Source: Actinopolyspora mzabensis
GTDB taxonomy: Bacteria > Actinomycetota > Actinomycetes > Mycobacteriales > Pseudonocardiaceae
NCBI RefSeq assembly: GCF_900101095.1
Contig: NZ_FNFM01000003.1
Coordinates: 310,001 to 374,000 of the forward strand
Length of the DNA: 64,000 nucleotides
Direction: 5' to 3'
Shown: piece after piece, positions 1 to 64,000 of the stretch
Layout: every line of letters begins with the position of its first letter
How positions within the stretch are numbered: position 1 is the first letter of the stretch
Made by a program: the position numbers and the translations under genes
Notes under the pieces: generated by a model
What the model was told of the DNA's origin: nothing
What the model saw: the letters and a program-made list of their open reading frames with translations, nothing else
Databases searched by the model: none

Positions 1-25
1 GTGCAGCCGTTCCGAGGAAGAACGC

Positions 26-166
26 ATGGCGTACACGCGGAACGGCAACGGATTCCTGATGCCAGGGGGCTTCACCGAACCGGCCAGGCGCCTGGCTCGC
101 GGGATTCGCTGGAGCGACATTCTTGCCGAAATGGAGCGAGAGGAACGAGAACGAAACATCGCCTGA
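26..166 (+). CDS. Small hypothetical protein, 46 aa
   Basis: ATG is preceded by a GAGGAAG ribosome-site-like stretch about 5 bases upstream. The peptide is basic at the start and ends in an acidic-basic helix (ILAEMEREERER). The frame is also open to the left edge, so it could be the tail of a longer gene that starts outside the window. Two further tiny frames follow at once (12-base gap, then an ATGA overlap), which suggests a short operon. I recognise no family. Function is unknown. Confidence 0.4.
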   Translation: MAYTRNGNGFLMPGGFTEPARRLARGIRWSDILAEMEREERERNIA

Positions 167-177
167 GTGGCGGTCCC

Positions 178-279
178 GTGTACGTCCGGTGGACTTGTCC
201 CGATGAACGAGTGATCACCGGTGTGAAGGAGGCCATCCGCGAGGAGCCCGGAGCAAGCAGTCACCTGGAGCAACGATGA
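178..279 (+). CDS. Possible tiny ORF, 33 aa
   Basis: A GTG-start frame lies between two better supported small ORFs. Its stop overlaps the next start as ATGA, the usual sign of translational coupling. There is no convincing ribosome site before the GTG, and a GTG at 211 in the same frame is an alternative start. No family is recognised; it may be chance. Confidence 0.2.
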   Translation: MYVRWTCPDERVITGVKEAIREEPGASSHLEQR

Positions 280-422
280 ACGATCGAGACCAGTCCGCTG
301 AGGAGACAGCCCCACATTGCGGGAGAAGTTGTTCGTACGATGCGGACTGCACTGCAGCATCCGAGGTATGTCCAGCGTGGGGAGAGGTGACCGAATCGCA
401 TATCGTACTGGGATACGATTGA
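276..422 (+). CDS. Small cysteine-rich protein, 48 aa
   Basis: ATG has GGAG five bases upstream and overlaps the preceding stop. The peptide has an acidic leader (MNDRDQSAEETAPH) followed by four cysteines in about 20 residues (C-x3-C-x5-C-x6-C), then a short acidic tail. That could be a small metal-binding protein, a small plasmid- or phage-type protein, or a peptide precursor. No modifying enzyme is visible in this window, but genes left of base 1 are not seen. Function is not assigned. Confidence 0.4.
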   Translation: MNDRDQSAEETAPHCGRSCSYDADCTAASEVCPAWGEVTESHIVLGYD

Positions 423-521
423 GAGCCCGATCGTCGTCTGCGCCGCGTGTTCCCGCTCCACCGGTGCGGTCTGGGAGGACCGCCGGATCTGCTCGCTCCC
501 GCGTCTCTCCTTGCCAGGAGA

Positions 522-1127
522 TCAGAGCCATTCCGAGTCGGTCGCGATGCGAACCGCGTGCAAACGGTTGCGTGCGTTGAGCTTGGTGACCGCTGCGGTG
601 AGGTAGTTGCGCACGGTTCCCGCGGACAGATACAGCGAGGCGGCGATCTCGCCTGGGTCGTGCCCAGCGGAGGTCAACCGAAGAATTTGCAGTTCCCGTT
701 GAGTCAAGGGGCACTCCTCGGTGTCCCATGCCTTCAGCGCCAACTCGGTTTCGATCGCTCGTCTTCCAACCGCGACCTCGCGCACCGAGGTCGCGAGTTT
801 GTCCGCAGGAGCGTCCTTGAGCATGAAACCGTCGACGTGGTTGGCCAGGGCACGACGAATGGTCGCGGGCGTACCCAGGTTCGTCAGTATGAGAGTTCGG
901 CAGTCGGGCAGTTCGGAGTGCAGCTCGGTGGCGACGGTGATGCCGTCCTTGCCGGGAAGGCTGATGTCGAGGATGGCCACGTCGGGACAGTGTTGTTTCG
1001 CCTGGGGCATGATCTCGTCACCGGTGGCGACCTCGGCGGCGACTTCGATGTCGGGTTCGAGACTCAGCAGCACTCCGAGCGCTCCACGTACCATGTGCAT
1101 ATCCTCGGCTAGCAGCACTCTGATCAA
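522..1127 (-). CDS. NarL/FixJ (LuxR-type) response regulator
   Basis: A 201-residue two-component regulator. Residues 1-120 are a receiver domain with the acidic pocket near the start (LLAED), Asp54 in AILDISLPGKDG as the phosphoacceptor, and a conserved Thr/Lys (LTN, LKDA). Residues 138-195 are a LuxR-type helix-turn-helix (TQRELQILRL, GEIAASLYLSAGTVRNYL). The start is TTG at 1127, chosen because GAGGAGG sits just upstream. It resembles DesR-type regulators, which normally sit beside a DesK-type kinase. No kinase is adjacent here: the upstream 600 bases hold no gene, so it is an orphan in this window. Its targets cannot be read from the sequence. Confidence 0.9.
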   Translation of the reverse strand: MIRVLLAEDMHMVRGALGVLLSLEPDIEVAAEVATGDEIMPQAKQHCPDVAILDISLPGKDGITVATELHSELPDCRTLILTNLGTPATIRRALANHVDGFMLKDAPADKLATSVREVAVGRRAIETELALKAWDTEECPLTQRELQILRLTSAGHDPGEIAASLYLSAGTVRNYLTAAVTKLNARNRLHAVRIATDSEWL

Positions 1128-1749
1128 CCGGCCTCCTCACTCTAACGTCGCCGTATATTTTCCCCCGCTGTGCATCTCGATGCTTCATACGAATGGAGCA
1201 TAAGCATCTCGTACGGCCTCGTCTGCCTGGGCGTAAGAGCGTGGAGTTCGGTCATGATACGACGAACGGAAGTTGCGGGAAGACCTGTTCGAGGTCGCCT
1301 TCGTACTCGTCGAGCGTCGGTCGGCGAGGCGGTTGGGTCTGTGATCGGACAGAGCGTCAACCTGCCCCATGACGACTGGTCGCGCCAGAGCGCGCGGTGG
1401 ACGGTCGGGCGGGACACGGAGCACCGCTCGATGGAATGGGTGGTCGTGCACTCGTCGGTGTCGTGCAGCACCGCGGTTGGGCTTGCTGTTTCGGCGGGAG
1501 CTTGCCTTGCGTGCACAAGTTCGGTCGTGGGGGTACCCACGTTTTCACCGTGACGATTCGGTGGCGGCTACGAGGAATGCTTCCGCGCAGATATGCGCTG
1601 TGCAGTCGTGCGTCGTCGAACGTGTCGGCGATATGAGCGCGGGCAGGATCGAAGACGGAGGCGAACGCCGCAGGCACTCGGTACAGGGCTCCTTTCCGGG
1701 GCGATGAGCCGGTTCTCAGCCGTGCCTCTCCACTGGGTGGCTGCGTCAT
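1128..1749. other. No supported gene; decayed sequence
   Basis: Both strands were read in all frames. No frame has a domain I recognise. A minus-strand stretch near 1400-1450 reads like the recognition helix of a resolvase (VSRPTVHRAL), but it is short and isolated. The region lies directly downstream of a broken deaminase gene and is probably also degenerate. Confidence 0.4.
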
Positions 1750-2195
1750 GCGGCGTTGTTGGTTACCAACCGGTGTGTCTTCGGTGAAGATCCTGCGCCA
1801 GTAGTAGGGATGGGCGTCTTGCAGTCTTACCCAGGACACCTCGGTCGGCTCGTCGGCTGTGGGAACACGACCAGTCCCCCTGATCCGTGCCCGGCCAGCC
1901 CCTCCAAGCAGACGCCGCAGGGGCTCAGGACGACGGACCGGGAGTGTGTCTCGCAGCGGAGGCATACTGATGCCAAGACGGTCTTGTGCTGCTTGAGTGC
2001 CCCGCAGGAGGCACCGGTCTCGTGACGCACCTCAGCACTGGGGTTGAACCCGGTCGGGGCAGCGCTGGTGAGGATGGTCCCCTCCGCCAAGAGCATTCCA
2101 GCAACTCCTTCATCGCCTTCCGGGAAGCGGTCGCGTGCGGTTGCTTTCACATGGCCGGTGAGGTCGTCCAACCGGAGAGCAAGCGACTGAGTCAT
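1750..2195 (-). pseudogene. Cytidine deaminase-like gene, frameshifted
   Basis: From the ATG at 2195 (MTQSLALRLDDLTGH) one frame gives the deaminase core: the catalytic HETG segment and the zinc-ligand PCGVC motif, separated by about 30 residues as in the cytidine/blasticidin-S deaminase fold. After LVVFPQ this frame hits a stop at 1827. The family's C-terminal region (EVSWVRLQDAHPYYWRRIF) continues in another frame, so one base is gained or lost in or near the GGGGGA run around 1870-1880. The second frame has no early stop, so the natural end is lost too. It would have deaminated a free cytidine-type nucleoside. I cannot tell a real mutation from a sequencing indel. Confidence 0.7.
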
Positions 2196-2574
2196 GAACT
2201 CGAAACTACTCACCACCGACAAGGAGTCCGAATCCGGTCGCGGAGGCCGCCGTGCTGGACAACGTGGTGAATCCGGCAACGAAGGAGTACAGGTTGCCGC
2301 CCCGAGAGGATAATACTTACAAGTACTTCTCGAATCGCCGTTGCGAGTGGACGGAAGACGCATCCAAGTAATTCTTGCCAATGGTACGTATCACGAGAGT
2401 GCCTCGTAGCACAGTACGATGCTATAATCGACCTCGGGCAGTTACCCAGCCGAGCACGGTAACCAAAACGGAATTCCAGCGGACCGCGTACGGAATATGG
2501 AGTACTTGCCCAGTCGTCAACTGGCAGTAACAGTGTTCACCTCACCACGACAAACGTTGCTCTGACTTCGGTAG
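2196..2574. other. Gene-free stretch with a candidate promoter
   Basis: It holds no recognised gene. It is more AT-rich than its surroundings and contains a good -10 hexamer TATAAT at 2423-2428 on the plus strand. The -35 is poor (TGCCTC at the right distance). This could serve the hypothetical gene starting near 2575, with a leader of roughly 140 bases. Confidence 0.35.
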
Positions 2575-3213
2575 TTGGGAGCCAACTTGACCGCAAGAGT
2601 GGGCCTCGGCGCGTTTCTCGACTTCGTGTGCAGCCGTTCGCAGGACTCGGTGCGGATGGTTCGCAGGCAACGACTCATGTACCTCGACCACAACAGCAAA
2701 GCATGGTTGTTCTACCAGCCGTTTCGAGCGGGGATACGGCGGGCTGTCAGCAGTCCGGACACCGGACACGTGATAAGCGAGGTGGTGACGAATGCCAACA
2801 GGTATCAGCTGCCGCACTTCCGTGAGCTCGAGGACGGATTTCGCCGTTGGCACCAAAGAAGCAGACCAGTCGGGTTGCCGGTGGATTCCTACTCCTGGCA
2901 GTGGGACGAGCTGGAGGTGAGGATCTCCAACCAGACCGTGTTCGGGCTGCGCTATCCCGACGGGACCGCCGAACTGGTCTTGCCGTACTTCAAGGAACCG
3001 GAACTGACGTCGCAGGACACCGCTCCGGTGCTGCGGATTCTCGAACGCAGTCGAAACGAGGTGCTTCCCGGCGCCACACCGATGGTGCTGGATGTTCGGC
3101 GTGGCAAACCGATACGGCTACGGACGAATACCAACCGCAACGATCTCGACATCGGTATCGCGGGTGAAGTCTCGAAGTATCTCACCCACTGGCAGGCGTC
3201 CGAAGCGGCATAA
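2575..3213 (+). CDS. Hypothetical protein, about 212 aa
   Basis: An open frame with normal actinomycete third-position GC and a sensible amino-acid mix (HVISEVVTNANRYQLPHF; LELVLPYF-like beta strands). I see no signal peptide, transmembrane helix or known motif. The TTG start at 2575 has no ribosome site, and ATG codons at 2656 and 2677 in the same frame are credible alternatives. It stands alone, reads towards the LacI gene, and is separated from it by a stem-loop. I do not recognise the family. Confidence 0.55.
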   Translation: MGANLTARVGLGAFLDFVCSRSQDSVRMVRRQRLMYLDHNSKAWLFYQPFRAGIRRAVSSPDTGHVISEVVTNANRYQLPHFRELEDGFRRWHQRSRPVGLPVDSYSWQWDELEVRISNQTVFGLRYPDGTAELVLPYFKEPELTSQDTAPVLRILERSRNEVLPGATPMVLDVRRGKPIRLRTNTNRNDLDIGIAGEVSKYLTHWQASEAA

Positions 3214-3226
3214 GCGACGAATCACC

Positions 3227-3257
3227 TCGGCGGGCGGCCTTTCCGACCGTCCGCCGA
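3227..3257. terminator. Stem-loop between convergent genes
   Basis: An 11-bp GC-rich stem (TCGGCGGGCGG / CCGTCCGCCGA, one mismatch that is G-U in RNA) with a 9-base loop lies just past the stops of two convergent genes. It fits a bidirectional terminator. There is no U tract, which is common in this group. Confidence 0.6.
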
Positions 3258-3270
3258 CCGGTTCCGTCGG

Positions 3271-4275
3271 TCAAACTCGTCGCGCGGTGCTTCGGGCGGG
3301 AGTGAGCCGGGGTGACAGCAGTCGAATCTCGGGAGAGCGCACCCCTTGGAGTTCACGCATCGTCATCTCCACGGCGCTCCTTCCGATGTCTTCGGAAGGA
3401 AGCGGCACCGTGGTCAGCGGCACGGGGCGGTTCGCGGCCATCTCGTCGGGGGTGACAGCCACCACCGAGATGTCCTCCGGAATCCGCATGTCGCGGCTGT
3501 GCAGTTCGGACAGCAAGGGTGCGATTACCGCTTCGTTGTGCACCACCAGACCCGTCAGCTCCGGCTGGTCCGTGAGAATCCTGTCGAGGCAGTCGCGCAC
3601 GCCCTCATAGGAAGGCACGCACGCCCGGCTGGTGGCGTGCACTCCGCGTTCCCGCGCGGCCGCGGTGAATCCCCGTAGGAACCGACCCGCGAAGCTGGTG
3701 CCACGTTCGTAGACCACGGGGGAGGGCCCGACCAAGGCGACTCGTTCGTGCCCGAGATCGGCCAGGTGACGCACGCACCGTTTCGCCGCGGCCGAGAAAT
3801 CCAGATCCACGCAGGACAAATCACCCGGATCGTTGGGGAGCCCGATCAACACACCCGGACAGGACAACGACTGCAACACCCGCACCCGAGGATCCTCCTC
3901 CTCGACGTCCATCAGCAGCAGCGCGTCGGCCATCGCCGAATCAGCGACCCGCCGCAACCCGGCAGGTCCCTCGTCGTTGGTCAGCAGCAACACGTCGTAG
4001 TCGTAGTTCCGCGCGGTGGTGACCACCGAGTTGACGAAACCCATCAGAACCGGAACGTCTATGTCGGCGCGCAGCGGCATGATCAGCGCCAGCACACTGG
4101 TGCGGCTGCTGGCCAGCGCACGGGCCCCGGCGTGGGGGTGATACCCGAGCCGGTGGATGCTTGCCTCCACCCTGCGCTGCGTCTCCGAGGAGATCGAGCG
4201 CTTCCCGGACAGCACGTAGGAGACGGTGCTGGAGGAAACCCCCGCGTCCCGGGCCACGTCGGCGATGGAGACCAT
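3271..4275 (-). CDS. LacI-family transcriptional regulator
   Basis: A 334-residue repressor. Residues 1-50 are the LacI helix-turn-helix and hinge (SIADVARDAGVSSSTVSYVLSGKR), and residues 60-330 are the periplasmic-binding-protein-like effector domain. The open frame extends 61 codons upstream, but GGAGG six bases before the ATG at 4275 fixes the start. It lies downstream of the GH3-CBM6 gene on the same strand (about 350-base gap). That gene carries a perfect 18-bp palindrome at its start, so I infer that this protein represses the polysaccharide locus and is released by a sugar ligand. The inducer is unknown. Confidence 0.9.
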   Translation of the reverse strand: MVSIADVARDAGVSSSTVSYVLSGKRSISSETQRRVEASIHRLGYHPHAGARALASSRTSVLALIMPLRADIDVPVLMGFVNSVVTTARNYDYDVLLLTNDEGPAGLRRVADSAMADALLLMDVEEEDPRVRVLQSLSCPGVLIGLPNDPGDLSCVDLDFSAAAKRCVRHLADLGHERVALVGPSPVVYERGTSFAGRFLRGFTAAARERGVHATSRACVPSYEGVRDCLDRILTDQPELTGLVVHNEAVIAPLLSELHSRDMRIPEDISVVAVTPDEMAANRPVPLTTVPLPSEDIGRSAVEMTMRELQGVRSPEIRLLSPRLTPARSTARRV

Positions 4276-4623
4276 CTCGTCCTCCGGTGTGGTGCGTCGA
4301 ACCGCATCGAACGATACCGTGCCGAGCGGTACCGCCGGTCCGGCTCGCACCCCGACGGCGCTGTCGCTCGGCGACAGTGGCGCTCGGCGGAAGAACCTGG
4401 CTGGCAACACCGCTCCCCGGGATCGTACTTCGCTCGAGGTGCACGCCTTCGTCCTCATGCGGTTCGTCGGTGCGGATCGAAGCGGTTCACCCGTGGACGG
4501 CTCGGCCCCGCGCGAAATCGCGCCGAGCGCACCAACCGCCGAGTGTGAACAGCCGGCGCGGTGGTGGTCGAGTCCCCGCGCACCTGAGCACCACGGCTCG
4601 AGGAAACCCCCGCCGCGTAGTGG
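4276..4623. other. Intergenic region upstream of lacI-type gene
   Basis: No gene is seen. It is the gap between the GH3 stop and the LacI start on the minus strand and probably carries the regulator's own promoter. I could not find a second copy of the 18-bp palindrome present at the GH3 gene. Confidence 0.4.
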
Positions 4624-7600
4624 CTACCTCTCCAGTCGGAACTCGGCGAGACGGGCCCCACCTTCGAAAACGAGGTAGAGATCGTGGCGGCCGTGTACCC
4701 GCGCCAGCCGGGACCGCACCGTCCGGTAGGCGTGTTCGCCGCCGGTGGCCGGAACGCGCAAACTCCCGATCCGCCTCCCCGTCGGACCGCCCAGTCGTAC
4801 GCGCACGCGCGCGGTGCTCGCGGAGTCATTGGCCACCAGCGCGGTGATCGCGCTCGCGCCCCCCGCGAGGTCGACGTCGCGGAAGTGGATCCAGCCCCCT
4901 TCATCCGAGGCGGTGACCGTGGTGTCGCGTTGTTTCGTCCGTTCGGTGAGCGTGATGTTCGAATAGTCGTCGAAATTGACCGCTCTCGTCCACCGGTACG
5001 GATCCCGCGGCGGGATGGTCTCGCCCAGCACCCGCAGTGTGAGTCGCCTGCGGACATCGGTGCTGGAAGCACCGAGCATCAGATCGTGCTTCGCCGCTTC
5101 GACCACCCACTTCTCCCTGGTGACGTCCCAATGCGCGAGATCGGCGGCACGTAGTGTGAAAGTCACGGTCCGGCGCTCGCCCGCTGCCAGGCTGACTCTG
5201 CGGAAGGCACGCAACCGTTTCCGCGGCTGCGGATCACGGGACTCCCGCTGGTGCGTGTACAGCTGCACCACCTCGTCGCCGGCTCGTCGGCCGGTGTTGC
5301 CGATCGTGACGCTGACGCCGACCTCGCCGTCGGAGTGGATCAACGGGGTACTCGTGCGGGCCGAGGTGTACTCGAAGGAGGTGTAGGACAGGCCGTGCCC
5401 GAAGGGATACAGCGGTGTCGCGGTGGAGTACTGGTAGGTGCGTTCGGCCTTGACGATGTCGTAGTCGAGGATGTCGGCGAGGTCGTCGGCGGAGCGAGGC
5501 CAGGTCTGGGTGAGCCGCCCGGCGGGGTTGGCCGCGCCGAAGAGCACGTCGGCCAGCGCGTTGCCCGTTTCCGCACCGGCGTGCGTGGTCCACACGATCG
5601 CGGGCACGTTGTCCTGCGCCCAGGTGATCGTGGTGGGATAGCTGTTCTGCAGCACCAGCACGGTGCTGGGATTGGCCCGGTGCACCCGTTCCAGCACCGC
5701 TTGCTGTGTCGGAGCCAGATTCATGTCCTGCCGGTCGTCGTTCTCCCGTCCGTTGATGAACGGCATGCTGCCCGCCACGACGATCGCCACGTCGGCGCCG
5801 GTGGCGGCTTCGACCGCGGCCTCGCTCCCGCTGCGCACCACTTCGCGGGTGAAGGTGGTCGCGGCACTCGGTGAGGAGGCGGTGACACGCAACCGCCCCT
5901 CGCCGTCGACGACGACGTAGGTACTGTCCCCGAACCACGACTCCCCGGTGTCGTTGCCCGCGTACCGCAGCACACAGCCCCCGTCGTGGTCGATCAGCTC
6001 GAACTGCTGCCGCACGTACCAGCCGTTGGGCTGCTCGGCGTCGTTGACCAGGGTGCTGTTCGCGCCGAAGGAGACGTACTTGCCGTTGGACACCGCGCGC
6101 AGTGTCACGATCCCCTCGCCCCAACCGAACACGTCGAACCGAGTCGCCGCGTCGGGTCCCGAGGTGACCACCAGTGGCTCCTCGCCACTCGTGGCGGTCA
6201 CGTAGCTCCCGTTCGGCGTTCGCAGCGCGATCCTGTCGACCCCTTCGGTCGAGGAGAGGGTGGTGTTCGGTCCGAGCGCGGCGGTGATGCCGCTGAGCGG
6301 AGTCACCTCGTAGGGCAGATCAGCGGAGTACCAGTCGGTGTAGAGGGTCTCGCTGAGCTGGCCGATCACCGCGACGCGCCGCACTCGACGCCGGTCCAGT
6401 GGTAACGCGTCCCGGTCGTTCTTCAGCAGCACGATCGCCTCGGTCGCGGTTGTTCTGGCCAACGCCCGATGGGCGGGGCTGTCCACGACTCGTTTGTCGA
6501 TCCGGCCGTAGGGCCCCCCGTGCGGATCGAACTCGCCGAGCCGGAAGCGCAGGTCCAGTATGTGACGGACGGCCTCGTCCACGTCGTTCTCGGTGAGCAG
6601 CTTTCGTTCGAGTGCGATCTTGATCGCGGTAATGGTCTTGCCGGAATCGGTGCCGTCGACGGTGAAACTGTCCAGTCCGGCCTGCAGGATCGCCGCGTCG
6701 GCCTCCGGCTGGGTCGGGTAGTAGTCCTGCGCACCGGTGAGGTTGTTCGGCCCGCCCGCGTCGGTGACGTTGCACAGTGTTCGCCGTGCCCAGCCCCGCA
6801 CCACCTCGTCGATGTCGTGGTGGACGGTCATCGGCCTGCCGTTGACCAGGTTGTAGGCAGACATCACCCCGGTGGCGGCGTCCGCCGACAGGGTCTGCCG
6901 GAAAGCGGCCTCGTAGTACTCGTGTCTGACCCGTGGCGGCAGCATCGACGAGGTGGTGTGCCGATGCACCTCGTTGTTGTTGGCCAGGTAGTGCTTGAGT
7001 ACCGGTGCGGCGCGTATCCGATCGGGATCATCACCCTGGAGACCGCGCCCGTAGGCGGTGGAGATCGCACCGGTGAGGTGTGGGTCCTCGGAATACCCCT
7101 CCTCGTTGCGGCCCCATCTCGGATCGCGCAGCAGGTTCACCGTCGGCGCCCACAGTTGCAGCCCCCAGATCTCGGGGGACTCGGCGTGGTATCCCCGGGC
7201 TTCGGTGCCGACGGCCGCACCGACACGTTCGATCAGTTCGGGATCCCACGTGCTGGCCAGCCCGATGGCCTGGGGGAACACCGTGGCAGTCGCGGTGACC
7301 ACCGCACCGTCCGCCGCTTTGTCGTTGGACCAGGCGAGACCGTGCAGCGCCTCGGTCCCGGTTTTGAACGCCGCGATGCCCAGCCGGGGAACGGCCGGCT
7401 GGTACTGATGCAGCATGGCGATCTTCTCGTCGAGAGTCAGCCTGCCCAACAGGTCCTCGATCCGTGTTCCTCGGGCGAGGGCGGAGTCACGGAACCCGGA
7501 TGTGCCGACCGGCTCGGCAGAGACACCGGGTGCGTCACCCCCTGCCAACGCCGATCCGGCGGCGAGACCGGCGGCCAGGGACAACACACGGCGGCGGGAG

Positions 7601-7626
7601 AGCAGATGGGGCGGAACGGAACGCAT
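4624..7626 (-). CDS. Tat-exported glycoside hydrolase family 3 with C-terminal CBM6
   Basis: About 1000 residues. The N-terminus has a twin-arginine signal (SRRRVLSLAAGLAAGSALA). The GH3 N-domain holds DPRWGRNEEGYSEDP, KHYLANNNE and the catalytic nucleophile Asp in NVTDAGG (about residue 289). A beta-trefoil/fascin-like insertion (about 450-600) interrupts the GH3 C-domain, which is followed by the fibronectin-III-like domain. The last about 135 residues look like a CBM6 (INFDDYSNITLTERT-type start). The family acts as exo-beta-glucosidase or beta-xylosidase; the exact sugar is not decidable. I prefer the ATG at 7626 with GGGAAG upstream. The alternative ATG at 7659 abuts an operator palindrome and has no ribosome site. 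Confidence 0.9.
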   Translation of the reverse strand: MRSVPPHLLSRRRVLSLAAGLAAGSALAGGDAPGVSAEPVGTSGFRDSALARGTRIEDLLGRLTLDEKIAMLHQYQPAVPRLGIAAFKTGTEALHGLAWSNDKAADGAVVTATATVFPQAIGLASTWDPELIERVGAAVGTEARGYHAESPEIWGLQLWAPTVNLLRDPRWGRNEEGYSEDPHLTGAISTAYGRGLQGDDPDRIRAAPVLKHYLANNNEVHRHTTSSMLPPRVRHEYYEAAFRQTLSADAATGVMSAYNLVNGRPMTVHHDIDEVVRGWARRTLCNVTDAGGPNNLTGAQDYYPTQPEADAAILQAGLDSFTVDGTDSGKTITAIKIALERKLLTENDVDEAVRHILDLRFRLGEFDPHGGPYGRIDKRVVDSPAHRALARTTATEAIVLLKNDRDALPLDRRRVRRVAVIGQLSETLYTDWYSADLPYEVTPLSGITAALGPNTTLSSTEGVDRIALRTPNGSYVTATSGEEPLVVTSGPDAATRFDVFGWGEGIVTLRAVSNGKYVSFGANSTLVNDAEQPNGWYVRQQFELIDHDGGCVLRYAGNDTGESWFGDSTYVVVDGEGRLRVTASSPSAATTFTREVVRSGSEAAVEAATGADVAIVVAGSMPFINGRENDDRQDMNLAPTQQAVLERVHRANPSTVLVLQNSYPTTITWAQDNVPAIVWTTHAGAETGNALADVLFGAANPAGRLTQTWPRSADDLADILDYDIVKAERTYQYSTATPLYPFGHGLSYTSFEYTSARTSTPLIHSDGEVGVSVTIGNTGRRAGDEVVQLYTHQRESRDPQPRKRLRAFRRVSLAAGERRTVTFTLRAADLAHWDVTREKWVVEAAKHDLMLGASSTDVRRRLTLRVLGETIPPRDPYRWTRAVNFDDYSNITLTERTKQRDTTVTASDEGGWIHFRDVDLAGGASAITALVANDSASTARVRVRLGGPTGRRIGSLRVPATGGEHAYRTVRSRLARVHGRHDLYLVFEGGARLAEFRLER

Positions 7627-7660
7627 GGACGCAACCCACTTCCCGAAAGTGTCGAACATG

Positions 7661-7678
7661 AATCGAATCGATTCGATT
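7661..7678. promoter_or_regulatory. Perfect 18-bp palindrome, likely LacI operator
   Basis: AATCGAATCGATTCGATT is identical to its reverse complement and has the central CG step typical of LacI-family operators. It lies just upstream of the GH3 coding start, where a bound repressor would block transcription. The LacI gene at 3271-4275 is the obvious candidate ligand. Only a weak half-match (CAATCGATG) is seen near 7846 on the GH12 side. Confidence 0.6.
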
Positions 7679-8055
7679 GTTTTCGGCGACTTCGCTTACA
7701 CGACAAAAACGATGACGGGAACTGTGGCACCAAGACGCCTGCAGGTCAACAGCTCTTTTTGCAGGAATGCGCCTTTCCTCCAAATGCTTCCCGAGTGCTG
7801 TCTTGTGCGATGCGCCATACTGAACTAGCGTCGTTTCTGTTGGATCAATCGATGCGCTTCGACGATCCGCACTGTTGAGGTTATCGACGGACGCTCCGAC
7901 AGCACTACCGCGCGAAATGGTTCGTAGTCAGTGAGAGAACTCCGCTACATCCCGGGCCGGGACATATCTTCGGACCCCTGCCTTCCGTGATCGCCGCGGT
8001 CGTGCGTCGCCTTCGCGCCCGAAACGACAACCGGCGACAGCACTGGAGAAACAGC

Positions 8056-8745
8056 ATGCGACTGTCCCGAGTGGCCGTCACGTGTGTGGCCGTTCTCGCC
8101 ACCCTCGGCCTGACCACCACCGCCCATGCCGCCGCGTGGGACTCCTCGGCCAAGTACGCCACCTGGTCCGACGGTGCCTACACCGTGCGCAACAACGTGT
8201 GGGGAAGCGGAGTGGGCCCCCAGTCGATCTGGGCGAACTCCCACGGAAACTGGGGAGTGTGGGCCGACCATCCCGATACCGGCGGGGTCAAGTCCTATCC
8301 GCACTCGGCCAGGGCCATCAACACCCCCGTCAGTGATCTCGGCAACCTGACCAGCGAATTCGACGTAACGGTCCCGAACTCCGGGGCGTATGCCACCGCC
8401 TACGACATCTGGGTCGACGACCACAGCTACGAGATCATGCTCTGGATGAATCAACACGGTGCCGTGGGACCGATCGGTTCCCGGGTGGCCACCGTGGACG
8501 TCGGCGGCCACACCTGGAACGTGCACCGGGGATCCAATGGCTCCAACGAGGTGTTCTCCTTCGTCCGGCAGGCGGATACGACCGCGGCCACCGTGGACAT
8601 CGACTCGGTGATGTCCTGGATCGTCGAACGGGGATGGCTCGAGGCCCAGGCCTCGGTCGGCGAGGTCCAGTTCGGTTTCGAGATCACCAGCTCCAGCGAT
8701 GGACTGGATCTCGTAACCAATGACTACTCGGTGACGTCCGGCTGA
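8056..8745 (+). CDS. Secreted glycoside hydrolase family 12 (endoglucanase/xyloglucanase type)
   Basis: A 229-residue exported enzyme. Residues 1-26 are a Sec signal peptide ending AHA. The mature part has GH12 hallmarks: WSDGAYTVRNNVWG, the nucleophile Glu126 in YEIMLW, and the acid/base Glu209 in FGFEI. Family members cleave beta-1,4-glucan or xyloglucan chains internally. The start at 8056 is set by GGAG nine bases upstream; the longer frame adds a non-signal basic stretch. It is divergent from the GH3-CBM6 gene and shares its 5' region, so both are probably induced together. There is no carbohydrate-binding module. Confidence 0.92.
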   Translation: MRLSRVAVTCVAVLATLGLTTTAHAAAWDSSAKYATWSDGAYTVRNNVWGSGVGPQSIWANSHGNWGVWADHPDTGGVKSYPHSARAINTPVSDLGNLTSEFDVTVPNSGAYATAYDIWVDDHSYEIMLWMNQHGAVGPIGSRVATVDVGGHTWNVHRGSNGSNEVFSFVRQADTTAATVDIDSVMSWIVERGWLEAQASVGEVQFGFEITSSSDGLDLVTNDYSVTSG

Positions 8746-8752
8746 GAAACCG

Positions 8753-9420
8753 TTGACCACCGACTTCGTCGGACTCGGCCCCGGAGCGAGCCGCGACTTC
8801 ACTCCCAAGAACGGCACCACGTGTTGTGAGGGGACGGGTCTGGAAAACGCGACGAAGTACCAGGACTCGGTCTATTTCGCACGTGAGGATCGAAGCGCGC
8901 TCTACGTGAACCTCTACCTGCCTTCGACACTGCGGTGGAGCTCCAGGGAAGTGACGATCGAGCAGGTAGCGAGTTTTCGTACGAGCAGCACAGCAGGTTA
9001 CGGGTGACCGGTTCGGCACGGTTCGAACTGCACTTGCGCGTTTCGGAATTGGTGGGCCCCGGTTTCGCCGTCCGGATCAACGGGGCCCGTCAACCGGTCG
9101 AGGCCAGTGAGCGGGGCTACGCCGTCCTCTCGCGGGAGTGGCGAAGCGGCGACGCTGTCGACGTGGAACTTCCGTTCCAACTGCGCGCGGGACGAACGTT
9201 CCGAATTCCTCCGGCTCACGTTGTACGACACGGCGCGGCTGTCCGGGGATCTGTCGCCAGCGTTGAGCGAATTGCCGGACAAACCACTGCACTTCCTGAT
9301 CGGAGAGGTGGAGCTGGCGCCGTTCTTCGAGGCGACCACCGATGCCTACCACGCCTACTTCTGCAGGCAGGAGCCGCGAATCGTGTTCGACTCGGTGGAC
9401 TCCGGTGTGCGGAACCGGCA
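8753..9420 (+). pseudogene. GH127 (beta-L-arabinofuranosidase, DUF1680) remnant
   Basis: Only the 3' part of the gene survives, spread over three frames. Frame one gives TTCCEGTGLENATKYQDS and YVNLYLPSTLRW, which includes the CC pair holding the catalytic cysteine of GH127. Frame two gives the beta-sandwich (FELHLRVSELVGPGFAVRING). Frame three gives LYDTARLSGD, PDKPLHFLIG and AYHAYFCRQEPRIVFDS. The N-terminal alpha/alpha barrel is missing: the remnant begins directly after the GH12 stop. It would have removed arabinose side chains, which fits the neighbouring glucanase genes. It joins a LacI fragment near 9420. Confidence 0.75.
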
Positions 9421-9897
9421 GGGCCCGGCACGTCTCGGGCCCGGACGACTGGCTGGAGGCCAGGGCCGGGTCACGGGGTGGAGGTCCGAGTTGGAGGGGG
9501 CGGGTATCGATCCTCCCGACGTGCTTCGTGGCGCCTGGAGTCCCGCTTCCGGCCACGTCAACGGACAACTCCTGGCCAAGCGTTCCGACGTGGGTGCCGT
9601 GTTCGTCGCCAACGACCAGATGGCGCTGGGGTGCTTCACGCCTTTCACGAACGCGGTGTGCGCGTACCGGCGGACGTGCTGGTGGCCGGATTCGACGACA
9701 GTCCCGACTCCGCCTATTTCACCCCGCCGCTGACCACGGTCCGGCAGAACTTCGACGCGGTGGGGCGGCGCAGCATGGACGTGCTGCTGCAGCGGATCAA
9801 CAGCCCCGCTGAGACCGCCACGCGCGTCGTCATCCGACCGGAACTGGTCGCCAGGCAGAGCACGATCGGCAGGTTGCGAACACCTCCCGCTCGGTGA
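9421..9897 (+). pseudogene. LacI-family regulator, C-terminal remnant
   Basis: It has no DNA-binding domain. The effector domain is read in pieces from different frames: VSGPDDWLEA, then GWRSELEGAGIDPPDV and DVGAVFVANDQMALG, then FHERGVRVPADVLVAGFDDSPDS, TPPLTTVRQNFDAVGRRSMD and RPELVARQSTIG. At least two frame changes are needed. It starts where the GH127 remnant ends, so the two genes were fused by a deletion that removed the regulator's 5' half. Confidence 0.75.
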
Positions 9898-9982
9898 GGG
9901 GTCGTATCCGGCGTGACCTGGAGCGGTTCTGTACCGACGAGCACGGTCGCTGGTGAGCCGTCTCTGGTGTGCTTGCGCCGTG

Positions 9983-10906
9983 TCAGAAGCCGGTGCTGGT
10001 CAAGTTTGGAACAAAGTAGTGACCTTTTTCGATTTCCTCGAACAGGCCTGGCTGGGTGGGGACCCAGTCGATGACCTCTCGGGTGTGGGCGCTCGAGACC
10101 GGGGTGTCGGACTTGAGGAACATCCCGAGGATCCCGAAGTGCTCGTCGACCAGCCCCATCGGCACCGGACGCACCGGGAGATCGAGGTGACGACCGATGG
10201 CCTGGGCGATCTCGCGCAGCGGTATGCCCTCCTCGGCCACCGCGTGCAGATATCCGGTCGCCCCGAGCTCGGTTGCCAAACGGAAGAGCCTGGCAGTGTC
10301 CCGGACGTGCACTGCCGACCAGCGGGCCGAACCGTCGCCGGGGTACCCCGAGAAGCCCTTCTCGCGGGCTATCCGAATGAGGGTCGGGATGAACCCGTGG
10401 TCGCCTTCGCCGTGGTTGATCGGGGCCAGACGCAGCACCGAGGGACGCAGCCCTCGCTCGGTGAGGGCGAGTGCGGCGTCATCCGAGGGCTGTCGCGCGG
10501 CGATCAGAGTGTCCACCGCGGGACGATCTCGCTCGGTGGCCGGGACGCCGTTTCGCGCGAGTCCAACAGTGCCGGTGGCGGTTGCGATGGTGCCGCCGGT
10601 GGGAAGTGCCTTGCCCAGGGTCTGGATCGTGGCCACATCGGAAGCGACGGCGTCGTCCATCCGCCCGGCGTAGGCGAGGTCGACGGGGAAAGCGAGGTGG
10701 ATCACGGCGTCGGACGCTGCGGCCGCGTCGCGCAGCACGTCGGGATCGTTGAGGGTGCCGCGGACCGGCGTGGCACCCGCAGCCGTGACGGCGGCCGCCG
10801 AGGCCTTCGAGCGGGCGAGGCCGGTGACCTGGTTTCCAGCGGCAACGAGTTCGGGGACGACGGCGGAGCCGACCCAGCCCGAGGCTCCGGTGACGAATAC
10901 GTGCAT
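9983..10906 (-). CDS. NAD(P)-binding SDR/epimerase-type reductase
   Basis: A 307-residue atypical short-chain dehydrogenase. The N-terminal Rossmann motif is VTGASGWVGSAVV, followed by DAVIHLAF and the substrate-domain segment SARWSAVHVRDTARLF. The usual YxxxK pair is not obvious, which is common in this NAD-dependent epimerase/dehydratase branch. The start at 10906 has AAGGG at the right distance. It is divergent from a TetR gene 83 bases away, with two palindromes between. I infer that the TetR protein controls it in response to a small molecule the enzyme reduces or detoxifies. The substrate is unknown. Confidence 0.85.
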   Translation of the reverse strand: MHVFVTGASGWVGSAVVPELVAAGNQVTGLARSKASAAAVTAAGATPVRGTLNDPDVLRDAAAASDAVIHLAFPVDLAYAGRMDDAVASDVATIQTLGKALPTGGTIATATGTVGLARNGVPATERDRPAVDTLIAARQPSDDAALALTERGLRPSVLRLAPINHGEGDHGFIPTLIRIAREKGFSGYPGDGSARWSAVHVRDTARLFRLATELGATGYLHAVAEEGIPLREIAQAIGRHLDLPVRPVPMGLVDEHFGILGMFLKSDTPVSSAHTREVIDWVPTQPGLFEEIEKGHYFVPNLTSTGF

Positions 10907-10927
10907 GGGGATCCCTTCCAGCAGATT

Positions 10928-10974
10928 ATGTCAGAGACTGACATGACCCTACGCTTCATGTCAGCGACTGTCAT
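10928..10974. promoter_or_regulatory. Twin 17-bp inverted repeats, TetR operators
   Basis: ATGTCAGAGACTGACAT (10928-10944, perfect 7-bp arms) and ATGTCAGCGACTGTCAT (10958-10974, one arm mismatch) lie 30 bases apart, about three helical turns. They sit in the 83-base gap between the divergent SDR and TetR genes. Size and symmetry match TetR-family operators, so I infer that the TetR protein binds both and represses both genes. Confidence 0.75.
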
Positions 10975-10989
10975 CACTAGACTGCGGGT

Positions 10990-11553
10990 ATGGGTCGTTG
11001 GCAACCGGATGCCGAGGAGCGCTTGCAACGCGCCGCGCTGGAGCTGATCGCCGACCGGGGCTACGACCAGACCACCGTCGCCGAGATCGCCGTGGCCGCG
11101 GGCTTGACCGAGCGCACCTTCTTCCGGTACTTCGCTGACAAGCGCGAAGTGCTCTTCGCCAGTCAGGACCGCTTCATCGCCCTGGTTGTCGACGCCCTGA
11201 TCGCAGCGCCACCTGACCTGGCGCCGCTCGAGGCCGTCGTCACCGCGTTCGGGGCGAGCACCACGTGGTTCGACGAGCGACGCGCTCTGGCCCAAGCTCG
11301 CCAGGGCGTGATCGACGCGCACCCGGACTTGCAGGAACGCGAGCTGGCCAAGATCGCGAAGTTGAGCACGGCAATGACGCAGGCGCTCAGCGACCGAGGA
11401 GTATCCGAGCCACAGGCCGCTCTCGCCGCTGCAGCCGGAGTAGCCGCATTTCGGTTCGGCTTCGCCCAGTGGCTCGCCGACGCGGACGGCCACGATCTCG
11501 AGTCGCACGTCCTGTCGGGCGTCGATGAGTTGCGCAAGGTCATCGCCATCTGA
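10990..11553 (+). CDS. TetR-family transcriptional repressor
   Basis: 187 residues. The N-terminal helix-turn-helix is standard (ALELIADRGYDQTTVAEIAVAAGLTERTFFRYF split around residues 15-52), followed by an all-helical ligand domain with no recognisable specificity. It is divergent from the SDR-type reductase, with twin palindromic operators between. The start has no clear ribosome site and lies only 16 bases past the second operator, so a leaderless or very short-leader mRNA is likely. The layout implies autorepression plus control of the reductase. Confidence 0.92.
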   Translation: MGRWQPDAEERLQRAALELIADRGYDQTTVAEIAVAAGLTERTFFRYFADKREVLFASQDRFIALVVDALIAAPPDLAPLEAVVTAFGASTTWFDERRALAQARQGVIDAHPDLQERELAKIAKLSTAMTQALSDRGVSEPQAALAAAAGVAAFRFGFAQWLADADGHDLESHVLSGVDELRKVIAI

Positions 11554-12045
11554 AGACCCGGTCTACGGAATCCGACACTGAGGCCAGGGTCTGCGCGCAG
11601 GCCGCCTGCGCGCCTCGCTTGCCCGTGCTCGTCGAGCATGGCCGGAGGACTCTGTTCATCGACGTCGAGTTCGGCGGCTACCGCCGTACCGGCCCGTGGG
11701 GCGTTCCCCAAGACTTCAGCTCCCCCGCCCCACGACGCGTTCGGTACAGCCACGTTGGCGTGCGTGCGGGGCGTCAGAGGTTGACATGCTCTCCGCCGAG
11801 GTGGCGTTGAAGCTCGTCCATCGGCAGCAGATCGACGCGGCGCGCCGTATCAGACAGCTCCCCACCACCCACCGACGAAACCCGCAAGCACGAACCCTGT
11901 AGTCGTGCGAATTCGCGACGGACGCATCCGACTCGGCGCCGGTGTCGTGGCCGCGTTTCAACGGTCCGACTGGTCCGGCGAAGCAGTCGACGTCGGTGCT
12001 CGCTCGCATCGCGCCCGAACCCGTGGGGAACACCCTCCGCGGCAG
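11554..12045. other. No supported gene
   Basis: Both strands were read. Short open frames occur but none has a domain, a ribosome site or a convincing length. It lies between the TetR stop and the 3' end of a broken acetyltransferase and is probably non-coding or decayed. Confidence 0.4.
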
Positions 12046-12593
12046 CTATTCCAGCTCGCCCGGCAGCAGACTGGACATCACGCTGTCGCGGCGCCCACCC
12101 TGGAAGCACATGTGCGAGCGCAGCACGCCCTCGCGCACGAACCCGCATCGCTCGGCGACGCGCTGGGACGCGGTGTTGTCTGGCGCGCAGGTCAGCTCCA
12201 AGCGGGCGAGGGTGAGGTGATCGAACACCCAGCGCGCCAGCAGCCGCAGTGTCCGCGTGGCCGCACCGCGCCCGCGCGTCCCTCCCGAGCCAGTAGCCGA
12301 CCGTTGCACGAGACTGCTCGAGGTCGACGTCGTACACCAACGCTCCGCCCCGGACGTGGTCGAGGTCGGCCGCGTCGACCAGAGCGAAGTTGAGCACCTC
12401 CCCGCGAAGCCGCGTTTCCTACTGTGCTTCGAAGTTCTCGACGACGTGCGCTTCGGTGAGCGGTTCGACGAGCGGCCAGGAAAAGCGCAGGCACAACAGT
12501 TCGGAGAAGCCGTCGAACCACTGTGACAGGTCGGAACGACGCCAAGGGCGCAACGCGACGACCTCATCGGCGAGCGGAGGGCCGGGGAACTGC
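12046..12593 (-). pseudogene. RimJ/RimL-type GNAT acetyltransferase, disrupted
   Basis: Reading downstream on the minus strand, the first part (LADEVVALRPWRRSDLSQWF, then WPLVEPLTEAHVVENFEAQ) ends at an in-frame TAG. Past the stop the same frame continues as ETRLRGEVLNFALVDAADLDH and DVDLEQSRATVGYWLG. A frameshift near 12280 then moves the acetyl-CoA-binding part (GRGAATRTLRLLARWVFDHL, NTASQRVAERCGFVREGVLR) to another frame. So there is one nonsense change plus one indel. The intact family acetylates protein N-termini or small amines. The gene is almost certainly dead as written. Confidence 0.75.
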
Positions 12594-12917
12594 AATGCTG
12601 CTATGACCGGAGGTTAATACCTGGGCCGGACCTGGTCACACGAATACCAGGATCTCGATGCTACGCGAGGCGCTGGTTACCCTTCCGGTCCGTCCACGCT
12701 GGTCAGCGGCAGGATGGAAGGGCGGTTCCGAAACGGCCGTGGTCGTCGGCACCATCCGTGGACGGCACACGGGCCAACTTCGCGCCGATGTTCCTCGAAC
12801 TCGAGCTCCGGATGGAGCAGTACCGATGCCGCCGAGCAGCGGATTGGTATCGGGAGCGCTCACAAGCATGCTACGAGCGTACGAACTGCATCGTTCACGT
12901 TCCTGTGAGGAGCCTCC
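12594..12917. other. Upstream region of the secreted GH3 gene
   Basis: No gene is seen. It must contain the promoter for the beta-glucosidase at 12918. I could not find the 18-bp palindrome that marks the other GH3 gene, so the two may be regulated separately. Confidence 0.35.
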
Positions 12918-14783
12918 ATGTCGCATCGAGCGACCGGTCGCCGACTCCGGCGATCGCTGCCCGCCGTGGCGGGCATGGCCGTGGTCACGCTGCTGACCGG
13001 CGCACTTGCCCCCGCCGCGGCGCACACCACGCAGCACCACGATCATCACCCGCACCATCCGCGGCCGTCCGTGACGGAGCGGGTGGACGAGCTGATGTCA
13101 CGCATGTCCTTACAGGACAAACTGGGACAGATGGTTCAGATCACGCGGGACGCGGCCAGTCCCGCCGAGGTTGCCGAACTCCGGATCGGCTCCGTGCTCA
13201 GCGGGGGCGGCTCCGCGCCGAGCCCCAACACGCCCGAGGCCTGGGCCGACATGTACGACCGGTATCAGAGCGCCGCGCTCGACACTCCGCTGGGCATTCC
13301 GATTCTGTACGGCGTCGATGCCGTGCACGGTCACAACAACGTGCGGGGAGCCACGATCTTTCCGCACAACGTCGGCCTCGGTGCCACGCGCAATCCCGAG
13401 CTGGTGCGCCGGATCGGCGCCGCGACCGCCGAAGAGGTGGCGGCCACGGGCATCGACTGGACGTTCTCACCGTGCCTGTGCGTGGCTCGGGACGACCGCT
13501 GGGGCAGGACCTACGAGTCCTTCGGGGAGACCCCGGAACTGGCCTCGGCGATGAGCAGCGAGATCTCCGGATATCAGGGAGCCACGCTGGGTGGGGACCC
13601 GACCTCGATCATGGCCACGGCCAAGCACTACGTGGGTGACGGTGGAACGACCGGTGGAACCGACCAGGGGAACACCCAGCTCAGCGAACAGGAACTGCGT
13701 CGGATCCATCTCCAGCCGTTCCGCGAAGCCATCGAACGCGATGTGGGATCGGTCATGGTTTCCTACAGCAGCTGGAACGGCGACAAGCTGCACGAGCACG
13801 AGTACCTGATCAACGACGTACTCAAGGGTGAACTCGGTTTCGACGGCCTCGTGCTGTCCGATTACAACGCGATTCACCAGCTCGACGGCAACGACAGCAC
13901 GCTCACGGCAGCCGAGGTGCGGCGTTCCGTCAACGCGGGCCTGGACATGATCATGCTGTCCAAGGACCACGAGAAGTTCCTGGGCCACCTGCGGCAGGAA
14001 GTGGAGTCCGGACGCATTCCGATGCAGCGCATCAACGATGCCACCCGTCGTGTGCTGACCAAGAAGTTCCAGCTCCGGTTGTTCGAGCACCCGTACGCTC
14101 AGCGCGATCTGCTGTCGACGGTGGGAAGTACCGAGCACCGTGAACTGGCACGGCAAGCGGTCCGCGAATCGCAGGTGCTGCTCAAGAACGAGGGCGTGCT
14201 GCCGCTGTCATCGGGAACGGACAAGCTCTTCGTGGCCGGTTCCAACGCCGACGACATCGGGAACCAGAGTGGCGGTTGGACCATCTCCTGGCAGGGATCA
14301 AGCGGTGACATCACCGAGGGCACCACGATCCTGGAAGGGATTCGCGAGGTTTCGGACTCCTCGGTAACTTACAACCGCCACGGTGACGGAATCGACGGTA
14401 GTTACGACGCTGCCATCGCGGTCGTGGGGGAGAAGCCCTACGCCGAGTACCAGGGAGACCGCCCCAACGGGCTCGAACTCTCCCAGGAGGACCTGAACAC
14501 CATCGCCAAGCTGCGCTCCTCCGGCGTGCCCGTGATCGTGGTGCTCGCCTCGGGGCGTCCGATGGACATCGCGTCCGAAGTCGGTAACTGGGACGCGCTG
14601 CTGGCCTCCTGGCTCCCCGGCACCCAAGGGGGCGGGGTGGCCGACGTGCTGTTCGGCAAGCACAACCCCACGGGCAAACTTCCGATGACCTGGATGCGCT
14701 CGTTCGAGCAGCAACCGATCAACCGGGGGGACGGTAAGGATCCGCTATATCCCTACGGCTACGGGCTCAGTTATCGCGACTAG
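12918..14783 (+). CDS. Secreted glycoside hydrolase family 3 beta-glucosidase
   Basis: 621 residues. Residues 1-35 are a Sec signal peptide with basic n-region and AAA-rich c-region, then a His-rich linker (HTTQHHDHHPHHP). The GH3 N-domain contains GVDAVHGHNN, DDRWGRTYE, KHYVGDGGTTGGTD and the catalytic Asp315 in VLSDYNAI. The C-domain ends KDPLYPYGYGLSY. It lacks the fibronectin-like and CBM domains of the other GH3 in this window and resembles the exo-1,3/1,4-beta-glucanase branch. GAGGAG upstream fixes the ATG. It probably finishes oligosaccharides released by the GH12 enzyme. Confidence 0.93.
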   Translation: MSHRATGRRLRRSLPAVAGMAVVTLLTGALAPAAAHTTQHHDHHPHHPRPSVTERVDELMSRMSLQDKLGQMVQITRDAASPAEVAELRIGSVLSGGGSAPSPNTPEAWADMYDRYQSAALDTPLGIPILYGVDAVHGHNNVRGATIFPHNVGLGATRNPELVRRIGAATAEEVAATGIDWTFSPCLCVARDDRWGRTYESFGETPELASAMSSEISGYQGATLGGDPTSIMATAKHYVGDGGTTGGTDQGNTQLSEQELRRIHLQPFREAIERDVGSVMVSYSSWNGDKLHEHEYLINDVLKGELGFDGLVLSDYNAIHQLDGNDSTLTAAEVRRSVNAGLDMIMLSKDHEKFLGHLRQEVESGRIPMQRINDATRRVLTKKFQLRLFEHPYAQRDLLSTVGSTEHRELARQAVRESQVLLKNEGVLPLSSGTDKLFVAGSNADDIGNQSGGWTISWQGSSGDITEGTTILEGIREVSDSSVTYNRHGDGIDGSYDAAIAVVGEKPYAEYQGDRPNGLELSQEDLNTIAKLRSSGVPVIVVLASGRPMDIASEVGNWDALLASWLPGTQGGGVADVLFGKHNPTGKLPMTWMRSFEQQPINRGDGKDPLYPYGYGLSYRD

Positions 14784-14799
14784 CTGCCCGTGAGCGGCC

Positions 14800-14841
14800 C
14801 GGCGTTCCGGCCCGATGGTCCAGCTCCGGGCCGGAACGCCG
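14800..14841. terminator. Perfect 15-bp hairpin between convergent genes
   Basis: CGGCGTTCCGGCCCG (14800-14814) and its exact reverse complement (14827-14841) are separated by 12 bases. It lies 17 bases after the GH3 stop and 27 bases from the convergent CPBP stop, so it can end transcription from both sides. Confidence 0.8.
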
Positions 14842-14868
14842 TTTCCACACGGTGTTCTCCGACCGAAC

Positions 14869-15813
14869 TCAGCGACCGAGCCAGCCGAGCAGCAGATCCA
14901 CATAGGCGAGATTCACGACGATGTGAACCGCGATGACGATCCAGATGTTGCGGTACCGGGACCACAGGTAGCCACAGAACACCCCGAACAGTCCTTGGTA
15001 AACCAGCACCGTGGCCAGCCCGGTGACCACCGATCCGGAGTGCAGATGGGTGGGCAGGTGCATCGCGGCGAACAGCAGCGATGCCACCGTGATCGCGGGC
15101 CACCGCCCCAGCAGGCTTTCCAGCCGGGTCTGCAGGAAACCGCGGTAGAAGATCTCCTCAAGAACACCGGCGGTGAGCAGCGTCACCAACGATACCACCG
15201 CCAGAGTCACCGGATCCGGCAACGCGGCGGCAGGGTAGGGCGGCGGTGCCAGTGAGCTGACTCGTGACAGGTAGAACCACGCCAGGACAGCAGGCAGCGG
15301 GGCCAGCCAACGCAGCCGGGGCACTCGGACCACTACCGCGGCGGAGTGCGGCTGTCCCCTTCGAAGGAGCCGGAAAGCGACAAGCGGCACCACGAGGAAC
15401 AGCAGTACTTTCAGTATCGCGTACCACAGTCCGCGGGATATGCCCGTGGGCAGCACGGCTATCACGATGGGAAACGCGAGGGCTGCTACCAGCAGCACCC
15501 ACATCTGCCGGAACACCAGTGCCCGCGGGGAACGCGAGAGCGGGTCGGTTTCGGCGAGGCCGAGTGGCAGCACCCGCGTCAGCACAATCCCGACCAGCGG
15601 CGGCAGCATCGCCTGCCACAGCGTCATGGGAGGCGCGCCCTCGTCCGAGGACCCAGGAAAGCTGGTGTTTCCGGTGAGGAGTAGCCACAGCGGCGCGGCC
15701 ACCAGCACGGCGAGTCCGCACATCGTCAGCGCTCGTGCTGTTCTTCTCGTGAATGTCGAAGTTCGTGCGCCATCGTCGTCGACGGTGTCGAAATCCCCCA
15801 CCGACGGGTGCAT
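14869..15813 (-). CDS. CPBP-family intramembrane glutamic protease
   Basis: 314 residues with about eight hydrophobic helices (ALTMCGLAVLVAAPLWLLL, MWVLLVAALAFPIVIAVL and others). The family signature is present: EEIFYRG (motif 1, catalytic Glu pair plus Arg), FAAMHLPTHL (motif 2) and a late AVHIVVNL (motif 3). Such proteins cleave prenyl- or bacteriocin-type peptides in the membrane. The frame is open for 89 more codons upstream, but GGAAGGAA before the ATG at 15813 and the low-quality extension favour the short form. It is not linked to any peptide gene here, so the substrate is unknown. Confidence 0.88.
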   Translation of the reverse strand: MHPSVGDFDTVDDDGARTSTFTRRTARALTMCGLAVLVAAPLWLLLTGNTSFPGSSDEGAPPMTLWQAMLPPLVGIVLTRVLPLGLAETDPLSRSPRALVFRQMWVLLVAALAFPIVIAVLPTGISRGLWYAILKVLLFLVVPLVAFRLLRRGQPHSAAVVVRVPRLRWLAPLPAVLAWFYLSRVSSLAPPPYPAAALPDPVTLAVVSLVTLLTAGVLEEIFYRGFLQTRLESLLGRWPAITVASLLFAAMHLPTHLHSGSVVTGLATVLVYQGLFGVFCGYLWSRYRNIWIVIAVHIVVNLAYVDLLLGWLGR

Positions 15814-16170
15814 ACCGTCCTGTTCCTTCCCTCGGATCCAACACTGCCCCTCGATTCGGCCAACCGCGCACCGCGTATCGCGAAACCCCAGCGCATCACC
15901 ACGGCCGGGGTCGAGTACGGATCGGTTCTCCGCGGCCGCGCTACGAGCGTTGCGCGTCACTCCTCCCGCACCGGGGGAGTCGCGTGCCGTGCCGTCGATC
16001 GTAGAGGCAATGCGGGTTGCCGTAGGGCTGTTCGGCCCCACAACCCGAAGGCGGTTCAACAACGGATCTTGCATCTTCACGGAGCTGGATTGGCCTGGGA
16101 TCCGAAGCGTTGTTTCTCGGCCGCGTCGTCCTACGAGATTTCCCGTGGTACCAAGACGGTTGTGCCGGGA
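15814..16170. other. No supported gene
   Basis: The intergenic region between the kynureninase stop and the CPBP start on the minus strand. It probably carries the CPBP promoter. No stem-loop or regulator site stood out. Confidence 0.35.
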
Positions 16171-17433
16171 TCACTCTTCACTGTGGCGGGACGGGCTCAT
16201 CCGTGCCGTTTCCGCGGCGACCTCGGCGAGCATGGCCATACCCGAGTACACCTCGGTGAATCGGGTGCTCAACGGTGACAGTCCGATGCGGATCCCGTCG
16301 GGCGCCCGGAAATCGGGAACCACGCCGCGCCGACGCAGTTCTTCGTTGACCCTGGCGAAATCGGCGCGGCACAGCGTGATGTGTCCGCCTCGACGGCAGT
16401 GCTCACGTGGGGAGGCGAGCCGCACTCCCAGTGGCGACACCCAGGCATCGGCGAGCTCCAGCGCGAAGTCGCTCAGCAGCAGCGACTTCGCGCGTATCGC
16501 GTCGATGCCCGCCTGTTCGAGCAGCTCCACACCGCTCAGTAACGGCACCATCCCCAGTACGGGTGGCGTGCCGCTGAGTACGCCCCGTATTCCCGGAGCC
16601 GGCTCGTGGCCGGGACCCATCGCGAAGGGGGAGCGGTGCCCCATCCACCCTTGGACGGGTTGGCGGAGGTTGTGCTGGTGACGACCGTTCACGTACGCGA
16701 AAGCCGGTGCGCCGGGACCGCCGTTGAGATACTTGTAGCCGCAGCCGACGGCGAAATCCACATCCCAGTCGTCGAGTTCCACGGGTACCGATCCCGCCGA
16801 GTGACTCAGGTCCCAGAGTGCGAGCGCTCCGGCTTCGTGCGCGAGTCGCGTTATGGCCGCGGCGTCGGCGAGGTAACCGGAGCGGTAGGCCACATGGCTG
16901 AACACGACCAGCGCAGTGTTCGGACCGACCGCGTTCGCGACCTGTTCGGCCGTGATACCCGCGGCCGGATCGGTCTCGATCCATCGCAGCGTCAGATCGT
17001 GTTCGTCGGCGATACCTTCGACGACATAGCGGTCGGTGGGAAAGTTGTCGGTGTCCAGCAGGATCTCCCGACGCTCGGGGCGGATGTGCAGCGCCGCTCG
17101 CGCCAGTTTGTACAGCAGCACGGTCGTCGAGTCGGCCACCACGAGTTGCCCGGGTGCCGCCCCCAGCACGGCTTCGCCGAGCCGATCTCCGACAGTGGTG
17201 GGCCAGTCGAGCCATCCGTCGTCCCATCCTCGGATCAGTCGTGCTCGCCACTGGTGGCGGACGAAGTGCTCCATGCGCTCGGCGGTCACGGCGGGGGGAC
17301 GTCCCAGTGAGTTTCCGTCGAAGTAGGCGACGATGTCGTCGTCGGTCGGCAGGAAGCGGTTCGGATAGTCACCGAGTGGGTCGGCCTCGTCGAGTTCGCG
17401 TGCCTTGGCCGCGAAGCCTGTCCGGTCAGTCAT
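16171..17433 (-). CDS. kynU: Kynureninase
   Basis: 420 residues, a PLP-dependent fold-type I enzyme that cleaves kynurenine or 3-hydroxykynurenine to (hydroxy)anthranilate plus alanine. Visible marks are FDGNSLGRPP at the start, DSTTVLLYKL, the cofactor Asp208 in LWDLSHSAG and the Schiff-base Lys234 in GYKYLNGGPGAPAF. GGAAAGGA before the ATG at 17433 fixes the start. Its first bases overlap the stop of the upstream amidohydrolase by 8, so the two are co-translated. No tryptophan dioxygenase or anthranilate gene is near, so catabolic versus biosynthetic use is open. Confidence 0.93.
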   Translation of the reverse strand: MTDRTGFAAKARELDEADPLGDYPNRFLPTDDDIVAYFDGNSLGRPPAVTAERMEHFVRHQWRARLIRGWDDGWLDWPTTVGDRLGEAVLGAAPGQLVVADSTTVLLYKLARAALHIRPERREILLDTDNFPTDRYVVEGIADEHDLTLRWIETDPAAGITAEQVANAVGPNTALVVFSHVAYRSGYLADAAAITRLAHEAGALALWDLSHSAGSVPVELDDWDVDFAVGCGYKYLNGGPGAPAFAYVNGRHQHNLRQPVQGWMGHRSPFAMGPGHEPAPGIRGVLSGTPPVLGMVPLLSGVELLEQAGIDAIRAKSLLLSDFALELADAWVSPLGVRLASPREHCRRGGHITLCRADFARVNEELRRRGVVPDFRAPDGIRIGLSPLSTRFTEVYSGMAMLAEVAAETARMSPSRHSEE

Positions 17434-18469
17434 GAGCGCGATCCTTTCCGAGATCCTCCCCGACGGTGTCTCCCACCACCCGCGCCGTCGACAGCGCCGT
17501 GGCCAACCCGGCCGGGTCGGCATCCAGCCCCTCGGGAATGACGCACGGTGGTGCACACAGGTCCGGATCGGTCATGGCCAGCAGCACGTCGTCGACCGAC
17601 ATGCCGGCTTGTTGCATCGCCGTGATCTCGCGAGCGTTGACGCCGAGCGGCAGCGGACCGTTGCCCAGGTCGGTGCCGTAGCGCACCGTGCCACCGTGCT
17701 CCCGGAAACGGCGCAGGTTGTCCTGCGCGCACTCGAGCTCCGCCGTGTGGTGACCGTGACCGTGGATGTCCAGCGTACTGATCCAAACCATGTCGCGGGC
17801 CGCGGCCAGTGCTGCCTCGTCGACCCGCTCGGTCCAGGGTACGTGGGCGAGCCGGTCGACACCGTGCGACAACACCGTCGCGAACGTATCGGCCCCTTCC
17901 GCGTGCGCGACGACGTCGAGGCCGTGCTCGTGGGCGGTGTCCACGATCACCCGCAACACGTCGTCCTCCAGCACCGGCCCGGCACGGGTGTGCAGGGTGA
18001 TTTTGATCGATTTCGCACCGAGGTCCCGTTGTTCGGCCACGGCGAGGCGTGCGTCGCGTCCGGAAGTCACCTGGCGGTAGAGGTCCGGCTGCGCCCAATC
18101 CCTTGTGCTCGGATAACCCCCTGGTGCGGTGAGCATCGCCCCGGCGAACCGGCATACCGGCAGGGACGGGTCCTCGTGGGCGAGCAGTTCGGCGATCCGG
18201 GTCGGGCCGCTGCCGAGATCGTCGACTCGCGCGATTCCGCCGGCTCGTACTTTTCGTAGCTCGACCAGTCCGGAGTGCACGTGCGCGTCGTGAAGTCCTG
18301 GCAGCAACGTCCCAGGAAGACGCGTTGCCCGTGCCGACTCCGGCACTTGGTCCCTCGCGCGTGGTGGTCCGGCCGGGAGACCGCCGTGCAACGGCAACGC
18401 GCACCGGCCCCACCACGTGTCCTGCCCCCACCAGGCGGAATCGGCGAGCAGCCAGCGGTACTCGGTCAT
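17426..18469 (-). CDS. Amidohydrolase-superfamily metal hydrolase
   Basis: 347 residues. It carries the superfamily's metal sites: HDAHVHS (His63, His65), a Lys in AKSIKITLH, a His in VVAHAEG, a further His in RLAHVPW and the catalytic Asp in RYGTDLG. GGAGG lies just before the ATG at 18469. It is the first gene of a two-gene operon with kynureninase, with overlapping ends. I infer that it acts on a compound of the kynurenine route, for example hydrolysing N-formylkynurenine, which kynureninase needs and for which no KynB-type gene is seen. That role is a hypothesis, as the fold serves many substrates. Confidence 0.82.
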   Translation of the reverse strand: MTEYRWLLADSAWWGQDTWWGRCALPLHGGLPAGPPRARDQVPESARATRLPGTLLPGLHDAHVHSGLVELRKVRAGGIARVDDLGSGPTRIAELLAHEDPSLPVCRFAGAMLTAPGGYPSTRDWAQPDLYRQVTSGRDARLAVAEQRDLGAKSIKITLHTRAGPVLEDDVLRVIVDTAHEHGLDVVAHAEGADTFATVLSHGVDRLAHVPWTERVDEAALAAARDMVWISTLDIHGHGHHTAELECAQDNLRRFREHGGTVRYGTDLGNGPLPLGVNAREITAMQQAGMSVDDVLLAMTDPDLCAPPCVIPEGLDADPAGLATALSTARVVGDTVGEDLGKDRAHD

Positions 18470-18667
18470 GCACCTCCGGTCTCGGACTCGTCGCGGAGCA
18501 CACCCGTTCCGGCACTCCGGCTTGACTACTCTTCCGGCAGGGCTGGCGTGCTCGACCTGGCTCTGACGGACTCGGTAAGGATACGTCGGACAGTGGCGAT
18601 TCCGACAGTTTCAGACCCGAAAACTCCTCTCACGTGGTCGGAAAGTTCCGCAACCGGCGAGCCCTTC

Positions 18668-19375
18668 CTACCGTCGGGCGTTTCGCGTGGTCTCGGGGAG
18701 CACCCGCCGTCGGCGGACGAGCAGGGTGAGCACGCCTGCAGCGGTGATACCGCCCAGGTTGATCAGCAGCTGCAGCACGGCTTCGCCACAATGGGTCCAG
18801 TGGCCTGCGACGGCGGCGAGCGCGGCGAAACCGGCTGCGGGCACGGTCGTCACGGAGATGAACACCCCGATGAGGGTGCCGGATTTCTCGGAGGTCAACG
18901 CGAGCATGCCCGCGGCTCCGGCCAGCAGTGCGATGACGATCGAGTAGGGCTCGATGTGGTAGATGAAGGACGCCGTGCGTAGCCCCCGAGCTCGCCCAGG
19001 TCGAAAATACCGACCTCACGCCCCAAAATGGCCAGGACGACGGTGACGAGGATCGAGACGGGATAGCCGAGGCCGAGCGCGACGCCTGCGCGGCTTACCA
19101 GGTCGCGACGACTGCCGACGGTGGCTACGGCGAGTGCTGCCGGTGGGCCGAAGTCAGGGCTGACGACCATGGCGCCGACGGTGGTGCTGGCCGAGTCGGT
19201 GAGCACACCGACCGCGGCCAGCAGGCAGGCCAGGGTGAGAAACGCCAGGAAGATGCCGTCGAGCCGGGATTCCTCACCGGTGATCGCTACCAGTTCGTCC
19301 CAAATCACCGCGTCGGCGGGTCGGCCGGGGTGGCGGCTTCGACGGTCTCGCCGACTCGCGTCGACGAGCTGTGGA
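18668..19375 (-). pseudogene. DUF389 membrane protein, truncated and frameshifted
   Basis: The N-terminal part is lost; the remnant begins about 75 bases from the acyl-CoA ligase start on the other strand. Three frames are needed: VGETVEAATPAD; then AVIWDELVAITGEESRLDGIF and the helices FLAFLTLACLLAAVGVL and TTVGAMVVSPDFGPPAAL; then, after a shift near 18990, LRTASFIYHIEPYSIVIALL and GTLIGVFISVTTVPAAGFA. DUF389 proteins are multi-pass membrane proteins of unknown function. The reading frame is not functional as written. Confidence 0.7.
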
Positions 19376-19449
19376 TGGAACCAAACGTTTCGTATAAGAT
19401 GCGGCGCCACCACTCGTACAGTTGCGGGATACCGTGTTCTGGAGGCCCC

Positions 19450-20982
19450 GTGTTCGTTCCGTTCAGCGTCTCCGACTTCATCGATCGTGCCGCTCAGGTC
19501 TACGCGGACCGCGTCGGTGTCGTCGACGAACCCGACCAGCCGGCACCTTCCCTCGGTGAGTTGACCTATCGCGATTTCGCGGGTCTTGCGACCCGGCAGG
19601 CCGCCCACCTCGATGAACTCGGTATCGGAGTGGGGGAGCGGGTGGCCGTTGTCAGCCACAACAGCGCGCGGCTGCTCACCGCTTTCTTCGGTGTGGCGGG
19701 GACGGGGCGGGTGCTCGTCCCCATCAATTTCCGGTTGCGCCCCGACGAGGTGCGCTACATCGTCGAGCACTCCGGCGCGCGGGCGCTGTACGTGGATCCC
19801 GCCCTGGAGGAGGAACTCGGGGAGGTGACGGCCGAGCACCGCTACACGCTCGGCCGGGACGACGACCTGTACGCACCCCCCGGTGCCGAGCCACGCACCT
19901 GGCAGCCGGACGAGAACGCCACCGCCTGCATCAACTACACCTCCGGCACGACGGCCCGCCCGAAGGGCGTGCAGATCACCCACCGCAACATCTGGGTCAA
20001 CGCGCTGACGTTCGGGCTGCACGCGGGCTTGACCGACCGCGACGTGTACCTGCACACCCTGCCGATGTTTCATGCCAACGGGTGGGGGATGCCGTTCGCC
20101 ACCACCGGCCTCGGTATCAAGCAGGTCGTGCTGCGCAAGGTGGACGGAACCGAGATTCTGCGACGTGTCCGTGACCACGGGGTCACCGTCATGTGCGCGG
20201 CCCCGGCCGTCGTCGCGGCTGTGCTCGACGCGGCCCGCGATTGGGAGGGGGAGATTCCCGGCCGCGGCAGCGTTCGGATCATCGTGGCCGGTGCACCGCC
20301 TCCCACCAGGACGGTGGCGCGGGTGGAAGAGGAGCTCGGTTGGGAATTCGTCCAGATCTACGGACTCACCGAGACGTCCCCGCTGCTGACCATCAACCGT
20401 TCCCGTGCCGAGTGGGACGACCTCGCCCCCGAGGACCGGGCCGCCAAGCTCGTCAGGGCCGGTGCTCCCGCGCTGGGAGTGCGGTTGGCAGTCTCCTCCG
20501 AGGCGGACAACGAAGGCGAGGTCCTGGCTCGCTCCAACGTCGTGCTCGACAGTTACTGGCAACAGCCCGAGGAGACCGCCGCGGTGCTGCGGGACGGTTG
20601 GTTCCATACCGGTGACGGCGGCACCATCGGTGAGGACGGTTATCTCACGATCAGCGACCGCAAGAAGGACGTCATCATCACCGGTGGCGAGAACGTCTCC
20701 TCGATCGAGGTGGAGGACGTTCTCTTCTCGCACCCAGCGGTCTCGGAAGTCGCTGTCATCGGCGTGCCCAGCGACAAGTGGGGTGAGACCATCAAGGCAC
20801 TCGTGGTGCTGTCCCCCGATGCCGAGGAACCGACCGAAAGCGAACTGATCAGCTGGTGCAAGCAGCGAGCCGCAGGCTACAAAGCCCCCACGTCGGTCGA
20901 GTTCCGCGACGAGCTCTCGCGTACCGCCACCGGTAAGCTCCAGAAGTTCAAGCTGCGCGCTCCGTACTGGACGGAGGAGTAA
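19450..20982 (+). CDS. AMP-forming acyl-CoA synthetase (ligase)
   Basis: 510 residues of the ANL superfamily. It has the ATP-binding YTSGTTARPKGV at about 163-174, IYGLTETSP, TGDGGTIGEDGYLTISDRKKD and the C-terminal catalytic Lys in TATGKLQKFKLR. It activates a carboxylic acid to the acyl-AMP and then the CoA thioester. The pocket is closest to the medium/short-chain fatty acid branch, but the substrate is not readable. The GTG start at 19450 is chosen for its GGAGG; the frame extends upstream into the DUF389 remnant. It is monocistronic here. Confidence 0.93.
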   Translation: MFVPFSVSDFIDRAAQVYADRVGVVDEPDQPAPSLGELTYRDFAGLATRQAAHLDELGIGVGERVAVVSHNSARLLTAFFGVAGTGRVLVPINFRLRPDEVRYIVEHSGARALYVDPALEEELGEVTAEHRYTLGRDDDLYAPPGAEPRTWQPDENATACINYTSGTTARPKGVQITHRNIWVNALTFGLHAGLTDRDVYLHTLPMFHANGWGMPFATTGLGIKQVVLRKVDGTEILRRVRDHGVTVMCAAPAVVAAVLDAARDWEGEIPGRGSVRIIVAGAPPPTRTVARVEEELGWEFVQIYGLTETSPLLTINRSRAEWDDLAPEDRAAKLVRAGAPALGVRLAVSSEADNEGEVLARSNVVLDSYWQQPEETAAVLRDGWFHTGDGGTIGEDGYLTISDRKKDVIITGGENVSSIEVEDVLFSHPAVSEVAVIGVPSDKWGETIKALVVLSPDAEEPTESELISWCKQRAAGYKAPTSVEFRDELSRTATGKLQKFKLRAPYWTEE

Positions 20983-21600
20983 CGTCTCCGAAATTCAAGC
21001 AGCGAGGTGGCCGAGGAGCCCGGCAGTGTTCGTTTTCGGGGACGGTCTGCACAGCGGTGACTACACCGAAGGGGACAGTGCTGTCGCCCACGGCGCCACG
21101 GTCGACCCGGGAAAAGCCCCGGAGTCCGGGGAGGACTCCGAGGAGTAGTCCGCCAGGGTGAATCGTGGGAGCAGGCTTGACCTTCTCCTCGGCTGGCCAC
21201 CACGTCCTGATGGGCGGCAAGCTTCGTGGGGCAGCCGCCCGTCATCGGTGCTGAACCGAGCCGGCTTTTCAAACCGCCCGGTGCCCTGGTGTGCCGTCAC
21301 GCGTCACCGCGAGTCGTCGGTGAGCGATTCGGTTCACAGCGAGTATGCCGCATCGGCTACAAGGCGAATCGCCACTCGCTCCACAGCCGGCCGTATGCCG
21401 ACATGCTCCCGCGCTTGTCCTCGCTTTCGGTACCCAAGCGGTCCAGCCAGTTCATCCGGACGAACAACACCTCGGGACGTACTCCCGCTCAGAACTACGA
21501 GTTCCTCTTCTGCTCCAACAAAGCAAGACGAGCAGGCGAACGGCGTGGCGATTATTCGTCACCGTGACTTTATTTCCTCGTAGAATCCTCCTCCCGTTAG
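20983..21600. other. Gene-poor stretch before the recombinase
   Basis: No recognised gene. The only frame with a good ribosome site is a 40-residue ORF at 21026-21148 (+), GTG start with GAGGAG upstream, giving an acidic peptide (ends ESGEDSEE). It may be a relic. The rest reads as decayed DNA at the edge of an island that starts with the recombinase. Confidence 0.4.
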
Positions 21601-22872
21601 TCAGTCTTCTTCGTCCTCGTTCGGTTCCGGCGTGGGGTCTGTGACCTCGGTACTCGATTGCAGAGTGGTGGCGACGAGGTCGGCGGCGCTGCGTTCGGGA
21701 TGACGGGCCGCGTGGTTGTAGACGCTCTGGGTGGTGGCGATGCTGGTGTGGCCGAGGTCGGCCTGGACATCGGCGAGGGCGGCGCCTGCCTCGACAGCGG
21801 TGGTGACGTAGAAGTGGCGCAGCGCATGGGGGTGGAGCGCTTCGGCGATGTCGTGCAGTTCGGGGCTGGTGGCCGCCAGTCTGCGCAGCAACTGCCACAG
21901 CCCCTGGCGACTGCACCGCCGGCCACTACGAGTGCTGAGCAGGGGTTGGGGCCCGGAGAGGGTCTGGCCGCGAGGGGCGGGGCGGTTGCTCTGCTGCATG
22001 GAATCGCGGGTGTGGAGGTAGTCGGTCAGGGTGATCTCGACGCTCTCGGGAAGGTAGACGATGCGGGGCTTGTCGCCTTTGCCGGGGACGCGCAGCGCGC
22101 GGCGACCGCGTGTGGTGTGCAGGTCGGAACGGTTGAGGGCACACATCTCACTGACGCGCAGCCCCAGGGTCAGCAGGGCCACCACGGTGGTGGCGCGGGC
22201 GGTGTCCTGCGTGGAGGCACCGCGTCGGGGAGTGGCCGCGGCGGTGTAGAGGGCGCGTACCTGTTCCACGGTGAGGTTCAGCGCGTGGCCGGTCTCGCGG
22301 TTTCCGGACAGCCCGAGGCGGCGCCGGTTGATCGCTGCCGGATTACCGCTGGTCAAACCGGTCTCGGCGAGGTGGGCATAGAGGGCTTTGAGGGTGGCGA
22401 GCATGCGTTCGCGGGTGGTGCGGGCCGCCTCGGCGGTGGCCAGTTCGTCCAGCCAGGCTTTGACGTGGGCGCTGTGGGCGGCCAAAGGGTCGATCCGGTG
22501 GGCGGCGCACCACCGCAGCCAGTGCAGTTCGCGTAGTTTTCCGGGGGCCGCAGGTGGGGGGCGCCGGGTGACTGTCGGTGTCGGTGTCCGCGGGTCGAGT
22601 CCGAGGACTGCGCCGTAGGCATCCACCGTGGCACCCCAACCGGGTGGCCCTGATCCCAGGGTGGCCCAGTCGGCCAGTTCCTCGGGCCCCGCGGGCAAGC
22701 CGAGGCCGGTGGCGTAGGTGCGTCGGGTGGCGACGTTGCCGTAGCCGGCCAGCCAGTCGGCGATGGCAGCCAGCAGGCGTACCGGTTGTTCGGCGCCGGG
22801 CCATGGTTCATGGGCGGCCCCGCTTCGTGGCGTCTTCGTTGCGGCGGGGCTCAACCCCCTGGCGTTAGTCAT
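21601..22872 (-). CDS. Tyrosine recombinase (site-specific integrase)
   Basis: 423 residues. The N-terminal half is a SAM-like core-binding domain (LHWLRWCAAHRIDPLAAHSAHVK-like helices). The C-terminal catalytic domain has the full active set: Arg in LGLRVSEMCAL, Lys in GKGDKPRI, HALR(H), His in LGHTS and the nucleophile Tyr in TQSVYNHAA. The start at 22872 is supported by AAAGGTG; a longer frame lacks a ribosome site. It ends with an acidic tail. It is divergent from a coiled-coil gene, with a 19-bp imperfect inverted repeat in the 139-base gap. It lacks the neighbours of a phage or AICE integrase (no excisionase, no tRNA), so it may act as a resolvase or a standalone inversion/integration enzyme. 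Confidence 0.92.
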   Translation of the reverse strand: MTNARGLSPAATKTPRSGAAHEPWPGAEQPVRLLAAIADWLAGYGNVATRRTYATGLGLPAGPEELADWATLGSGPPGWGATVDAYGAVLGLDPRTPTPTVTRRPPPAAPGKLRELHWLRWCAAHRIDPLAAHSAHVKAWLDELATAEAARTTRERMLATLKALYAHLAETGLTSGNPAAINRRRLGLSGNRETGHALNLTVEQVRALYTAAATPRRGASTQDTARATTVVALLTLGLRVSEMCALNRSDLHTTRGRRALRVPGKGDKPRIVYLPESVEITLTDYLHTRDSMQQSNRPAPRGQTLSGPQPLLSTRSGRRCSRQGLWQLLRRLAATSPELHDIAEALHPHALRHFYVTTAVEAGAALADVQADLGHTSIATTQSVYNHAARHPERSAADLVATTLQSSTEVTDPTPEPNEDEED

Positions 22873-22945
22873 TTTCACCTTTCGGATCCTCGTGTGGCTC
22901 GCTCTGTTGAGGTTAGCAACAAAACAACACTTTCGTAGCAAAGGT

Positions 22946-22992
22946 AGTTATGAATAGCGAAACTCTAAACCAAAGTTGCGATATATATAACT
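22946..22992. repeat. loxP-like imperfect inverted repeat in the divergent gap
   Basis: The arms are AGTTATGAATAGCGAAACT (22946-22964) and the mirror of AAGTTGCGATATATATAACT (22973-22992), matching at 15 of 19 positions. The 8-base centre is CTAAACCA. The surroundings are markedly AT-rich in a GC-rich genome. Arm-8-arm architecture is what a tyrosine-recombinase crossover core looks like. Equally, the repeat sits where a repressor (for example the coiled-coil protein) could control both divergent genes. Confidence 0.6.
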
Positions 22993-23011
22993 CAAAACTA
23001 GGCTGAGGGTC

Positions 23012-24160
23012 ATGGACACCGCCACCGACGACACGGCCCCGCAGGGCCGGTGCAAGCTGGCCGCCTGCCGCGCCCCACTTCCTCCCGCCGGCCCCCGCGG
23101 TGGCCGACCGCCCGAGTACTGCCCGGACCGCACCTGGCCCGGCGGCAAGACCTGCAAACAACTCGCCGCCGCCCAATCCGCCCTGCACGAGGCCTTCGGC
23201 GACGCCCCCGGGACCACGCTGGACAGCGCGGCCGGCGACTTCGCCCGTGCCGCCGACGCGCTGGCCACTCCACTGTCCGAACTGCACACCGCTCTGGAAC
23301 AAGTGCGCGGCCAGGTCACCGAGGAACTGACCACCGCCGCGGCCACCGCCACCAGCGCGCGCACCGACGCCGCCGAGGCCCGCGAGACCGCCCAGCTCGC
23401 GGAGAACGCTCGCGCCGAGGCCGAACAGGCCCAAGCACTCGCCGAGCAAGCCCGCTCCGAGGCCGAAACCGCCGCGGCCGAAGCACGCGGCGAAGCCGAG
23501 CAGGCACGAGCCGAAGCCGAACAGGCCCGCTCGGAGCGAGCCACCGCCCTCGACGCACAGCACCGAGCCGAGACCCGGGCCGCCGCACACGAAGCCACCG
23601 CGGCAGCCGCCACCGACCGCGCCACCACAGCCGAGGAGCGCGCCGCGACCGCGGCCAACGAGCTGACTCAGGCTCGTGAACGCATCGCCGCCCTGGAGGC
23701 CGAACGCGACGCGTTGCGGTCCACGCTGGAGAGCGAACGGCGAACGCACGCGGCCACCGAGGCGGACCTCCGGCAGGCCCGCGACACCGCCCAGACGGCC
23801 GCCCAGGCCGCTGAGACCCGCGTCGAGCAGACCCAAAACCACCTCGAGAAGGTCCAAGCCCGCGCAGAGAACGCCGAGAACCGCGCCGAACAGGCCGAAA
23901 CCCAACTCGCCCACGCCCACCAGCGAGCCACCGACACCGCTGCCGACGCCGCCACCGCCCGGGCAACCGCCGAGACCCTCACCACCGAGTTGACCCAAAC
24001 CAGGACTCGGCTACGGAACCTGCACGAGATCCTGCTCGAGCCGCACGAGACCGACGAACATCTCCGGAACCGCCTGCTCTCGGCACTACTCCAAGACCAG
24101 CCCGAACAGCCCCCAGACCCCGAGGAGACCGGCACACCTCCGACCGAAGGCGCACCATGA
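23012..24160 (+). CDS. Coiled-coil protein with N-terminal cysteine (zinc-type) motif, KfrA-like in character
   Basis: 382 residues. Residues 10-50 have four cysteines (14, 19, 37, 48) around a GRPPEYC segment, like small zinc-binding modules. From about residue 85 to 345 it is one long Ala/Glu/Arg-rich coiled coil with heptad periodicity (RAEAEQARSEAETAAAEA-type repeats). The tail is acidic and proline-rich. There are no SMC-type ATPase motifs. Long alanine-rich coiled coils behind a DNA-binding head are typical of plasmid KfrA proteins, which repress their own promoter and help segregation; this head is different. It is divergent from the tyrosine recombinase, so a DNA-architectural or regulatory partner role is my inference. 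Confidence 0.8.
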   Translation: MDTATDDTAPQGRCKLAACRAPLPPAGPRGGRPPEYCPDRTWPGGKTCKQLAAAQSALHEAFGDAPGTTLDSAAGDFARAADALATPLSELHTALEQVRGQVTEELTTAAATATSARTDAAEARETAQLAENARAEAEQAQALAEQARSEAETAAAEARGEAEQARAEAEQARSERATALDAQHRAETRAAAHEATAAAATDRATTAEERAATAANELTQARERIAALEAERDALRSTLESERRTHAATEADLRQARDTAQTAAQAAETRVEQTQNHLEKVQARAENAENRAEQAETQLAHAHQRATDTAADAATARATAETLTTELTQTRTRLRNLHEILLEPHETDEHLRNRLLSALLQDQPEQPPDPEETGTPPTEGAP

Positions 24161-24318
24161 GCACCCACGGTCATTCCACCTGCTGATCACAGGTCCTCAG
24201 CACGGCATCGGCGGCGGCGAAGCTCCCCGGTTCCGGTGTCAGGCGGCAGGGTAGTGCTCGCTCGATCGCGGTTTGTTCCGGTGTGTTCGGAGTCCGTGGG
24301 GCGCTAACCTGTCGAGAT

Positions 24319-24813
24319 ATGCGCCGGATCGCGGTCGTCGGGAGTGGTGGGGCGGGGAAAACGACGTTCGCTCGTGAGCTCGGGCGACGAACGGGGATTC
24401 CCGTGGTCAGCCTCGACGAGTTCTACTGGCGTCCCGGCTGGCGCCGTCCCGACCGCCAGTGGTGGCGTGGGCGGCAGAAACAGCTTTTGGCCGGACAGTC
24501 CTGGATCGCCGACGGCAACTACTGGTCCACGCTCGACATCCGGTTGAGTCGGGCCGACACGGTTATCGTCCTCGACCGGCCTCGCCGGGTGTGTCTGCTG
24601 CGGGTGCTGTGGCGGAACTGCCGATATCACGGGCAAGCCGCGCAGGCCGAGGGCTGCCCGGAACGCATCTCGTGGGGCTTCCTGAGCTATCTGTGGTCCT
24701 TTCCCCGGCAGCACCGGCCGCGCCTGCTCGCCGAGATCGACCGGCACGCGCCCACCCGCGTGATACGACTACGGTCGAACCGGGACACGCGGCGGTTCCT
24801 CGCCGCAATGTAA
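24319..24813 (+). CDS. P-loop NTPase, adenylate kinase/FlaR-like
   Basis: 164 residues. Walker A is at the very start (IAVVGSGGAGKTTFAREL), then DEFYWRPGW and VIVLDRPRRVCLLRV (Walker B-like), with Arg-rich helices later. This matches the small AAA/kinase family often labelled DNA topology modulation protein, whose real substrate is unclear. I chose the ATG at 24319, where the P-loop begins as in relatives; the frame is open 12 codons further up. There is no ribosome site, but a TAACCT element 17-12 bases upstream suggests a leaderless mRNA. Confidence 0.82.
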   Translation: MRRIAVVGSGGAGKTTFARELGRRTGIPVVSLDEFYWRPGWRRPDRQWWRGRQKQLLAGQSWIADGNYWSTLDIRLSRADTVIVLDRPRRVCLLRVLWRNCRYHGQAAQAEGCPERISWGFLSYLWSFPRQHRPRLLAEIDRHAPTRVIRLRSNRDTRRFLAAM

Positions 24814-24869
24814 CCGGTGTGCGAGTCCGGCCACGAACGTCGTCGTTTCGACGGCCCGTGGAGCGATGG

Positions 24870-25175
24870 TCAGAAGGAACCGGGTGAGGACTCGTGATAG
24901 TGGACCAGCACCCATCTATCATCACTGATCCGGGCGAACATCGAAATCCGGATGTCCACGTCGAACCGCTCGTCACCCACGTCTCGTCCCGCGAAACGAA
25001 ACCGGAAAAAGGCGCGTCCCCCATCGTGCCCTGCCTCGGTCGACACATCAGTGGCCTCAGCGATGTCCACGCTTCCGACCGACTCGAATGCCTCCCGGTA
25101 GTACCGTGCGATCTCATCACGGGTTCGTAGTGGCCGGGCTCGTTCCCCGGCGACATAGAAGAGGGTGTCCTCCAG
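24870..25175 (-). pseudogene. SnoaL/NTF2-like protein, 5'-truncated
   Basis: The readable part starts at LEDTLFYVAGERARPLRTRDEIARYYREAF and runs through GGRAFFRFRFAG, DIRISMFARI and VLVHYHES. This is the C-terminal two thirds of an NTF2-fold polyketide-cyclase/ketosteroid-isomerase-like protein. Upstream codons are antisense to a Tn3-type transposase remnant, so the 5' end was replaced at about 25175. No start or ribosome site remains. Confidence 0.65.
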
Positions 25176-25189
25176 CGGTGGACCGGCTG

Positions 25190-26882
25190 GCGGAGGCGGT
25201 GTTGACGCGGTATCGCCAGGAGAAGGTAGGGCCACCAACGGCGAGCCGGTGGAGCGGGTCGTGGCCAGCGCATTGCGGCAGTTCGAGGATGCCTTCTGCG
25301 GGTGCACGGTGGCGCGGTTGGGTCCGGCCGCTGGTCGACGAGAAAGGCCGCATCGAGCGTATCCCGTATGAGCTGTGTGTGCTGGTGGCGCTGCGGGACG
25401 CGCTACGTCGTCGTGAGGTGTATGTGGCTGGATCCGGCCTGTGGCGCAACCCCGAAGACGAGCTACCCGCGGATTTCGAAACCAGCCGGGATATGCACTA
25501 CGCCGAGCTGCGCCAGCCCTCGGATGCTGCGGAGTTCCTCTCTGGGTTGAAGCAGCGCATGACCAGCGTACTGGAGCGGTTCGATTCCGCCCTCGCCGAC
25601 GGAACGGCTGGCGGGGCCCGGATCACCCGGTGTCGCGGCGAACCGTGGATCTGCTCGACGTGCTCAAAGAGGCCGACTTCCTCACCGAGTTCACCGGCGA
25701 GTTCACCTCGGTGGCCTCCCGCGAGATCATCGACCGGGTCACGCTGCGCCGTCGGCTGCTGCTGTGCCTGTTCGCGCTGGGCACCAACATCGGCATTCGA
25801 CAGCTGGTCGCCACCGGCGAGCACGGGGAGACCGAGGCCGCACTGCGCTACGTCCGCCAGCAGTTCATCACCCGCGACAACATCCGCGCGGCGGTGGGCA
25901 AGCTGGTCAACGCCACCTTCGAAGCCCGCGATCCGCAGCGGTGGGGAGAGGGCACCGCCTGTGCCAGCGATTCGAAGAATTTCGGTTCGTGGCAGTCGCA
26001 CCCGATGACCGAGTGGCACCAGCGCTACGGCCGCCCGGTGCGATGACCTACTGGCACGTCGAGCGCAAACACACCTGCATCCACTCACAGCTTAAATCCT
26101 GCTCTTCGTCCGAAGAAGGCGGCGATGATCGGCGGCGATGATCGAGGGACTGCTGTGGCACTGCACCGACACCGTGGCCGAGGCCAACTACGTAGACACG
26201 CATGGGGCCAGCGTGGTCGGGTTCGCCTTCACCGAACTGCTCGACTTCCGGCTACTACCCCGCCTGAAGAACATCGGCTCCATCCGGCTCTACCGGCCCG
26301 ACGAGGACGCCGCCTACGCCCACCTCGGAGCGATAACCACCAGGCCGATCAAATCGGATCTCCTCGCCCAGCAATACGACCAAATGGTCAAATACGCCAC
26401 CGCGCTGCGGCTCGGGACGGCCGAGTCGGAGTCGATCCTGCGCCGGTTCACCCGCGGCGGCCCCGAACACCCCACCTACCAGGCACCGGAAGAGTTGGGC
26501 CGGGCGGTGCGCACCATCTTCGCCTGCGACTACCTCGCCTGCCCACAGCTGCGCCGCGAGATCCACGGCGGGCTGCAGGTCGTCGAGAACTGGAACTTAA
26601 GGCAACGGCGTCATCTTCTACGGCAAGGACGGCGACCTGGCCGGCCCCGATCGCGAGTCCGCCGAAGTCTCCATGCTGGCGCTGCACTTGCTGCAGTTCG
26701 CGTTGGTGCACGTCAACACGCTGCTGCTGCAGAACGTCCCCGATACTCCAGGTTGGGCCGACCTGCTGGGCGAACACGACCATCGAGCGCTCAGCCCGCT
26801 GTTCTGGTCCAACATCAACCCCTACGGGCGATTCCGACTCAACATGGACACCCGGCTCGACCTGACCGCAGTTACCAGCTGA
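25190..26882 (+). mobile_element. Tn3-family transposase (TnpA) C-terminal remnant
   Basis: About 550 residues of the C-terminal part of a Tn3-type TnpA, broken by at least three frameshifts. Segments are [33 protein letters not shown] and FLSGLKQRM; after a shift near 25620, [16 protein letters not shown] and [12 protein letters not shown] (first catalytic Asp region), WHQRYGRP; after 26050, [18 protein letters not shown]; then [17 protein letters not shown] (second Asp), [17 protein letters not shown]; after 26597, [20 protein letters not shown] (Glu region), NTLLLQNV and [16 protein letters not shown]. The N-terminal third is absent. It abuts a truncated SnoaL-like gene. I could not identify a terminal inverted repeat. 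Confidence 0.88.
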
Positions 26883-26955
26883 ACCGAGCACGCAGCCGTC
26901 TCAGCTGAGGATCCCTCGCCGTACGTAGGCAGAGGGTTCCGCAATTGACGGACGG

Positions 26956-27549
26956 TCACGTGCCCCAGGGCGCGAGCACGGTGGGGCGGTACTCGACCAG
27001 CTGGATGCGGCCGTCGAAGGTCCGGTGCTCGATCATCTCGAGGACGACGTCCGGGTAGCCCTCGTAGATGCGTTCTGCGCCCGTGACGCCGGTGATCACC
27101 GGGAGCATGACCACTCGGAAGTGGTCGACGAGTCCGGCCCGTAGCGGGGACCGGCACAGGCTGAGGCTGCCGATCGTGCTGAGGAGCCCCGAGCCGTTCT
27201 CCTTCATGGCGCGGACCGTCCCGACGGCGTCGTCGCGGACGAGTGTGGAGTTAGCCCACGTCAGTGGCTCCTCGAGCGAGGAGGAGAACACCACCTGGGA
27301 CGCTTGCGTGAGCTCGCCGACGGACGCCTCTTCTTCGGCCCTGAACTCGTCTAGGCCCTCCGGGACCCCGCCGGCGGCGAAGCCGGACATCTGACGGTAG
27401 CTGTTCGCTCCCATCAGGTAAGTGACCTCGGGCTGCTCGCCGGTCCAACCGAGATATTCGGGGCCCTCCATCCCCCACCATCCTGGCCAGCCCTCTCCTG
27501 ATGCGTTGCCGTCGAGGGAGGTGATGAAGTCGACGAGAAGCTCTGACAT
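26956..27549 (-). CDS. Dihydrofolate reductase/RibD C-terminal-family protein
   Basis: 197 residues with the RibD-C/DHFR-like fold: DFITSLDGNASG at the start, VTYLMGANSYRQM, VVFSSSL, GSGLLSTIGSLSL and a final RPTVLAP. Such proteins use NADPH to reduce a small, usually unknown, substrate. AAAGGG upstream supports the ATG at 27549. It sits between two Tn3 remnants, reads against the first, and is the sort of cargo gene that often travels with such elements. Confidence 0.85.
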   Translation of the reverse strand: MSELLVDFITSLDGNASGEGWPGWWGMEGPEYLGWTGEQPEVTYLMGANSYRQMSGFAAGGVPEGLDEFRAEEEASVGELTQASQVVFSSSLEEPLTWANSTLVRDDAVGTVRAMKENGSGLLSTIGSLSLCRSPLRAGLVDHFRVVMLPVITGVTGAERIYEGYPDVVLEMIEHRTFDGRIQLVEYRPTVLAPWGT

Positions 27550-27812
27550 GTTCGTGTGCCCTTTCCGTGCTGTCGGTGGCCGCCGGATGCGTCATGGCCC
27601 CCGGTTGTACGAGGTTGGACGGGTGACGAGTCCGGAACTCATCGGTTTGCGAGACCCGAGCCGCACCGTCGTAGCCTTACCTTGTGCTCAGGCTCGGGTT
27701 TCCCGTGATCGGCGTGGCCGAGATGGATCGCGCTGTCAACTTCCGGACGTGAAGATGCCAACCTCGACTGGCCCCGGAGTGACGGCCTGAGGTGGACCCG
27801 CGCGAGCTCTCT

Positions 27813-28352
27813 TCAGACTGACGGTTGTTGGTCGAGCAGCCCGACGGGGTCGGCGCTGTAGGCGACCATCCAGCTGGGGTCGATGCGATACCACACGTTC
27901 TCGTCCCAGAACGGATCGTCGCCATCGCCGTCGTAGTGGTTGACGAGGTAGTCGCGGACGGTCGGCCAAGTCGGGTCGCTGCTCGTCCCCTCGGGGTTCA
28001 GCGGAACGGCGTGTCCATGCGTGAAAATGCCGAGCTGCTCGCCGCGCATGAAGGTCGCGCTGATTCCGGGCCGCGCCGCGAGATTACGGGCTTTAGCGGC
28101 CTGACGGTGGGTGCCGACGATCCAACGGCCGTGCAGGAGGTGCCCGTCGGCGCCGCTGATGCGTGGCTCACCGCGCCGGGTGACCGTGGCAATAGCCAGG
28201 GTGCACATGCCTTGGCAGACTCGGACGACCTGCTCGGCGTCCAAGGTGCTTTCACCTGGCCGGATAATCGACTTGAGATGGCTGCTGGAGCCAGCCCAAG
28301 ACGTGTCGAGCAGGACTTGAAGGCTGCGGAGCTCATCGGGAGTTTCGAACAT
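27813..28352 (-). CDS. Pyridoxamine 5'-phosphate oxidase-family (FMN-binding split barrel) protein
   Basis: 179 residues. The split-barrel pattern is visible: LAIATVTRRGEPRISGADGHLL, RWIVGTHRQAAKARNLAARPG and ISATFMRGEQLGIFTHGHAV, then a helical end with DPSWMVAYSADP. Family members bind FMN or F420 and reduce varied substrates; several actinomycete branches use F420. It lies upstream of the DHFR-type gene on the same strand with a 263-base gap, so they may not be one transcript. The start has no strong ribosome site. Confidence 0.85.
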   Translation of the reverse strand: MFETPDELRSLQVLLDTSWAGSSSHLKSIIRPGESTLDAEQVVRVCQGMCTLAIATVTRRGEPRISGADGHLLHGRWIVGTHRQAAKARNLAARPGISATFMRGEQLGIFTHGHAVPLNPEGTSSDPTWPTVRDYLVNHYDGDGDDPFWDENVWYRIDPSWMVAYSADPVGLLDQQPSV

Positions 28353-28377
28353 TCGGCTAGGTAATCAGCTCCCACCG

Positions 28378-28461
28378 ACAAAAGCGCCTGTTCGCCGTAT
28401 CCCGGCCGACCGTCTATCGCACGCTGCAGCGAGGCTCGACTTCAGGCGGGCGCAGCTGATC
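28378..28461 (+). mobile_element. Resolvase C-terminal fragment (serine recombinase HTH)
   Basis: One frame reads KRLFAVSRPTVYRTLQR, the Hin-type helix-turn-helix that ends Tn3-family resolvases, followed by a stop. The catalytic domain is missing. A TnpA N-terminal fragment follows in the same direction, the normal resolvase-then-transposase order of Tn3 relatives. Confidence 0.55.
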
Positions 28462-28479
28462 ACCGTCTACTTTGCGGCT

Positions 28480-28793
28480 GTCCGGAGCAACCGGAGAACA
28501 GGGTCTTGTTGGAGGCTAAGCGACGTGTCCCCAACCGGCTCGGGTTCGCGTTGCAGCTGGTGACGATGTGCAATGCCGAGACTTTCCTCGATGATCCGCT
28601 GGGGTGCCGGCGGAGTTGGTCGACTACCTCGCCGAGCTGCTCGGTACCGGGGTGCCTCGGGGTGAAGGCCTATGGCGAGCGGCCGATGACCCGGTTGGAA
28701 GGCCAGGGGGAGATCCGCAGCACTGACTCGTGGCGGGAGTTCTCCTGTGTCGAGGGCGAGTTGGGTGGGTGGGTCGAGACGCGCGCCTGGACG
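28480..28793 (+). mobile_element. Tn3-family transposase N-terminal (DUF4158) fragment
   Basis: RRVPNRLGFALQLVTMCNAETFLDDPLG is the signature start of a Tn3 TnpA. A frameshift near 28605 moves the reading to PAELVDYLAELLGTG-like codons, and another frame gives REFSCVEGELGGWVETRAW. The fragment ends at about 28793, where the 3' end of a broken membrane-protein gene on the other strand begins. It is not the missing half of the upstream remnant in order: the C-terminal piece lies 5' of this N-terminal piece. Confidence 0.75.
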
Positions 28794-29430
28794 CCGCGAT
28801 CAGCGAGCTGCCGGCTACGAGGTCCGCGACGGCGCACTGCTGTCGCCGGCAGCAGGCCGCCGGTCCAGCGCAGCACCGCGACCGCGGTCGCGGTGGCCCC
28901 GGCGAAGATGGCGAGCTGCCAGGCGATCCCGGCCGCTCCAGTGATCGGGGCACCGCTGCCGGCCAGTGCGGTGGTCAGGTTTGACCCATACCGCGATGCT
29001 TGACCAGCCCGTGTAGATCCCGAGCAGCGCCCACAACAGGGTCCCGCCCGAGCCAGGGCCAGCCGGCGATCACCGCCTGATGCTCCAGCGCGATACCCAG
29101 TGCCCGCAGCAGTGCGGCGACCATGTTCACGAAAACGACCAGGGTGGACCAGCTGGGCTCCAGTTCGGCGGCAACGAGCCACACGCTGAAGCCAGCGAAT
29201 ACCACCGCCAGCGGCGCCGCCAGCCGGTCCCGCAGCGCCAGGTCGGGCACGGCGGTGGGCAACGCCCATACTGTCCACGCCACGCTGAGTGCGATCACCA
29301 GTGACCCAATCGAGAACGCCCACCCTACCGGCACGATCGGCGGTTCCCCGGCCCGATCCGCGTCGTGAACGCGCCTGCCGCCAGGCTGTACACCAGCGTG
29401 CTCACGCTCTGACCTATCGCCAGCACCAGT
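28790..29430 (-). pseudogene. Multi-pass membrane protein (TspO/MBR-like in character), frameshifted
   Basis: From about 29430 the minus strand encodes VLLVLAIGQSVSTLVYSLAAG, then in other frames FSIGSLVIALSVAWTVWAL, LAAPLAVVFAGFSVWLVAA, VVFVNMVAALLRALGIAL, WALLGIYTGWSSIAVWV and AWQLAIFAGATATAVAVLRW. At least three frame changes are needed. The tryptophan-rich GWSSIAVWV segment recalls TspO-related proteins. The 3' end stops at the Tn3 fragment, which probably truncated it. Confidence 0.55.
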
Positions 29431-29454
29431 AGCACCGTGCGGATCGCGCGGGTA

Positions 29455-29778
29455 CTACGGGAGTGCCGAGATCGGGGCCTGGGCTGTGTGGTGGATGTCG
29501 GGTATGGGGGTGTGGGGCAGGATGACGAGGTGGGTGTGGTATCGCGAGGCCTGGCCGGCTTGCCGGGTGAGCAGGTCGCTGGCGCGTGGACTGAGGTAGG
29601 CCAGCTCGGTGAGGTCGACGACGACGGTCCGCAGACAGGAGCGCAGGCGATGGGTGAGTAGTTCCTCGAGTGCTGACAGGCTGCGGTCGTCGAGGTCACC
29701 GGCCAGGTGCACGATCGTGGTGTCGCGCTGGGGCCGGGTCAGGGTGACGTGGAGCGACTGGCGCTGGTTGGGAATCAT
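29455..29778 (-). CDS. STAS-domain protein (anti-sigma-factor antagonist type)
   Basis: 107 residues, a single STAS domain: TTIVHLAGDLDDRSLSALEELL, RTVVVDLTELAYLSPRASDLL and HLVILPH. The phosphoacceptor Ser of SpoIIAA-like proteins (usually D-S-x-G/A) reads L-S-P-R-A here, so a serine is present although the usual Asp before it is replaced. The start codon overlaps the stop of the upstream CBS gene as ATGA, so the two are coupled. It probably links the CBS sensor to a sigma-factor or transporter switch; no anti-sigma kinase is adjacent. Confidence 0.82.
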   Translation of the reverse strand: MIPNQRQSLHVTLTRPQRDTTIVHLAGDLDDRSLSALEELLTHRLRSCLRTVVVDLTELAYLSPRASDLLTRQAGQASRYHTHLVILPHTPIPDIHHTAQAPISALP

Positions 29779-30380
29779 GGGGCGACCTCTGCAGGGTACT
29801 GGCCGGACTGGCCATACGGGTGGAGCGTGGAGCCCAGGGATGCGGTGCGGATGCCGGGCACCGTGCGGGCCAAGGCCAAAGCGAGACGGCGTTCGGCTTC
29901 GTCGGTGAAGGGGCCGTGCACGATCACGGCCGCGTCGGTGACGGTGGCGTGCCAGCGTGGCGTGCCGGTGTAGCCGTCGAGGATCGCCTGGGCGCGGGCT
30001 TGCAGGATTCCGTCAGGGGTGAGGACGATCCGGAGCAAGTCGCCGCGGCTGAGGATGCCCAGGAGCCCGGCCTCGTCGTCGAGGACCGGCAGGCTGCGCC
30101 GCCCGGAGGCGACCAGCAGCCGCACCGCCTCGGGAAACTCCTGATCGTGGAGCAAGGCCACGGCAGGAGCACTCATGACCTCGGCCACCGTGACCGCCCG
30201 CAGTTCGACCTGAGCTCGTAGCAGGTCGCCGCCGCTGACCATGCCCACCACGGCGTGCTCGCCGTCGAGCACCGGCAGTGCGGCGTAGCCGTGCTCGGTC
30301 AGCAGCACTGCCGCCTGATGTGCACTGTCCGACGAACGCACCGAAACCACCGGCCGTCGCATGATGTCCCACACTCGCAT
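29775..30380 (-). CDS. CBS-pair protein with C-terminal BON-like domain
   Basis: 201 residues. There are two CBS motifs (WDIMRRPVVSVRSSDSAHQAAVLL to VVGMVSGGDLL; EVMSAPAVALLHDQEFPEAVRLL to LLGILSRGDLL), together a Bateman module that binds adenine nucleotides. Residues 140-195 form a BON-like fold (RWHATVTDAAVIVHGPFTDEAERRLALALA). GGGAGGG before the ATG at 30380 sets the start; 30 codons of open frame upstream run into AT-rich promoter DNA. It is first of a two-gene operon with the STAS gene and divergent from the TerC operon. The type recalls dormancy/stress CBS proteins of mycobacteria. Confidence 0.88.
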   Translation of the reverse strand: MRVWDIMRRPVVSVRSSDSAHQAAVLLTEHGYAALPVLDGEHAVVGMVSGGDLLRAQVELRAVTVAEVMSAPAVALLHDQEFPEAVRLLVASGRRSLPVLDDEAGLLGILSRGDLLRIVLTPDGILQARAQAILDGYTGTPRWHATVTDAAVIVHGPFTDEAERRLALALARTVPGIRTASLGSTLHPYGQSGQYPAEVAP

Positions 30381-30403
30381 GATGCCCTCCCTCTCCGCTG
30401 TTA

Positions 30404-30510
30404 AGTGAAGTATGAATAACGATTTACAGTTCGTCAATGTTGTCTGCGTGATCATATCTGTGCAGTTCATTCGTATTTGACGAAATATAGTTCGTCATTC
30501 ATGCTTCGCT
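30404..30510. promoter_or_regulatory. Symmetric operator array in a divergent AT-rich promoter
   Basis: AGTGAAGTATGAATAACGA (30404-30422) is mirrored by TCGTCATTCATGCTTCGCT (30492-30510), matching at 16 of 19 positions. Between them are a perfect TGACGAA-N6-TTCGTCA palindrome (30478-30497, overlapping the right arm) and a lone TTCGTCA half-site at 30430-30436. The whole gap is AT-rich. One copy flanks each divergent start, so one regulator probably controls both operons. Confidence 0.6.
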
Positions 30511-30529
30511 TGTTAGGTGAGGGGGAACG

Positions 30530-30985
30530 ATGAGTGATCACCAAGTGCCGGTGGCACTGGCCGAGGCCGCGGACCCGGTGGGGGCGGTGCGGTCGGCGTG
30601 CCTACAAGCCTCCCCAGGAGAGGTCGTGGTGCTGGTAGTGAACCGGGCGGGTTGGCCGGTGATCTCAACCGATCCGGTCGCGGTGGTCAGACGCGCTCAC
30701 CGGGTCGCCGCCGAGCAGGCTCGGGTGTTGGCGCAGGTGTGGCCCGTGGCGGCGGCCGAGACGCCCCGGAATGGTCTGCGCGTGTTCGTCGTATGGGCCC
30801 GGTGGTGGTCACCGGTTGGGTCGCGCTGGTATGCCGCCCGCAGGCGGGCGGCTCTGCGGCGAGCGAGGCGCGGCTGCCGCGCCGGTGTCGTGGTAGGTGA
30901 CCAGGGAGCCATCCCGGACACGCCCACACCATCTCCAGGCGGGCGCGGCTCACCTGTGCGCAGCGAGTGGGGGAGGCGGCGGTGA
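30530..30985 (+). CDS. Hypothetical protein, 151 aa
   Basis: GAGGGGG before the ATG is a strong ribosome site. Residues 1-75 have alternating hydrophobic strands (EVVVLVVNRAGWPVIS) and helices; the middle has tryptophans (VFVVWARWWSPVGSRWY) followed by a very basic stretch (AARRRAALRRARRG), perhaps binding membrane or nucleic acid. The 3' end overlaps the TerC start by a few bases. I do not recognise the family. It is probably a TerC-linked accessory protein. Confidence 0.65.
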   Translation: MSDHQVPVALAEAADPVGAVRSACLQASPGEVVVLVVNRAGWPVISTDPVAVVRRAHRVAAEQARVLAQVWPVAAAETPRNGLRVFVVWARWWSPVGSRWYAARRRAALRRARRGCRAGVVVGDQGAIPDTPTPSPGGRGSPVRSEWGRRR

Positions 30986-31914
30986 TCGCGGGTACGCCCT
31001 GGTGGGCCTGGACCGGCGTGCTGGCCGCGATCGTGCTCATGCTGGTGATCGACCTGCTGGCGCACCGGCGGGCGCACGTGGTCTCGATCCGCGAGGCTCT
31101 GGGCTGGTCGAGCATCTGGCTGAGCCTGGGACTGGGCTTCGGCGTGGTGATCTGGCTGAGCCAGGGCGGCACGGCCGGCGGGGAGTACTTCGCCGCCTAC
31201 CTGGTGGAGAAGTCGCTGGCGGTAGACAACGTGTTCGTCTTCGCGCTGCTGTTCGGCTACTTCGCCGTGCCCCCGCAGTACCAGCACCGGGTGCTGTTCT
31301 ACGGGGTGCTCGGCGCCCTGGTGATGCGGGCGGGCTTCATCGCCGCCGGAGCGGTCCTGCTTGAACGCTTCCACTGGGTCATCTACGTCTTCGGTGCCCT
31401 GCTGCTGCTCACCGGGATCAAGATGGCCCGCCACCGCGAGTTCGAAGTCCACCCCGACCGCAACCCGTTGGTGCGGCTGACCCGCCGACTGATGCCGATG
31501 ACCACCGAGTATCACGGTCAGCGGTTCTGGATACGTCAGGCCGGCCGGTGGGTGGCCACGCCACTGCTGGTGGTGCTGGTCGCGGTGGAAACCACCGACC
31601 TGGTCTTCGCAGTGGACTCCATTCCGGCGGTCTTCGCTGTCACCAGCGATCCGTTCCTGGTGTTCACCTCCAACGCCTTCGCCATCCTTGGCCTGCGGGC
31701 GCTGTATTTCCTGCTGGCCGGAGCCATGCACCGCTTCACCTACCTGCGCTACGGGCTGGCCGCGATCCTGGTCTTCGTTGGCACGAAGATGCTGCTCACC
31801 GACCTCTACAAGATCCCCATCTGGATCTCCCTGTCCGTGATCATCGCCCTCATCGGCGGCGCCATCGCCGCAAGCTGGTGGCGCCGGGCCCCGACCACGA
31901 CACCAGAACACTGA
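30982..31914 (+). CDS. TerC-family integral membrane protein
   Basis: 310 residues with about nine transmembrane helices. The TerC acidic motifs are clear: EKSLAVDNVFVFALLF in the first half and VETTDLVFAVDSIPAVFAVT in the second, plus SNAFAILGLRALYFLLAG. Family members are linked to tellurite resistance and Mn2+ or Ca2+ export/metal loading of secreted proteins. I favour the GTG at 30982, five bases after GGGGAGG; the GTG at 30967 is possible. It overlaps the preceding small gene and is followed by a winged-helix regulator. Confidence 0.92.
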   Translation: MIAGTPWWAWTGVLAAIVLMLVIDLLAHRRAHVVSIREALGWSSIWLSLGLGFGVVIWLSQGGTAGGEYFAAYLVEKSLAVDNVFVFALLFGYFAVPPQYQHRVLFYGVLGALVMRAGFIAAGAVLLERFHWVIYVFGALLLLTGIKMARHREFEVHPDRNPLVRLTRRLMPMTTEYHGQRFWIRQAGRWVATPLLVVLVAVETTDLVFAVDSIPAVFAVTSDPFLVFTSNAFAILGLRALYFLLAGAMHRFTYLRYGLAAILVFVGTKMLLTDLYKIPIWISLSVIIALIGGAIAASWWRRAPTTTPEH

Positions 31915-31946
31915 TACACGAAACCAAACTGACTTATCATGGCGGC

Positions 31947-32270
31947 ATGAACCCTGCCATCAAGTCCACCAACACGGGCCCGGCCGCAGACGAGCAGACA
32001 TCACCGGGCTGGACATTCCTGACCAACCACGGCCACGTCCTGCTGTGCCTGGCCGCCGAAGGTGATCTGACCATCCGCCAACTCGCACACCGCGTCGGCA
32101 TCACCGAACGTGCCACCCAGTCCATCATCAGCGACCTCATCGACGGCGGCTACCTCACCCGCACCCGCGTCGGACGCCGCAACACCTACACCGTCAACCC
32201 CAACGGACCCTTGCGCCATCCCCTCGAAGCCCACCACAACGTCGGCACCCTCATCCACGCCCTGCGCTAA
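31947..32270 (+). CDS. MarR/ArsR-like winged-helix regulator
   Basis: 107 residues. The winged helix is complete: HVLLCLAAEGDLTIRQLAHRVGITERATQSIISDLIDGGYLTRTRVGRRNTYTVNP, then a short C-terminal helix. There is no separate ligand domain. The ATG has no ribosome site but TATCAT lies 7-12 bases upstream, so a leaderless mRNA is likely. As last gene of the TerC cluster it is the natural candidate for the TTCGTCA-type sites in the divergent promoter upstream; that link is inferred only. Confidence 0.82.
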   Translation: MNPAIKSTNTGPAADEQTSPGWTFLTNHGHVLLCLAAEGDLTIRQLAHRVGITERATQSIISDLIDGGYLTRTRVGRRNTYTVNPNGPLRHPLEAHHNVGTLIHALR

Positions 32271-32285
32271 GCCCGTACCCAACAT

Positions 32286-33170
32286 TCAAGTGCGAGCATC
32301 GCCGAACGCGAGCAGACTGGTGACCTCGGCGATCGCCTGGCCGGAGGGCTTGAAGTAGCGACGGAGGTTCTCCGGCGTCTTTTGCCGGGACTTCGCCATC
32401 AACAAAGCAACGACGCGCCCCGCTCGCCGAGGTGGGTCAACGCCGAGTGGCGGAACTCGTGCAGATCCCCACCCCGTGCCAGGGCCGCGCAGCGCGGTGT
32501 AGGCATCCAGCAGAGCACGAGACCGACCATAGGACAGCCGCGCCAACTCGGTGTCCGGGCCCGCATCGCGCGGTCCGAAGACCTTGCCGGGAGCGGGACG
32601 GCGATGGGTGACAAACTCCGGCCCGCGGGCGCGCCCCTTGAACAGCCGGGGCAGCAGGCGGACGGTACCGGCGTCCCAGTAGACGGTTTCCAGCACGACG
32701 TCCCCGCGGGCCTGCCCGAGGAGGCGGGTCTTCGCCCGAGCGCCCTTGGCCATGACTGCCGCGCTGCGCCCGGCCAGGTCAAGGTCCTCGATGTTGAGAG
32801 CAAGGATCTCCTCGGCGCGACCGGCGGTTTCGTAGAACGTCTTCTCTCGAAGCGCGACCTCGCGACGTGCCACCAGCCGAGCAATCGCCCTCCGAGACCG
32901 CACCGGTGTCTCCGAATCCGGGGGGGCGCGAGGCGTGTGCACCATCCCGGCACGGCCGGGCCTCATCGCGTTCCCGGCACCAGGCCAACCAGGAACCCAC
33001 TGCGGCGCGGCGGGTGTTCCAGGTGCCTGCAGCTGCCCGGCCCACAGCGATTCCAGGGCCTCGCCGGCGTCGTTGTCGGCCACCGCCGCCGGCGGGCGAT
33101 GCTCGTCGGGCACGAACTCGGCCGAGAGCCGGTTAATGGTCAGTTCCCCGGACTCACCCTCGATCACCCG
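32286..33170 (-). pseudogene. Tyrosine-type integrase, multiply frameshifted
   Basis: The core-binding domain ([20 protein letters not shown]) and catalytic domain lie in different frames. The main frame gives [20 protein letters not shown] (catalytic Arg region) and [13 protein letters not shown] (nucleophile Tyr). The HxxR box ([20 protein letters not shown]) is in another frame between two shifts at about 32400-32480. Four or more frame changes are needed. With the intact recombinase at 21601 it brackets an 11-kb stretch rich in transposon debris. Confidence 0.8.
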
Positions 33171-33326
33171 GGCCCAACGTGAAGTAGGCCGTGAACTTCG
33201 CGATCGAGTAGGCCCGTACCGCGTTGGGGACCGTCCGCACCGAGTCCGAACCAGAGTTCACCTGACGCCGGCTGAACTGATCTATCCCCCGCGCCGCCTG
33301 AGTGGGGGAGCTGCCCTGGAGAACGT

Positions 33327-33890
33327 TCAGCCCAGCGGAGCGAACTCGACCCCCTCGGTCGGAACGGTGTGGGCGACGCGCCCCGGCGCGCCGGAGAATC
33401 TCCAGTAGAGGTTGGTGTAGGCGACCGCCTCAGCGGCGCCGATCGGCGAACCCAGCTGTCGCAGGTCCACAGTGGTGTGGGCGTCCTCGACCAGCACGGT
33501 GTCGTAGCCGCGTACCAACGCGCCGTGCAGTGTGGACCGGATGCAGGCGTCGGTCTGGGCGCCGGTAACCATCAGCCGTCCCACACCGCGTGCGGCCAGG
33601 ATCGTCTCCAGCTCGGTTTCCTCGAAGGAGTCACCGTAACTCTTGTGTACCAGGGGCTCGTCGGCGTTGCGGGAGAGCTGGGTAACGTATTCCCATTCGG
33701 CCGATCCGAAGACCAGTTCCTCGTCGGAGTGCTGCACCCACACCACCGGGACCGCTTCGGCCCGGGCTCGGTCGACGAGCGCAGCGATGTGGGCGACAAC
33801 GGCATCGCGGTTGTGGGCCTCGGCGACGACACCGCGCTGCATGTCGATGACGAGCAGAGCGACACGGGGCCGATCGGGCATGGTGGGCAT
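33327..33890 (-). CDS. Isochorismatase-family cysteine hydrolase
   Basis: 187 residues with the full triad: Asp in LLVIDMQRGV, Lys in LVHKSYGDSF and Cys in TGAQTDACIRSTLHGAL. The cis-peptide region precedes the Cys as usual. Family members hydrolyse amides such as nicotinamide or ureido acids; the substrate is not readable. GAGG nine bases before the ATG at 33890 fixes the start; the open frame runs about 100 codons further up without a good start. It stands alone beside the dead integrase. Confidence 0.88.
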   Translation of the reverse strand: MPTMPDRPRVALLVIDMQRGVVAEAHNRDAVVAHIAALVDRARAEAVPVVWVQHSDEELVFGSAEWEYVTQLSRNADEPLVHKSYGDSFEETELETILAARGVGRLMVTGAQTDACIRSTLHGALVRGYDTVLVEDAHTTVDLRQLGSPIGAAEAVAYTNLYWRFSGAPGRVAHTVPTEGVEFAPLG

Positions 33891-34207
33891 GGAGGTACAC
33901 CTCGGCATCTCGTGTCGGTCGTCCGCTGAGATGCCGGACTCTACCGGCGGGCACCGACACGACCGGAACGCGGAAGAGGTCGGTGCTACGAAGTGACCGA
34001 ACGCCGGTGAACCGGCGCGAGTGGGCACCGCCCCCCAGTAGCCCGGTCCGGTCACGTCCGGTGGTGGAGTAGAGCGGAGTTTCGCGGTCACTTCGTGCAC
34101 GCCTCTGTGGAGACGATCTTCATGGAGTGGTGCACGCGTACGATTAACACGGCCTTCTGCCCAACCGGCGAAGAACCGGCCCCACCACATCTCGAACGGG
34201 AGGCACG

Positions 34208-34411
34208 ATGAGAATCGAGATCGACGAGGAGAAGTGCATCGGCGCCGGGCAGTGCGTCATGAGCGCTCCGGATACCTTCGACCAACGCGACGAGGACGGA
34301 GTCGCGTTCCTGCTCGAGGACTCTCCGACTACGGAGCGGCAGGCGCAGGTCCGTGAAGCCGCGACACTGTGCCCGGCCGCCGCGATCACGGTTGTCGAGG
34401 ACCGCTCGTAG
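34208..34411 (+). CDS. 3Fe-4S ferredoxin (P450-type)
   Basis: 67 residues. Three cysteines (C10, C16, C55: CIGAGQC and LCPAAAI) with a non-cysteine at the fourth position mark the single 3Fe-4S ferredoxins that feed electrons to actinomycete cytochromes P450. GGGAGG eight bases before the ATG is a strong ribosome site. No P450 or reductase lies in this window, so it must serve a partner elsewhere. Confidence 0.92.
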   Translation: MRIEIDEEKCIGAGQCVMSAPDTFDQRDEDGVAFLLEDSPTTERQAQVREAATLCPAAAITVVEDRS

Positions 34412-34514
34412 TCGGCGGAAGTCCCGTCCCCGCGAACACGTCCGCACCGCGCGGCTGCCATCCGCTCGGCCGCGTGCGGACGCACCTCGACGAGCCACGG
34501 CCGGGACGGCTCGC

Positions 34515-35469
34515 CTAGAGACTGTTCTCTCGGATCCAATCCACCACCTGCCCGGCGTGCTCTCGCGGCACGGAGACCGGGTGGAAGACAATGCTCGACG
34601 AAACCCTCACGCACGATCAGGGTCAGCCGCTCGTACAGCCGCAGCCCACCTGCCCGGAACGTGGGAAGCCCGAGTGCTCGGTTCAGGCTGTGCGTGGGAT
34701 CGGACAGCATCGGAAACGGCAGGGCCAACCGCTCGACCAGTTCACGCTGGTAATCGGTGTGCTGGCTGGACAGGCCGAACACCCCGGCCGCACCCGCTGC
34801 CAGCAGTTCCCGGTGGTGATCGCGGAAACCGCACGCCTCGGCGGTGCAGCCGCGTGCTCCGGGAATCGTGTCCCAACCGTCGGGCAGATCGACCTGCGGG
34901 CTGCCGGTGAGCGGGTAGACGTAGACCACCGTGCGCCCCTTCCCGAGGGTATCGAGGCGGGTCCTCCCGCCGTCGGTGTCACGCAACGGCAGACCCGGCA
35001 TCGGCGTGCCGGGCAGCTCCCCGCTGCTGCCACCCGCAGGCGCGGGCGAGTCATCGGCCGAAGGCGGGTGTTCGGTTCCCGCTTGCCGAACCGTCTCGGC
35101 CTGTGAATCAACGTCGCCGCGGTGGGCGGCCCGCGCGAGCTGCTCCCGCAACGCCGCCCGCCGGGTGGTCAGTTCGTCGATACGGCGCGTGAGCTCGTCG
35201 ATGGCGTGCCGGTAGGTGGCAAGTGAGGCGGGGCAGTCGTCGGCGTTCCCGTGGCCGGCCGCGAGGCAGTCCAGAAACGGCCGGCTACGTCCCGCGGGAA
35301 TTCCGAGCTCACCGAGCTCCCGAATCTGTCGCACCAACCGCACGTCGTGCTCCCCGTAGTTCCGATAACCGTTGGCCAGCCGCCCGGGAGCGAGCAAACC
35401 CAGCGACTCGTAGTAGCGCACCGCTTTGGTCGTCACGCCGGCCCTACGGGCCACTTCACCGATTCGCAT
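34515..35469 (-). CDS. MerR regulator fused to a peroxiredoxin (AhpC/TSA) domain, frameshift near 3' end
   Basis: Residues 1-110 are a MerR DNA-binding domain with dimer helix (MRIGEVARRAGVTTKAVRYYESLGLL; LTRRIDELTTRR). Residues 160-290 are a BCP-type peroxiredoxin (LPLRDTDGGRTRL, VVYVYPLTGSPQ, GARGCTAEACGFRDH with the peroxidatic Cys, GVFGLSSQHTDYQREL). Homology stops at LTLIVREGFVEH near 34595; the family ending (VFHPVSVPREHAGQVVDWI) continues in another frame to a stop at 34515. As written, the frame runs on to 34144, antisense to the ferredoxin, an implausible tail. An extra base in the CATT stretch explains it. An oxidant-sensing regulator that also reduces peroxide is likely. Confidence 0.8.
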
Positions 35470-35600
35470 CCCTGTCACCACCACGAACGCTAAACCCCGC
35501 CCTCGAGGGCAAGGTCAACTCGGAACCACCGGGCACGGCATTGTGGAGACCGTGCCCGCGCACTGCCCAGGGAGCTGCCGTTCACTCGAACCCGGATGCT

Positions 35601-35760
35601 TCAGAAGCGGGCCGGACGGAACGGTTCGGCCAGCGGATGCGGGGTGCCGAGCACTTCCTGGGCCGCGATCTCGCCGAGCACCGGGCCCAGCGACACGCCG
35701 CTGTGCGCGCACAGCGTGTCGGCGGGCGCGCACGTAACCTCCACGTGTCGTCGGGGAAAC
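35601..35760 (-). pseudogene. FAD-dependent (D-amino-acid oxidase type) oxidoreductase, C-terminal scrap
   Basis: Only the last 45 or so residues remain: DTLCAHSGVSLGPVLGEIAAQEVLG and EPFRPARF, the typical end of a DAO-family flavoenzyme that closes the FAD site. The body of the gene is absent; the frame continues upstream into the CsaA-like remnant. Confidence 0.6.
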
Positions 35761-35859
35761 ATCACCGACGAGCGGGAAAGAATGTTCCACCGCCGTCGGT
35801 GATGTCGACGCAGCAGGATCCGGGGTTCATGCTTGCCGAAGAGTCCGCGCGAGCCGCCT

Positions 35860-36201
35860 CGGACGAGACGATGGCCGTTCGGGACGGGGAACTGGAAGCC
35901 GGCGAGCACGACACCCCCGTGGTCGTCGCGGGCACCGGTGACCAGCACTTCCGATTTCATACCCGCTACGCGTCCGGGTTCGAAATTGCAGACGCACAGC
36001 ACCTGCCGCCCCAGCAGGTCCTCGGGCATGCAGTACTCGGTGATCTGGGCGCTGGACGTGCGCACGCCGTGCTCACCGAGATCGACCGAGAGCACGTAGC
36101 AGGGGTTGCGTGCTGCCGCATTCGGCTCGGCGGTGACGACGGTACCCACTCGAAGCTCGACCCGTTCGAAATCGGCCCACTCGATCGTCGTCGTGCCATA
36201 C
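35860..36201 (-). pseudogene. CsaA-like tRNA-binding domain protein remnant
   Basis: IEWADFERVELRVGTVVTAEPN, then YVLSVDLGEHGVRTSSAQIT, LGRQVLCVCNFEPGRVAGMKSEVLV and GFQFPVPNG match the OB-fold tRNA-binding CsaA family almost end to end. No in-frame ATG exists: an ATG at about 36210 fits only if a base is removed. There is no stop after the family's usual end, so it reads on into oxidase debris. Probably dead, or an indel in the assembly. Confidence 0.6.
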
Positions 36202-36292
36202 CCGTCAACATCGGCCGTCCCGTTTGACAGGACAGTGCGTTGCCGTCACCGAACGGCGTGTACCGGTGCCACCGGCATCGAGGTCCGAGCGT

Positions 36293-37204
36293 TCACCGGA
36301 ACGACCGCACTGCCACTTCGGCCGCTCGGGCGATGAGCGCGCTGTCGTACTCGGCGTCGGCCGTGTCCCGGTCGGACAGCACCGCGAGCACGATGGGTGC
36401 CCGCTCCGGTGGCCACAGCACGGCGATGTCGTTGCGGGTGCCGTAGTCGGCGGCGCCGCTCTTGTCGCCGACCCGCCAGCCGTCCGGGGCTCCGGCCCGG
36501 ATGAGCTCGTCACTGGTGGTGACGTTGCGCAGCATCCTGTTGAGCACGGCACGTTCGTCCTTCGGCAACGCGTTTCCGACGGTGAAAGCTCGCAGGCTGG
36601 TTGCCAGTGCGCGCGGGGTGCTGGTGTCGCGGATGTCGCCGGGCTCGGTCTCGTTGAGTTCGGGCTCGATGCGGTCGACGTGGGTGGTGGTGTCACCGAT
36701 CTCGCGCAGTACCGCGCTGAGCCCCTCGGGACCGCCGAGCTCGTCGAACATGAGGTTCGCGGCGGTGTTGTCGCTGTGGCGCACGGCGGCGTCGAGCACG
36801 GCACGCAGGGTCATACCGCTGTCGACGTGCTTTTTCGTGATCGGCGAGTACGCGACGAGATCGGCGCGATCGTAGGTGATCCGCTTGTCGAGTCCTTCCA
36901 GCGAGGTTTGCCGCAGCACCGCTCCCGCCGTCAGCGCCTTGTGCGTGGAGGCGTAGGCGAAGCGCTCGTCGCCGCGGTAGGACAGTTCCCGTCCCGTCGC
37001 CGTGTCGACGGCGTAGACCCCGAGGCGGGCGTCGAATTCCCGTTCGAGTCGCTCGAAGTCCTCGTGGGAAACCGAAGCGGCGGAGGGCGTGGTCGTCGAG
37101 CTCTGCGGGGGAGCCGGCTGTTCTGCCTGGACGCCGGTGCATCCGACCAGGGTGAGCAGGGCCGCCGAAGCCAGCAGGGCTCCGCGGGTACGCCGTGCGA
37201 ACAA
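36293..37204 (-). CDS. blaL: Class A beta-lactamase, lipoprotein type
   Basis: 303 residues. The signal peptide ends in a lipobox (LVGC, Cys22). All class A motifs are present: S86-T-H-K89, S144-D-N146, the Glu180 general base in EPELNE and K248-S-G in the KTG position. It hydrolyses penicillin-type beta-lactams at the cell surface. The start is TTG at 37204 with AAAGGAA six bases before. It is divergent from a LysR gene that overlaps a second serine-hydrolase gene, the same blaL-blaA-blaB order described for Streptomyces cacaoi, where expression is beta-lactam inducible. Confidence 0.93.
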   Translation of the reverse strand: MFARRTRGALLASAALLTLVGCTGVQAEQPAPPQSSTTTPSAASVSHEDFERLEREFDARLGVYAVDTATGRELSYRGDERFAYASTHKALTAGAVLRQTSLEGLDKRITYDRADLVAYSPITKKHVDSGMTLRAVLDAAVRHSDNTAANLMFDELGGPEGLSAVLREIGDTTTHVDRIEPELNETEPGDIRDTSTPRALATSLRAFTVGNALPKDERAVLNRMLRNVTTSDELIRAGAPDGWRVGDKSGAADYGTRNDIAVLWPPERAPIVLAVLSDRDTADAEYDSALIARAAEVAVRSFR

Positions 37205-37281
37205 GGCGGTTCCTTTCGTCGTTGCTTGTCCCGAGCAGTCTCACCGGCCCCGACTCATCCTGTACAAGTCACGAACGGATG

Positions 37282-37304
37282 ATTCGATGCCGAATGCGTA
37301 TAAG
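37282..37304. promoter_or_regulatory. Candidate LysR site and -10 box in the bla intergenic region
   Basis: ATTCG-N4-CGAAT (37282-37295) is a dyad of the size LysR proteins bind. A TATAAG -10 box at 37299-37304 ends 8 bases before the GTG at 37313, which would give a leaderless blaA-type mRNA. A regulator bound to the dyad would cover that promoter and lie about 80 bases from blaL. Confidence 0.5.
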
Positions 37305-37312
37305 CTGTGGCT

Positions 37313-38203
37313 GTGGACCTGGTTGGTGGTTGCAAGGCCTTCGTGGCCGTTGGCGAGGCGGGCAGCTTCACCCGGGGAGCGGCTCTCGCGGGCATTCCCC
37401 AGTCGGTGGCCAGCCGCCGCGTCTCGGCGCTCGAGCATCACCTCGGTGAGCTGTTGTTCGACCGTTCGAGCAGAAAGGCGGTGCTGACGCCGTTCGGCAG
37501 GGACATGCTTCCCTCGGCACGACGACTGGTGCGGCTCGCGGACGCGATGGAGCAGGACGCGCACCGCGCCAGGTTCCGTCCGCTGCGGGTCGCCGTCCCC
37601 GAAACCTGCACCACTCGTGATCTTGCCGAACTCGACTCCGAGGCACGTGCTCACGAGCTGTTTCTCGAGTTCCGCCCGGCCCCGCCCGGCGAACGTTCCG
37701 AGCTGGTGCGCACCCACCAGGTCCGGGCGGCCGTCACGGCGGTGCCCGCCGATACCGGTGTGTGGACCGTCCCCCTGGGGGTGGCCGGCACTACCGCGCT
37801 GGCACCGGGCAAGATCTACTTGGAAAGCCTGCGTGTGGGGCGATCCGGCCGGCTGCCACGACGTCGGATCTGGATCCAGCCGGAGGACGATGTTCCACAC
37901 GTCCGGGACCGCCTCGTGCGGGTCCGTGACGCCGTCGGGCTGCGCCCCTCCCAGGTCAGCGTCGCCGAGTCCCTGACAGCGGCGACAGCCGAGGTGCTCG
38001 GCTCGGCGGACCTGCTGGTGTGCTCGGCCGCGCAGGCCCGCGAACTGGGCATGACGTGGCGGGCGATCGGTGAGCTGCGGGTCGAGCGCGGCTTCGGTAT
38101 CGAGGCCGTCGTCGCCGACGACGCCACCCGCATCCGCGACCGGCTCCGGCACGCCGTCGCGCGATCCCTCGGGGCGGAAATGGCCGAACGGGAGACGGAG
38201 TGA
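37313..38203 (+). CDS. blaA: LysR-family activator of beta-lactamase
   Basis: About 296 residues. The N-terminal helix-turn-helix is LysR type (FVAVGEAGSFTRGAALAGIPQSVASRRVSALEHHLG), followed by a PBP-type effector domain with LRVAVPETC and ADLLVCSAAQARELG. Divergence from blaL and overlap with blaB match the S. cacaoi regulator BlaA, which binds T-N11-A sites between the genes. The GTG at 37313 suits the TATAAG box; a GTG two codons earlier is the other choice. No ribosome site is present. Confidence 0.85.
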   Translation: MDLVGGCKAFVAVGEAGSFTRGAALAGIPQSVASRRVSALEHHLGELLFDRSSRKAVLTPFGRDMLPSARRLVRLADAMEQDAHRARFRPLRVAVPETCTTRDLAELDSEARAHELFLEFRPAPPGERSELVRTHQVRAAVTAVPADTGVWTVPLGVAGTTALAPGKIYLESLRVGRSGRLPRRRIWIQPEDDVPHVRDRLVRVRDAVGLRPSQVSVAESLTAATAEVLGSADLLVCSAAQARELGMTWRAIGELRVERGFGIEAVVADDATRIRDRLRHAVARSLGAEMAERETE

Positions 38204-39102
38204 ACTTCGAATCGCTGATCAGAGGACTGCGAACAGAACTCGACAACGGAGGGCTGCGGGGATCGTTTCTCGTGCGCGACCTGCACTCCGGCCACGAGCT
38301 CGGCATCGACCCGGACGTGCAGTACCCGATCGCCTCACTGATCAAGATCCCACTGGCCGCCGCCACGCTCGAACGCGTTCGCCGCGGCGAGCTCGACGGC
38401 TCCACCGAGGTGGAGGTGCAGCCCGGGCGCATCACCACGCCGGGACCGACAGGGCTGAGCCGATTCCACCACCCGGCCCGCGTGGCACTCGACGACCTGC
38501 TGTACTTGAGTACGTCGATCAGTGACGGCGCGGCCGCCGACGCGCTGTTCGACCTGACCCCTCCCGAGGAAGTCACCCGACTGCTGGGGCAGTGGGAGCT
38601 GCACGGCATCACCGCACGCCACAGGATGCGCGACCTCACCGCCACCCCGGCGGAACGCCTCGATCCCACCGAGGTGTCGCTCGCACACTCACTTGCCATC
38701 ACCGCGGGCACCACCGGGAACGGTCACCCGCTGTCGCAGCTCGATGTCACGCGTGCCAACACGGGCTCGGCCAGAGCCCTCGTCGATCTGCTGCAGGCAC
38801 TGTGGACCCCCTCCGGCATACCGCGAAGCATCGGCACGCGGATACGAGAACTCATGAGCAACAACCTGCTGCGACAACGCCTGGCCCCGGATTTCGTCTC
38901 CGATGCCTCGACATGGGCGTCGAAGACCGGGACGCTGCTGAACCTGCGCCACGAGATCGGCGTGGTCGAACACGCCGACGGACGGGCCTTCGGTATCGCC
39001 GCGCTGACCGAATCGCACGTGGCAGCGGCCAACCAGCCCGAAGCCGACGCGCTGATGGCATGGGTGGCGCGAACACTGCGCGACCAGCTGCGGCGTGGCT
39101 GA
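38200..39102 (+). CDS. blaB: BlaB-like penicillin-recognising serine hydrolase homologue
   Basis: 300 residues of the beta-lactamase/DD-peptidase fold with S46-L-I-K49 (PIASLIK), S-I-S-D in the SDN position and SKTGTL late. There is no signal peptide, so it is cytoplasmic. The first bases overlap the LysR stop (ATGA). In S. cacaoi, BlaB is needed with BlaA for induction and has little or no hydrolytic activity; the altered SDN box (no Asn) fits a sensing rather than catalytic role. The name rests on gene order and motifs. Confidence 0.8.
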   Translation: MNFESLIRGLRTELDNGGLRGSFLVRDLHSGHELGIDPDVQYPIASLIKIPLAAATLERVRRGELDGSTEVEVQPGRITTPGPTGLSRFHHPARVALDDLLYLSTSISDGAAADALFDLTPPEEVTRLLGQWELHGITARHRMRDLTATPAERLDPTEVSLAHSLAITAGTTGNGHPLSQLDVTRANTGSARALVDLLQALWTPSGIPRSIGTRIRELMSNNLLRQRLAPDFVSDASTWASKTGTLLNLRHEIGVVEHADGRAFGIAALTESHVAAANQPEADALMAWVARTLRDQLRRG

Positions 39103-39272
39103 CCCGCCAGGCCCCGCCGGGACAGCGGCGTGCTCGCACCTGCACGGTGGGGTGCTCGCGTCCTGGATAGGCTGAACGGCCGTGACGGTGCGTAAACCGG
39201 TGCGGCGTGGTTGTTCGACTCGTGCTTCACCGCACCGTCGCCACCACCGATTCGGACGAAAGGACAGGGTTG

Positions 39273-40040
39273 ATGACTGCCGTACAGGGAGCAACGGTGG
39301 ATGTTCCCACCCCGGACGGGATCGCCGACGCCTATCTGACGCATCCCGACGACGATGCCGCGCATCCTGCCGTGCTGTTCTACATGGACGCCTTCGGGAT
39401 ACGTCCCCACCTGACCGCGATGGCCGACCGGCTGGCCGCCGCCGGCTACACCGTGCTGGTACCCAACGTCTTCTACCGCCACGGGCGTGCCCCGGTCGTC
39501 GAGCTGCCCGAGTTCATCGACCCGGGCAGGCGTCCCGAGATCTTCGACGAGATCGGCCCGATGATGCAGGCGCTGACCCCCGAGCTGGCGATGCGTGATG
39601 CCGGTGCCTACCTGGACTGGCTGCGACAGCGGCCGGAGGCCGACGGGGGAGCGGTCGGAGTCACCGGCTACTGCATGGGGGCGGTGCTGGCGTTGCGCAC
39701 CGCCGGGACCTATCCGGACCAGGTGACCGCCATGGCCGGTTTCCACGGTGGTGGTCTGGCGAACCAGGAGCCCGACAGCCCGCATCTGCTGGCCGGAAAC
39801 ATCACCGCCGAGCTGTACTTCGGCCACGCCGACCAGGACCACGCCCTGCCACCCGAACAGATCGAGCGGCTCGACCGGGCGCTGACCGAGGCGGGGGTGT
39901 CTTTCCACAGCGAGGTGTATCCGGGTGCCGGGCACGGCTACACCCAGGCCGACACCGCCGCCTACGACGAGCAGGCCACCGAACGGCACTGGTCGGCGTT
40001 GCTGGACCTGTTCGATCGTACGTTGAAGCCGGGCTCGTAA
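39273..40040 (+). CDS. Dienelactone hydrolase-family protein
   Basis: 255 residues, alpha/beta hydrolase fold. The triad is visible: Cys in VGVTGYCMGAVLAL, Asp in GHADQDHAL and His in PGAGHGYTQ. The lone nucleophilic Cys is typical of DLH enzymes, which open enol-lactones in chlorocatechol-type routes, though many act on other esters. AAAGGACAGG before the ATG at 39273 fixes the start. It converges on a MerR gene and no ring-cleavage gene is near. Confidence 0.9.
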   Translation: MTAVQGATVDVPTPDGIADAYLTHPDDDAAHPAVLFYMDAFGIRPHLTAMADRLAAAGYTVLVPNVFYRHGRAPVVELPEFIDPGRRPEIFDEIGPMMQALTPELAMRDAGAYLDWLRQRPEADGGAVGVTGYCMGAVLALRTAGTYPDQVTAMAGFHGGGLANQEPDSPHLLAGNITAELYFGHADQDHALPPEQIERLDRALTEAGVSFHSEVYPGAGHGYTQADTAAYDEQATERHWSALLDLFDRTLKPGS

Positions 40041-40130
40041 GACCAGCAGCCCGTGGTGGCCGCGGGTGCACACTCCCGATGTCGGTGGCGTGTCCGTCGT
40101 TCGGTCCCCTGGCGCGGCCCGGTACTTTCC

Positions 40131-40907
40131 TCATTGGTGGGGGACGGATACACCCGCCGAGCGGAGCTTGGTCTCGATCAGCGAGGTCAACCGGGCCGAG
40201 ACCGGCATCCGGTCCTGCCGGTGGTAGTTGATCACCCTGTGTTGCGGAACGGAGTCGAACCAGGCCTGTAGGCTGCCGGAATTCCCCAGCAGCGTGGGGT
40301 TGGCGAGGAAGTGCTCGGCAACGGCGGCCGCGAGTTCCCCGACACGGGGGTCGTCGGGTTGCCAGTTCTCGGCCTCCCAGCAGCGTTTGGCGAGGTCGAC
40401 GTAGCCGGGATCGTCGAGCCGGTGTTCGAGCAGGGTCAGGAAGCCGTCGAACCCCTCGGGCACCAGCGCCAGCGACAGCACCAGGGCTTCCCGCTGGGTG
40501 GTCACATAGTCCGGTTCGAAGCCGAGGGCGGACATCCGGTGCAGCAGCTCGAGAGCACGCTCGGGCAGCAGGGCCCGGTCTCCCTCGGCGAGCTGGTGCA
40601 GCGTCTCACGCCGCGCGATCAGCTCCTCGATCTGCTCGGTCAGGCGCCGCTGCACGTCGGCGAGTGCCGCGCCGAACCGCTCGACGTCCGCGTCGAGCAC
40701 CACCCCGACCTCGGCCAGCGGCACGCCTGCGGCCGCCAGCGTGCGAACCTGAACCAGCCGCAGCAGCTCGTCCGAGCCGTACCGCCTGTAGCCGGAACCG
40801 TCACGCGGTGGCTCGTCGAGCAGGCCAAGCTTGTGATAATGCCGCACGGTTTTGACCGTCACCCCAGCGAATGCCGCCGCCTGTCCGATCGTGACGCCAT
40901 AGGCCAT
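40131..40907 (-). CDS. MerR-family regulator with C-terminal effector domain
   Basis: 258 residues. The MerR HTH is TIGQAAAFAGVTVKTVRHYHKLGLL with YRRYGSDELLRL, then a coiled dimer helix (LTEQIEELIARRETLHQLAEG) and a helical domain of about 130 residues that should sense a ligand (TipAS-like size). The start lies three bases past the stop of the alpha/beta hydrolase, so both are one transcript. It probably binds the dyad between the -35 and -10 upstream of that operon. Confidence 0.9.
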   Translation of the reverse strand: MAYGVTIGQAAAFAGVTVKTVRHYHKLGLLDEPPRDGSGYRRYGSDELLRLVQVRTLAAAGVPLAEVGVVLDADVERFGAALADVQRRLTEQIEELIARRETLHQLAEGDRALLPERALELLHRMSALGFEPDYVTTQREALVLSLALVPEGFDGFLTLLEHRLDDPGYVDLAKRCWEAENWQPDDPRVGELAAAVAEHFLANPTLLGNSGSLQAWFDSVPQHRVINYHRQDRMPVSARLTSLIETKLRSAGVSVPHQ

Positions 40908-40910
40908 CCG

Positions 40911-41738
40911 TCAGCTCACCTCGGAAGAACGTGGGGCTTCGGGGGTGGAGGCGATCTCGCGAACCGCATCGGCGACGGCCCGGAAATCCTTGCGCAGGAT
41001 CTTCGAGTGGTTGCTCGCGACCTTCGCGCTCACCTCGAGGTGCGGGTTGCGGGCCAGCACCGGGTCGAGAGTGGCCCGAGCCCGTTCCATCTCCTCGGCT
41101 CCGCCGCCCAGATTGCCACCCGAGGCGACCACCCACCGCCCCGGGCAGGCCAAACCGTCCAGCACGGGCTCGAGGGCTCCGAGGCTCTCGTTGATCTCGA
41201 TGTTGACCTCGGCGTGCTGCTCGGCGGAGAACCGTGCCGCCAGGCCCAACCGACGGGCGATCGGAAACATCCAGCTCAATCGGCGAAACAACGTACGGAT
41301 CCGTTCCCGGGCCGCGTCATCGATCCAGTCGTAGGGCATCGCACCGTCGACCGGGACCACCCCCAGGGCGCGGTCCGGGTTGCGATGGGCCCAGTGCACC
41401 GCGAGCGCGGCCCCGTAGGACCAGCCGACGAGAATCGGCCGGTCCACGTTCCTCGCCTCGAGAACGGCGTCGATGTCACGGACACACGCCTCGAACGAAT
41501 AGTCGGCGGACCGCTTCGATTTGCCGCGGGCGCGCTCGTCATAGGTGATGTGCCGCCAGCCGCTACCCAGTGCCCCGACGACGCGCCGCCAGTGCGACTG
41601 ATCGGCATAGCACCCGTTGAGATAGACCACGGCACGACCGGGCCCACGCGTATCGGTCACGGCGAGCGCGGTGTCTTCGACCGGCACCATGCCGGTCCAG
41701 GGCGGACCGGACGAACAGATCGAGTTCGAGAAGTTCAT
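40911..41738 (-). CDS. Alpha/beta hydrolase
   Basis: About 275 residues. The fold marks are AVVYLNGCYADQSHWRRV (oxyanion region), the nucleophile in LVGWSYGAALAVHWAH (G-W-S-Y-G), an acid in GVVPVDGAMP and a late His in VASNHSKILR. It is first gene of a hydrolase-MerR operon. The start is uncertain: ATG at 41738 lies almost on the putative -10, while the ATG at 41690 (MVPVEDTALAV) agrees better with a short leader. The substrate is unknown; the regulator suggests it removes a small inducer. Confidence 0.85.
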   Translation of the reverse strand: MNFSNSICSSGPPWTGMVPVEDTALAVTDTRGPGRAVVYLNGCYADQSHWRRVVGALGSGWRHITYDERARGKSKRSADYSFEACVRDIDAVLEARNVDRPILVGWSYGAALAVHWAHRNPDRALGVVPVDGAMPYDWIDDAARERIRTLFRRLSWMFPIARRLGLAARFSAEQHAEVNIEINESLGALEPVLDGLACPGRWVVASGGNLGGGAEEMERARATLDPVLARNPHLEVSAKVASNHSKILRKDFRAVADAVREIASTPEAPRSSEVS

Positions 41739-41739
41739 G

Positions 41740-41770
41740 CGATGAAGTGTGAACCCTGACCCGAGGTCAA
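41740..41770 (-). promoter_or_regulatory. Candidate MerR-type promoter
   Basis: On the minus strand TTGACC is followed after a 19-base spacer by TCATCG, with the imperfect dyad ACCTCGGGTCAGGGT inside the spacer. The over-long 19-bp spacer with a dyad is the hallmark of MerR-controlled promoters. The -10 is weak, so this is tentative. Confidence 0.35.
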
Positions 41771-42315
41771 CCTCAACACGTGCCGCAGCCCTTGGAGGGG
41801 AATTCCTCGAAGCAACCGGGGGCGCTCGGTAGAGAATTCGATCCCCCGAGCACCGGGCGCCGCCGCGCGGCCGCGGAGTCGGGCAGGCAAGCTCGATCAC
41901 GACGGTGATTGCCCGGCGAGACCGGGGCGTTCACCGATCCCCAGCGCTCCACCTGTCATCACCGTGACGAAATCATCGCGAGCAAGCCCGCGGCCACAGC
42001 GGCGGCGCCCGGGACGAGGAGCTGGCCATGGTGGATGCGTTCTGCTCCCGCCACCACCTGAGCCGCGCGAGGCGCCCGAGGATCACACGGGCGGTGGTTC
42101 TGCCGCAGCAGGTGGACCATCCGCGCATGGCAGAGGTCACCAGACCCGAACCGCACCAACACGATCCGCACCCCGACACGTTCGACGACCGCTACCCTGC
42201 ACTGTCCACTGGGTACGAATGTGCGGTCGTTCGGTTTCCCGAATCAGACACAGCGGACGAGTCCGGCGAGTAACATCCCCCGACACGTTCACGCAGCCGG
42301 ATCCGAGGGGGCTCA
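41771..42315. other. No supported gene
   Basis: Intergenic between the hydrolase-MerR operon and the sensor gene starting at 42316. Short frames on both strands have no family features. It holds the promoters of the flanking divergent units. Confidence 0.4.
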
Positions 42316-42708
42316 ATGGAGTCTGATCGATCCCTCCCGCATTTCACGGGGTTGCACGCGCTTCTGACACTGATCCGGAACCTGTACCACCGGCCGCGGT
42401 TGCTCACCGCCCCGTCACCGCACGATCGGCGTGGTGACCAGCCTCTTCCGCTCGTCTGCCTGCACCGGGACCAGTCGGTCACGGATTTCCTGCCGAGGCT
42501 GAAGGAGGCCCTGGACACCGCGCTGCCGCAGGTTCCCCACGCCCTCATCGACGCGGACGAGGTCGTCGACACCACCACCGACGAACCGACCCAGCGTCTG
42601 CTACCCCTCCTGCACGCGATCCAACAGGAACTCGGTAAGGACGAGTTCACCTCGGGCGGCATCGGCGAGTTCGACAACTACAAGCTCATCGAGTGGCTGA
42701 CGCGGTAA
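42316..42708 (+). CDS. N-terminal fragment of a membrane sensor with PBP-like domain (ends at in-frame TAA)
   Basis: 130 residues from an ATG with GAGGGGG upstream. The sequence (PLPLVCLHRDQSVTDFLPRLKEAL, VPHALIDADEV, LPLLHAIQQELG, FDNYKLIEWLTR) looks like the start of a degenerate NTPase-type cytoplasmic domain; I see no Walker A. The TAA at 42706 is followed in the same frame, without a gap, by clear coding sequence (HLPPEQGKRDKPVRHLLREW). So this is one gene of about 929 codons cut by a nonsense codon, not two genes by design. Confidence 0.65.
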   Translation: MESDRSLPHFTGLHALLTLIRNLYHRPRLLTAPSPHDRRGDQPLPLVCLHRDQSVTDFLPRLKEALDTALPQVPHALIDADEVVDTTTDEPTQRLLPLLHAIQQELGKDEFTSGGIGEFDNYKLIEWLTR

Positions 42709-42795
42709 CACCTGCCGCCGGAACAGGGAAAACGCGACAAGCCCGTACGTCACCTGCTGCGGGAATGGACCGGCGGCCGCCCAGGAACCGGAGGG

Positions 42796-45105
42796 TTGCG
42801 CACGCTCATCTCCGAAGTTCCACACGCTCTGACCCGCTTCGTGCTGAGCGTATTCCTCTGGATCGGCCAGCTCCTGGGGATGCGGTGGCTGGCGGGGAGA
42901 GTCCCGGGCCTCGGCCGCGAAGCACGCTGGATCATGCGCCAGCCGTTCATGGTGCCGCGGCACTCCATCGGCCTCCAGGGCTTCACCGAGCGCCTGACGC
43001 TCGACCGGCGCGCCTCCGAAAGCCAGGAACAGATCAAGAAACTGCTGCTGCACGCTTTCCTGGAGGATCTCCGCATCGCCTACCGGCGCAGACGATTGCG
43101 AATCCTGCCGCACAGGGCCGGCTGGCGCCGTACCACCTACGCCACGGTTCTGTTGGACAACGTCCGCGACACCAACGGTGGTTGGGAATTGTTGCGGCTG
43201 ATCAACGAGGTACGCAACGAGACCGGCAAACTCGATCCGCTCCTTGTCGTCGCGGCCACGGACGACCCTCCACGGGCCCCGCAGGACCTCAATCCCTCGC
43301 TGACCGCCGCCGTACACGCGAACGAAGCCCTCTCCGAATGGCAGCGACGGCTGCCCACCCGGCGGCAGAAACTCGCTCCCGACGCGCGCTACCTGCACAT
43401 CGAACTTCCAGCCGCCACACCCGAGGCAGAAACCACCGGCGAAGACCGAAAAGCCTGGCAGGATGCGGCGAGCTGGCATCCCCGACGTGCTCCGCTGCTG
43501 GCACGACGGTACGTGTGCGAGGCGCTCGTGCTGGTCCTGCTGGCCGCGGGTCTGATCCAACCCGCCATCACAGTCAGCCAATCCTGGACATCGAGCTGCG
43601 CCGCGTTCGAGCGATGGTTAGCAGGAACGGTCGCCACCCGCGTGAGTCGTCTGGGTGCCGCCGGCGAGCAGTGCCTCGGCTACAGTGACAGCGCCGTACA
43701 GGTGTTCGGCGCCAACGAGCGGCTGCGTTACGTGCAGTCCGCCGTACACGCGCAGAACGAACGGGCGAAACGGCTGCATGCCGATAACCCTCACCGGCCT
43801 TACGTCACACTGATCTATTTCGCGGGGTTGACCAACAGCCGGTTCGGTCCCCGCACCGATCACGCCGTGGCGGAAGAATTGGAAGGACTGTTGCTGCGCC
43901 AGCAGGAACAGAACAAACGGTCCGCGACGGAGCCGCTGCTTCGGATCATCATCGCCAACGGTGGTACAGGAATGCGGGGTGCGCCCGAGGTGACGCGGGA
44001 ACTTCTCGTGCCGCTCGTCGATTCCGATCCCACCATCCTCGGCGTTGTAGGGATGGATCGCAGCGTGACCGAGACCGAACAGGCCATCCGCATCCTCGGC
44101 GAACACGGCAGCCCCGTCCTCGGCTCCACACTGACCAGCACCGAGCTGACCGAGCTCACTCCGCTCTACTTCCAGCTCGTGCCCGGAAACGAAAAACAGG
44201 CCGAGCTGATCGTCAACTACGCGGCACACCTCAACTCGCCGAAGGTCACCCTGTACCACCCGTCCACGAGCGGACGGAACATCTATGCGGCGACGCTCGT
44301 CTCGGCGCTGACCGAGAAGTTCGACAGTACCGACATCGCGCTGAACGAGCGCACGTGGCAGCGTTCGGTCAGCGAGTTGGCACCGCTGTGCGCCGAGGAC
44401 ACCGACCGCAGCCGGGAGATCGCGTTCTACGCGGGCCGGGAGAACACCTTCGGCGACTTCCTGCGCACCGTCCGCCGCAACTGCCCGGACTCAGCCGAAC
44501 TCCCCATGATCGTGGCTTCGGACGCGGTGTCGCGGTTCGTCTCCGACCAGCGCAGCCGCAAAACCACCGAGTTCAACGGTGTGACGGTCTCCTACGTCGG
44601 CATGGGAAGCCCCGTGATCCTGGCCGGTGAGGACTGCGTGGCCGGCCGTGCCAACTCGCTGCCCGCGGGAGGAACACAGCTCAACGCGTTCTGCAGCGGC
44701 TACCGCAAGCTGCGCGAGACACTACGCACACAGCTATCCCGAGTGGAGGCGCCGAACATGCCCTGGCCCGGCGAGCGGGTCGGCGGCCTGTACGACGCCG
44801 CGGGGTTGTTCGTCAACGCCGTCATCGCCATCCGCCACGAGCGGGGGCCGACGAAGAGTGGCCTCACCCCACACCGCGCCGAGGTGGCCCAGCAACTTCG
44901 TGACACCTCGTTCGAGGGGGCCACGGGCACGATCGACTTCGGTCGTTCCCAAATCGCCGATGACCGCAGCCTTGCCGTCCTGCGCATCGACAACATCAGC
45001 GAGCTCCGCGGTCCGGCAGGAACACCGACCTGCGCATACCTCATCGGGACGGTCTACGACGGAGGGCATCCCGACACCGCGACCGGGTGCCCGCGCATCG
45101 AGTAG
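42796..45105 (+). CDS. C-terminal part of the membrane sensor: TM segment plus periplasmic-binding type I (LivK-like) domain
   Basis: Continues the frame of 42316-42708. The first 230 residues are cytoplasmic (WFMRQ-like WIMRQPFMVPRHS, LKKLLLHAFLEDL-type helix, ATVLLDNVRDTNGGWELLRLINEVRNETGKLDPLLVVAA, resembling Walker B and sensor strands). One TM helix follows (ALVLVLLAAGLIQPAI). The outer domain of about 500 residues has receptor-family ligand-binding features (GVVGMDRSVTETEQAIRIL, HGSPVLGSTLTS, YFQLVPGNEKQAELI, VTLYHPSTSG). The TTG at 42796 has GGAGGG too close to work well, so independent translation is doubtful. It probably senses an extracellular small molecule. Confidence 0.7.
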   Translation: MRTLISEVPHALTRFVLSVFLWIGQLLGMRWLAGRVPGLGREARWIMRQPFMVPRHSIGLQGFTERLTLDRRASESQEQIKKLLLHAFLEDLRIAYRRRRLRILPHRAGWRRTTYATVLLDNVRDTNGGWELLRLINEVRNETGKLDPLLVVAATDDPPRAPQDLNPSLTAAVHANEALSEWQRRLPTRRQKLAPDARYLHIELPAATPEAETTGEDRKAWQDAASWHPRRAPLLARRYVCEALVLVLLAAGLIQPAITVSQSWTSSCAAFERWLAGTVATRVSRLGAAGEQCLGYSDSAVQVFGANERLRYVQSAVHAQNERAKRLHADNPHRPYVTLIYFAGLTNSRFGPRTDHAVAEELEGLLLRQQEQNKRSATEPLLRIIIANGGTGMRGAPEVTRELLVPLVDSDPTILGVVGMDRSVTETEQAIRILGEHGSPVLGSTLTSTELTELTPLYFQLVPGNEKQAELIVNYAAHLNSPKVTLYHPSTSGRNIYAATLVSALTEKFDSTDIALNERTWQRSVSELAPLCAEDTDRSREIAFYAGRENTFGDFLRTVRRNCPDSAELPMIVASDAVSRFVSDQRSRKTTEFNGVTVSYVGMGSPVILAGEDCVAGRANSLPAGGTQLNAFCSGYRKLRETLRTQLSRVEAPNMPWPGERVGGLYDAAGLFVNAVIAIRHERGPTKSGLTPHRAEVAQQLRDTSFEGATGTIDFGRSQIADDRSLAVLRIDNISELRGPAGTPTCAYLIGTVYDGGHPDTATGCPRIE

Positions 45106-45326
45106 CACCGTGGCCAGCAGAGCTGCCGGAGAACCAGGGGGTGAGCGTCACAAGCGCGGGGGAGCGGTCAACTAGTCGACCTCCCAGCGGGTGCGTGAAC
45201 CGATGCGGCCGCGTCACCGATAATGCGATCATGAGCGGTACGGACATCGACTTCGTGGGCGCGACGCCGAGGTGTCTGCGCCCGCCGGCCAGCGGACCGG
45301 CCACCAGAGGAAAGGGGAGTGCCGCC

Positions 45327-45845
45327 GTGGACCGAGCCGACCTGCGCGTTCGCTGCCGCCGCCGGGTCGACGAGCTGCTCGGCCACATCGGCGTGCCACA
45401 CCCGTGGGACATCAACGATTTCCTCGATCGGCTCGAACAACACCGCGGCCGCGACATCGACCTGTGCCCGATCGTGTGGACCCGTGGGGACAGCTGCGGG
45501 GTGTGGCAACAGCACGCCGACCACGACGTGATCGCCTACGCCGCCAACACCAGTGGTTTCCACCAGGACCACATCATCCTGCACGAGGTCGGGCACATGA
45601 TCTCGCGCCACCATGGCCACTGCGTCCTGTCCGAACAGGAAGCGCAGCGCATCGCACCGGACCTGGCCCCGGCGGCGCTGACGCACCTGCTGGACCGGGC
45701 CATGGGGGAATCGCAGGAACACGAGGCCGAGACAGTTGCGTCGCTGCTGCACCAACGGGCACGTCGACGTCCCCACGTGGCCGGTGAAGCCCCACCGATG
45801 ACCGCACGACGTCTCGCCCGGGTCGACTACATCTTCGGGGAGTGA
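45327..45845 (+). CDS. ImmA/IrrE-like metallopeptidase
   Basis: 172 residues. It has the zinc motif HEVGHMISRHHG with a downstream acidic helix (ESQEHEAETVASLLHQRA) holding the third ligand, Glu. Such peptidases cleave phage-type repressors or regulators, or are inactive adaptors. GGGGAG before the GTG at 45327 sets the start; an ATG at 45231 lacks a ribosome site. It is followed after two bases by the MAB_1171c-type membrane gene, a pairing common in actinomycetes, usually with an XRE regulator, which is missing here. Confidence 0.85.
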   Translation: MDRADLRVRCRRRVDELLGHIGVPHPWDINDFLDRLEQHRGRDIDLCPIVWTRGDSCGVWQQHADHDVIAYAANTSGFHQDHIILHEVGHMISRHHGHCVLSEQEAQRIAPDLAPAALTHLLDRAMGESQEHEAETVASLLHQRARRRPHVAGEAPPMTARRLARVDYIFGE

Positions 45846-45847
45846 GC

Positions 45848-47077
45848 ATGGGCGTATCCGTGCTGTTCCTGGCCACCGGCTTCGTGGTGTTCTCGGTGGC
45901 CGGTTACCGCATCGTGCTCTGGACCCGAGGGCGTAGGCGCCCCACCGAGATACCGCTGATCACGCTCGCCTGCGCGCTGGGAACGGCCTTCATCACGCTG
46001 GCCCCTGTCGTGCAGGCCGCCGAGAGCGCGCTGCTGCCCAGCCTCGGACGGCTGCTGTCGAACATGTGCACGCTCGTGGCAGCCTTCGGATTTCTGCACC
46101 TGATGCTCTACGTCGGCCACCCCGCCGAACAGGTACCCAGCAAAGTCCGACCTCGCCTGCTGGCCCTGCTGCTGACCCTGGTGGGCATGATCGCGATGTT
46201 CGCGCTCAGCACCCCACCCGGCGGAACCGGTGTGTTCACCGGGCTCTACGCCACCCAGCCGACACTGGCCGCATACACCCTGCTGTACTCGCTGTACCTG
46301 GGTACAGCCGTGCTCGAGCTGATCGTGCTGACCATGAGCTCGATCCGCTACGCCCGAACCTGGCTCCGTGCCGGGATGGTGCTGCTGGCGATCGGCAGCA
46401 CCCTGGCCGCCGGATACCTCGCGCACAAACTGTGGTCGGTGCTGTCGGAACTGCTGACCGGAGCGGTGGCCGAGCCCTACTGCCCCTCGGCGTTCGCCAC
46501 GATCGACTGCACCTTCGCGATCGGTCTTCCGGCGCTGTCCGTGCTGGCCATCGTGCTGGGCGCCGCCGTGCCCACTCTCGGGCCGCGCTGTGAACAACTC
46601 GTCCGGTCACTGTCCCAACGGCGTTCCTACCGGCGGCTGTACCCGCTGTGGCACACCCTGCACACCGCCATGCCGAGCATCGCGTTCACCGGCGAAGACC
46701 CCGCGCGAACCGCCACGACACCGGAACGTGGCGGTTCCGAACAGCTGTACCGTCGTGTAGTGGGCATCCGCGACGGGCTGCTCCTGCTGCGGCCCTACCG
46801 GTCGGCCGAGGACACCCGCGCCCACCAGGCCGCGGTGCAGCGGGACGGCGTCGCCGAGCAGGACCGTGCCGCCACTGTGGAGGCCCGAGACATTCACACC
46901 GCGCTGTCCCGCCACCGGCGCGACACACCGATCAGCGACGGCGAGCGGACACGAGCCGCCGAACCCTACGACGACCTCACCGACGAAATCAGTTGGCTCG
47001 TGCGGGTCTCCGAAGCCCTGACCAAGCAACCGCTCCCGGCCGGCACGGACGACGAACGGCCGCAGCACCCCTACTGA
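45848..47077 (+). CDS. MAB_1171c-type putative membrane transporter
   Basis: 409 residues. Six or seven transmembrane helices fill residues 1-235 (FLATGFVVFSVAGYRIVLW; LACALGTAFITLAPVV; LLALLLTLVGMIAMFAL; LLYSLYLGTAVLELIVLTM; ALSVLAIVLGAAVP). A cytoplasmic tail of about 170 residues contains RRLYPLWHTLHTAMPSIAF and YRRVVGIRDGLLLLRPY, conserved in this family. GGGGAG sits six bases before the ATG at 45848. Transport has not been shown for the family. Coupled to the peptidase gene, it may be a regulated membrane signalling unit. Confidence 0.85.
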   Translation: MGVSVLFLATGFVVFSVAGYRIVLWTRGRRRPTEIPLITLACALGTAFITLAPVVQAAESALLPSLGRLLSNMCTLVAAFGFLHLMLYVGHPAEQVPSKVRPRLLALLLTLVGMIAMFALSTPPGGTGVFTGLYATQPTLAAYTLLYSLYLGTAVLELIVLTMSSIRYARTWLRAGMVLLAIGSTLAAGYLAHKLWSVLSELLTGAVAEPYCPSAFATIDCTFAIGLPALSVLAIVLGAAVPTLGPRCEQLVRSLSQRRSYRRLYPLWHTLHTAMPSIAFTGEDPARTATTPERGGSEQLYRRVVGIRDGLLLLRPYRSAEDTRAHQAAVQRDGVAEQDRAATVEARDIHTALSRHRRDTPISDGERTRAAEPYDDLTDEISWLVRVSEALTKQPLPAGTDDERPQHPY

Positions 47078-47586
47078 CCACCGAAGACGAACCGCTCGTG
47101 CAGCTGCCACCGCTGCCGCAACACCACCAGCCACGCCTCACCCAGCTCCACGGTCAGCGGCACCGACTCCGCAGCCTCCCGCCGCAGCGCCACAGCCGTC
47201 TCCTCCTCAGCCCCCATCGCCACCGTCACGTGCGGCTCCATGTCGTAACGCCCCTCGTAGGGCACCAGATGCGGCCAGTAGCGCCGGACCCCGTCGGTCA
47301 ACTCCCGCAGCGCATCGACCGGCTCCGGAGCCAGATACACGAACCCGCCCTGCCGGCGGCACCGCTCCAACACCACCCGCAGCGGTGGCTGCCGGTCGAA
47401 CAGTGTCCGCAGCGTGGTGACCACCCCGGTGTCGAGCTCCTCGGCGGCCAGGAACGGATACAGCACCGACAGGTGCGCAGGAACCCCGTCACGCACCGCC
47501 TGCGGATACCGCTCGACCAGCGGGGCCAGCGCCTCATCGGCGGCGGGAACCGGAACGACCAGACCAGTACGACCCTCTCGTGACAT
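47071..47586 (-). CDS. 2'-5' RNA ligase-family (2H phosphoesterase) protein
   Basis: 171 residues with the two catalytic boxes of the 2H fold, HLSVLYPF (about residue 38) and HVTVAMG (about residue 117). Such proteins hydrolyse 2',3'-cyclic phosphodiesters or ligate tRNA halves. The 3' end overlaps the convergent membrane gene by 7 bases. It reads away from hrpB and has no operon partner. Confidence 0.88.
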   Translation of the reverse strand: MSREGRTGLVVPVPAADEALAPLVERYPQAVRDGVPAHLSVLYPFLAAEELDTGVVTTLRTLFDRQPPLRVVLERCRRQGGFVYLAPEPVDALRELTDGVRRYWPHLVPYEGRYDMEPHVTVAMGAEEETAVALRREAAESVPLTVELGEAWLVVLRQRWQLHERFVFGGQ

Positions 47587-47907
47587 GGCCCCGTTCTACC
47601 CGATCACGACAGCAGCCCCCACCGGCCGACCGCTGCCTGCCGACAACCATCCCGCGAGGGACGTGAGAACGTATCCGGACACACACCGACGCCGACCGGG
47701 GAAACCGACGCGGTCCCGGATCGCAGACACTTCCGCCGCCCAAACCTACCCACGCCCCCGGAGGTGCGGTTCGTAGCCATCCCGGCCGCAGTCGTGCTCG
47801 GCCATCCACCGCGGCGAACCAAAGCCACCGACCTGTAGACAAGTCCGAAAACCGGGCACAAGACGCCGCGGAACAGCCCCACTCCAGGTGGCGATACCGT
47901 CTCACCG
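47587..47907. other. No supported gene
   Basis: Divergent gap between the 2'-5' RNA ligase-like gene and hrpB. It should hold both promoters. I see no strong palindrome. Confidence 0.35.
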
Positions 47908-50388
47908 ATGACGCTGACCCTGCCCGAGCTCCCCGACCTGCCGGTCCGGCCCGTCCTCGGCGACATCACCACCGAGCTGGAACACCACGGCACCGCCGTG
48001 CTGGTAGCCCCACCCGGAACCGGCAAAACCACATTGGTGCCGCTGGCGCTGGCCGAACGCGGACTGCGGGTGGTGGTGGCCGAACCACGCCGCCTTGCCA
48101 CCCGTGCCGCCGCCACCCGCATGGCCGAACTGCTCGGGCAACAGGTCGGCGAGCAGGTCGGCTACGCGGTGCGCGGCGAACGGCGCGGCTCACCCCACAC
48201 CCGCATCGAAGTCGTCACCTCCGGACTGCTCGTGCGGCGGCTGCAAACCGACCCCGAACTGTCCGGCGTGGACGCGGTCATCCTCGACGAGTGCCACGAA
48301 CGCCACCTCGACGCCGACCTGCTGCTGGCGCTGCTGCTCGACGCCCGCGACGGGCTGCGCCCCGACCTGCGGGTGCTGGCCACCTCGGCCACCGTCGACA
48401 GCGACCGGCTGGCCAACCTGCTCGGCGAACAGCACCCGGCCCCGATTCTGCACGCCCCCGGCCGGCCCCACCCGGTCGCAACCAGCCACATCGCCCCGCT
48501 GCGCAACGAGGCGACCGAGAACACCGTGGCACGCGCGGTGCGCACCGCGCTGCGCGAACAGCACGGCGACGTCCTCGCCTTCCTGCCCGGCACCCGCGAG
48601 ATCACCCGCACCCGCCACGCACTGTCCGACGAAACCGACGTGGACGTGTTACCGCTGCACGGCAGACTCCCCACCACCGAACAGGACGACGCGCTGACCC
48701 CCAGACCCCGACGCCGCGTCGTGCTGGCCACCGCCGTGGCCGAATCCAGCCTCACCGTGCCCGGCGTACGCGCGGTCGTCGACTCCGGCCTGTCCCGCGT
48801 CTCCCGCGTCGACCACCGCCGCGGCCTGTCCGGCCTGGTCACCGTGCGCTCACCACTTGCGATCGCCGAACAACGAGCCGGCCGCGCGGGCCGCGAAGGC
48901 CCCGGCAGGGCCTACCGATGCTGGCCCGAACACGAACACAACACCCTCGCCCGCTATCCCGAACCCGAAATACGCACCACCGACCTCACCCGGCTCGCAC
49001 TGGAGCTGGCCTGCTGGGGAACCCCGGACGGACAGGCGCTGCGCTGGTGGGACACCCCACCACAAGGCCCCCTGAGTGCCGGACACCAAGTGCTGGCGGC
49101 GCTGGGGGCCCTCGACAACGACAGCGAGATCACCGAGCGCGGACACCGCATGGCCGAACTCGGCCTGCACCCCCGCCTGTCCCGCGCGCTGCTGGACGGC
49201 AGCGCCCGCGCCGGGCGGCGCACCGCCGCCGAAGTCGTCGCGCTACTCGACGACGACACCCTGTCCACCGACACCGAACTCGCCACCGCCCTACGCAAAC
49301 TCCGCGACAACGGGCCCGGTTCCCGCCGCTGGCGACGCGAGGCCAGACGGCTGGAAAAGATGGTGCCCACCACACCGAACCCACCCGACGCCGACGACGA
49401 GGCCCTGGTGGTGGCCCTGGCCCACCCCGAACGACTCGCCAGACGCCGCGCACCCCGCTCCCGGGTGTACCTCATGGCAGGCGGCACCGCGGTGGAACTG
49501 CCCCGCTCCGAAGTGCGGGAGGATCCCTCGGGCATGCCCACCGCCGAAGGACTGGCCGGGTCGGAATGGCTGGCCGTGGCCGTGGCCGAACGCGACCCCA
49601 GCCGCGCGCACGGGTTCGTGCGGCTGGCCGCACGCGCCGACCAACGACTCGCCGAGCAATCCGCCCCCGGCATGGTGGAACACACCGAGGAGATCGACTG
49701 GCACGACGGCGACGTGCGCGCCCGCACCCTGCGCCGCCTGGGATCGATCGTGCTGTCGGACACACCACTGCGACAGCCCCCACCGGAGAAAGTGCGCACG
49801 GCGCTGCTCGACGGGCTGCACAACGAGGGACTTCGGCTACTGACCTGGAACACCGAAGCGCACCAACTCCGACAACGCCTGTCCTTCCTGCGCCGCACAT
49901 TCGGCGAACCCTGGCCCAGCACCGACGAGGCCGACCTGCTCGCCGAGATCGACACGTGGCTGGAACCCGAACTGTCGGCCGCACGCACCCGCGCCGAGCT
50001 GGAACGCATCGATGTCGGGCAGGCACTGCGCCGCCTGCTGCCCTGGCCCGAAGCCGGACGGCTCGACGAACTGGCCCCGCCGCAGATACGGGTGCCCTCC
50101 GGCGCGCTGATCCGCCTCGACTACGACGACGAACAGCCCGTCCTGCCGGTACGGCTGCAGGAGGTTTTCGGCTGGAGCAGCGTTCCCACCATCGCCGACG
50201 GCCGCGTCACGGTGCTGATGCGGTTGCTCGACCCGGCCGGACGGCCCGCAGCCGTCACCGGCGACCTGGCCTCGTTCTGGAACAACGGCTACCACCAGGT
50301 CCGCGCCGAACTGCGGGGCCAGTACCTCAAGCACCCCTGGCCGGAGGACCCGTGGAACGCCACACCCGCCCCGCCGCGAGGAGGATGA
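47908..50388 (+). CDS. hrpB: ATP-dependent helicase HrpB
   Basis: 826 residues, close to the 809 of E. coli HrpB. The DEAH-type motifs are in order: Walker A APPGTGKTT, motif II DECHERH, motif III ATSATVDS, VLATAVAESSLT (motif V) and QRAGRAGREGPGRAYR (motif VI), then the HA2 and HrpB C-terminal domains ending GRVTVLMRLLDPAGRP and LRGQYLKHPWPEDPW. It probably remodels RNA. There is no neighbour in the same transcript. Confidence 0.96.
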   Translation: MTLTLPELPDLPVRPVLGDITTELEHHGTAVLVAPPGTGKTTLVPLALAERGLRVVVAEPRRLATRAAATRMAELLGQQVGEQVGYAVRGERRGSPHTRIEVVTSGLLVRRLQTDPELSGVDAVILDECHERHLDADLLLALLLDARDGLRPDLRVLATSATVDSDRLANLLGEQHPAPILHAPGRPHPVATSHIAPLRNEATENTVARAVRTALREQHGDVLAFLPGTREITRTRHALSDETDVDVLPLHGRLPTTEQDDALTPRPRRRVVLATAVAESSLTVPGVRAVVDSGLSRVSRVDHRRGLSGLVTVRSPLAIAEQRAGRAGREGPGRAYRCWPEHEHNTLARYPEPEIRTTDLTRLALELACWGTPDGQALRWWDTPPQGPLSAGHQVLAALGALDNDSEITERGHRMAELGLHPRLSRALLDGSARAGRRTAAEVVALLDDDTLSTDTELATALRKLRDNGPGSRRWRREARRLEKMVPTTPNPPDADDEALVVALAHPERLARRRAPRSRVYLMAGGTAVELPRSEVREDPSGMPTAEGLAGSEWLAVAVAERDPSRAHGFVRLAARADQRLAEQSAPGMVEHTEEIDWHDGDVRARTLRRLGSIVLSDTPLRQPPPEKVRTALLDGLHNEGLRLLTWNTEAHQLRQRLSFLRRTFGEPWPSTDEADLLAEIDTWLEPELSAARTRAELERIDVGQALRRLLPWPEAGRLDELAPPQIRVPSGALIRLDYDDEQPVLPVRLQEVFGWSSVPTIADGRVTVLMRLLDPAGRPAAVTGDLASFWNNGYHQVRAELRGQYLKHPWPEDPWNATPAPPRGG

Positions 50389-50666
50389 CCAGCCGACAGT
50401 CGACGTGCCTTGTGGGATCAGCTCACCCGGACGGGCCCCCACCAGGATCCCCGGCGGCGCCGCAACTTCTGTGTCGTGATCTTGGCTCGGACCCGCAACG
50501 TGGGGCCGCTCGTGTTGGCAGACGCCTCCGGAAGCTCGGTGGGCTCGCCATGTGTCATCTTGGCACTCGTACAGCGGCCACCAGCGTTTTCCGAACGCGG
50601 TCGGTCTGTTGAGCGGCACGGTCGATGCGGTGCTGATCCGCAGCCAGTAAGACCGGATGATGCGGT

Positions 50667-51674
50667 TTATGCAGTTCCTGGTTGCTGCTGCGGTGGGGCA
50701 GTGGAGCGTCGGGGGATGAGGGTCGGTGTGGCGATCAGAGTGCGCGAGGCGGTGTCGTTGTGGTCGAGCAGTAGGTCGAGTGCGCCAGCGGCGATCTGGT
50801 CGAATGGCACGCGCACGGAGGTCAGCGGCACTGGTAGTCGGCTGACGACGGGGATGTCGTTGTAGCCCACCAGGGAGAGGTCTTCGGGTAGGCGCAGACC
50901 GAGTGTGTGCGCGGCAGCCATGACGCCAATGGCGGTGTTGTCGTTGACGGCGAAGATCGCGGTGGGCCGGTCGGGCTTGTTCAGCAGTTCCCGGCCTGCG
51001 GTTTCGCCGGCGTCCATCGAGAACGAGTCGCCTTCGATGAGGGCTTCGTCGACGACGATGCCGGCTTCGGCGAGTGCCTGGCGATAGCCGTCGCGGCGAC
51101 CTTGGGCGCTGGAAGCGTAGTCGGGGCCGCTGACCAGCCCGATGCGCCGGTGCCCCAGGTCGAGCAGATGCCGCGTGGCGAGGTGCCCGCCGAGACGGTC
51201 GTCACCGATCGAGGAGGCGCTGACCCCGTCGGTGCGGAGGGCCAGCGCGTACGGCACGGGATGGTTGGTGAGTTGGTCGGAGGGTGAAGTGGGGGTGCGT
51301 GCGGTGGTGAGGATGAGCCCGTCGACCTGTCGCTGCACCAGGTTGTCAACGGCGGCGTACTCAGCCTCGGGGTGGTCCTGGGTGGTGGCGACCAGGGTGG
51401 AGACTCCGCGCGTGGTGGCGGTTGCGGCGATCTCTTCGTAGAGCATGGCCATGACCGTGTCGGTCAGTCGAGGTACCACCACTCCCACGGTGTTGGTGCC
51501 GGTTCGCCGTAGTCCTGAGGCCAGGGAGTTGCGGACGTAGCCTAGTTCAGCCGCGGCCTGGCGGACACGTTCGGCTGTCGGACTCGTGGAGCGGGGCAGG
51601 CGTTCGTCGAGCACCCGCGAGACCGTCGACTTGCTCACGCCGGCGGCCCGGGCGACGTCCAGGATGGTCACCAC
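50667..51674 (-). CDS. LacI-family regulator
   Basis: 335 residues. The HTH is TILDVARAAGVSKSTVSRVL with hinge LGYVRNSLASGLR, and the effector domain has DGLILTTART, HRRIGLVSG and PTAIFAVNDNTAIG. It is divergent from a DapA-like gene and separated by 114 bases that contain the perfect GGGAACGTTCCC palindrome. It therefore very likely represses itself and the dapA-like/Nramp-like operon until its ligand, probably a sugar acid or breakdown product, appears. Confidence 0.93.
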   Translation of the reverse strand: MVTILDVARAAGVSKSTVSRVLDERLPRSTSPTAERVRQAAAELGYVRNSLASGLRRTGTNTVGVVVPRLTDTVMAMLYEEIAATATTRGVSTLVATTQDHPEAEYAAVDNLVQRQVDGLILTTARTPTSPSDQLTNHPVPYALALRTDGVSASSIGDDRLGGHLATRHLLDLGHRRIGLVSGPDYASSAQGRRDGYRQALAEAGIVVDEALIEGDSFSMDAGETAGRELLNKPDRPTAIFAVNDNTAIGVMAAAHTLGLRLPEDLSLVGYNDIPVVSRLPVPLTSVRVPFDQIAAGALDLLLDHNDTASRTLIATPTLIPRRSTAPPQQQPGTA

Positions 51675-51725
51675 AGCTGTGAGGTTACCGGGTCGGGAAA
51701 GTCAGGAGAACGAGGTATTGACCGA

Positions 51726-51762
51726 AGGCATGGCATGCCTCACAGTGTACGGGAACGTTCCC
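51726..51762. promoter_or_regulatory. Operators upstream of the DapA-like gene
   Basis: GGGAACGTTCCC (51751-51762) is a perfect 12-bp palindrome with the AACGTT core of LacI operators, followed by a half-site (CGTTCCC) at about 51768. AGGCATGGCATGCCT (51726-51740) is a second near-perfect palindrome. Both lie between the divergent LacI and DapA-like genes. Confidence 0.7.
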
Positions 51763-51788
51763 GCAATCGTTCCCAAAGGGGTTCACGC

Positions 51789-52706
51789 ATGTCTCTCGAT
51801 CTCCGCGGACTGGTTCCCGCGCCTGTCACTCCGTTCACCCCGAACGGTGCGGTCGACCACGCGGCCATGGCCAGCTACGGCACGTGGCTGGCCGGTGTCG
51901 ACGGGGTCAAGGGTCTGGTATGTCTCGGTCACGCTGGTGAAGGCACCTTTCTGACCCAGCAGGAGCAGGTCGCCACTATCCGCACGCTGGTCGAGGCGGT
52001 AGAGGGGGAGATACCGATCATCGCCGGCATCACCGGTGAAGGCACGGCCGTGGCCGCGGCGGAGGCCGCGCGGGCAGTGGAGGCCGGCGCCTCCGCGGGC
52101 TTGGTCTATCCCTCGCACGGCTGGCTACGCTTCGGTTTCCAGCCCGGTGCCCCGCAGGAACGCTACCGGGCCATCCACGAGGAATCCGGGATGCCGTTGA
52201 TCCTGTTCCAGTACCCCGACAACACCAAAGCCAGCTACGACCTGCCCACCCAGCTGGACATCGCCGCCCAATCGGGCGTGTTCGCCACCAAGAACGGGGT
52301 GCGCAACATGCGCCGTTGGGACACCGAGATCCCAGTGCTGCGTGCCGAACAACCCGACCTGCAGATTCTCACCTGCCACGACGAGTACCTGCTGCACACG
52401 ATGTTCGACGTCGACGGGGCACTGGTCGGCTACGGTGGCCTGGCCCCGGAGCCGCTGGTGGAGCTTCTCACCGCAGGCAAAGCCCGCGACTACCCAACCG
52501 CCCGCGCGGTGCACGACCGACTGCTACCGGTGACCAAAGCCATCTATCACCGCGGCTCCCACATGGAAGGCACCGTCGCGCTCAAACTCGGACTCAAGGC
52601 GCGCGGGATTCTGCCCTCGGCCACGGTGCGGCCACCGCTGATCGACCTGTCGGCCGAGGCCGAGGAGGAGATCACCCTCGCCCTCAAGAGTGCTGGGCTG
52701 GCCTGA
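51789..52706 (+). CDS. Dihydrodipicolinate synthase/N-acetylneuraminate lyase-family aldolase
   Basis: 305 residues, class I aldolase barrel. The Schiff-base Lys168 (FATKNG) and Tyr142 (ILFQYPD) are present. The pyruvate-binding GTTGE of true DapA reads GHAGE (residues 47-51), so it is not the lysine enzyme; keto-deoxy-sugar-acid lyases and dehydratases vary at this point. AAAGGGG upstream of the ATG at 51789 fixes the start. It is controlled by a LacI gene and followed by a transporter-like gene, so I infer a catabolic role on an imported keto acid. Confidence 0.88.
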   Translation: MSLDLRGLVPAPVTPFTPNGAVDHAAMASYGTWLAGVDGVKGLVCLGHAGEGTFLTQQEQVATIRTLVEAVEGEIPIIAGITGEGTAVAAAEAARAVEAGASAGLVYPSHGWLRFGFQPGAPQERYRAIHEESGMPLILFQYPDNTKASYDLPTQLDIAAQSGVFATKNGVRNMRRWDTEIPVLRAEQPDLQILTCHDEYLLHTMFDVDGALVGYGGLAPEPLVELLTAGKARDYPTARAVHDRLLPVTKAIYHRGSHMEGTVALKLGLKARGILPSATVRPPLIDLSAEAEEEITLALKSAGLA

Positions 52707-52716
52707 GGTCAATTTT

Positions 52717-52733
52717 CGGAAACGCCGTTTCCG
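52717..52733. promoter_or_regulatory. Perfect inverted repeat after the DapA-like gene
   Basis: CGGAAACG-C-CGTTTCCG has perfect 8-bp arms around one base, 11 bases past the stop. Too tight a loop for a good terminator, it looks like another LacI-type site that could adjust expression of the downstream transporter gene. Confidence 0.45.
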
Positions 52734-52903
52734 GTCCGGTTCCGCCCGCTGCACCGTGGGCGGAGCACAACCCAGGGTTCGACGATGACCACCGTCGCCC
52801 CGGCCCGTCTGGTGCGCGCCCACGATGCGCCAGACGGGCTTGGTGACAACGAAGTCCCCCGACGAGCTCCGCCACCGACCGCGGAGGCGAGGAACGATCC
52901 ACC

Positions 52904-54202
52904 ATGTCCGACGCAGTGTCTGCCCGCCGCACATCCGGCGCACCTGACCAACCCCGCCATACGGAATCCGGAGGAGCAGAACCCGACCCCACCCCGCCAC
53001 GCGGGCGCGGTAGTCGAATCATGCGCCTGCTGGCCCTCATGGGACCGGCATTCGTGGCAGGTGCCTGGCAGTTCGGCCCCGGTAATCTCACCGCGGCTGT
53101 GCAAGCCGGTAGTCGTTTCGGCTATTCCTTGATCTGGGTCATCGTCGTCTCCACCCTCCTGATGATCGCGTTCACCGACATGAGCGTGCGCATCGCGATC
53201 GTGTCCCGCGGCTCACTCGTCGAAACCGTCAAACGCACGTTGGGACGCCCCGTCGGCGCGGCCGCCGGGCTCGGGGTCTTCGCCATTGCCCTGATGTTCG
53301 CTGTGGGCAACGCCGTCGGGGCCGGTTTGGGGCTATCGCTGGTACTCGGCGGATCACCGGTGTGGTGGACCCTCGCCTGCACGGCCGTGGTCGCCACCGT
53401 GCTGTTCACCCGCGGTCTCTACGGAGTGATCGAGAAGGTGCTGCTGGTCATGGTCACTGCCATGGCGGTGTGCTTCGTGGTCACCGCCGTGCTCAGCCGT
53501 CCCGACTGGAACGCCACAGCAGCCGGAATGCTGCCGACCGTCCCAGCAGGCACCGGGTTTCTGCTGGTCGCACTGGTGGGGACGAACTTTTCCATCAACG
53601 CCGCGTTCTACACCGGATACGCCTCTCGGGAACGCGGCCTGCGCCGCGACCAGTACCGCCAAACCACCCTGGCCGACACCATCCCCGGCATCATCGCCCC
53701 CGGCATCATGACCATACTGGTCATCATCGCCTCGGCAGCCGTGCTCAGCGGCGAACGAAGTGCCGGTCTCGCCGACCTGGCCGGAGTACTCGAACCCATC
53801 GCAGGCCGGACCGGACGGATCATCTTCGCCCTGGGCTTCTTCGGCGCCGCGTTCTCCTCAATGCTGGCCAACGCCACCGCAGGCGGCACCCTGCTGTCCG
53901 ACGGACTCGGCGGGGGCAACCAACTCTCCTCATCCCGCGTCCGCCTAGGCATCCTCGCAGTGTTGGCCTTCGGCGCGCTCGTCACCGCCGTGGTCGGCGG
54001 CTCGCCAGTCCAATTGATCATCATCGCCCAGGCGCTCACCGTCGTCGTCGCGCCCCTGCTCGGTCTCCTGCTGATCATCCTCGCCAACAACCACAGCCTC
54101 ATGGACGACCTACGAAACCGCTGGTGGCACAACACCATCGCCGCCATCGGCCTCATCGCGATCCTGGCCACCTGTTACAGCCTCATTACCAGCCTGCTCT
54201 AA
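52904..54202 (+). CDS. Nramp-related membrane transporter lacking the metal-site residues
   Basis: 432 residues with eleven hydrophobic helices after a 38-residue polar N-terminus. The fold is Nramp-like (LMGPAFVAGAWQFGPGNLTAAV). The Asp of the TM1 DPGN motif is replaced (FGPGN), and the TM6 MPH motif reads NFSINAAFYTG, so the Mn2+/Fe2+ site is absent. GAGGA before the ATG supports the start. It follows the DapA-like gene by 197 bases on the same strand under a LacI gene, so I infer that it imports an organic substrate (sugar acid or similar) rather than a metal. Confidence 0.85.
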   Translation: MSDAVSARRTSGAPDQPRHTESGGAEPDPTPPRGRGSRIMRLLALMGPAFVAGAWQFGPGNLTAAVQAGSRFGYSLIWVIVVSTLLMIAFTDMSVRIAIVSRGSLVETVKRTLGRPVGAAAGLGVFAIALMFAVGNAVGAGLGLSLVLGGSPVWWTLACTAVVATVLFTRGLYGVIEKVLLVMVTAMAVCFVVTAVLSRPDWNATAAGMLPTVPAGTGFLLVALVGTNFSINAAFYTGYASRERGLRRDQYRQTTLADTIPGIIAPGIMTILVIIASAAVLSGERSAGLADLAGVLEPIAGRTGRIIFALGFFGAAFSSMLANATAGGTLLSDGLGGGNQLSSSRVRLGILAVLAFGALVTAVVGGSPVQLIIIAQALTVVVAPLLGLLLIILANNHSLMDDLRNRWWHNTIAAIGLIAILATCYSLITSLL

Positions 54203-54419
54203 CCACGTCTGCGATCAATCGAGCCCTACCCGCAGTGCTTTGCTCTTCAGAGGGTCTCGTCGACCACCGTTGACGAGGCACCCTCGCTCACCCAGCGTTT
54301 TCACAGTCCACTTCTGTAATGCCACCCGTCTCCACGCCACGGCCACCAGCGGGGGCTCCCCAAGCTCGGCCCGCGGCAAATCAAGCCGACTCGGGAGATT
54401 CACGAGAAAACCGGTAACC

Positions 54420-54627
54420 ACGGCCGAGGACGCTCCACCGTAGCTCAAATCGTCGCCGGGCGGGACGGAGAGACAAAACGCCTGAGGAGGCGACGTAAGA
54501 GCCCCCACCGTGGCAGATGCCGACCAAACAGGAAAGTAAGTAGCGGAACCCCAGGCGGGAACGCCGCTTCACACGCGCCGTAAGCGGCGTGGAGCATCCC
54601 CACCGTTCACGGCGGGGAGCACGTCAA
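54420..54627 (+). mobile_element. Right end of a decayed TnpB (IS200/IS605-type) element with omega-RNA-like hairpins
   Basis: The end of a tnpB frame is readable with a stop in it (ERQNA-stop-GGDVRAPTVADADQTGK-stop at about 54459-54538). Two hairpins follow: ACGCCGCTT/AAGCGGCGT (54561-54569, 54582-54590) and CCCCACCG/CGGCGGGG (54598-54617), then GGGGAGCACGTCAA ending at 54627. This order, with GGAGCATCCCC between the hairpins and GTCAA at the edge, is how actinobacterial TnpB elements end, and the same stretch forms the 3' scaffold of the omega RNA. The 217 bases before it (54203-54419) hold nothing recognisable. Eight bases beyond lies the stop of the DHFR-type gene. Confidence 0.55.
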
Positions 54628-54635
54628 AAGATCGA

Positions 54636-55193
54636 CTAGCGAAGACGGTAGCGCACATGGACCATGCCGTTACCGAAACGACGCTGGTCGAGCAACTCAA
54701 GCTCGGCAGACAGCCCACGCGGAAAGAACGACTTACCGCCACCCACCAACACCGGCGCGAAAAACAGCCCACACTCGTCGACCAGCCCGGCCTCGAACGC
54801 GTGAGCCGCCAGCTCCGAACCTCCCACGGCGAGATCGTGCTCGGCCGAGTTCTTCAGGCCCCGCACCGCCTCCACATCGAACGTTCGTTCGATCCGGGTA
54901 CGGGTGGTGAACACCGTGTCCAACGTGCCGGAGTAGACGATCTTGTCGGCCGCCCGCCACAGCCGCGCGAACTCACCCATGGCGGGGGAGTGCTCGGCCA
55001 GCGCGGGATCGGTCTCCCACCCGGTCATCAACTCGTAGAGCCTGCGCCCGTACAGATGCGTACCGACCGGCCGCTCCAACTCGTTGATGAAGGCCAACAC
55101 CTCCTCGTCGGGCACCGCCCAGTCGAAACGACCGTGCTCGTCGGCGATGTAACCGTCGAGCGAAGCCAGCGCGGAACAGATCAGCTTCCCCAT
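54636..55193 (-). CDS. Dihydrofolate reductase/RibD C-terminal-family protein
   Basis: 185 residues: MGKLICSALASLDGYIADEHG, THLYGRRLYELMTGWE, DKIVYSGTLD, LAVGGSELAAHAFEAGLVDE and GGGKSFFP, the NADPH-binding RibD-C fold. GGGAG five bases before the ATG at 55193 sets the start; the frame is open 20 codons further. The small-molecule substrate is not known for this branch. A TnpB element end lies immediately past its stop. It is a different paralogue from the one at 26956. Confidence 0.9.
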   Translation of the reverse strand: MGKLICSALASLDGYIADEHGRFDWAVPDEEVLAFINELERPVGTHLYGRRLYELMTGWETDPALAEHSPAMGEFARLWRAADKIVYSGTLDTVFTTRTRIERTFDVEAVRGLKNSAEHDLAVGGSELAAHAFEAGLVDECGLFFAPVLVGGGKSFFPRGLSAELELLDQRRFGNGMVHVRYRLR

Positions 55194-55387
55194 GGCACTC
55201 CCGTCCTCTGCGACATCTCCGACGGCCCCCGGCCAGCCCCTCCGACAACACACGGGGGCAACATGGTTCCGTGTTCACCGGCGCGCCGCAGCCGAGCACA
55301 GGGGATCGTCCCACAGGCACCCCGTGAACAACTCACGTCCCCGACACCCCACCGCCGAGCGAGCGTATCCCTCCAACCGCACCGTCA

Positions 55388-55869
55388 CTACCGCACCGAA
55401 CTGCGGTAGTGATAACGACACATCTCAGCGAACCCCGCACGCTCGTACAGCCGCACCGCCGGGGCATCATCGGCTTCGACCTGTAGATACATTCCCTCGG
55501 CCCCGAGCCCGCGGGCCCAGTCCGCCAGCGACCGCAACAGGTCACCGGCCGCGCCACGCCCACGTGCTCGCGGCAGCGTGGCCATGCCGAACACACCGAC
55601 CCAGCCGCTGTCGAAGACCGCCCTGCCTACCGCCACGACCTCACCCGCGTCGAACACGCAGGCAAAAGCACTCGGCCGCTCCACCCTGGCCAACATGTCC
55701 CACTCCGGGCGGGGATCGGCACCATCACCGTGCCCGCCCACCAGGACGCGCTCATATCGTGACGCAGCCACCAGCCACCGAGACGTTCGACGTGTTCCGC
55801 CGGCAGCGCCCGGGCCGCTCTTTCCTGCAGTCCCCACACCGTGGCCGAGTGGTCAGCCAGAACCGACAC
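55388..55869 (-). pseudogene. GNAT acetyltransferase with internal deletion and frameshift
   Basis: A GTG at 55869 with GGGAGG begins VLADHSATVWGLQERAARALPAEHVERLGGWWLRHD up to SASWWAGTVM. The reading frame then changes and jumps to DPRPEWDMLARVERPSAFACVFDAGEVVAVG and the acetyl-CoA site (GMATLPRARGRGAAGDLLRSL) and VRLYERAGFAEMC. The roughly 100 residues that link these parts in relatives are missing. So an internal deletion, not just a single indel, inactivated it. Confidence 0.7.
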
Positions 55870-55941
55870 GCCCCACCTCCCACCAGACTCCTTCCGGCAC
55901 ACGCCGTCCCGCGGCAGCAACTCTCCCCGCTAACGAGCGGT

Positions 55942-58900
55942 TCAGAGCAGACTCAACTGCCGAGCAGCGGACCGCTTGCCACCCTCCTCACCATCGCGCA
56001 CCGCCGTGTCACCCAGCTCGGCCAGGAACGGACTGGGCGTGCGCTGCCCCGCACCGGCCGCCTGACCACGACGCGTCGCACGCGTCAGATACAACCGCCG
56101 CTGGGCCCGAGTCATCCCCACGAAGAACAACCGCCGCTCCTCGGCGGTGTCGTCCCGCTGCTCACCCGGCCAGCGCAACGGCAGCAACCCGTCCTCACAA
56201 CCGGTCACGAACACCACCGGGTACTCCAACCCCTTCGCCGCGTGCAGCGTCAAAAGCGACACCGCATCCGCACGCGGATCCAACGCATCGACCTCCGCAC
56301 CCAGCATGACCTCCCGGCAAAACCCCGCCACGTCCTCACCGAAACGCGAGGCCAGCGGGGACAACAACTCCACAGCCACGTGCAACTGTTCGGCCTGCTC
56401 ACCCAAGGTCTCGGCCACAGCGGCGGCTGCCTGCTCCAGCTGCCGCAACACCGTGCCACAGCGGCGACCCGCGTAACCGAGCTCCCGCAGCAACGGCTCC
56501 ACCCCGGCACGCGCCCACAGCGGGTCGTGACTGCGTTTCTGCACCGGGAACCCCCGCCGGGTCAACTCCTCGGCCAACACCCGCGACTGCGCATCGGTGC
56601 GATAGACCACCGCGATGTCGCCGAACCCCAACGAGGAAGTCTCGTAACCCTCGGCGCTGCCGCTGTCCAACGAATGGAACGAGGCACCGCCGAGCAGCCC
56701 GTCGATGGTGCCGGCCACGAACCTGGCCTCGGCCCGCTCGTCGGACGCACGGTGCAGCACGATCGGGTGTTCACTGTCGGCCCCCACCGGCCGCAACGCC
56801 CGCTCCGGAACCAGACTCTCCGGGCGGATCGCCCGCACCGCACCCTCGACGATGCGCCGCCCACTGCGATAGTTCCGCGTCAACGCCCGCACCGGAGCAT
56901 CCGGATAGTCCCGCTCGAACCGCAGGAAAAACCCCACATCGGCGCCACGGAAACCATAGATCGCCTGATCCGGATCGCCGATGACGGTCAGGTTGGCCGC
57001 GGCAGGCGCCAACAGCCGCAACAGTCGGTACTGCACCTCGTCGACGTCCTGGTACTCGTCGACACTGATCCAGCGATAGCGCCGCCGATACCACTCGGCC
57101 AACTCCGGATCGCCCCGCAACAACTCGACCGGCAGCACCAGCAGATCGTCGAAATCCACCAGCCCCTCCCGCCGCAGCGCGGCGGTGTAGTCGGGCAGCA
57201 ACCCCGAAACCTCACCGGAGACCTCACCACCCCGGCGCGCGCGGGACAACGCCGAGACACACTGCCGCGCCCTGCGCTCGTCACCGGTCAACGACACCAG
57301 AATCCGGTGACGACGGTCGGCGTCGACCAGCGCGAGATCCTCGGGCAACCCCAGCGCCGCGTGGTTGTCCCGCACGATGCTCAACCCCAACGAGTGAAAC
57401 GTCGCCACCGTGACCTCACGGCCCCGATCTCCCACCAACGCGGTGATCCGTTCGCCCATCTCCGCCGCGGCCCGCCGGGTGAAAGTGATGGCCAAACAAC
57501 TCGAAGCGGGCACACCCCGTTCCTCGACCAAATGGGCGATCCGGTGCGTGATCGTGCGGGTCTTACCCGTGCCCGGCCCGGCCACGATCATCAACGGCCC
57601 GGACTCCACCTCGGCCGCGGCCCGCTGCTCGGCATCGAGTTCGGCCAGCAGCCCAGTGGCAGGGGAGACGCCGCTCCCGGCGGCATCCGAAACATCGAAG
57701 CGTTCCCGCTCCCGACCCTCGAGCCGCGCGGCGTCCCCGACACCGAACGCTGGGGAAGTGGTGGCCAGCTCGCCGCCGACCGTCTCCGACCCGCCCGCCG
57801 ACTCCGGCAGGGTAGGGGTGGCCAGTTCGTCATCGGCGAATAACGAGGCCGCCCCACCACTACGCACCCGCGAGAGCTCGCCCGGCTCGAACACCCGAAT
57901 CGTGCCGTACTCCCCGTCAAAACCGGCCTCCCGATGCACCGTGCCCGCGCGCAACCGCTCGATCGCCTCGGCCAACGCACCGTTGTCCCGCCGCAACCGC
58001 TCGACCGGAACGTCCTCCAGAATGGCCAGTTCGGAACCGTGCCGCGCAGTGAGCTCACTGATCTCGCCGAAGACCTTCTTGCTCTTGGGCCCCACACCCC
58101 GGATCTCACCCACGATCTCCGGAAGCGGTATCAGATTGCGATAACCCGCCGCCCCGGCCGGGCGCACACCCTCCGCACGATCCGCCAACGCATCCACCCG
58201 ATTGAGCACCCCCACCGTCAACGGTTTGCCGCAGTCCGGACACCTGCCGCCGTGACGCCGCGTCTCGAACGGATCGAACCGCACCCCGCACTTGCGGTGC
58301 CCATCGAGGTGGTACTTGCCCTCCTCGGGAAAGAACTCCACCGTGCCCTCCAACCCCACACCGGTCTCCAGCGCGCGACGCATCGCGAAATAGTCCAGCT
58401 CGGTGTCGAACACAGTGGCTTCCCGAGCCAACATCGGCGGTGAATGCGCGTCCGAATGACTCACCAGCGTGTACCCGTCCAACGCCGACAGTCGCCAGTT
58501 CATCTCCGGATCGCTGGACAACCCCGTCTCCAACGCGAAAACGTGGCCCGCCAGGTCCCGATAGCACTCACCGACCGAATCGAACCCGGCCTTGGACCCC
58601 AACACGGCGAACCACGGAGTCCAGATATGAGCGGGCACCAGATACGACCCCGCCCCGGACTCCAACGTGATCTCCAACAGATCCCGCGCGTCCAACCCCA
58701 GAATAGGACGCCCGTCCGAACCCAGATTGCCGATGTTGCCGAGTCTGCGGCTGAACTCCTCGGCCGCCTCGAAATCCGGCACATAGCACAAATGGTGAAT
58801 CTTGCGAGTGTAATCGCCGTACTTGTAGATCGTGGCGATCTCCACCGACAGCATGAACCGCACCGGAGTGTGACACTCGGTGGGCAACGTGCGCAGCGCC

Positions 58901-59118
58901 GCACGCTCGTACTCCGGACGCAGCCGCAACAGCCCCGGCTCGGCGGGCTCCAGAACCTCACGCAGATGCGCACGCCAAGCCGGATGCGTGAAGTCCCCGG
59001 TACCCACCACCGTGACCCCCTTGCGACGCGCCCACCAGGCCAGGTGCTCGATGTCGCAGTCCTTGCTGCACGCGCGGGAGTACTTGGAGTGGATATGCAA
59101 GTCAGCGTAGAAGCGCAC
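55942..59118 (-). CDS. Endonuclease Q-like PHP nuclease fused to a UvrD/Rep helicase
   Basis: 1058 residues. Residues 1-230 are a PHP domain opening FYADLHIHSKYSRACSKDCDIEHLA with GTGDFTHP and SHSDAHSPP metal motifs. Residues 275-300 are a zinc knuckle (HRKCGVRF, then CPDCGKPLTVGVLNRV), followed by a GVGPKSKKV helix-hairpin-helix-like stretch. That order is EndoQ, which nicks 5' of deaminated bases and AP sites. After a disordered linker (about 415-490) comes an SF1A helicase with AGPGTGKTRT, FTRRAAAEM, DEYQDVDEVQ, GDPDQAIYGFRGAD, LTRNYRSGRRI, LLTLHAAKGLEYPVVFV and FVGMTRAQRRLYL. The GTG at 59118 has AGGATCGG and matches EndoQ starts. It probably nicks damaged DNA and unwinds from the nick. 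Confidence 0.9.
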   Translation of the reverse strand: MRFYADLHIHSKYSRACSKDCDIEHLAWWARRKGVTVVGTGDFTHPAWRAHLREVLEPAEPGLLRLRPEYERAALRTLPTECHTPVRFMLSVEIATIYKYGDYTRKIHHLCYVPDFEAAEEFSRRLGNIGNLGSDGRPILGLDARDLLEITLESGAGSYLVPAHIWTPWFAVLGSKAGFDSVGECYRDLAGHVFALETGLSSDPEMNWRLSALDGYTLVSHSDAHSPPMLAREATVFDTELDYFAMRRALETGVGLEGTVEFFPEEGKYHLDGHRKCGVRFDPFETRRHGGRCPDCGKPLTVGVLNRVDALADRAEGVRPAGAAGYRNLIPLPEIVGEIRGVGPKSKKVFGEISELTARHGSELAILEDVPVERLRRDNGALAEAIERLRAGTVHREAGFDGEYGTIRVFEPGELSRVRSGGAASLFADDELATPTLPESAGGSETVGGELATTSPAFGVGDAARLEGRERERFDVSDAAGSGVSPATGLLAELDAEQRAAAEVESGPLMIVAGPGTGKTRTITHRIAHLVEERGVPASSCLAITFTRRAAAEMGERITALVGDRGREVTVATFHSLGLSIVRDNHAALGLPEDLALVDADRRHRILVSLTGDERRARQCVSALSRARRGGEVSGEVSGLLPDYTAALRREGLVDFDDLLVLPVELLRGDPELAEWYRRRYRWISVDEYQDVDEVQYRLLRLLAPAAANLTVIGDPDQAIYGFRGADVGFFLRFERDYPDAPVRALTRNYRSGRRIVEGAVRAIRPESLVPERALRPVGADSEHPIVLHRASDERAEARFVAGTIDGLLGGASFHSLDSGSAEGYETSSLGFGDIAVVYRTDAQSRVLAEELTRRGFPVQKRSHDPLWARAGVEPLLRELGYAGRRCGTVLRQLEQAAAAVAETLGEQAEQLHVAVELLSPLASRFGEDVAGFCREVMLGAEVDALDPRADAVSLLTLHAAKGLEYPVVFVTGCEDGLLPLRWPGEQRDDTAEERRLFFVGMTRAQRRLYLTRATRRGQAAGAGQRTPSPFLAELGDTAVRDGEEGGKRSAARQLSLL

Positions 59119-59430
59119 CCACCGATCCTGCCAAACCCGCAACCCCCCTCACGTCCGGGTCACACCACGCCGACCCGCCGAAAAAACCCGGCCCCACTTG
59201 ACCCGAATTAGACATTCCCGTCCGAGGCCTCATCGCACCGTTCTCGTACACGGCCCCGAAGTCGTACCCGTCGCGCCTCCACCGGCCCTGTTCCGCGGCG
59301 ACTTCACCCGACACGCAACGGGAAGGCGGGAAATTCCACAACTCGACCACCCCGCCAAGAATTACCTACTCGCACGGCACACCCGTCGAGCCTGGCGAAC
59401 CGCCCCGACAGACAGGCGGGACAGACAGGC
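59119..59430. other. Intergenic, no supported gene
   Basis: It lies between the EndoQ-UvrD start and the mdh terminator. It contains a short tandem duplication (ACAGACAGGCGGG twice near 59407-59430). No gene or clear regulator site is seen. Confidence 0.35.
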
Positions 59431-59464
59431 GGGGCCGGTGGAAACATCCGCAACCACCGGCCCC
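59431..59464 (-). terminator. mdh terminator hairpin
   Basis: GGGGCCGGTGG and its exact reverse complement (11 bp) flank a 12-base loop, 18 bases past the mdh stop on the minus strand. It fits a GC-rich intrinsic-like terminator. Confidence 0.75.
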
Positions 59465-59482
59465 GCACACCGCACGAACAGC

Positions 59483-60508
<1,026 letters not shown>

Positions 60509-60702
60509 CTATCCACCCGAACGCCACGAACCAGGCGCCCCCGCCACGGATCACACCCCACCCACCGGTCACATCGAAACGAAACCGATTCAGCCGAAAC
60601 CCCCGCACAACAGTCCGACCACACGATCATCACACCCCGTCACACTCACCACCCGCCACGCGCCGTGTTTCGCCACACCCCACGATCCAGCAGAATGAAC
60701 TC

Positions 60703-61422
60703 ATGCTGCAGGTCTGCCTCAACGGTGCCCGGGGCATTCGGGAACACCACCACTTACCCGTGCAACCACCGGACCTCGCCGCGGCCGCAGCACACAGCGT
60801 CGCCGCGGGTGCCGAGGACATCCACGTGCACCCCAAAACCCACGACGGCGCCGACAGCCTCGACGCCACCACGGTGGCCGCCGCCGTCAACGCGGTCCGG
60901 GCCGCCGCCCCCGGCATCGCAGTGGGAATCCCCACCACCGCCTGGACCACCCCCGACACGCCCTCCCGACTCGACGCCATCGCGAGTTGGACCGTCCTCC
61001 CGGACCACGCCTCGGTCGACTGGCACGAACCCGACGCCGAACGAATCGCCCAGGCACTGCTGAAACGCGGGATCGGCATCGAAGCAGGCCTCCACTCCGG
61101 AACCGATGCGAGCGAACACTTCGCCCAATGGCACCACCGCGAGCATGCCCTCCGCATTCTCGCCGAGATCGACGACCCCACCACCACGGGTGCGACGGTC
61201 ACCGCCGAAACCCTGCTGGCGCGGATCCGTCCCACCGGCACACCCATCCTGCTGCACGGCAGGGCAGCGGGCGCCTGGCCGGTACTGCGCCTCGCCGAGC
61301 AACAGGGCCTGCACACCCGAATCGGGCTGGAAGACACCCTGCTGCTTCCCGACGGCGCCATCGCCGACGACAACGCCCAACTCGTCACCGCCGCACTACA
61401 CATCAGAACAGCACGTGGCTGA
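60703..61422 (+). CDS. 3-keto-5-aminohexanoate cleavage-family (BKACE) protein
   Basis: 239 residues, shorter than the usual 270-300. The zinc ligands are His41 and His43 in EDIHVHPK, with VGIPTTAW, DWHEPD, LLHG and GLEDTLLLPDG as conserved pieces. BKACE enzymes condense a beta-keto acid with acetyl-CoA to make acetoacetate; side-chain specificity varies widely. There is no clear ribosome site before the ATG. It is divergent from mdh and no lysine-fermentation genes are near, so the substrate is open. Confidence 0.85.
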   Translation: MLQVCLNGARGIREHHHLPVQPPDLAAAAAHSVAAGAEDIHVHPKTHDGADSLDATTVAAAVNAVRAAAPGIAVGIPTTAWTTPDTPSRLDAIASWTVLPDHASVDWHEPDAERIAQALLKRGIGIEAGLHSGTDASEHFAQWHHREHALRILAEIDDPTTTGATVTAETLLARIRPTGTPILLHGRAAGAWPVLRLAEQQGLHTRIGLEDTLLLPDGAIADDNAQLVTAALHIRTARG

Positions 61423-62231
61423 CCCCCACGGCACGACTCGTCGCAGGGACTCGTCGCAGGGCAGGGGAGCAGTAGTACCGCGTTTCCGGATCACCGCCCC
61501 GCACGTCGCGCTCGAGGGGATCGCACTGTTCTACAACGGACAGGCACCACAACCGGACAATCGTTCTCGCAGCGGATCGAGAAGTCTCGAGGGGTGGCGC
61601 CGGAAGCGGTCCTCGTCCTGTCGAAAGAGACCGACGAGCAGTAGACCGCACCGCGGGTTCCGAAGAGCACGGCCACGAACCACGCATCGGCGCTCTACCT
61701 GCTTTCCCGGGCCCGTACAGGACAGGGCGCAGCTCGGAGGGCGCAGCTCGGGAGGAGAGCGGACCCGCCACTGCGAAATCCATTACTTAACATAATGTGT
61801 ATTATCGGCTAAAGCTGTACCCGGCGTGTCCGGTGGTTCCGGTGACGACCCGGCGTTCTTCCGCTCTCCGCTGGAGACAGTTCTCTTGCGGTGCGCCGCA
61901 CGTGCTGAACGCTGCTTGCCGTGGTCGACCCTGTGGATCATCAGGGCCGCGGAATGACTCCCGAGGGGTTTCCGCCACCTGTCGGACCGGGACGACGATC
62001 TCGGCACGGACACGGCGACGAGACGTGCGAATCCGTCACCGTGATGACGGTGTCTCGTGCGGCGAAAACCGGTGCGTGTCACCGGTGCTCGTGCCGGTGC
62101 CGACCGAGGCACGTCGACACGTCCCCACTCCGCCAGATGTTCGTCCTCGTTCGCTCCCGTGAAACGTGGATAACAAATATTATCCATCATTTTGTGTCTC
62201 GACTTCCACGCCGACGCTGCCCGTGACGTGC
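61423..62231. other. Long gene-free stretch with two AT-rich palindromes
   Basis: No frame on either strand carries a recognisable domain. Two palindromes stand out in otherwise GC-rich DNA: ATAAT-GTGT-ATTAT (61792-61805) and TGGATAA-N6-TTATCCA (62167-62186). They look like regulator sites, but no regulator gene is present, so a small gene between them may have been lost. Confidence 0.4.
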
Positions 62232-63698
62232 TCACCGAGCGTTCCGGGTGCACGGATCCTGGCAAGCATGGTTCACCGCGGGCAACGGCAGCGGACTTAC
62301 CCGGCAGGTGTTTTCGATGCCGACGGCTGCTGTCACGGCCCCCGCCACGCACAACCCCGCCGAGATGAACATGGCTGTCCCGTACCCCTGCCCCAGCGGT
62401 TGCCCCGCGGCGAGGCCGGACAGCCCCGCCAGTGGTGGCAGCACTGCCACCGCCAGCAGTCCGGCCACCCGTGAGATGGCGTTGTTGACGCCGGAAGCGA
62501 CACCGCCATGTTCGCGTCCCACCGAGGCCAGCACGGCCGAGGTCAGTGGTGCGACGGTGACCGACAGTCCGAGACCGAAGATCAGCACAGCCGGAAGCAC
62601 GGTGGCCGGATAGGACGTTCCGGGCGTCACACGCGTCATCAGCACGAGCCCACAGGCACACACCAGCGGGCCGATGGTCATCGGCCACCGCGGACCGATC
62701 CGCTGCGCCAGTGCTCCCATTCTGCTGGACAGCAGCAGCATGACCAGGGTGATCGGCAACGTGGCGAGTCCCGCTGCCGTAGCCGAGTAGTCGAGCGTCT
62801 GCTGCAGCTGCAACGACAGCAGGAACAACGCCGAACTCAGAGCGCCGTAGACGGTGAACGTGGTGAGGTTGGCCCCGACGAACTGGCGCGAGCGGAACAG
62901 CGACAGCGGAAGCAACGGTGCGGACTGCCTCGCCTCGATGAAGGGGAAGGCGAGCAGCCCCGCCGTCCCGACGAGCGCCGCGAGCACGGTGATCGGGTTC
63001 CAGCCGTGTGCGGGGGCTTCGATCAGCGCGTACACGGCACCGGCCAGCCCGAGCGTGACCGCCGCCGCGCCGGCGAGGTCGGGCGGCCCCGAGATGTCGG
63101 GATCGCGGGTCTCGGGGACATGGCGCCGGGTGACCAGCAGGGCGATCGCGGCGATGGGAAGGTTGATGAGGAACACCCAGCGCCAGGAGGCGGTGTCGAC
63201 CAGCCAGCCACCCACGAAAGGTCCGATCGCGGCGGCGATGCCGGTCAGTCCCGCCCATGTGCCGACGGCTTTACCGCGGTCGTCCTGGCTGATGGAGGCG
63301 TTGATCAGGGCGAGGCTGCCCGGAACCAGTAGTGCACCACCGATGCCCTGCACCAGTCGTGCCGTGATCAGTTCCGCTCCCCCGCTCGCCAGCCCGCAGC
63401 CCAGTGAGGCCAGGGTGAACAGCACCAGTCCGACGCTGAAGACGCGCCTGCGGCCGTATCGGTCCCCGAGTGCTCCTCCCAGCAGCAACAGGGAGCTCAG
63501 TGTCAGCAGGTAGGCGTCGAGCACCCACTGCAGCAGGGCGAAAGTGCCGCCGATGTCGCGGCTGATGGCGGGCAGCGCGACGTTGACCACCGAGCCGTCC
63601 AGGAAGGCCACTCCGGAACCGAGCATGGTGGCGAGGATGATCCATCGTCCTGGTGCGGAGCGCAGTGGCACGGGCTCGTCGGCGCGGTGAGCGCTCAT
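62232..63698 (-). CDS. MFS drug exporter, DHA2 (EmrB/QacA) family
   Basis: 488 residues with 14 predicted transmembrane helices. Motif D1 is LDGSVVNVALPAI, motif A is GDRYGRRRVF, and motif C-like GIGGALLVPGSLALI marks antiporters. It probably exports toxic or self-made small molecules using the proton gradient. The ATG at 63698 has no ribosome site but a TATCCT element about 10 bases upstream, consistent with a leaderless mRNA. The next gene upstream on the same strand is an SDR. Confidence 0.93.
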   Translation of the reverse strand: MSAHRADEPVPLRSAPGRWIILATMLGSGVAFLDGSVVNVALPAISRDIGGTFALLQWVLDAYLLTLSSLLLLGGALGDRYGRRRVFSVGLVLFTLASLGCGLASGGAELITARLVQGIGGALLVPGSLALINASISQDDRGKAVGTWAGLTGIAAAIGPFVGGWLVDTASWRWVFLINLPIAAIALLVTRRHVPETRDPDISGPPDLAGAAAVTLGLAGAVYALIEAPAHGWNPITVLAALVGTAGLLAFPFIEARQSAPLLPLSLFRSRQFVGANLTTFTVYGALSSALFLLSLQLQQTLDYSATAAGLATLPITLVMLLLSSRMGALAQRIGPRWPMTIGPLVCACGLVLMTRVTPGTSYPATVLPAVLIFGLGLSVTVAPLTSAVLASVGREHGGVASGVNNAISRVAGLLAVAVLPPLAGLSGLAAGQPLGQGYGTAMFISAGLCVAGAVTAAVGIENTCRVSPLPLPAVNHACQDPCTRNAR

Positions 63699-63757
63699 CG
63701 GGTGAGGATAACCGTTGTGGGCGGTTTCGGCCGGGGTGTTGTCACGCCATGTGGTCC

Positions 63758-64000
63758 CTATCGTTTTGCCAGTCCTCCGTCGACGATGTACTGGCTGGCG
63801 GTGATGTAGGTGGCGTCGTCGGAGAGCAGGAAGAGGGCGACCGCGGCGGCTTCCTCGGCGGTGCCGATGCGGTTGAGGGGGACGCGGCTGACGACGTCGC
63901 GTTCGAATTCTTTTCGGGTTTCGTTGCTCATGAAGTCGCGGAAGGCGGTGTCGATCGCGCCTGGGACGAGAACGTTGACGCGGATTCCCCGTTCGGCCAG
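63758..64000 (-). CDS. SDR-family oxidoreductase, 3' part (runs off the window)
   Basis: 80 codons of the C-terminal end, open to the right edge: GIRVNVLVPGAIDTAF, NRIGTAEEAAAVALFLLSDD and ASQYIVDGGLAKR, then stop. The PGxIxT and Rossmann-type DGG ends are classical SDR marks, close to FabG/glucose-dehydrogenase-like enzymes. The catalytic YxxxK and cofactor site lie outside the window. It is separated from the exporter by 59 bases on the same strand, so the two may be co-transcribed. Confidence 0.9.
   Translation of the reverse strand: MAERGIRVNVLVPGAIDTAFRDFMSNETRKEFERDVVSRVPLNRIGTAEEAAAVALFLLSDDATYITASQYIVDGGLAKR

Follow-up and report, generated by a model that had tools for sequence, protein, structure and literature searches.

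Introduction

In Actinopolyspora mzabensis the gene of a tyrosine recombinase lies back to back with the gene of a long coiled-coil protein, and the question arises on which DNA such a pair acts and what it does for the cell. The window, that is the whole stretch of 64,000 nucleotides analysed here (positions 310,001 to 374,000 of contig NZ_FNFM01000003.1), had previously been read as possibly containing a self-contained recombination and segregation or inversion module built around a core of the Cre/lox or Xer type. The first of these two proposals is supported by comparison with relatives, in that the parts are conserved together, with a single place for the core in the 25 of 45 genomes matched by a core pattern and a position in the chromosome terminus. 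As judged from sequence, partner protein, core and recombinase have been shown to be conserved together near the predicted dif site of the chromosome, and the arms of the core covary with the recombinase.

The gene pair and its intergenic gap

The relevant features of the window are the following.

21601..22872, minus strand: tyrosine recombinase, 423 amino acids from the ATG at 22872, Phage_integrase match at 1.2e-22
22912..22943, no strand: core site, GTTAGCAACAAAA CAACAC TTTCGTAGCAAAG, a 13-6-13 inverted repeat with 9 of 13 positions paired
22946..22964, no strand: accessory repeat 1 (left arm of the sequence-only reading), AGTT-N11-AACT, probable operator of the partner
22974..22992, no strand: accessory repeat 2 (right arm of the same reading), AGTT-N11-AACT, its GTT-N11-AAC beginning 31 bp past the core
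23012..24160, plus strand: partner protein, 382 amino acids, four-cysteine head (C14, C19, C37, C48) and long predicted coiled coil
25441..26908: decayed Tn3-family transposase, PF01526 matches at 5.3e-27 and 7.6e-51, starting 1.3 kb to the right of the module
61785..61812, minus strand: predicted dif of the chromosome, TTAGCCGATAATACACATTATGTTAAGT, at a distance of 39 kb to the recombinase, resembling the F. alni dif in the accessible part of PMC3025954

The sequence-only reading had claimed a complete tyrosine recombinase, a coiled-coil protein on the opposite strand with a four-cysteine head, and an AT-rich gap between the two genes, and all of these are found. The recombinase has the catalytic residues R239, K265, H349, R352, H375, and Y385, none of which varies among its relatives (61 of 61). 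In the window 40 bp separate the core from the recombinase ATG; an alternative longer start, a TTG at 22941, would result in an overlap with the core. The closest named relatives come from Actinopolyspora with 91% and 85% identity. In a tree of the recombinase the sequences of Amycolatopsis, Actinokineospora, and Saccharothrix each fall into several clades. The protein scores 130 bits with the XerD model, below the cut-off of 329.6; this score and the presence of a separate predicted dif speak against the recombinase being XerC or XerD and the core being dif.

In the partner protein C14 is conserved in 47 of 48 sequences and C19, C37, and C48 in 48 of 48. An AlphaFold2 model yielded a helix from residue 71 to 342 (272 residues) with a mean pLDDT of 80, and no Pfam family was found in the protein above the cut-off. 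When the surroundings of the recombinase were checked for conservation of this partner, it was detected in 99 of 141 loci. Among the 42 loci where it went undetected only L054 and L058 were later explained, by a diverged cysteine-head protein whose start is 80 bp away from a site that belongs to another type (13 loci tried, two matched). The gap between the two genes measures 139 bp and has 42% GC compared to 67% for the window. A -10-like hexamer, TAGGCT, is located 8 bp ahead of the partner ATG in the window, so that the accessory repeats would abut the promoter of the partner.

Relatives of the recombinase with an E value of 1e-45 or better occur in 112 of 390 genomes of the family, one copy in each, and in 12 of 46 genera. 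Named records with relatives include also Haloactinomyces and, among 80 of 184 confirmed loci, Amycolatopsis, Actinophytocola, Actinokineospora, Actinosynnema, Saccharothrix, Lentzea, Prauserella, Saccharomonospora, Solihabitans, Gandjariella, and Pseudonocardia; outside the family, Kribbella carries a relative among these same loci. In several genera genes intervene between recombinase and site, and the flanks vary among genera. In three Actinopolyspora genomes without the module the block which bears it elsewhere consists largely of other DNA, so that the module is not indispensable, and no clean empty site was found in module-lacking Actinopolyspora.

Two side observations concern this region. 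The 179 amino acid reading frame at 27813-28352 of the window is 98% and 95% identical to its copies in the module-lacking G072 and G150, while neighbouring backbone genes reach only 69-91%, which suggests a recent exchange in the terminus region. Three module-lacking Actinopolyspora genomes carry a different tyrosine recombinase 6-8 kb from dif (G072:C2:2632136-2633255, G150:C1:1297892-1299020, and G117:C1:1934780-1936010), with 373-410 amino acids counted from the first start and about 31% identity to that of the window; no paired site was seen upstream of these three genes.

The core site

The 19-bp inverted arms, which had been taken for the recombination core, are real, with 15 of 19 positions paired and 0 of 1000 shuffles reaching this value, though their centre measures 9 bp and not 8. 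As a conserved core they had to be given up: the arms drift among relatives, whereas a comparison of the gaps across genera revealed a conserved position and inner motif at 22912-22943, just to the left of the arms. In the window alone this core is weak, its 9 of 13 pairs being equalled by 126 of 1000 shuffles, and it is therefore detectable through comparison only. In 20 of 44 loci a GTT-N11-AAC, as contained in each of the two AGTT-N11-AACT arms, begins 31 ± 1 bp past the core (mean of letter shuffles 0.03, maximum 2 in 2000 shuffles), and 31 of 44 have one anywhere after it (mean 0.58, maximum 4 in 500). On this comparison the 19-bp arms are probably accessory operators rather than core.

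Where a partner was detected the core lies 35-119 bp upstream of it, and this holds also for loci with a recombinase gene 2-13 kb away. The 99 loci with detectable partner yielded 95 unambiguous picks and 68 distinct cores, with identical cores counted once and the four ambiguous picks left out of the covariation count; the loci, taken from genomes with G handles and from named records, overlap in part through repeat genomes, and in L039/L120 and L047/L136 the automatic pick looks wrong, a palindrome closer to the partner having been chosen. The arms differ by clade yet remain inverted repeats. Scored on seven outer positions which had not been used in choosing the cores, the symmetry of the arms was 0.655 in the 68 cores as compared to 0.464 when right arms were swapped between loci (maximum 0.546 in 5000 swaps). 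The 6-bp centre occurs in 42 hexamer forms among the 68 cores; conserved arms around a freely varying centre of 6 bp are what would be expected of a crossover region. Partial Mantel tests over 46 loci related the divergence of the core to that of the recombinase with the partner controlled for (r = 0.63, reached in 0 of 2000 permutations); for the core and the partner head with the recombinase controlled for the value was -0.34, i.e., no positive relation.

A genome-wide search was done with a pattern covering one core type at up to two mismatches. It matched 25 of 45 module genomes, in a single place in each; the 20 unmatched ones include genera with other core types. Of these 25 places 24 lie on the recombinase contig within about 12 kb of the gene, and that of G116 lies on another contig. 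The genome of the window itself has the pattern at one place. An inversion module, the other half of the earlier proposal, is not supported by these data, as a second core was absent from all 25 genomes matched by the one-type pattern.

Position in the chromosome terminus

The gene dnaA was located in 45 genomes, of which G072 lacks the module and G069, G017, G181, G293, and G332 have dnaA and recombinase on separate contigs. On 36 of 39 contigs, several of which belong to multi-contig genomes, the recombinase lies at least 0.40 of the contig circle away from dnaA, and on 32 at least 0.45, the median being 0.486. The exceptions are G231 (0.30), G282 (0.25), and G333 (0.08), the last of which means little since it is a contig of 4.0 Mb from a genome of 7.6 Mb.

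A closer landmark is dif, which was searched with an actinobacterial pattern made after the F. alni sequence in the accessible part of PMC3025954. The pattern had a match in 33 of 46 module genomes, in two of them (G038 and G066) on another contig. In the 31 genomes with dif on the recombinase contig the distance was 10-108 kb in 31 of 31, with 30 within 73 kb and a median of 38 kb; the 108 kb of G371 depend on a poor dif match. A second pattern match of another form in G115, G238, G277, and G281 was excluded from these distances, the retained match having the form found in relatives. The dnaA outliers G231 and G282 are still near dif, at 41 and 39 kb.

Two other explanations for this position were rejected. 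One is a mere mid-chromosome position or syntenic drift. In eight dif regions from five genera the recombinase was the sole open reading frame common to all eight, and between genera the regions shared 1 to 9 reciprocal-best frames out of 37-72, where frames were called by a simple script and the partner, which is of low complexity, was not linked across genera by this comparison. The genes located from the module to dif are thus hardly the same in different genera, and the dnaA outliers still lie by dif. The other is a general clustering of integrases at dif. In 16 one-contig genomes 150 of 158 tyrosine recombinase matches were listed; 16 of these are the module, and of the 134 others 118 are more than 100 kb from dif and 16 are nearer, 13 of these 16 being a single conserved gene next to dif. 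In genus g22 two types of the recombinase, split by identity to the window protein, both occur near dif, at 29-38 and 39-73 kb. Together with the splits of genera in the recombinase tree this means that the closeness to dif has outlasted apparent replacement or exchange of the recombinase.

Among the matches listed, this gene encodes another tyrosine recombinase of about 335 amino acids, which in 13 of the 16 one-contig genomes is 0.7-5.7 kb away from dif, e.g., G021:C1:4011929-4012933 (L095), G238:C1:6611143-6612138 (L101), and G190:C1:2197301-2198293 (L104). Five compared proteins of this kind are 66-87% identical, and those dif regions of Actinopolyspora and G052 which were compared lack the gene. 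Its own target may be dif.

The 13 module genomes in which dif was not found all belong to genus g5 (Pseudonocardia; G169 and G345 are examples of its genomes), where 13 of 14 genomes gave no match to the actinobacterial pattern. With a longer pattern, allowing up to three mismatches, 14 of 15 genomes gave none, and a scan of 160 kb surrounding the module revealed no dif-like sequence in two genomes of this genus. Dif may be strongly diverged in g5. XerD- and XerC-like proteins were present in all three g5 genomes tested; the test covered 20 genomes altogether, including 17 with the module, and found such proteins in every one. Of these 20, 14 were over the XerD cut-off, and XerC was assigned from the second-best score only.

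Comparison with known systems

In XerS/difSL and XerH/difH, which resolve chromosome dimers, one tyrosine recombinase acts with a linked inverted-repeat site in the chromosome terminus, as described in the part of PMC5357621 at hand. The module shares with them a single recombinase with intact catalytic residues (61 of 61), a recombinase gene which adjoins the site here, although the two are 2-13 kb apart in some relatives, and a site in the terminus (36 of 39 contigs) in a single place in the 25 of 45 genomes matched by the pattern. While XerS/difSL and XerH/difH stand in place of XerCD, the module coexists with XerD- and XerC-like proteins and, outside g5, with dif, and it adds a conserved partner and accessory repeats. 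The closest precedent found for such coexistence is Lactobacillus helveticus, which according to the accessible text of PMC3025954 has XerCD and XerS together.

In layout the module resembles TnpS/TnpT/rst of Tn4651-type Tn3 transposons. There, as stated in the section of PMC7157771 consulted, a tyrosine recombinase and a divergent coiled-coil helper enclose a core and accessory inverted repeats, and the module likewise has a divergent helper with core and accessory repeats in the gap. The proteins differ. TnpT of pWW0 is a KfrA_N protein (2.6e-26) for which no homology to the partner was detected, and TnpS of pWW0 has only distant similarity to the module recombinase. Unlike TnpS/TnpT/rst, the module is chromosomal, present in a single copy, located by dif, and mostly without Tn3 (no match in 29 of 45 genomes).

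Cre-loxP placed within ter can replace XerCD-dif in the resolution of Escherichia coli chromosome dimers (PMC2680272, seen in part). Like Cre/loxP the module has short arms around a small centre and one recombinase; in contrast to it there are accessory repeats and a partner, the site is a natural one in a chromosome terminus, and no phage or plasmid origin was seen. Accessory DNA accompanies also the plasmid sites cer and psi, where XerCD works with PepA, ArgR, or ArcA and the accessory-protein DNA is thought to confer directionality (PMC5357621, in the part at hand). The module differs from cer and psi in having its own recombinase and partner, in being chromosomal, and in the length of the accessory DNA, which is about 50 bp as compared to about 180 bp. 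The dif activity zone of E. coli extends about 10 kb to either side and the capture zone of FtsK spans about 400 kb, as given in the same available portion of PMC2680272. All but the closest distances between module and dif exceed the activity zone, and they are compatible with the FtsK capture zone. No published account of this module was met in the literature searched, which lay mostly outside subscription journals and was accessible in part. By analogy, the module would best be read as closest to XerS/difSL or Cre/loxP, equipped with a helper that is TnpT-like but unrelated.

Proposed function and alternatives

On the strength of these comparisons we hold, with moderate confidence, that the module is likely a single-recombinase resolution system of the dif zone which separates sister chromosomes beside XerCD/dif. 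The recombinase would bind both arms of the core and exchange strands in the 6-bp centre, and in a chromosome dimer it would recombine the core of one half with that of the other so that the sisters separate. The partner would bind both GTT-N11-AAC repeats, which adjoin its promoter, and repress itself, and its long coil could bridge or filter synapses so that dimers are resolved and not made. Timing might be provided by the position in the terminus, where the DNA that is last to segregate encounters the septum of the dividing cell. Against resolution speak the patchy presence (112 of 390 genomes), the other DNA in the block of three module-lacking Actinopolyspora, the 42 of 141 loci without detected partner, the distances to dif, most of which are larger than the E. 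coli activity zone, and the separation of recombinase and site by other genes. Since both XerD- and XerC-like proteins occur, as does dif outside g5, the function of the module would moreover be redundant. A bolder form of the proposal, in which Pseudonocardiaceae together with Kribbella would possess a second, XerCD-independent terminus system with the partner gating the synapsis of sisters, and which would have taken over dimer resolution in Pseudonocardia, appears rather doubtful.

The alternative which survives best, though we judge it unlikely, is that a Tn3-like or integrative element has left behind its mobility or resolution part as the module, the remainder having decayed or moved away. 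The earlier reading had seen no excisionase, phage, or tRNA neighbour at this locus; the window indeed has no tRNA, but a mobile neighbour is present, since a Tn3-family transposase, broken up into several open fragments, occupies 25441-26908. Because of this relic next door the pair was initially considered a Tn3 resolution module, an idea that was rejected as PF01526 has no match anywhere in 29 of 45 module genomes and TnpT is unrelated to the partner. Pieces of Tn3 transposases are located within about 10 kb of the recombinase also in G038, G116, and G069, with related frames beside the recombinase in G097. Such pieces are more frequent near the recombinase than would be expected if the two were unrelated. 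The layout shared with TnpS/TnpT/rst, as far as the source at hand describes it, these Tn3 pieces, the splitting of genera in the recombinase tree, and the variability of the block in Actinopolyspora all fit a mobile element. The genomes without PF01526 do not, nor does the lack of a full-length recombinase relative in phage or plasmid records and viral contigs, nor that of the core pattern, which matched 0 viral contigs, one site region being also without a plasmid match. Distant relatives occur in 130 plasmid records, and in the three of these that were inspected no divergent partner was annotated beside the recombinase. One copy per genome, no second core as the other end, and the steady proximity to dif likewise argue against this alternative, and the Tn3 relic beside the module looks incidental. 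As a further observation, the reading frame at 32286-33167 of the window has a weak tyrosine recombinase match (Phage_integrase 0.055, XerC model 0.0078) and is perhaps a decayed integrase.

Still less probable is a docking function of the single core, in which incoming circles with the same site would be integrated there by the recombinase and the terminus would serve as an insertion platform. The genes found between recombinase and site in several genera and the flanks that differ among genera would suit this explanation, but integration would leave a second core, which none of the 25 pattern-matched genomes has, and the core is absent from viral contigs and, for one site region, from plasmids. 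Equally improbable are palindromes which serve as plain operators, with partner and recombinase regulating a shared divergent promoter and the true recombination target elsewhere: although the core stays by the partner gene when the recombinase is 2-13 kb off and the accessory repeats abut the partner promoter, core divergence follows the recombinase and not the partner (partial r 0.63 versus -0.34), which disfavours binding of the core by the partner as a plain operator, an outcome the earlier reading had named as fatal to itself, and conserved arms around a variable centre fit a crossover region.

The prevailing view is that XerCD/dif is the general answer to chromosome dimers and that single-recombinase systems are its replacements. 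If resolution beside XerCD/dif is indeed what the module performs, a second module kept within tens of kb of dif amid gene turnover would point to a need that is unmet by XerCD/dif, and a natural Cre/loxP-like system with an accessory gate of its own would have been found. The module makes the need for placing such a site near dif directly testable in non-pathogenic actinomycetes.
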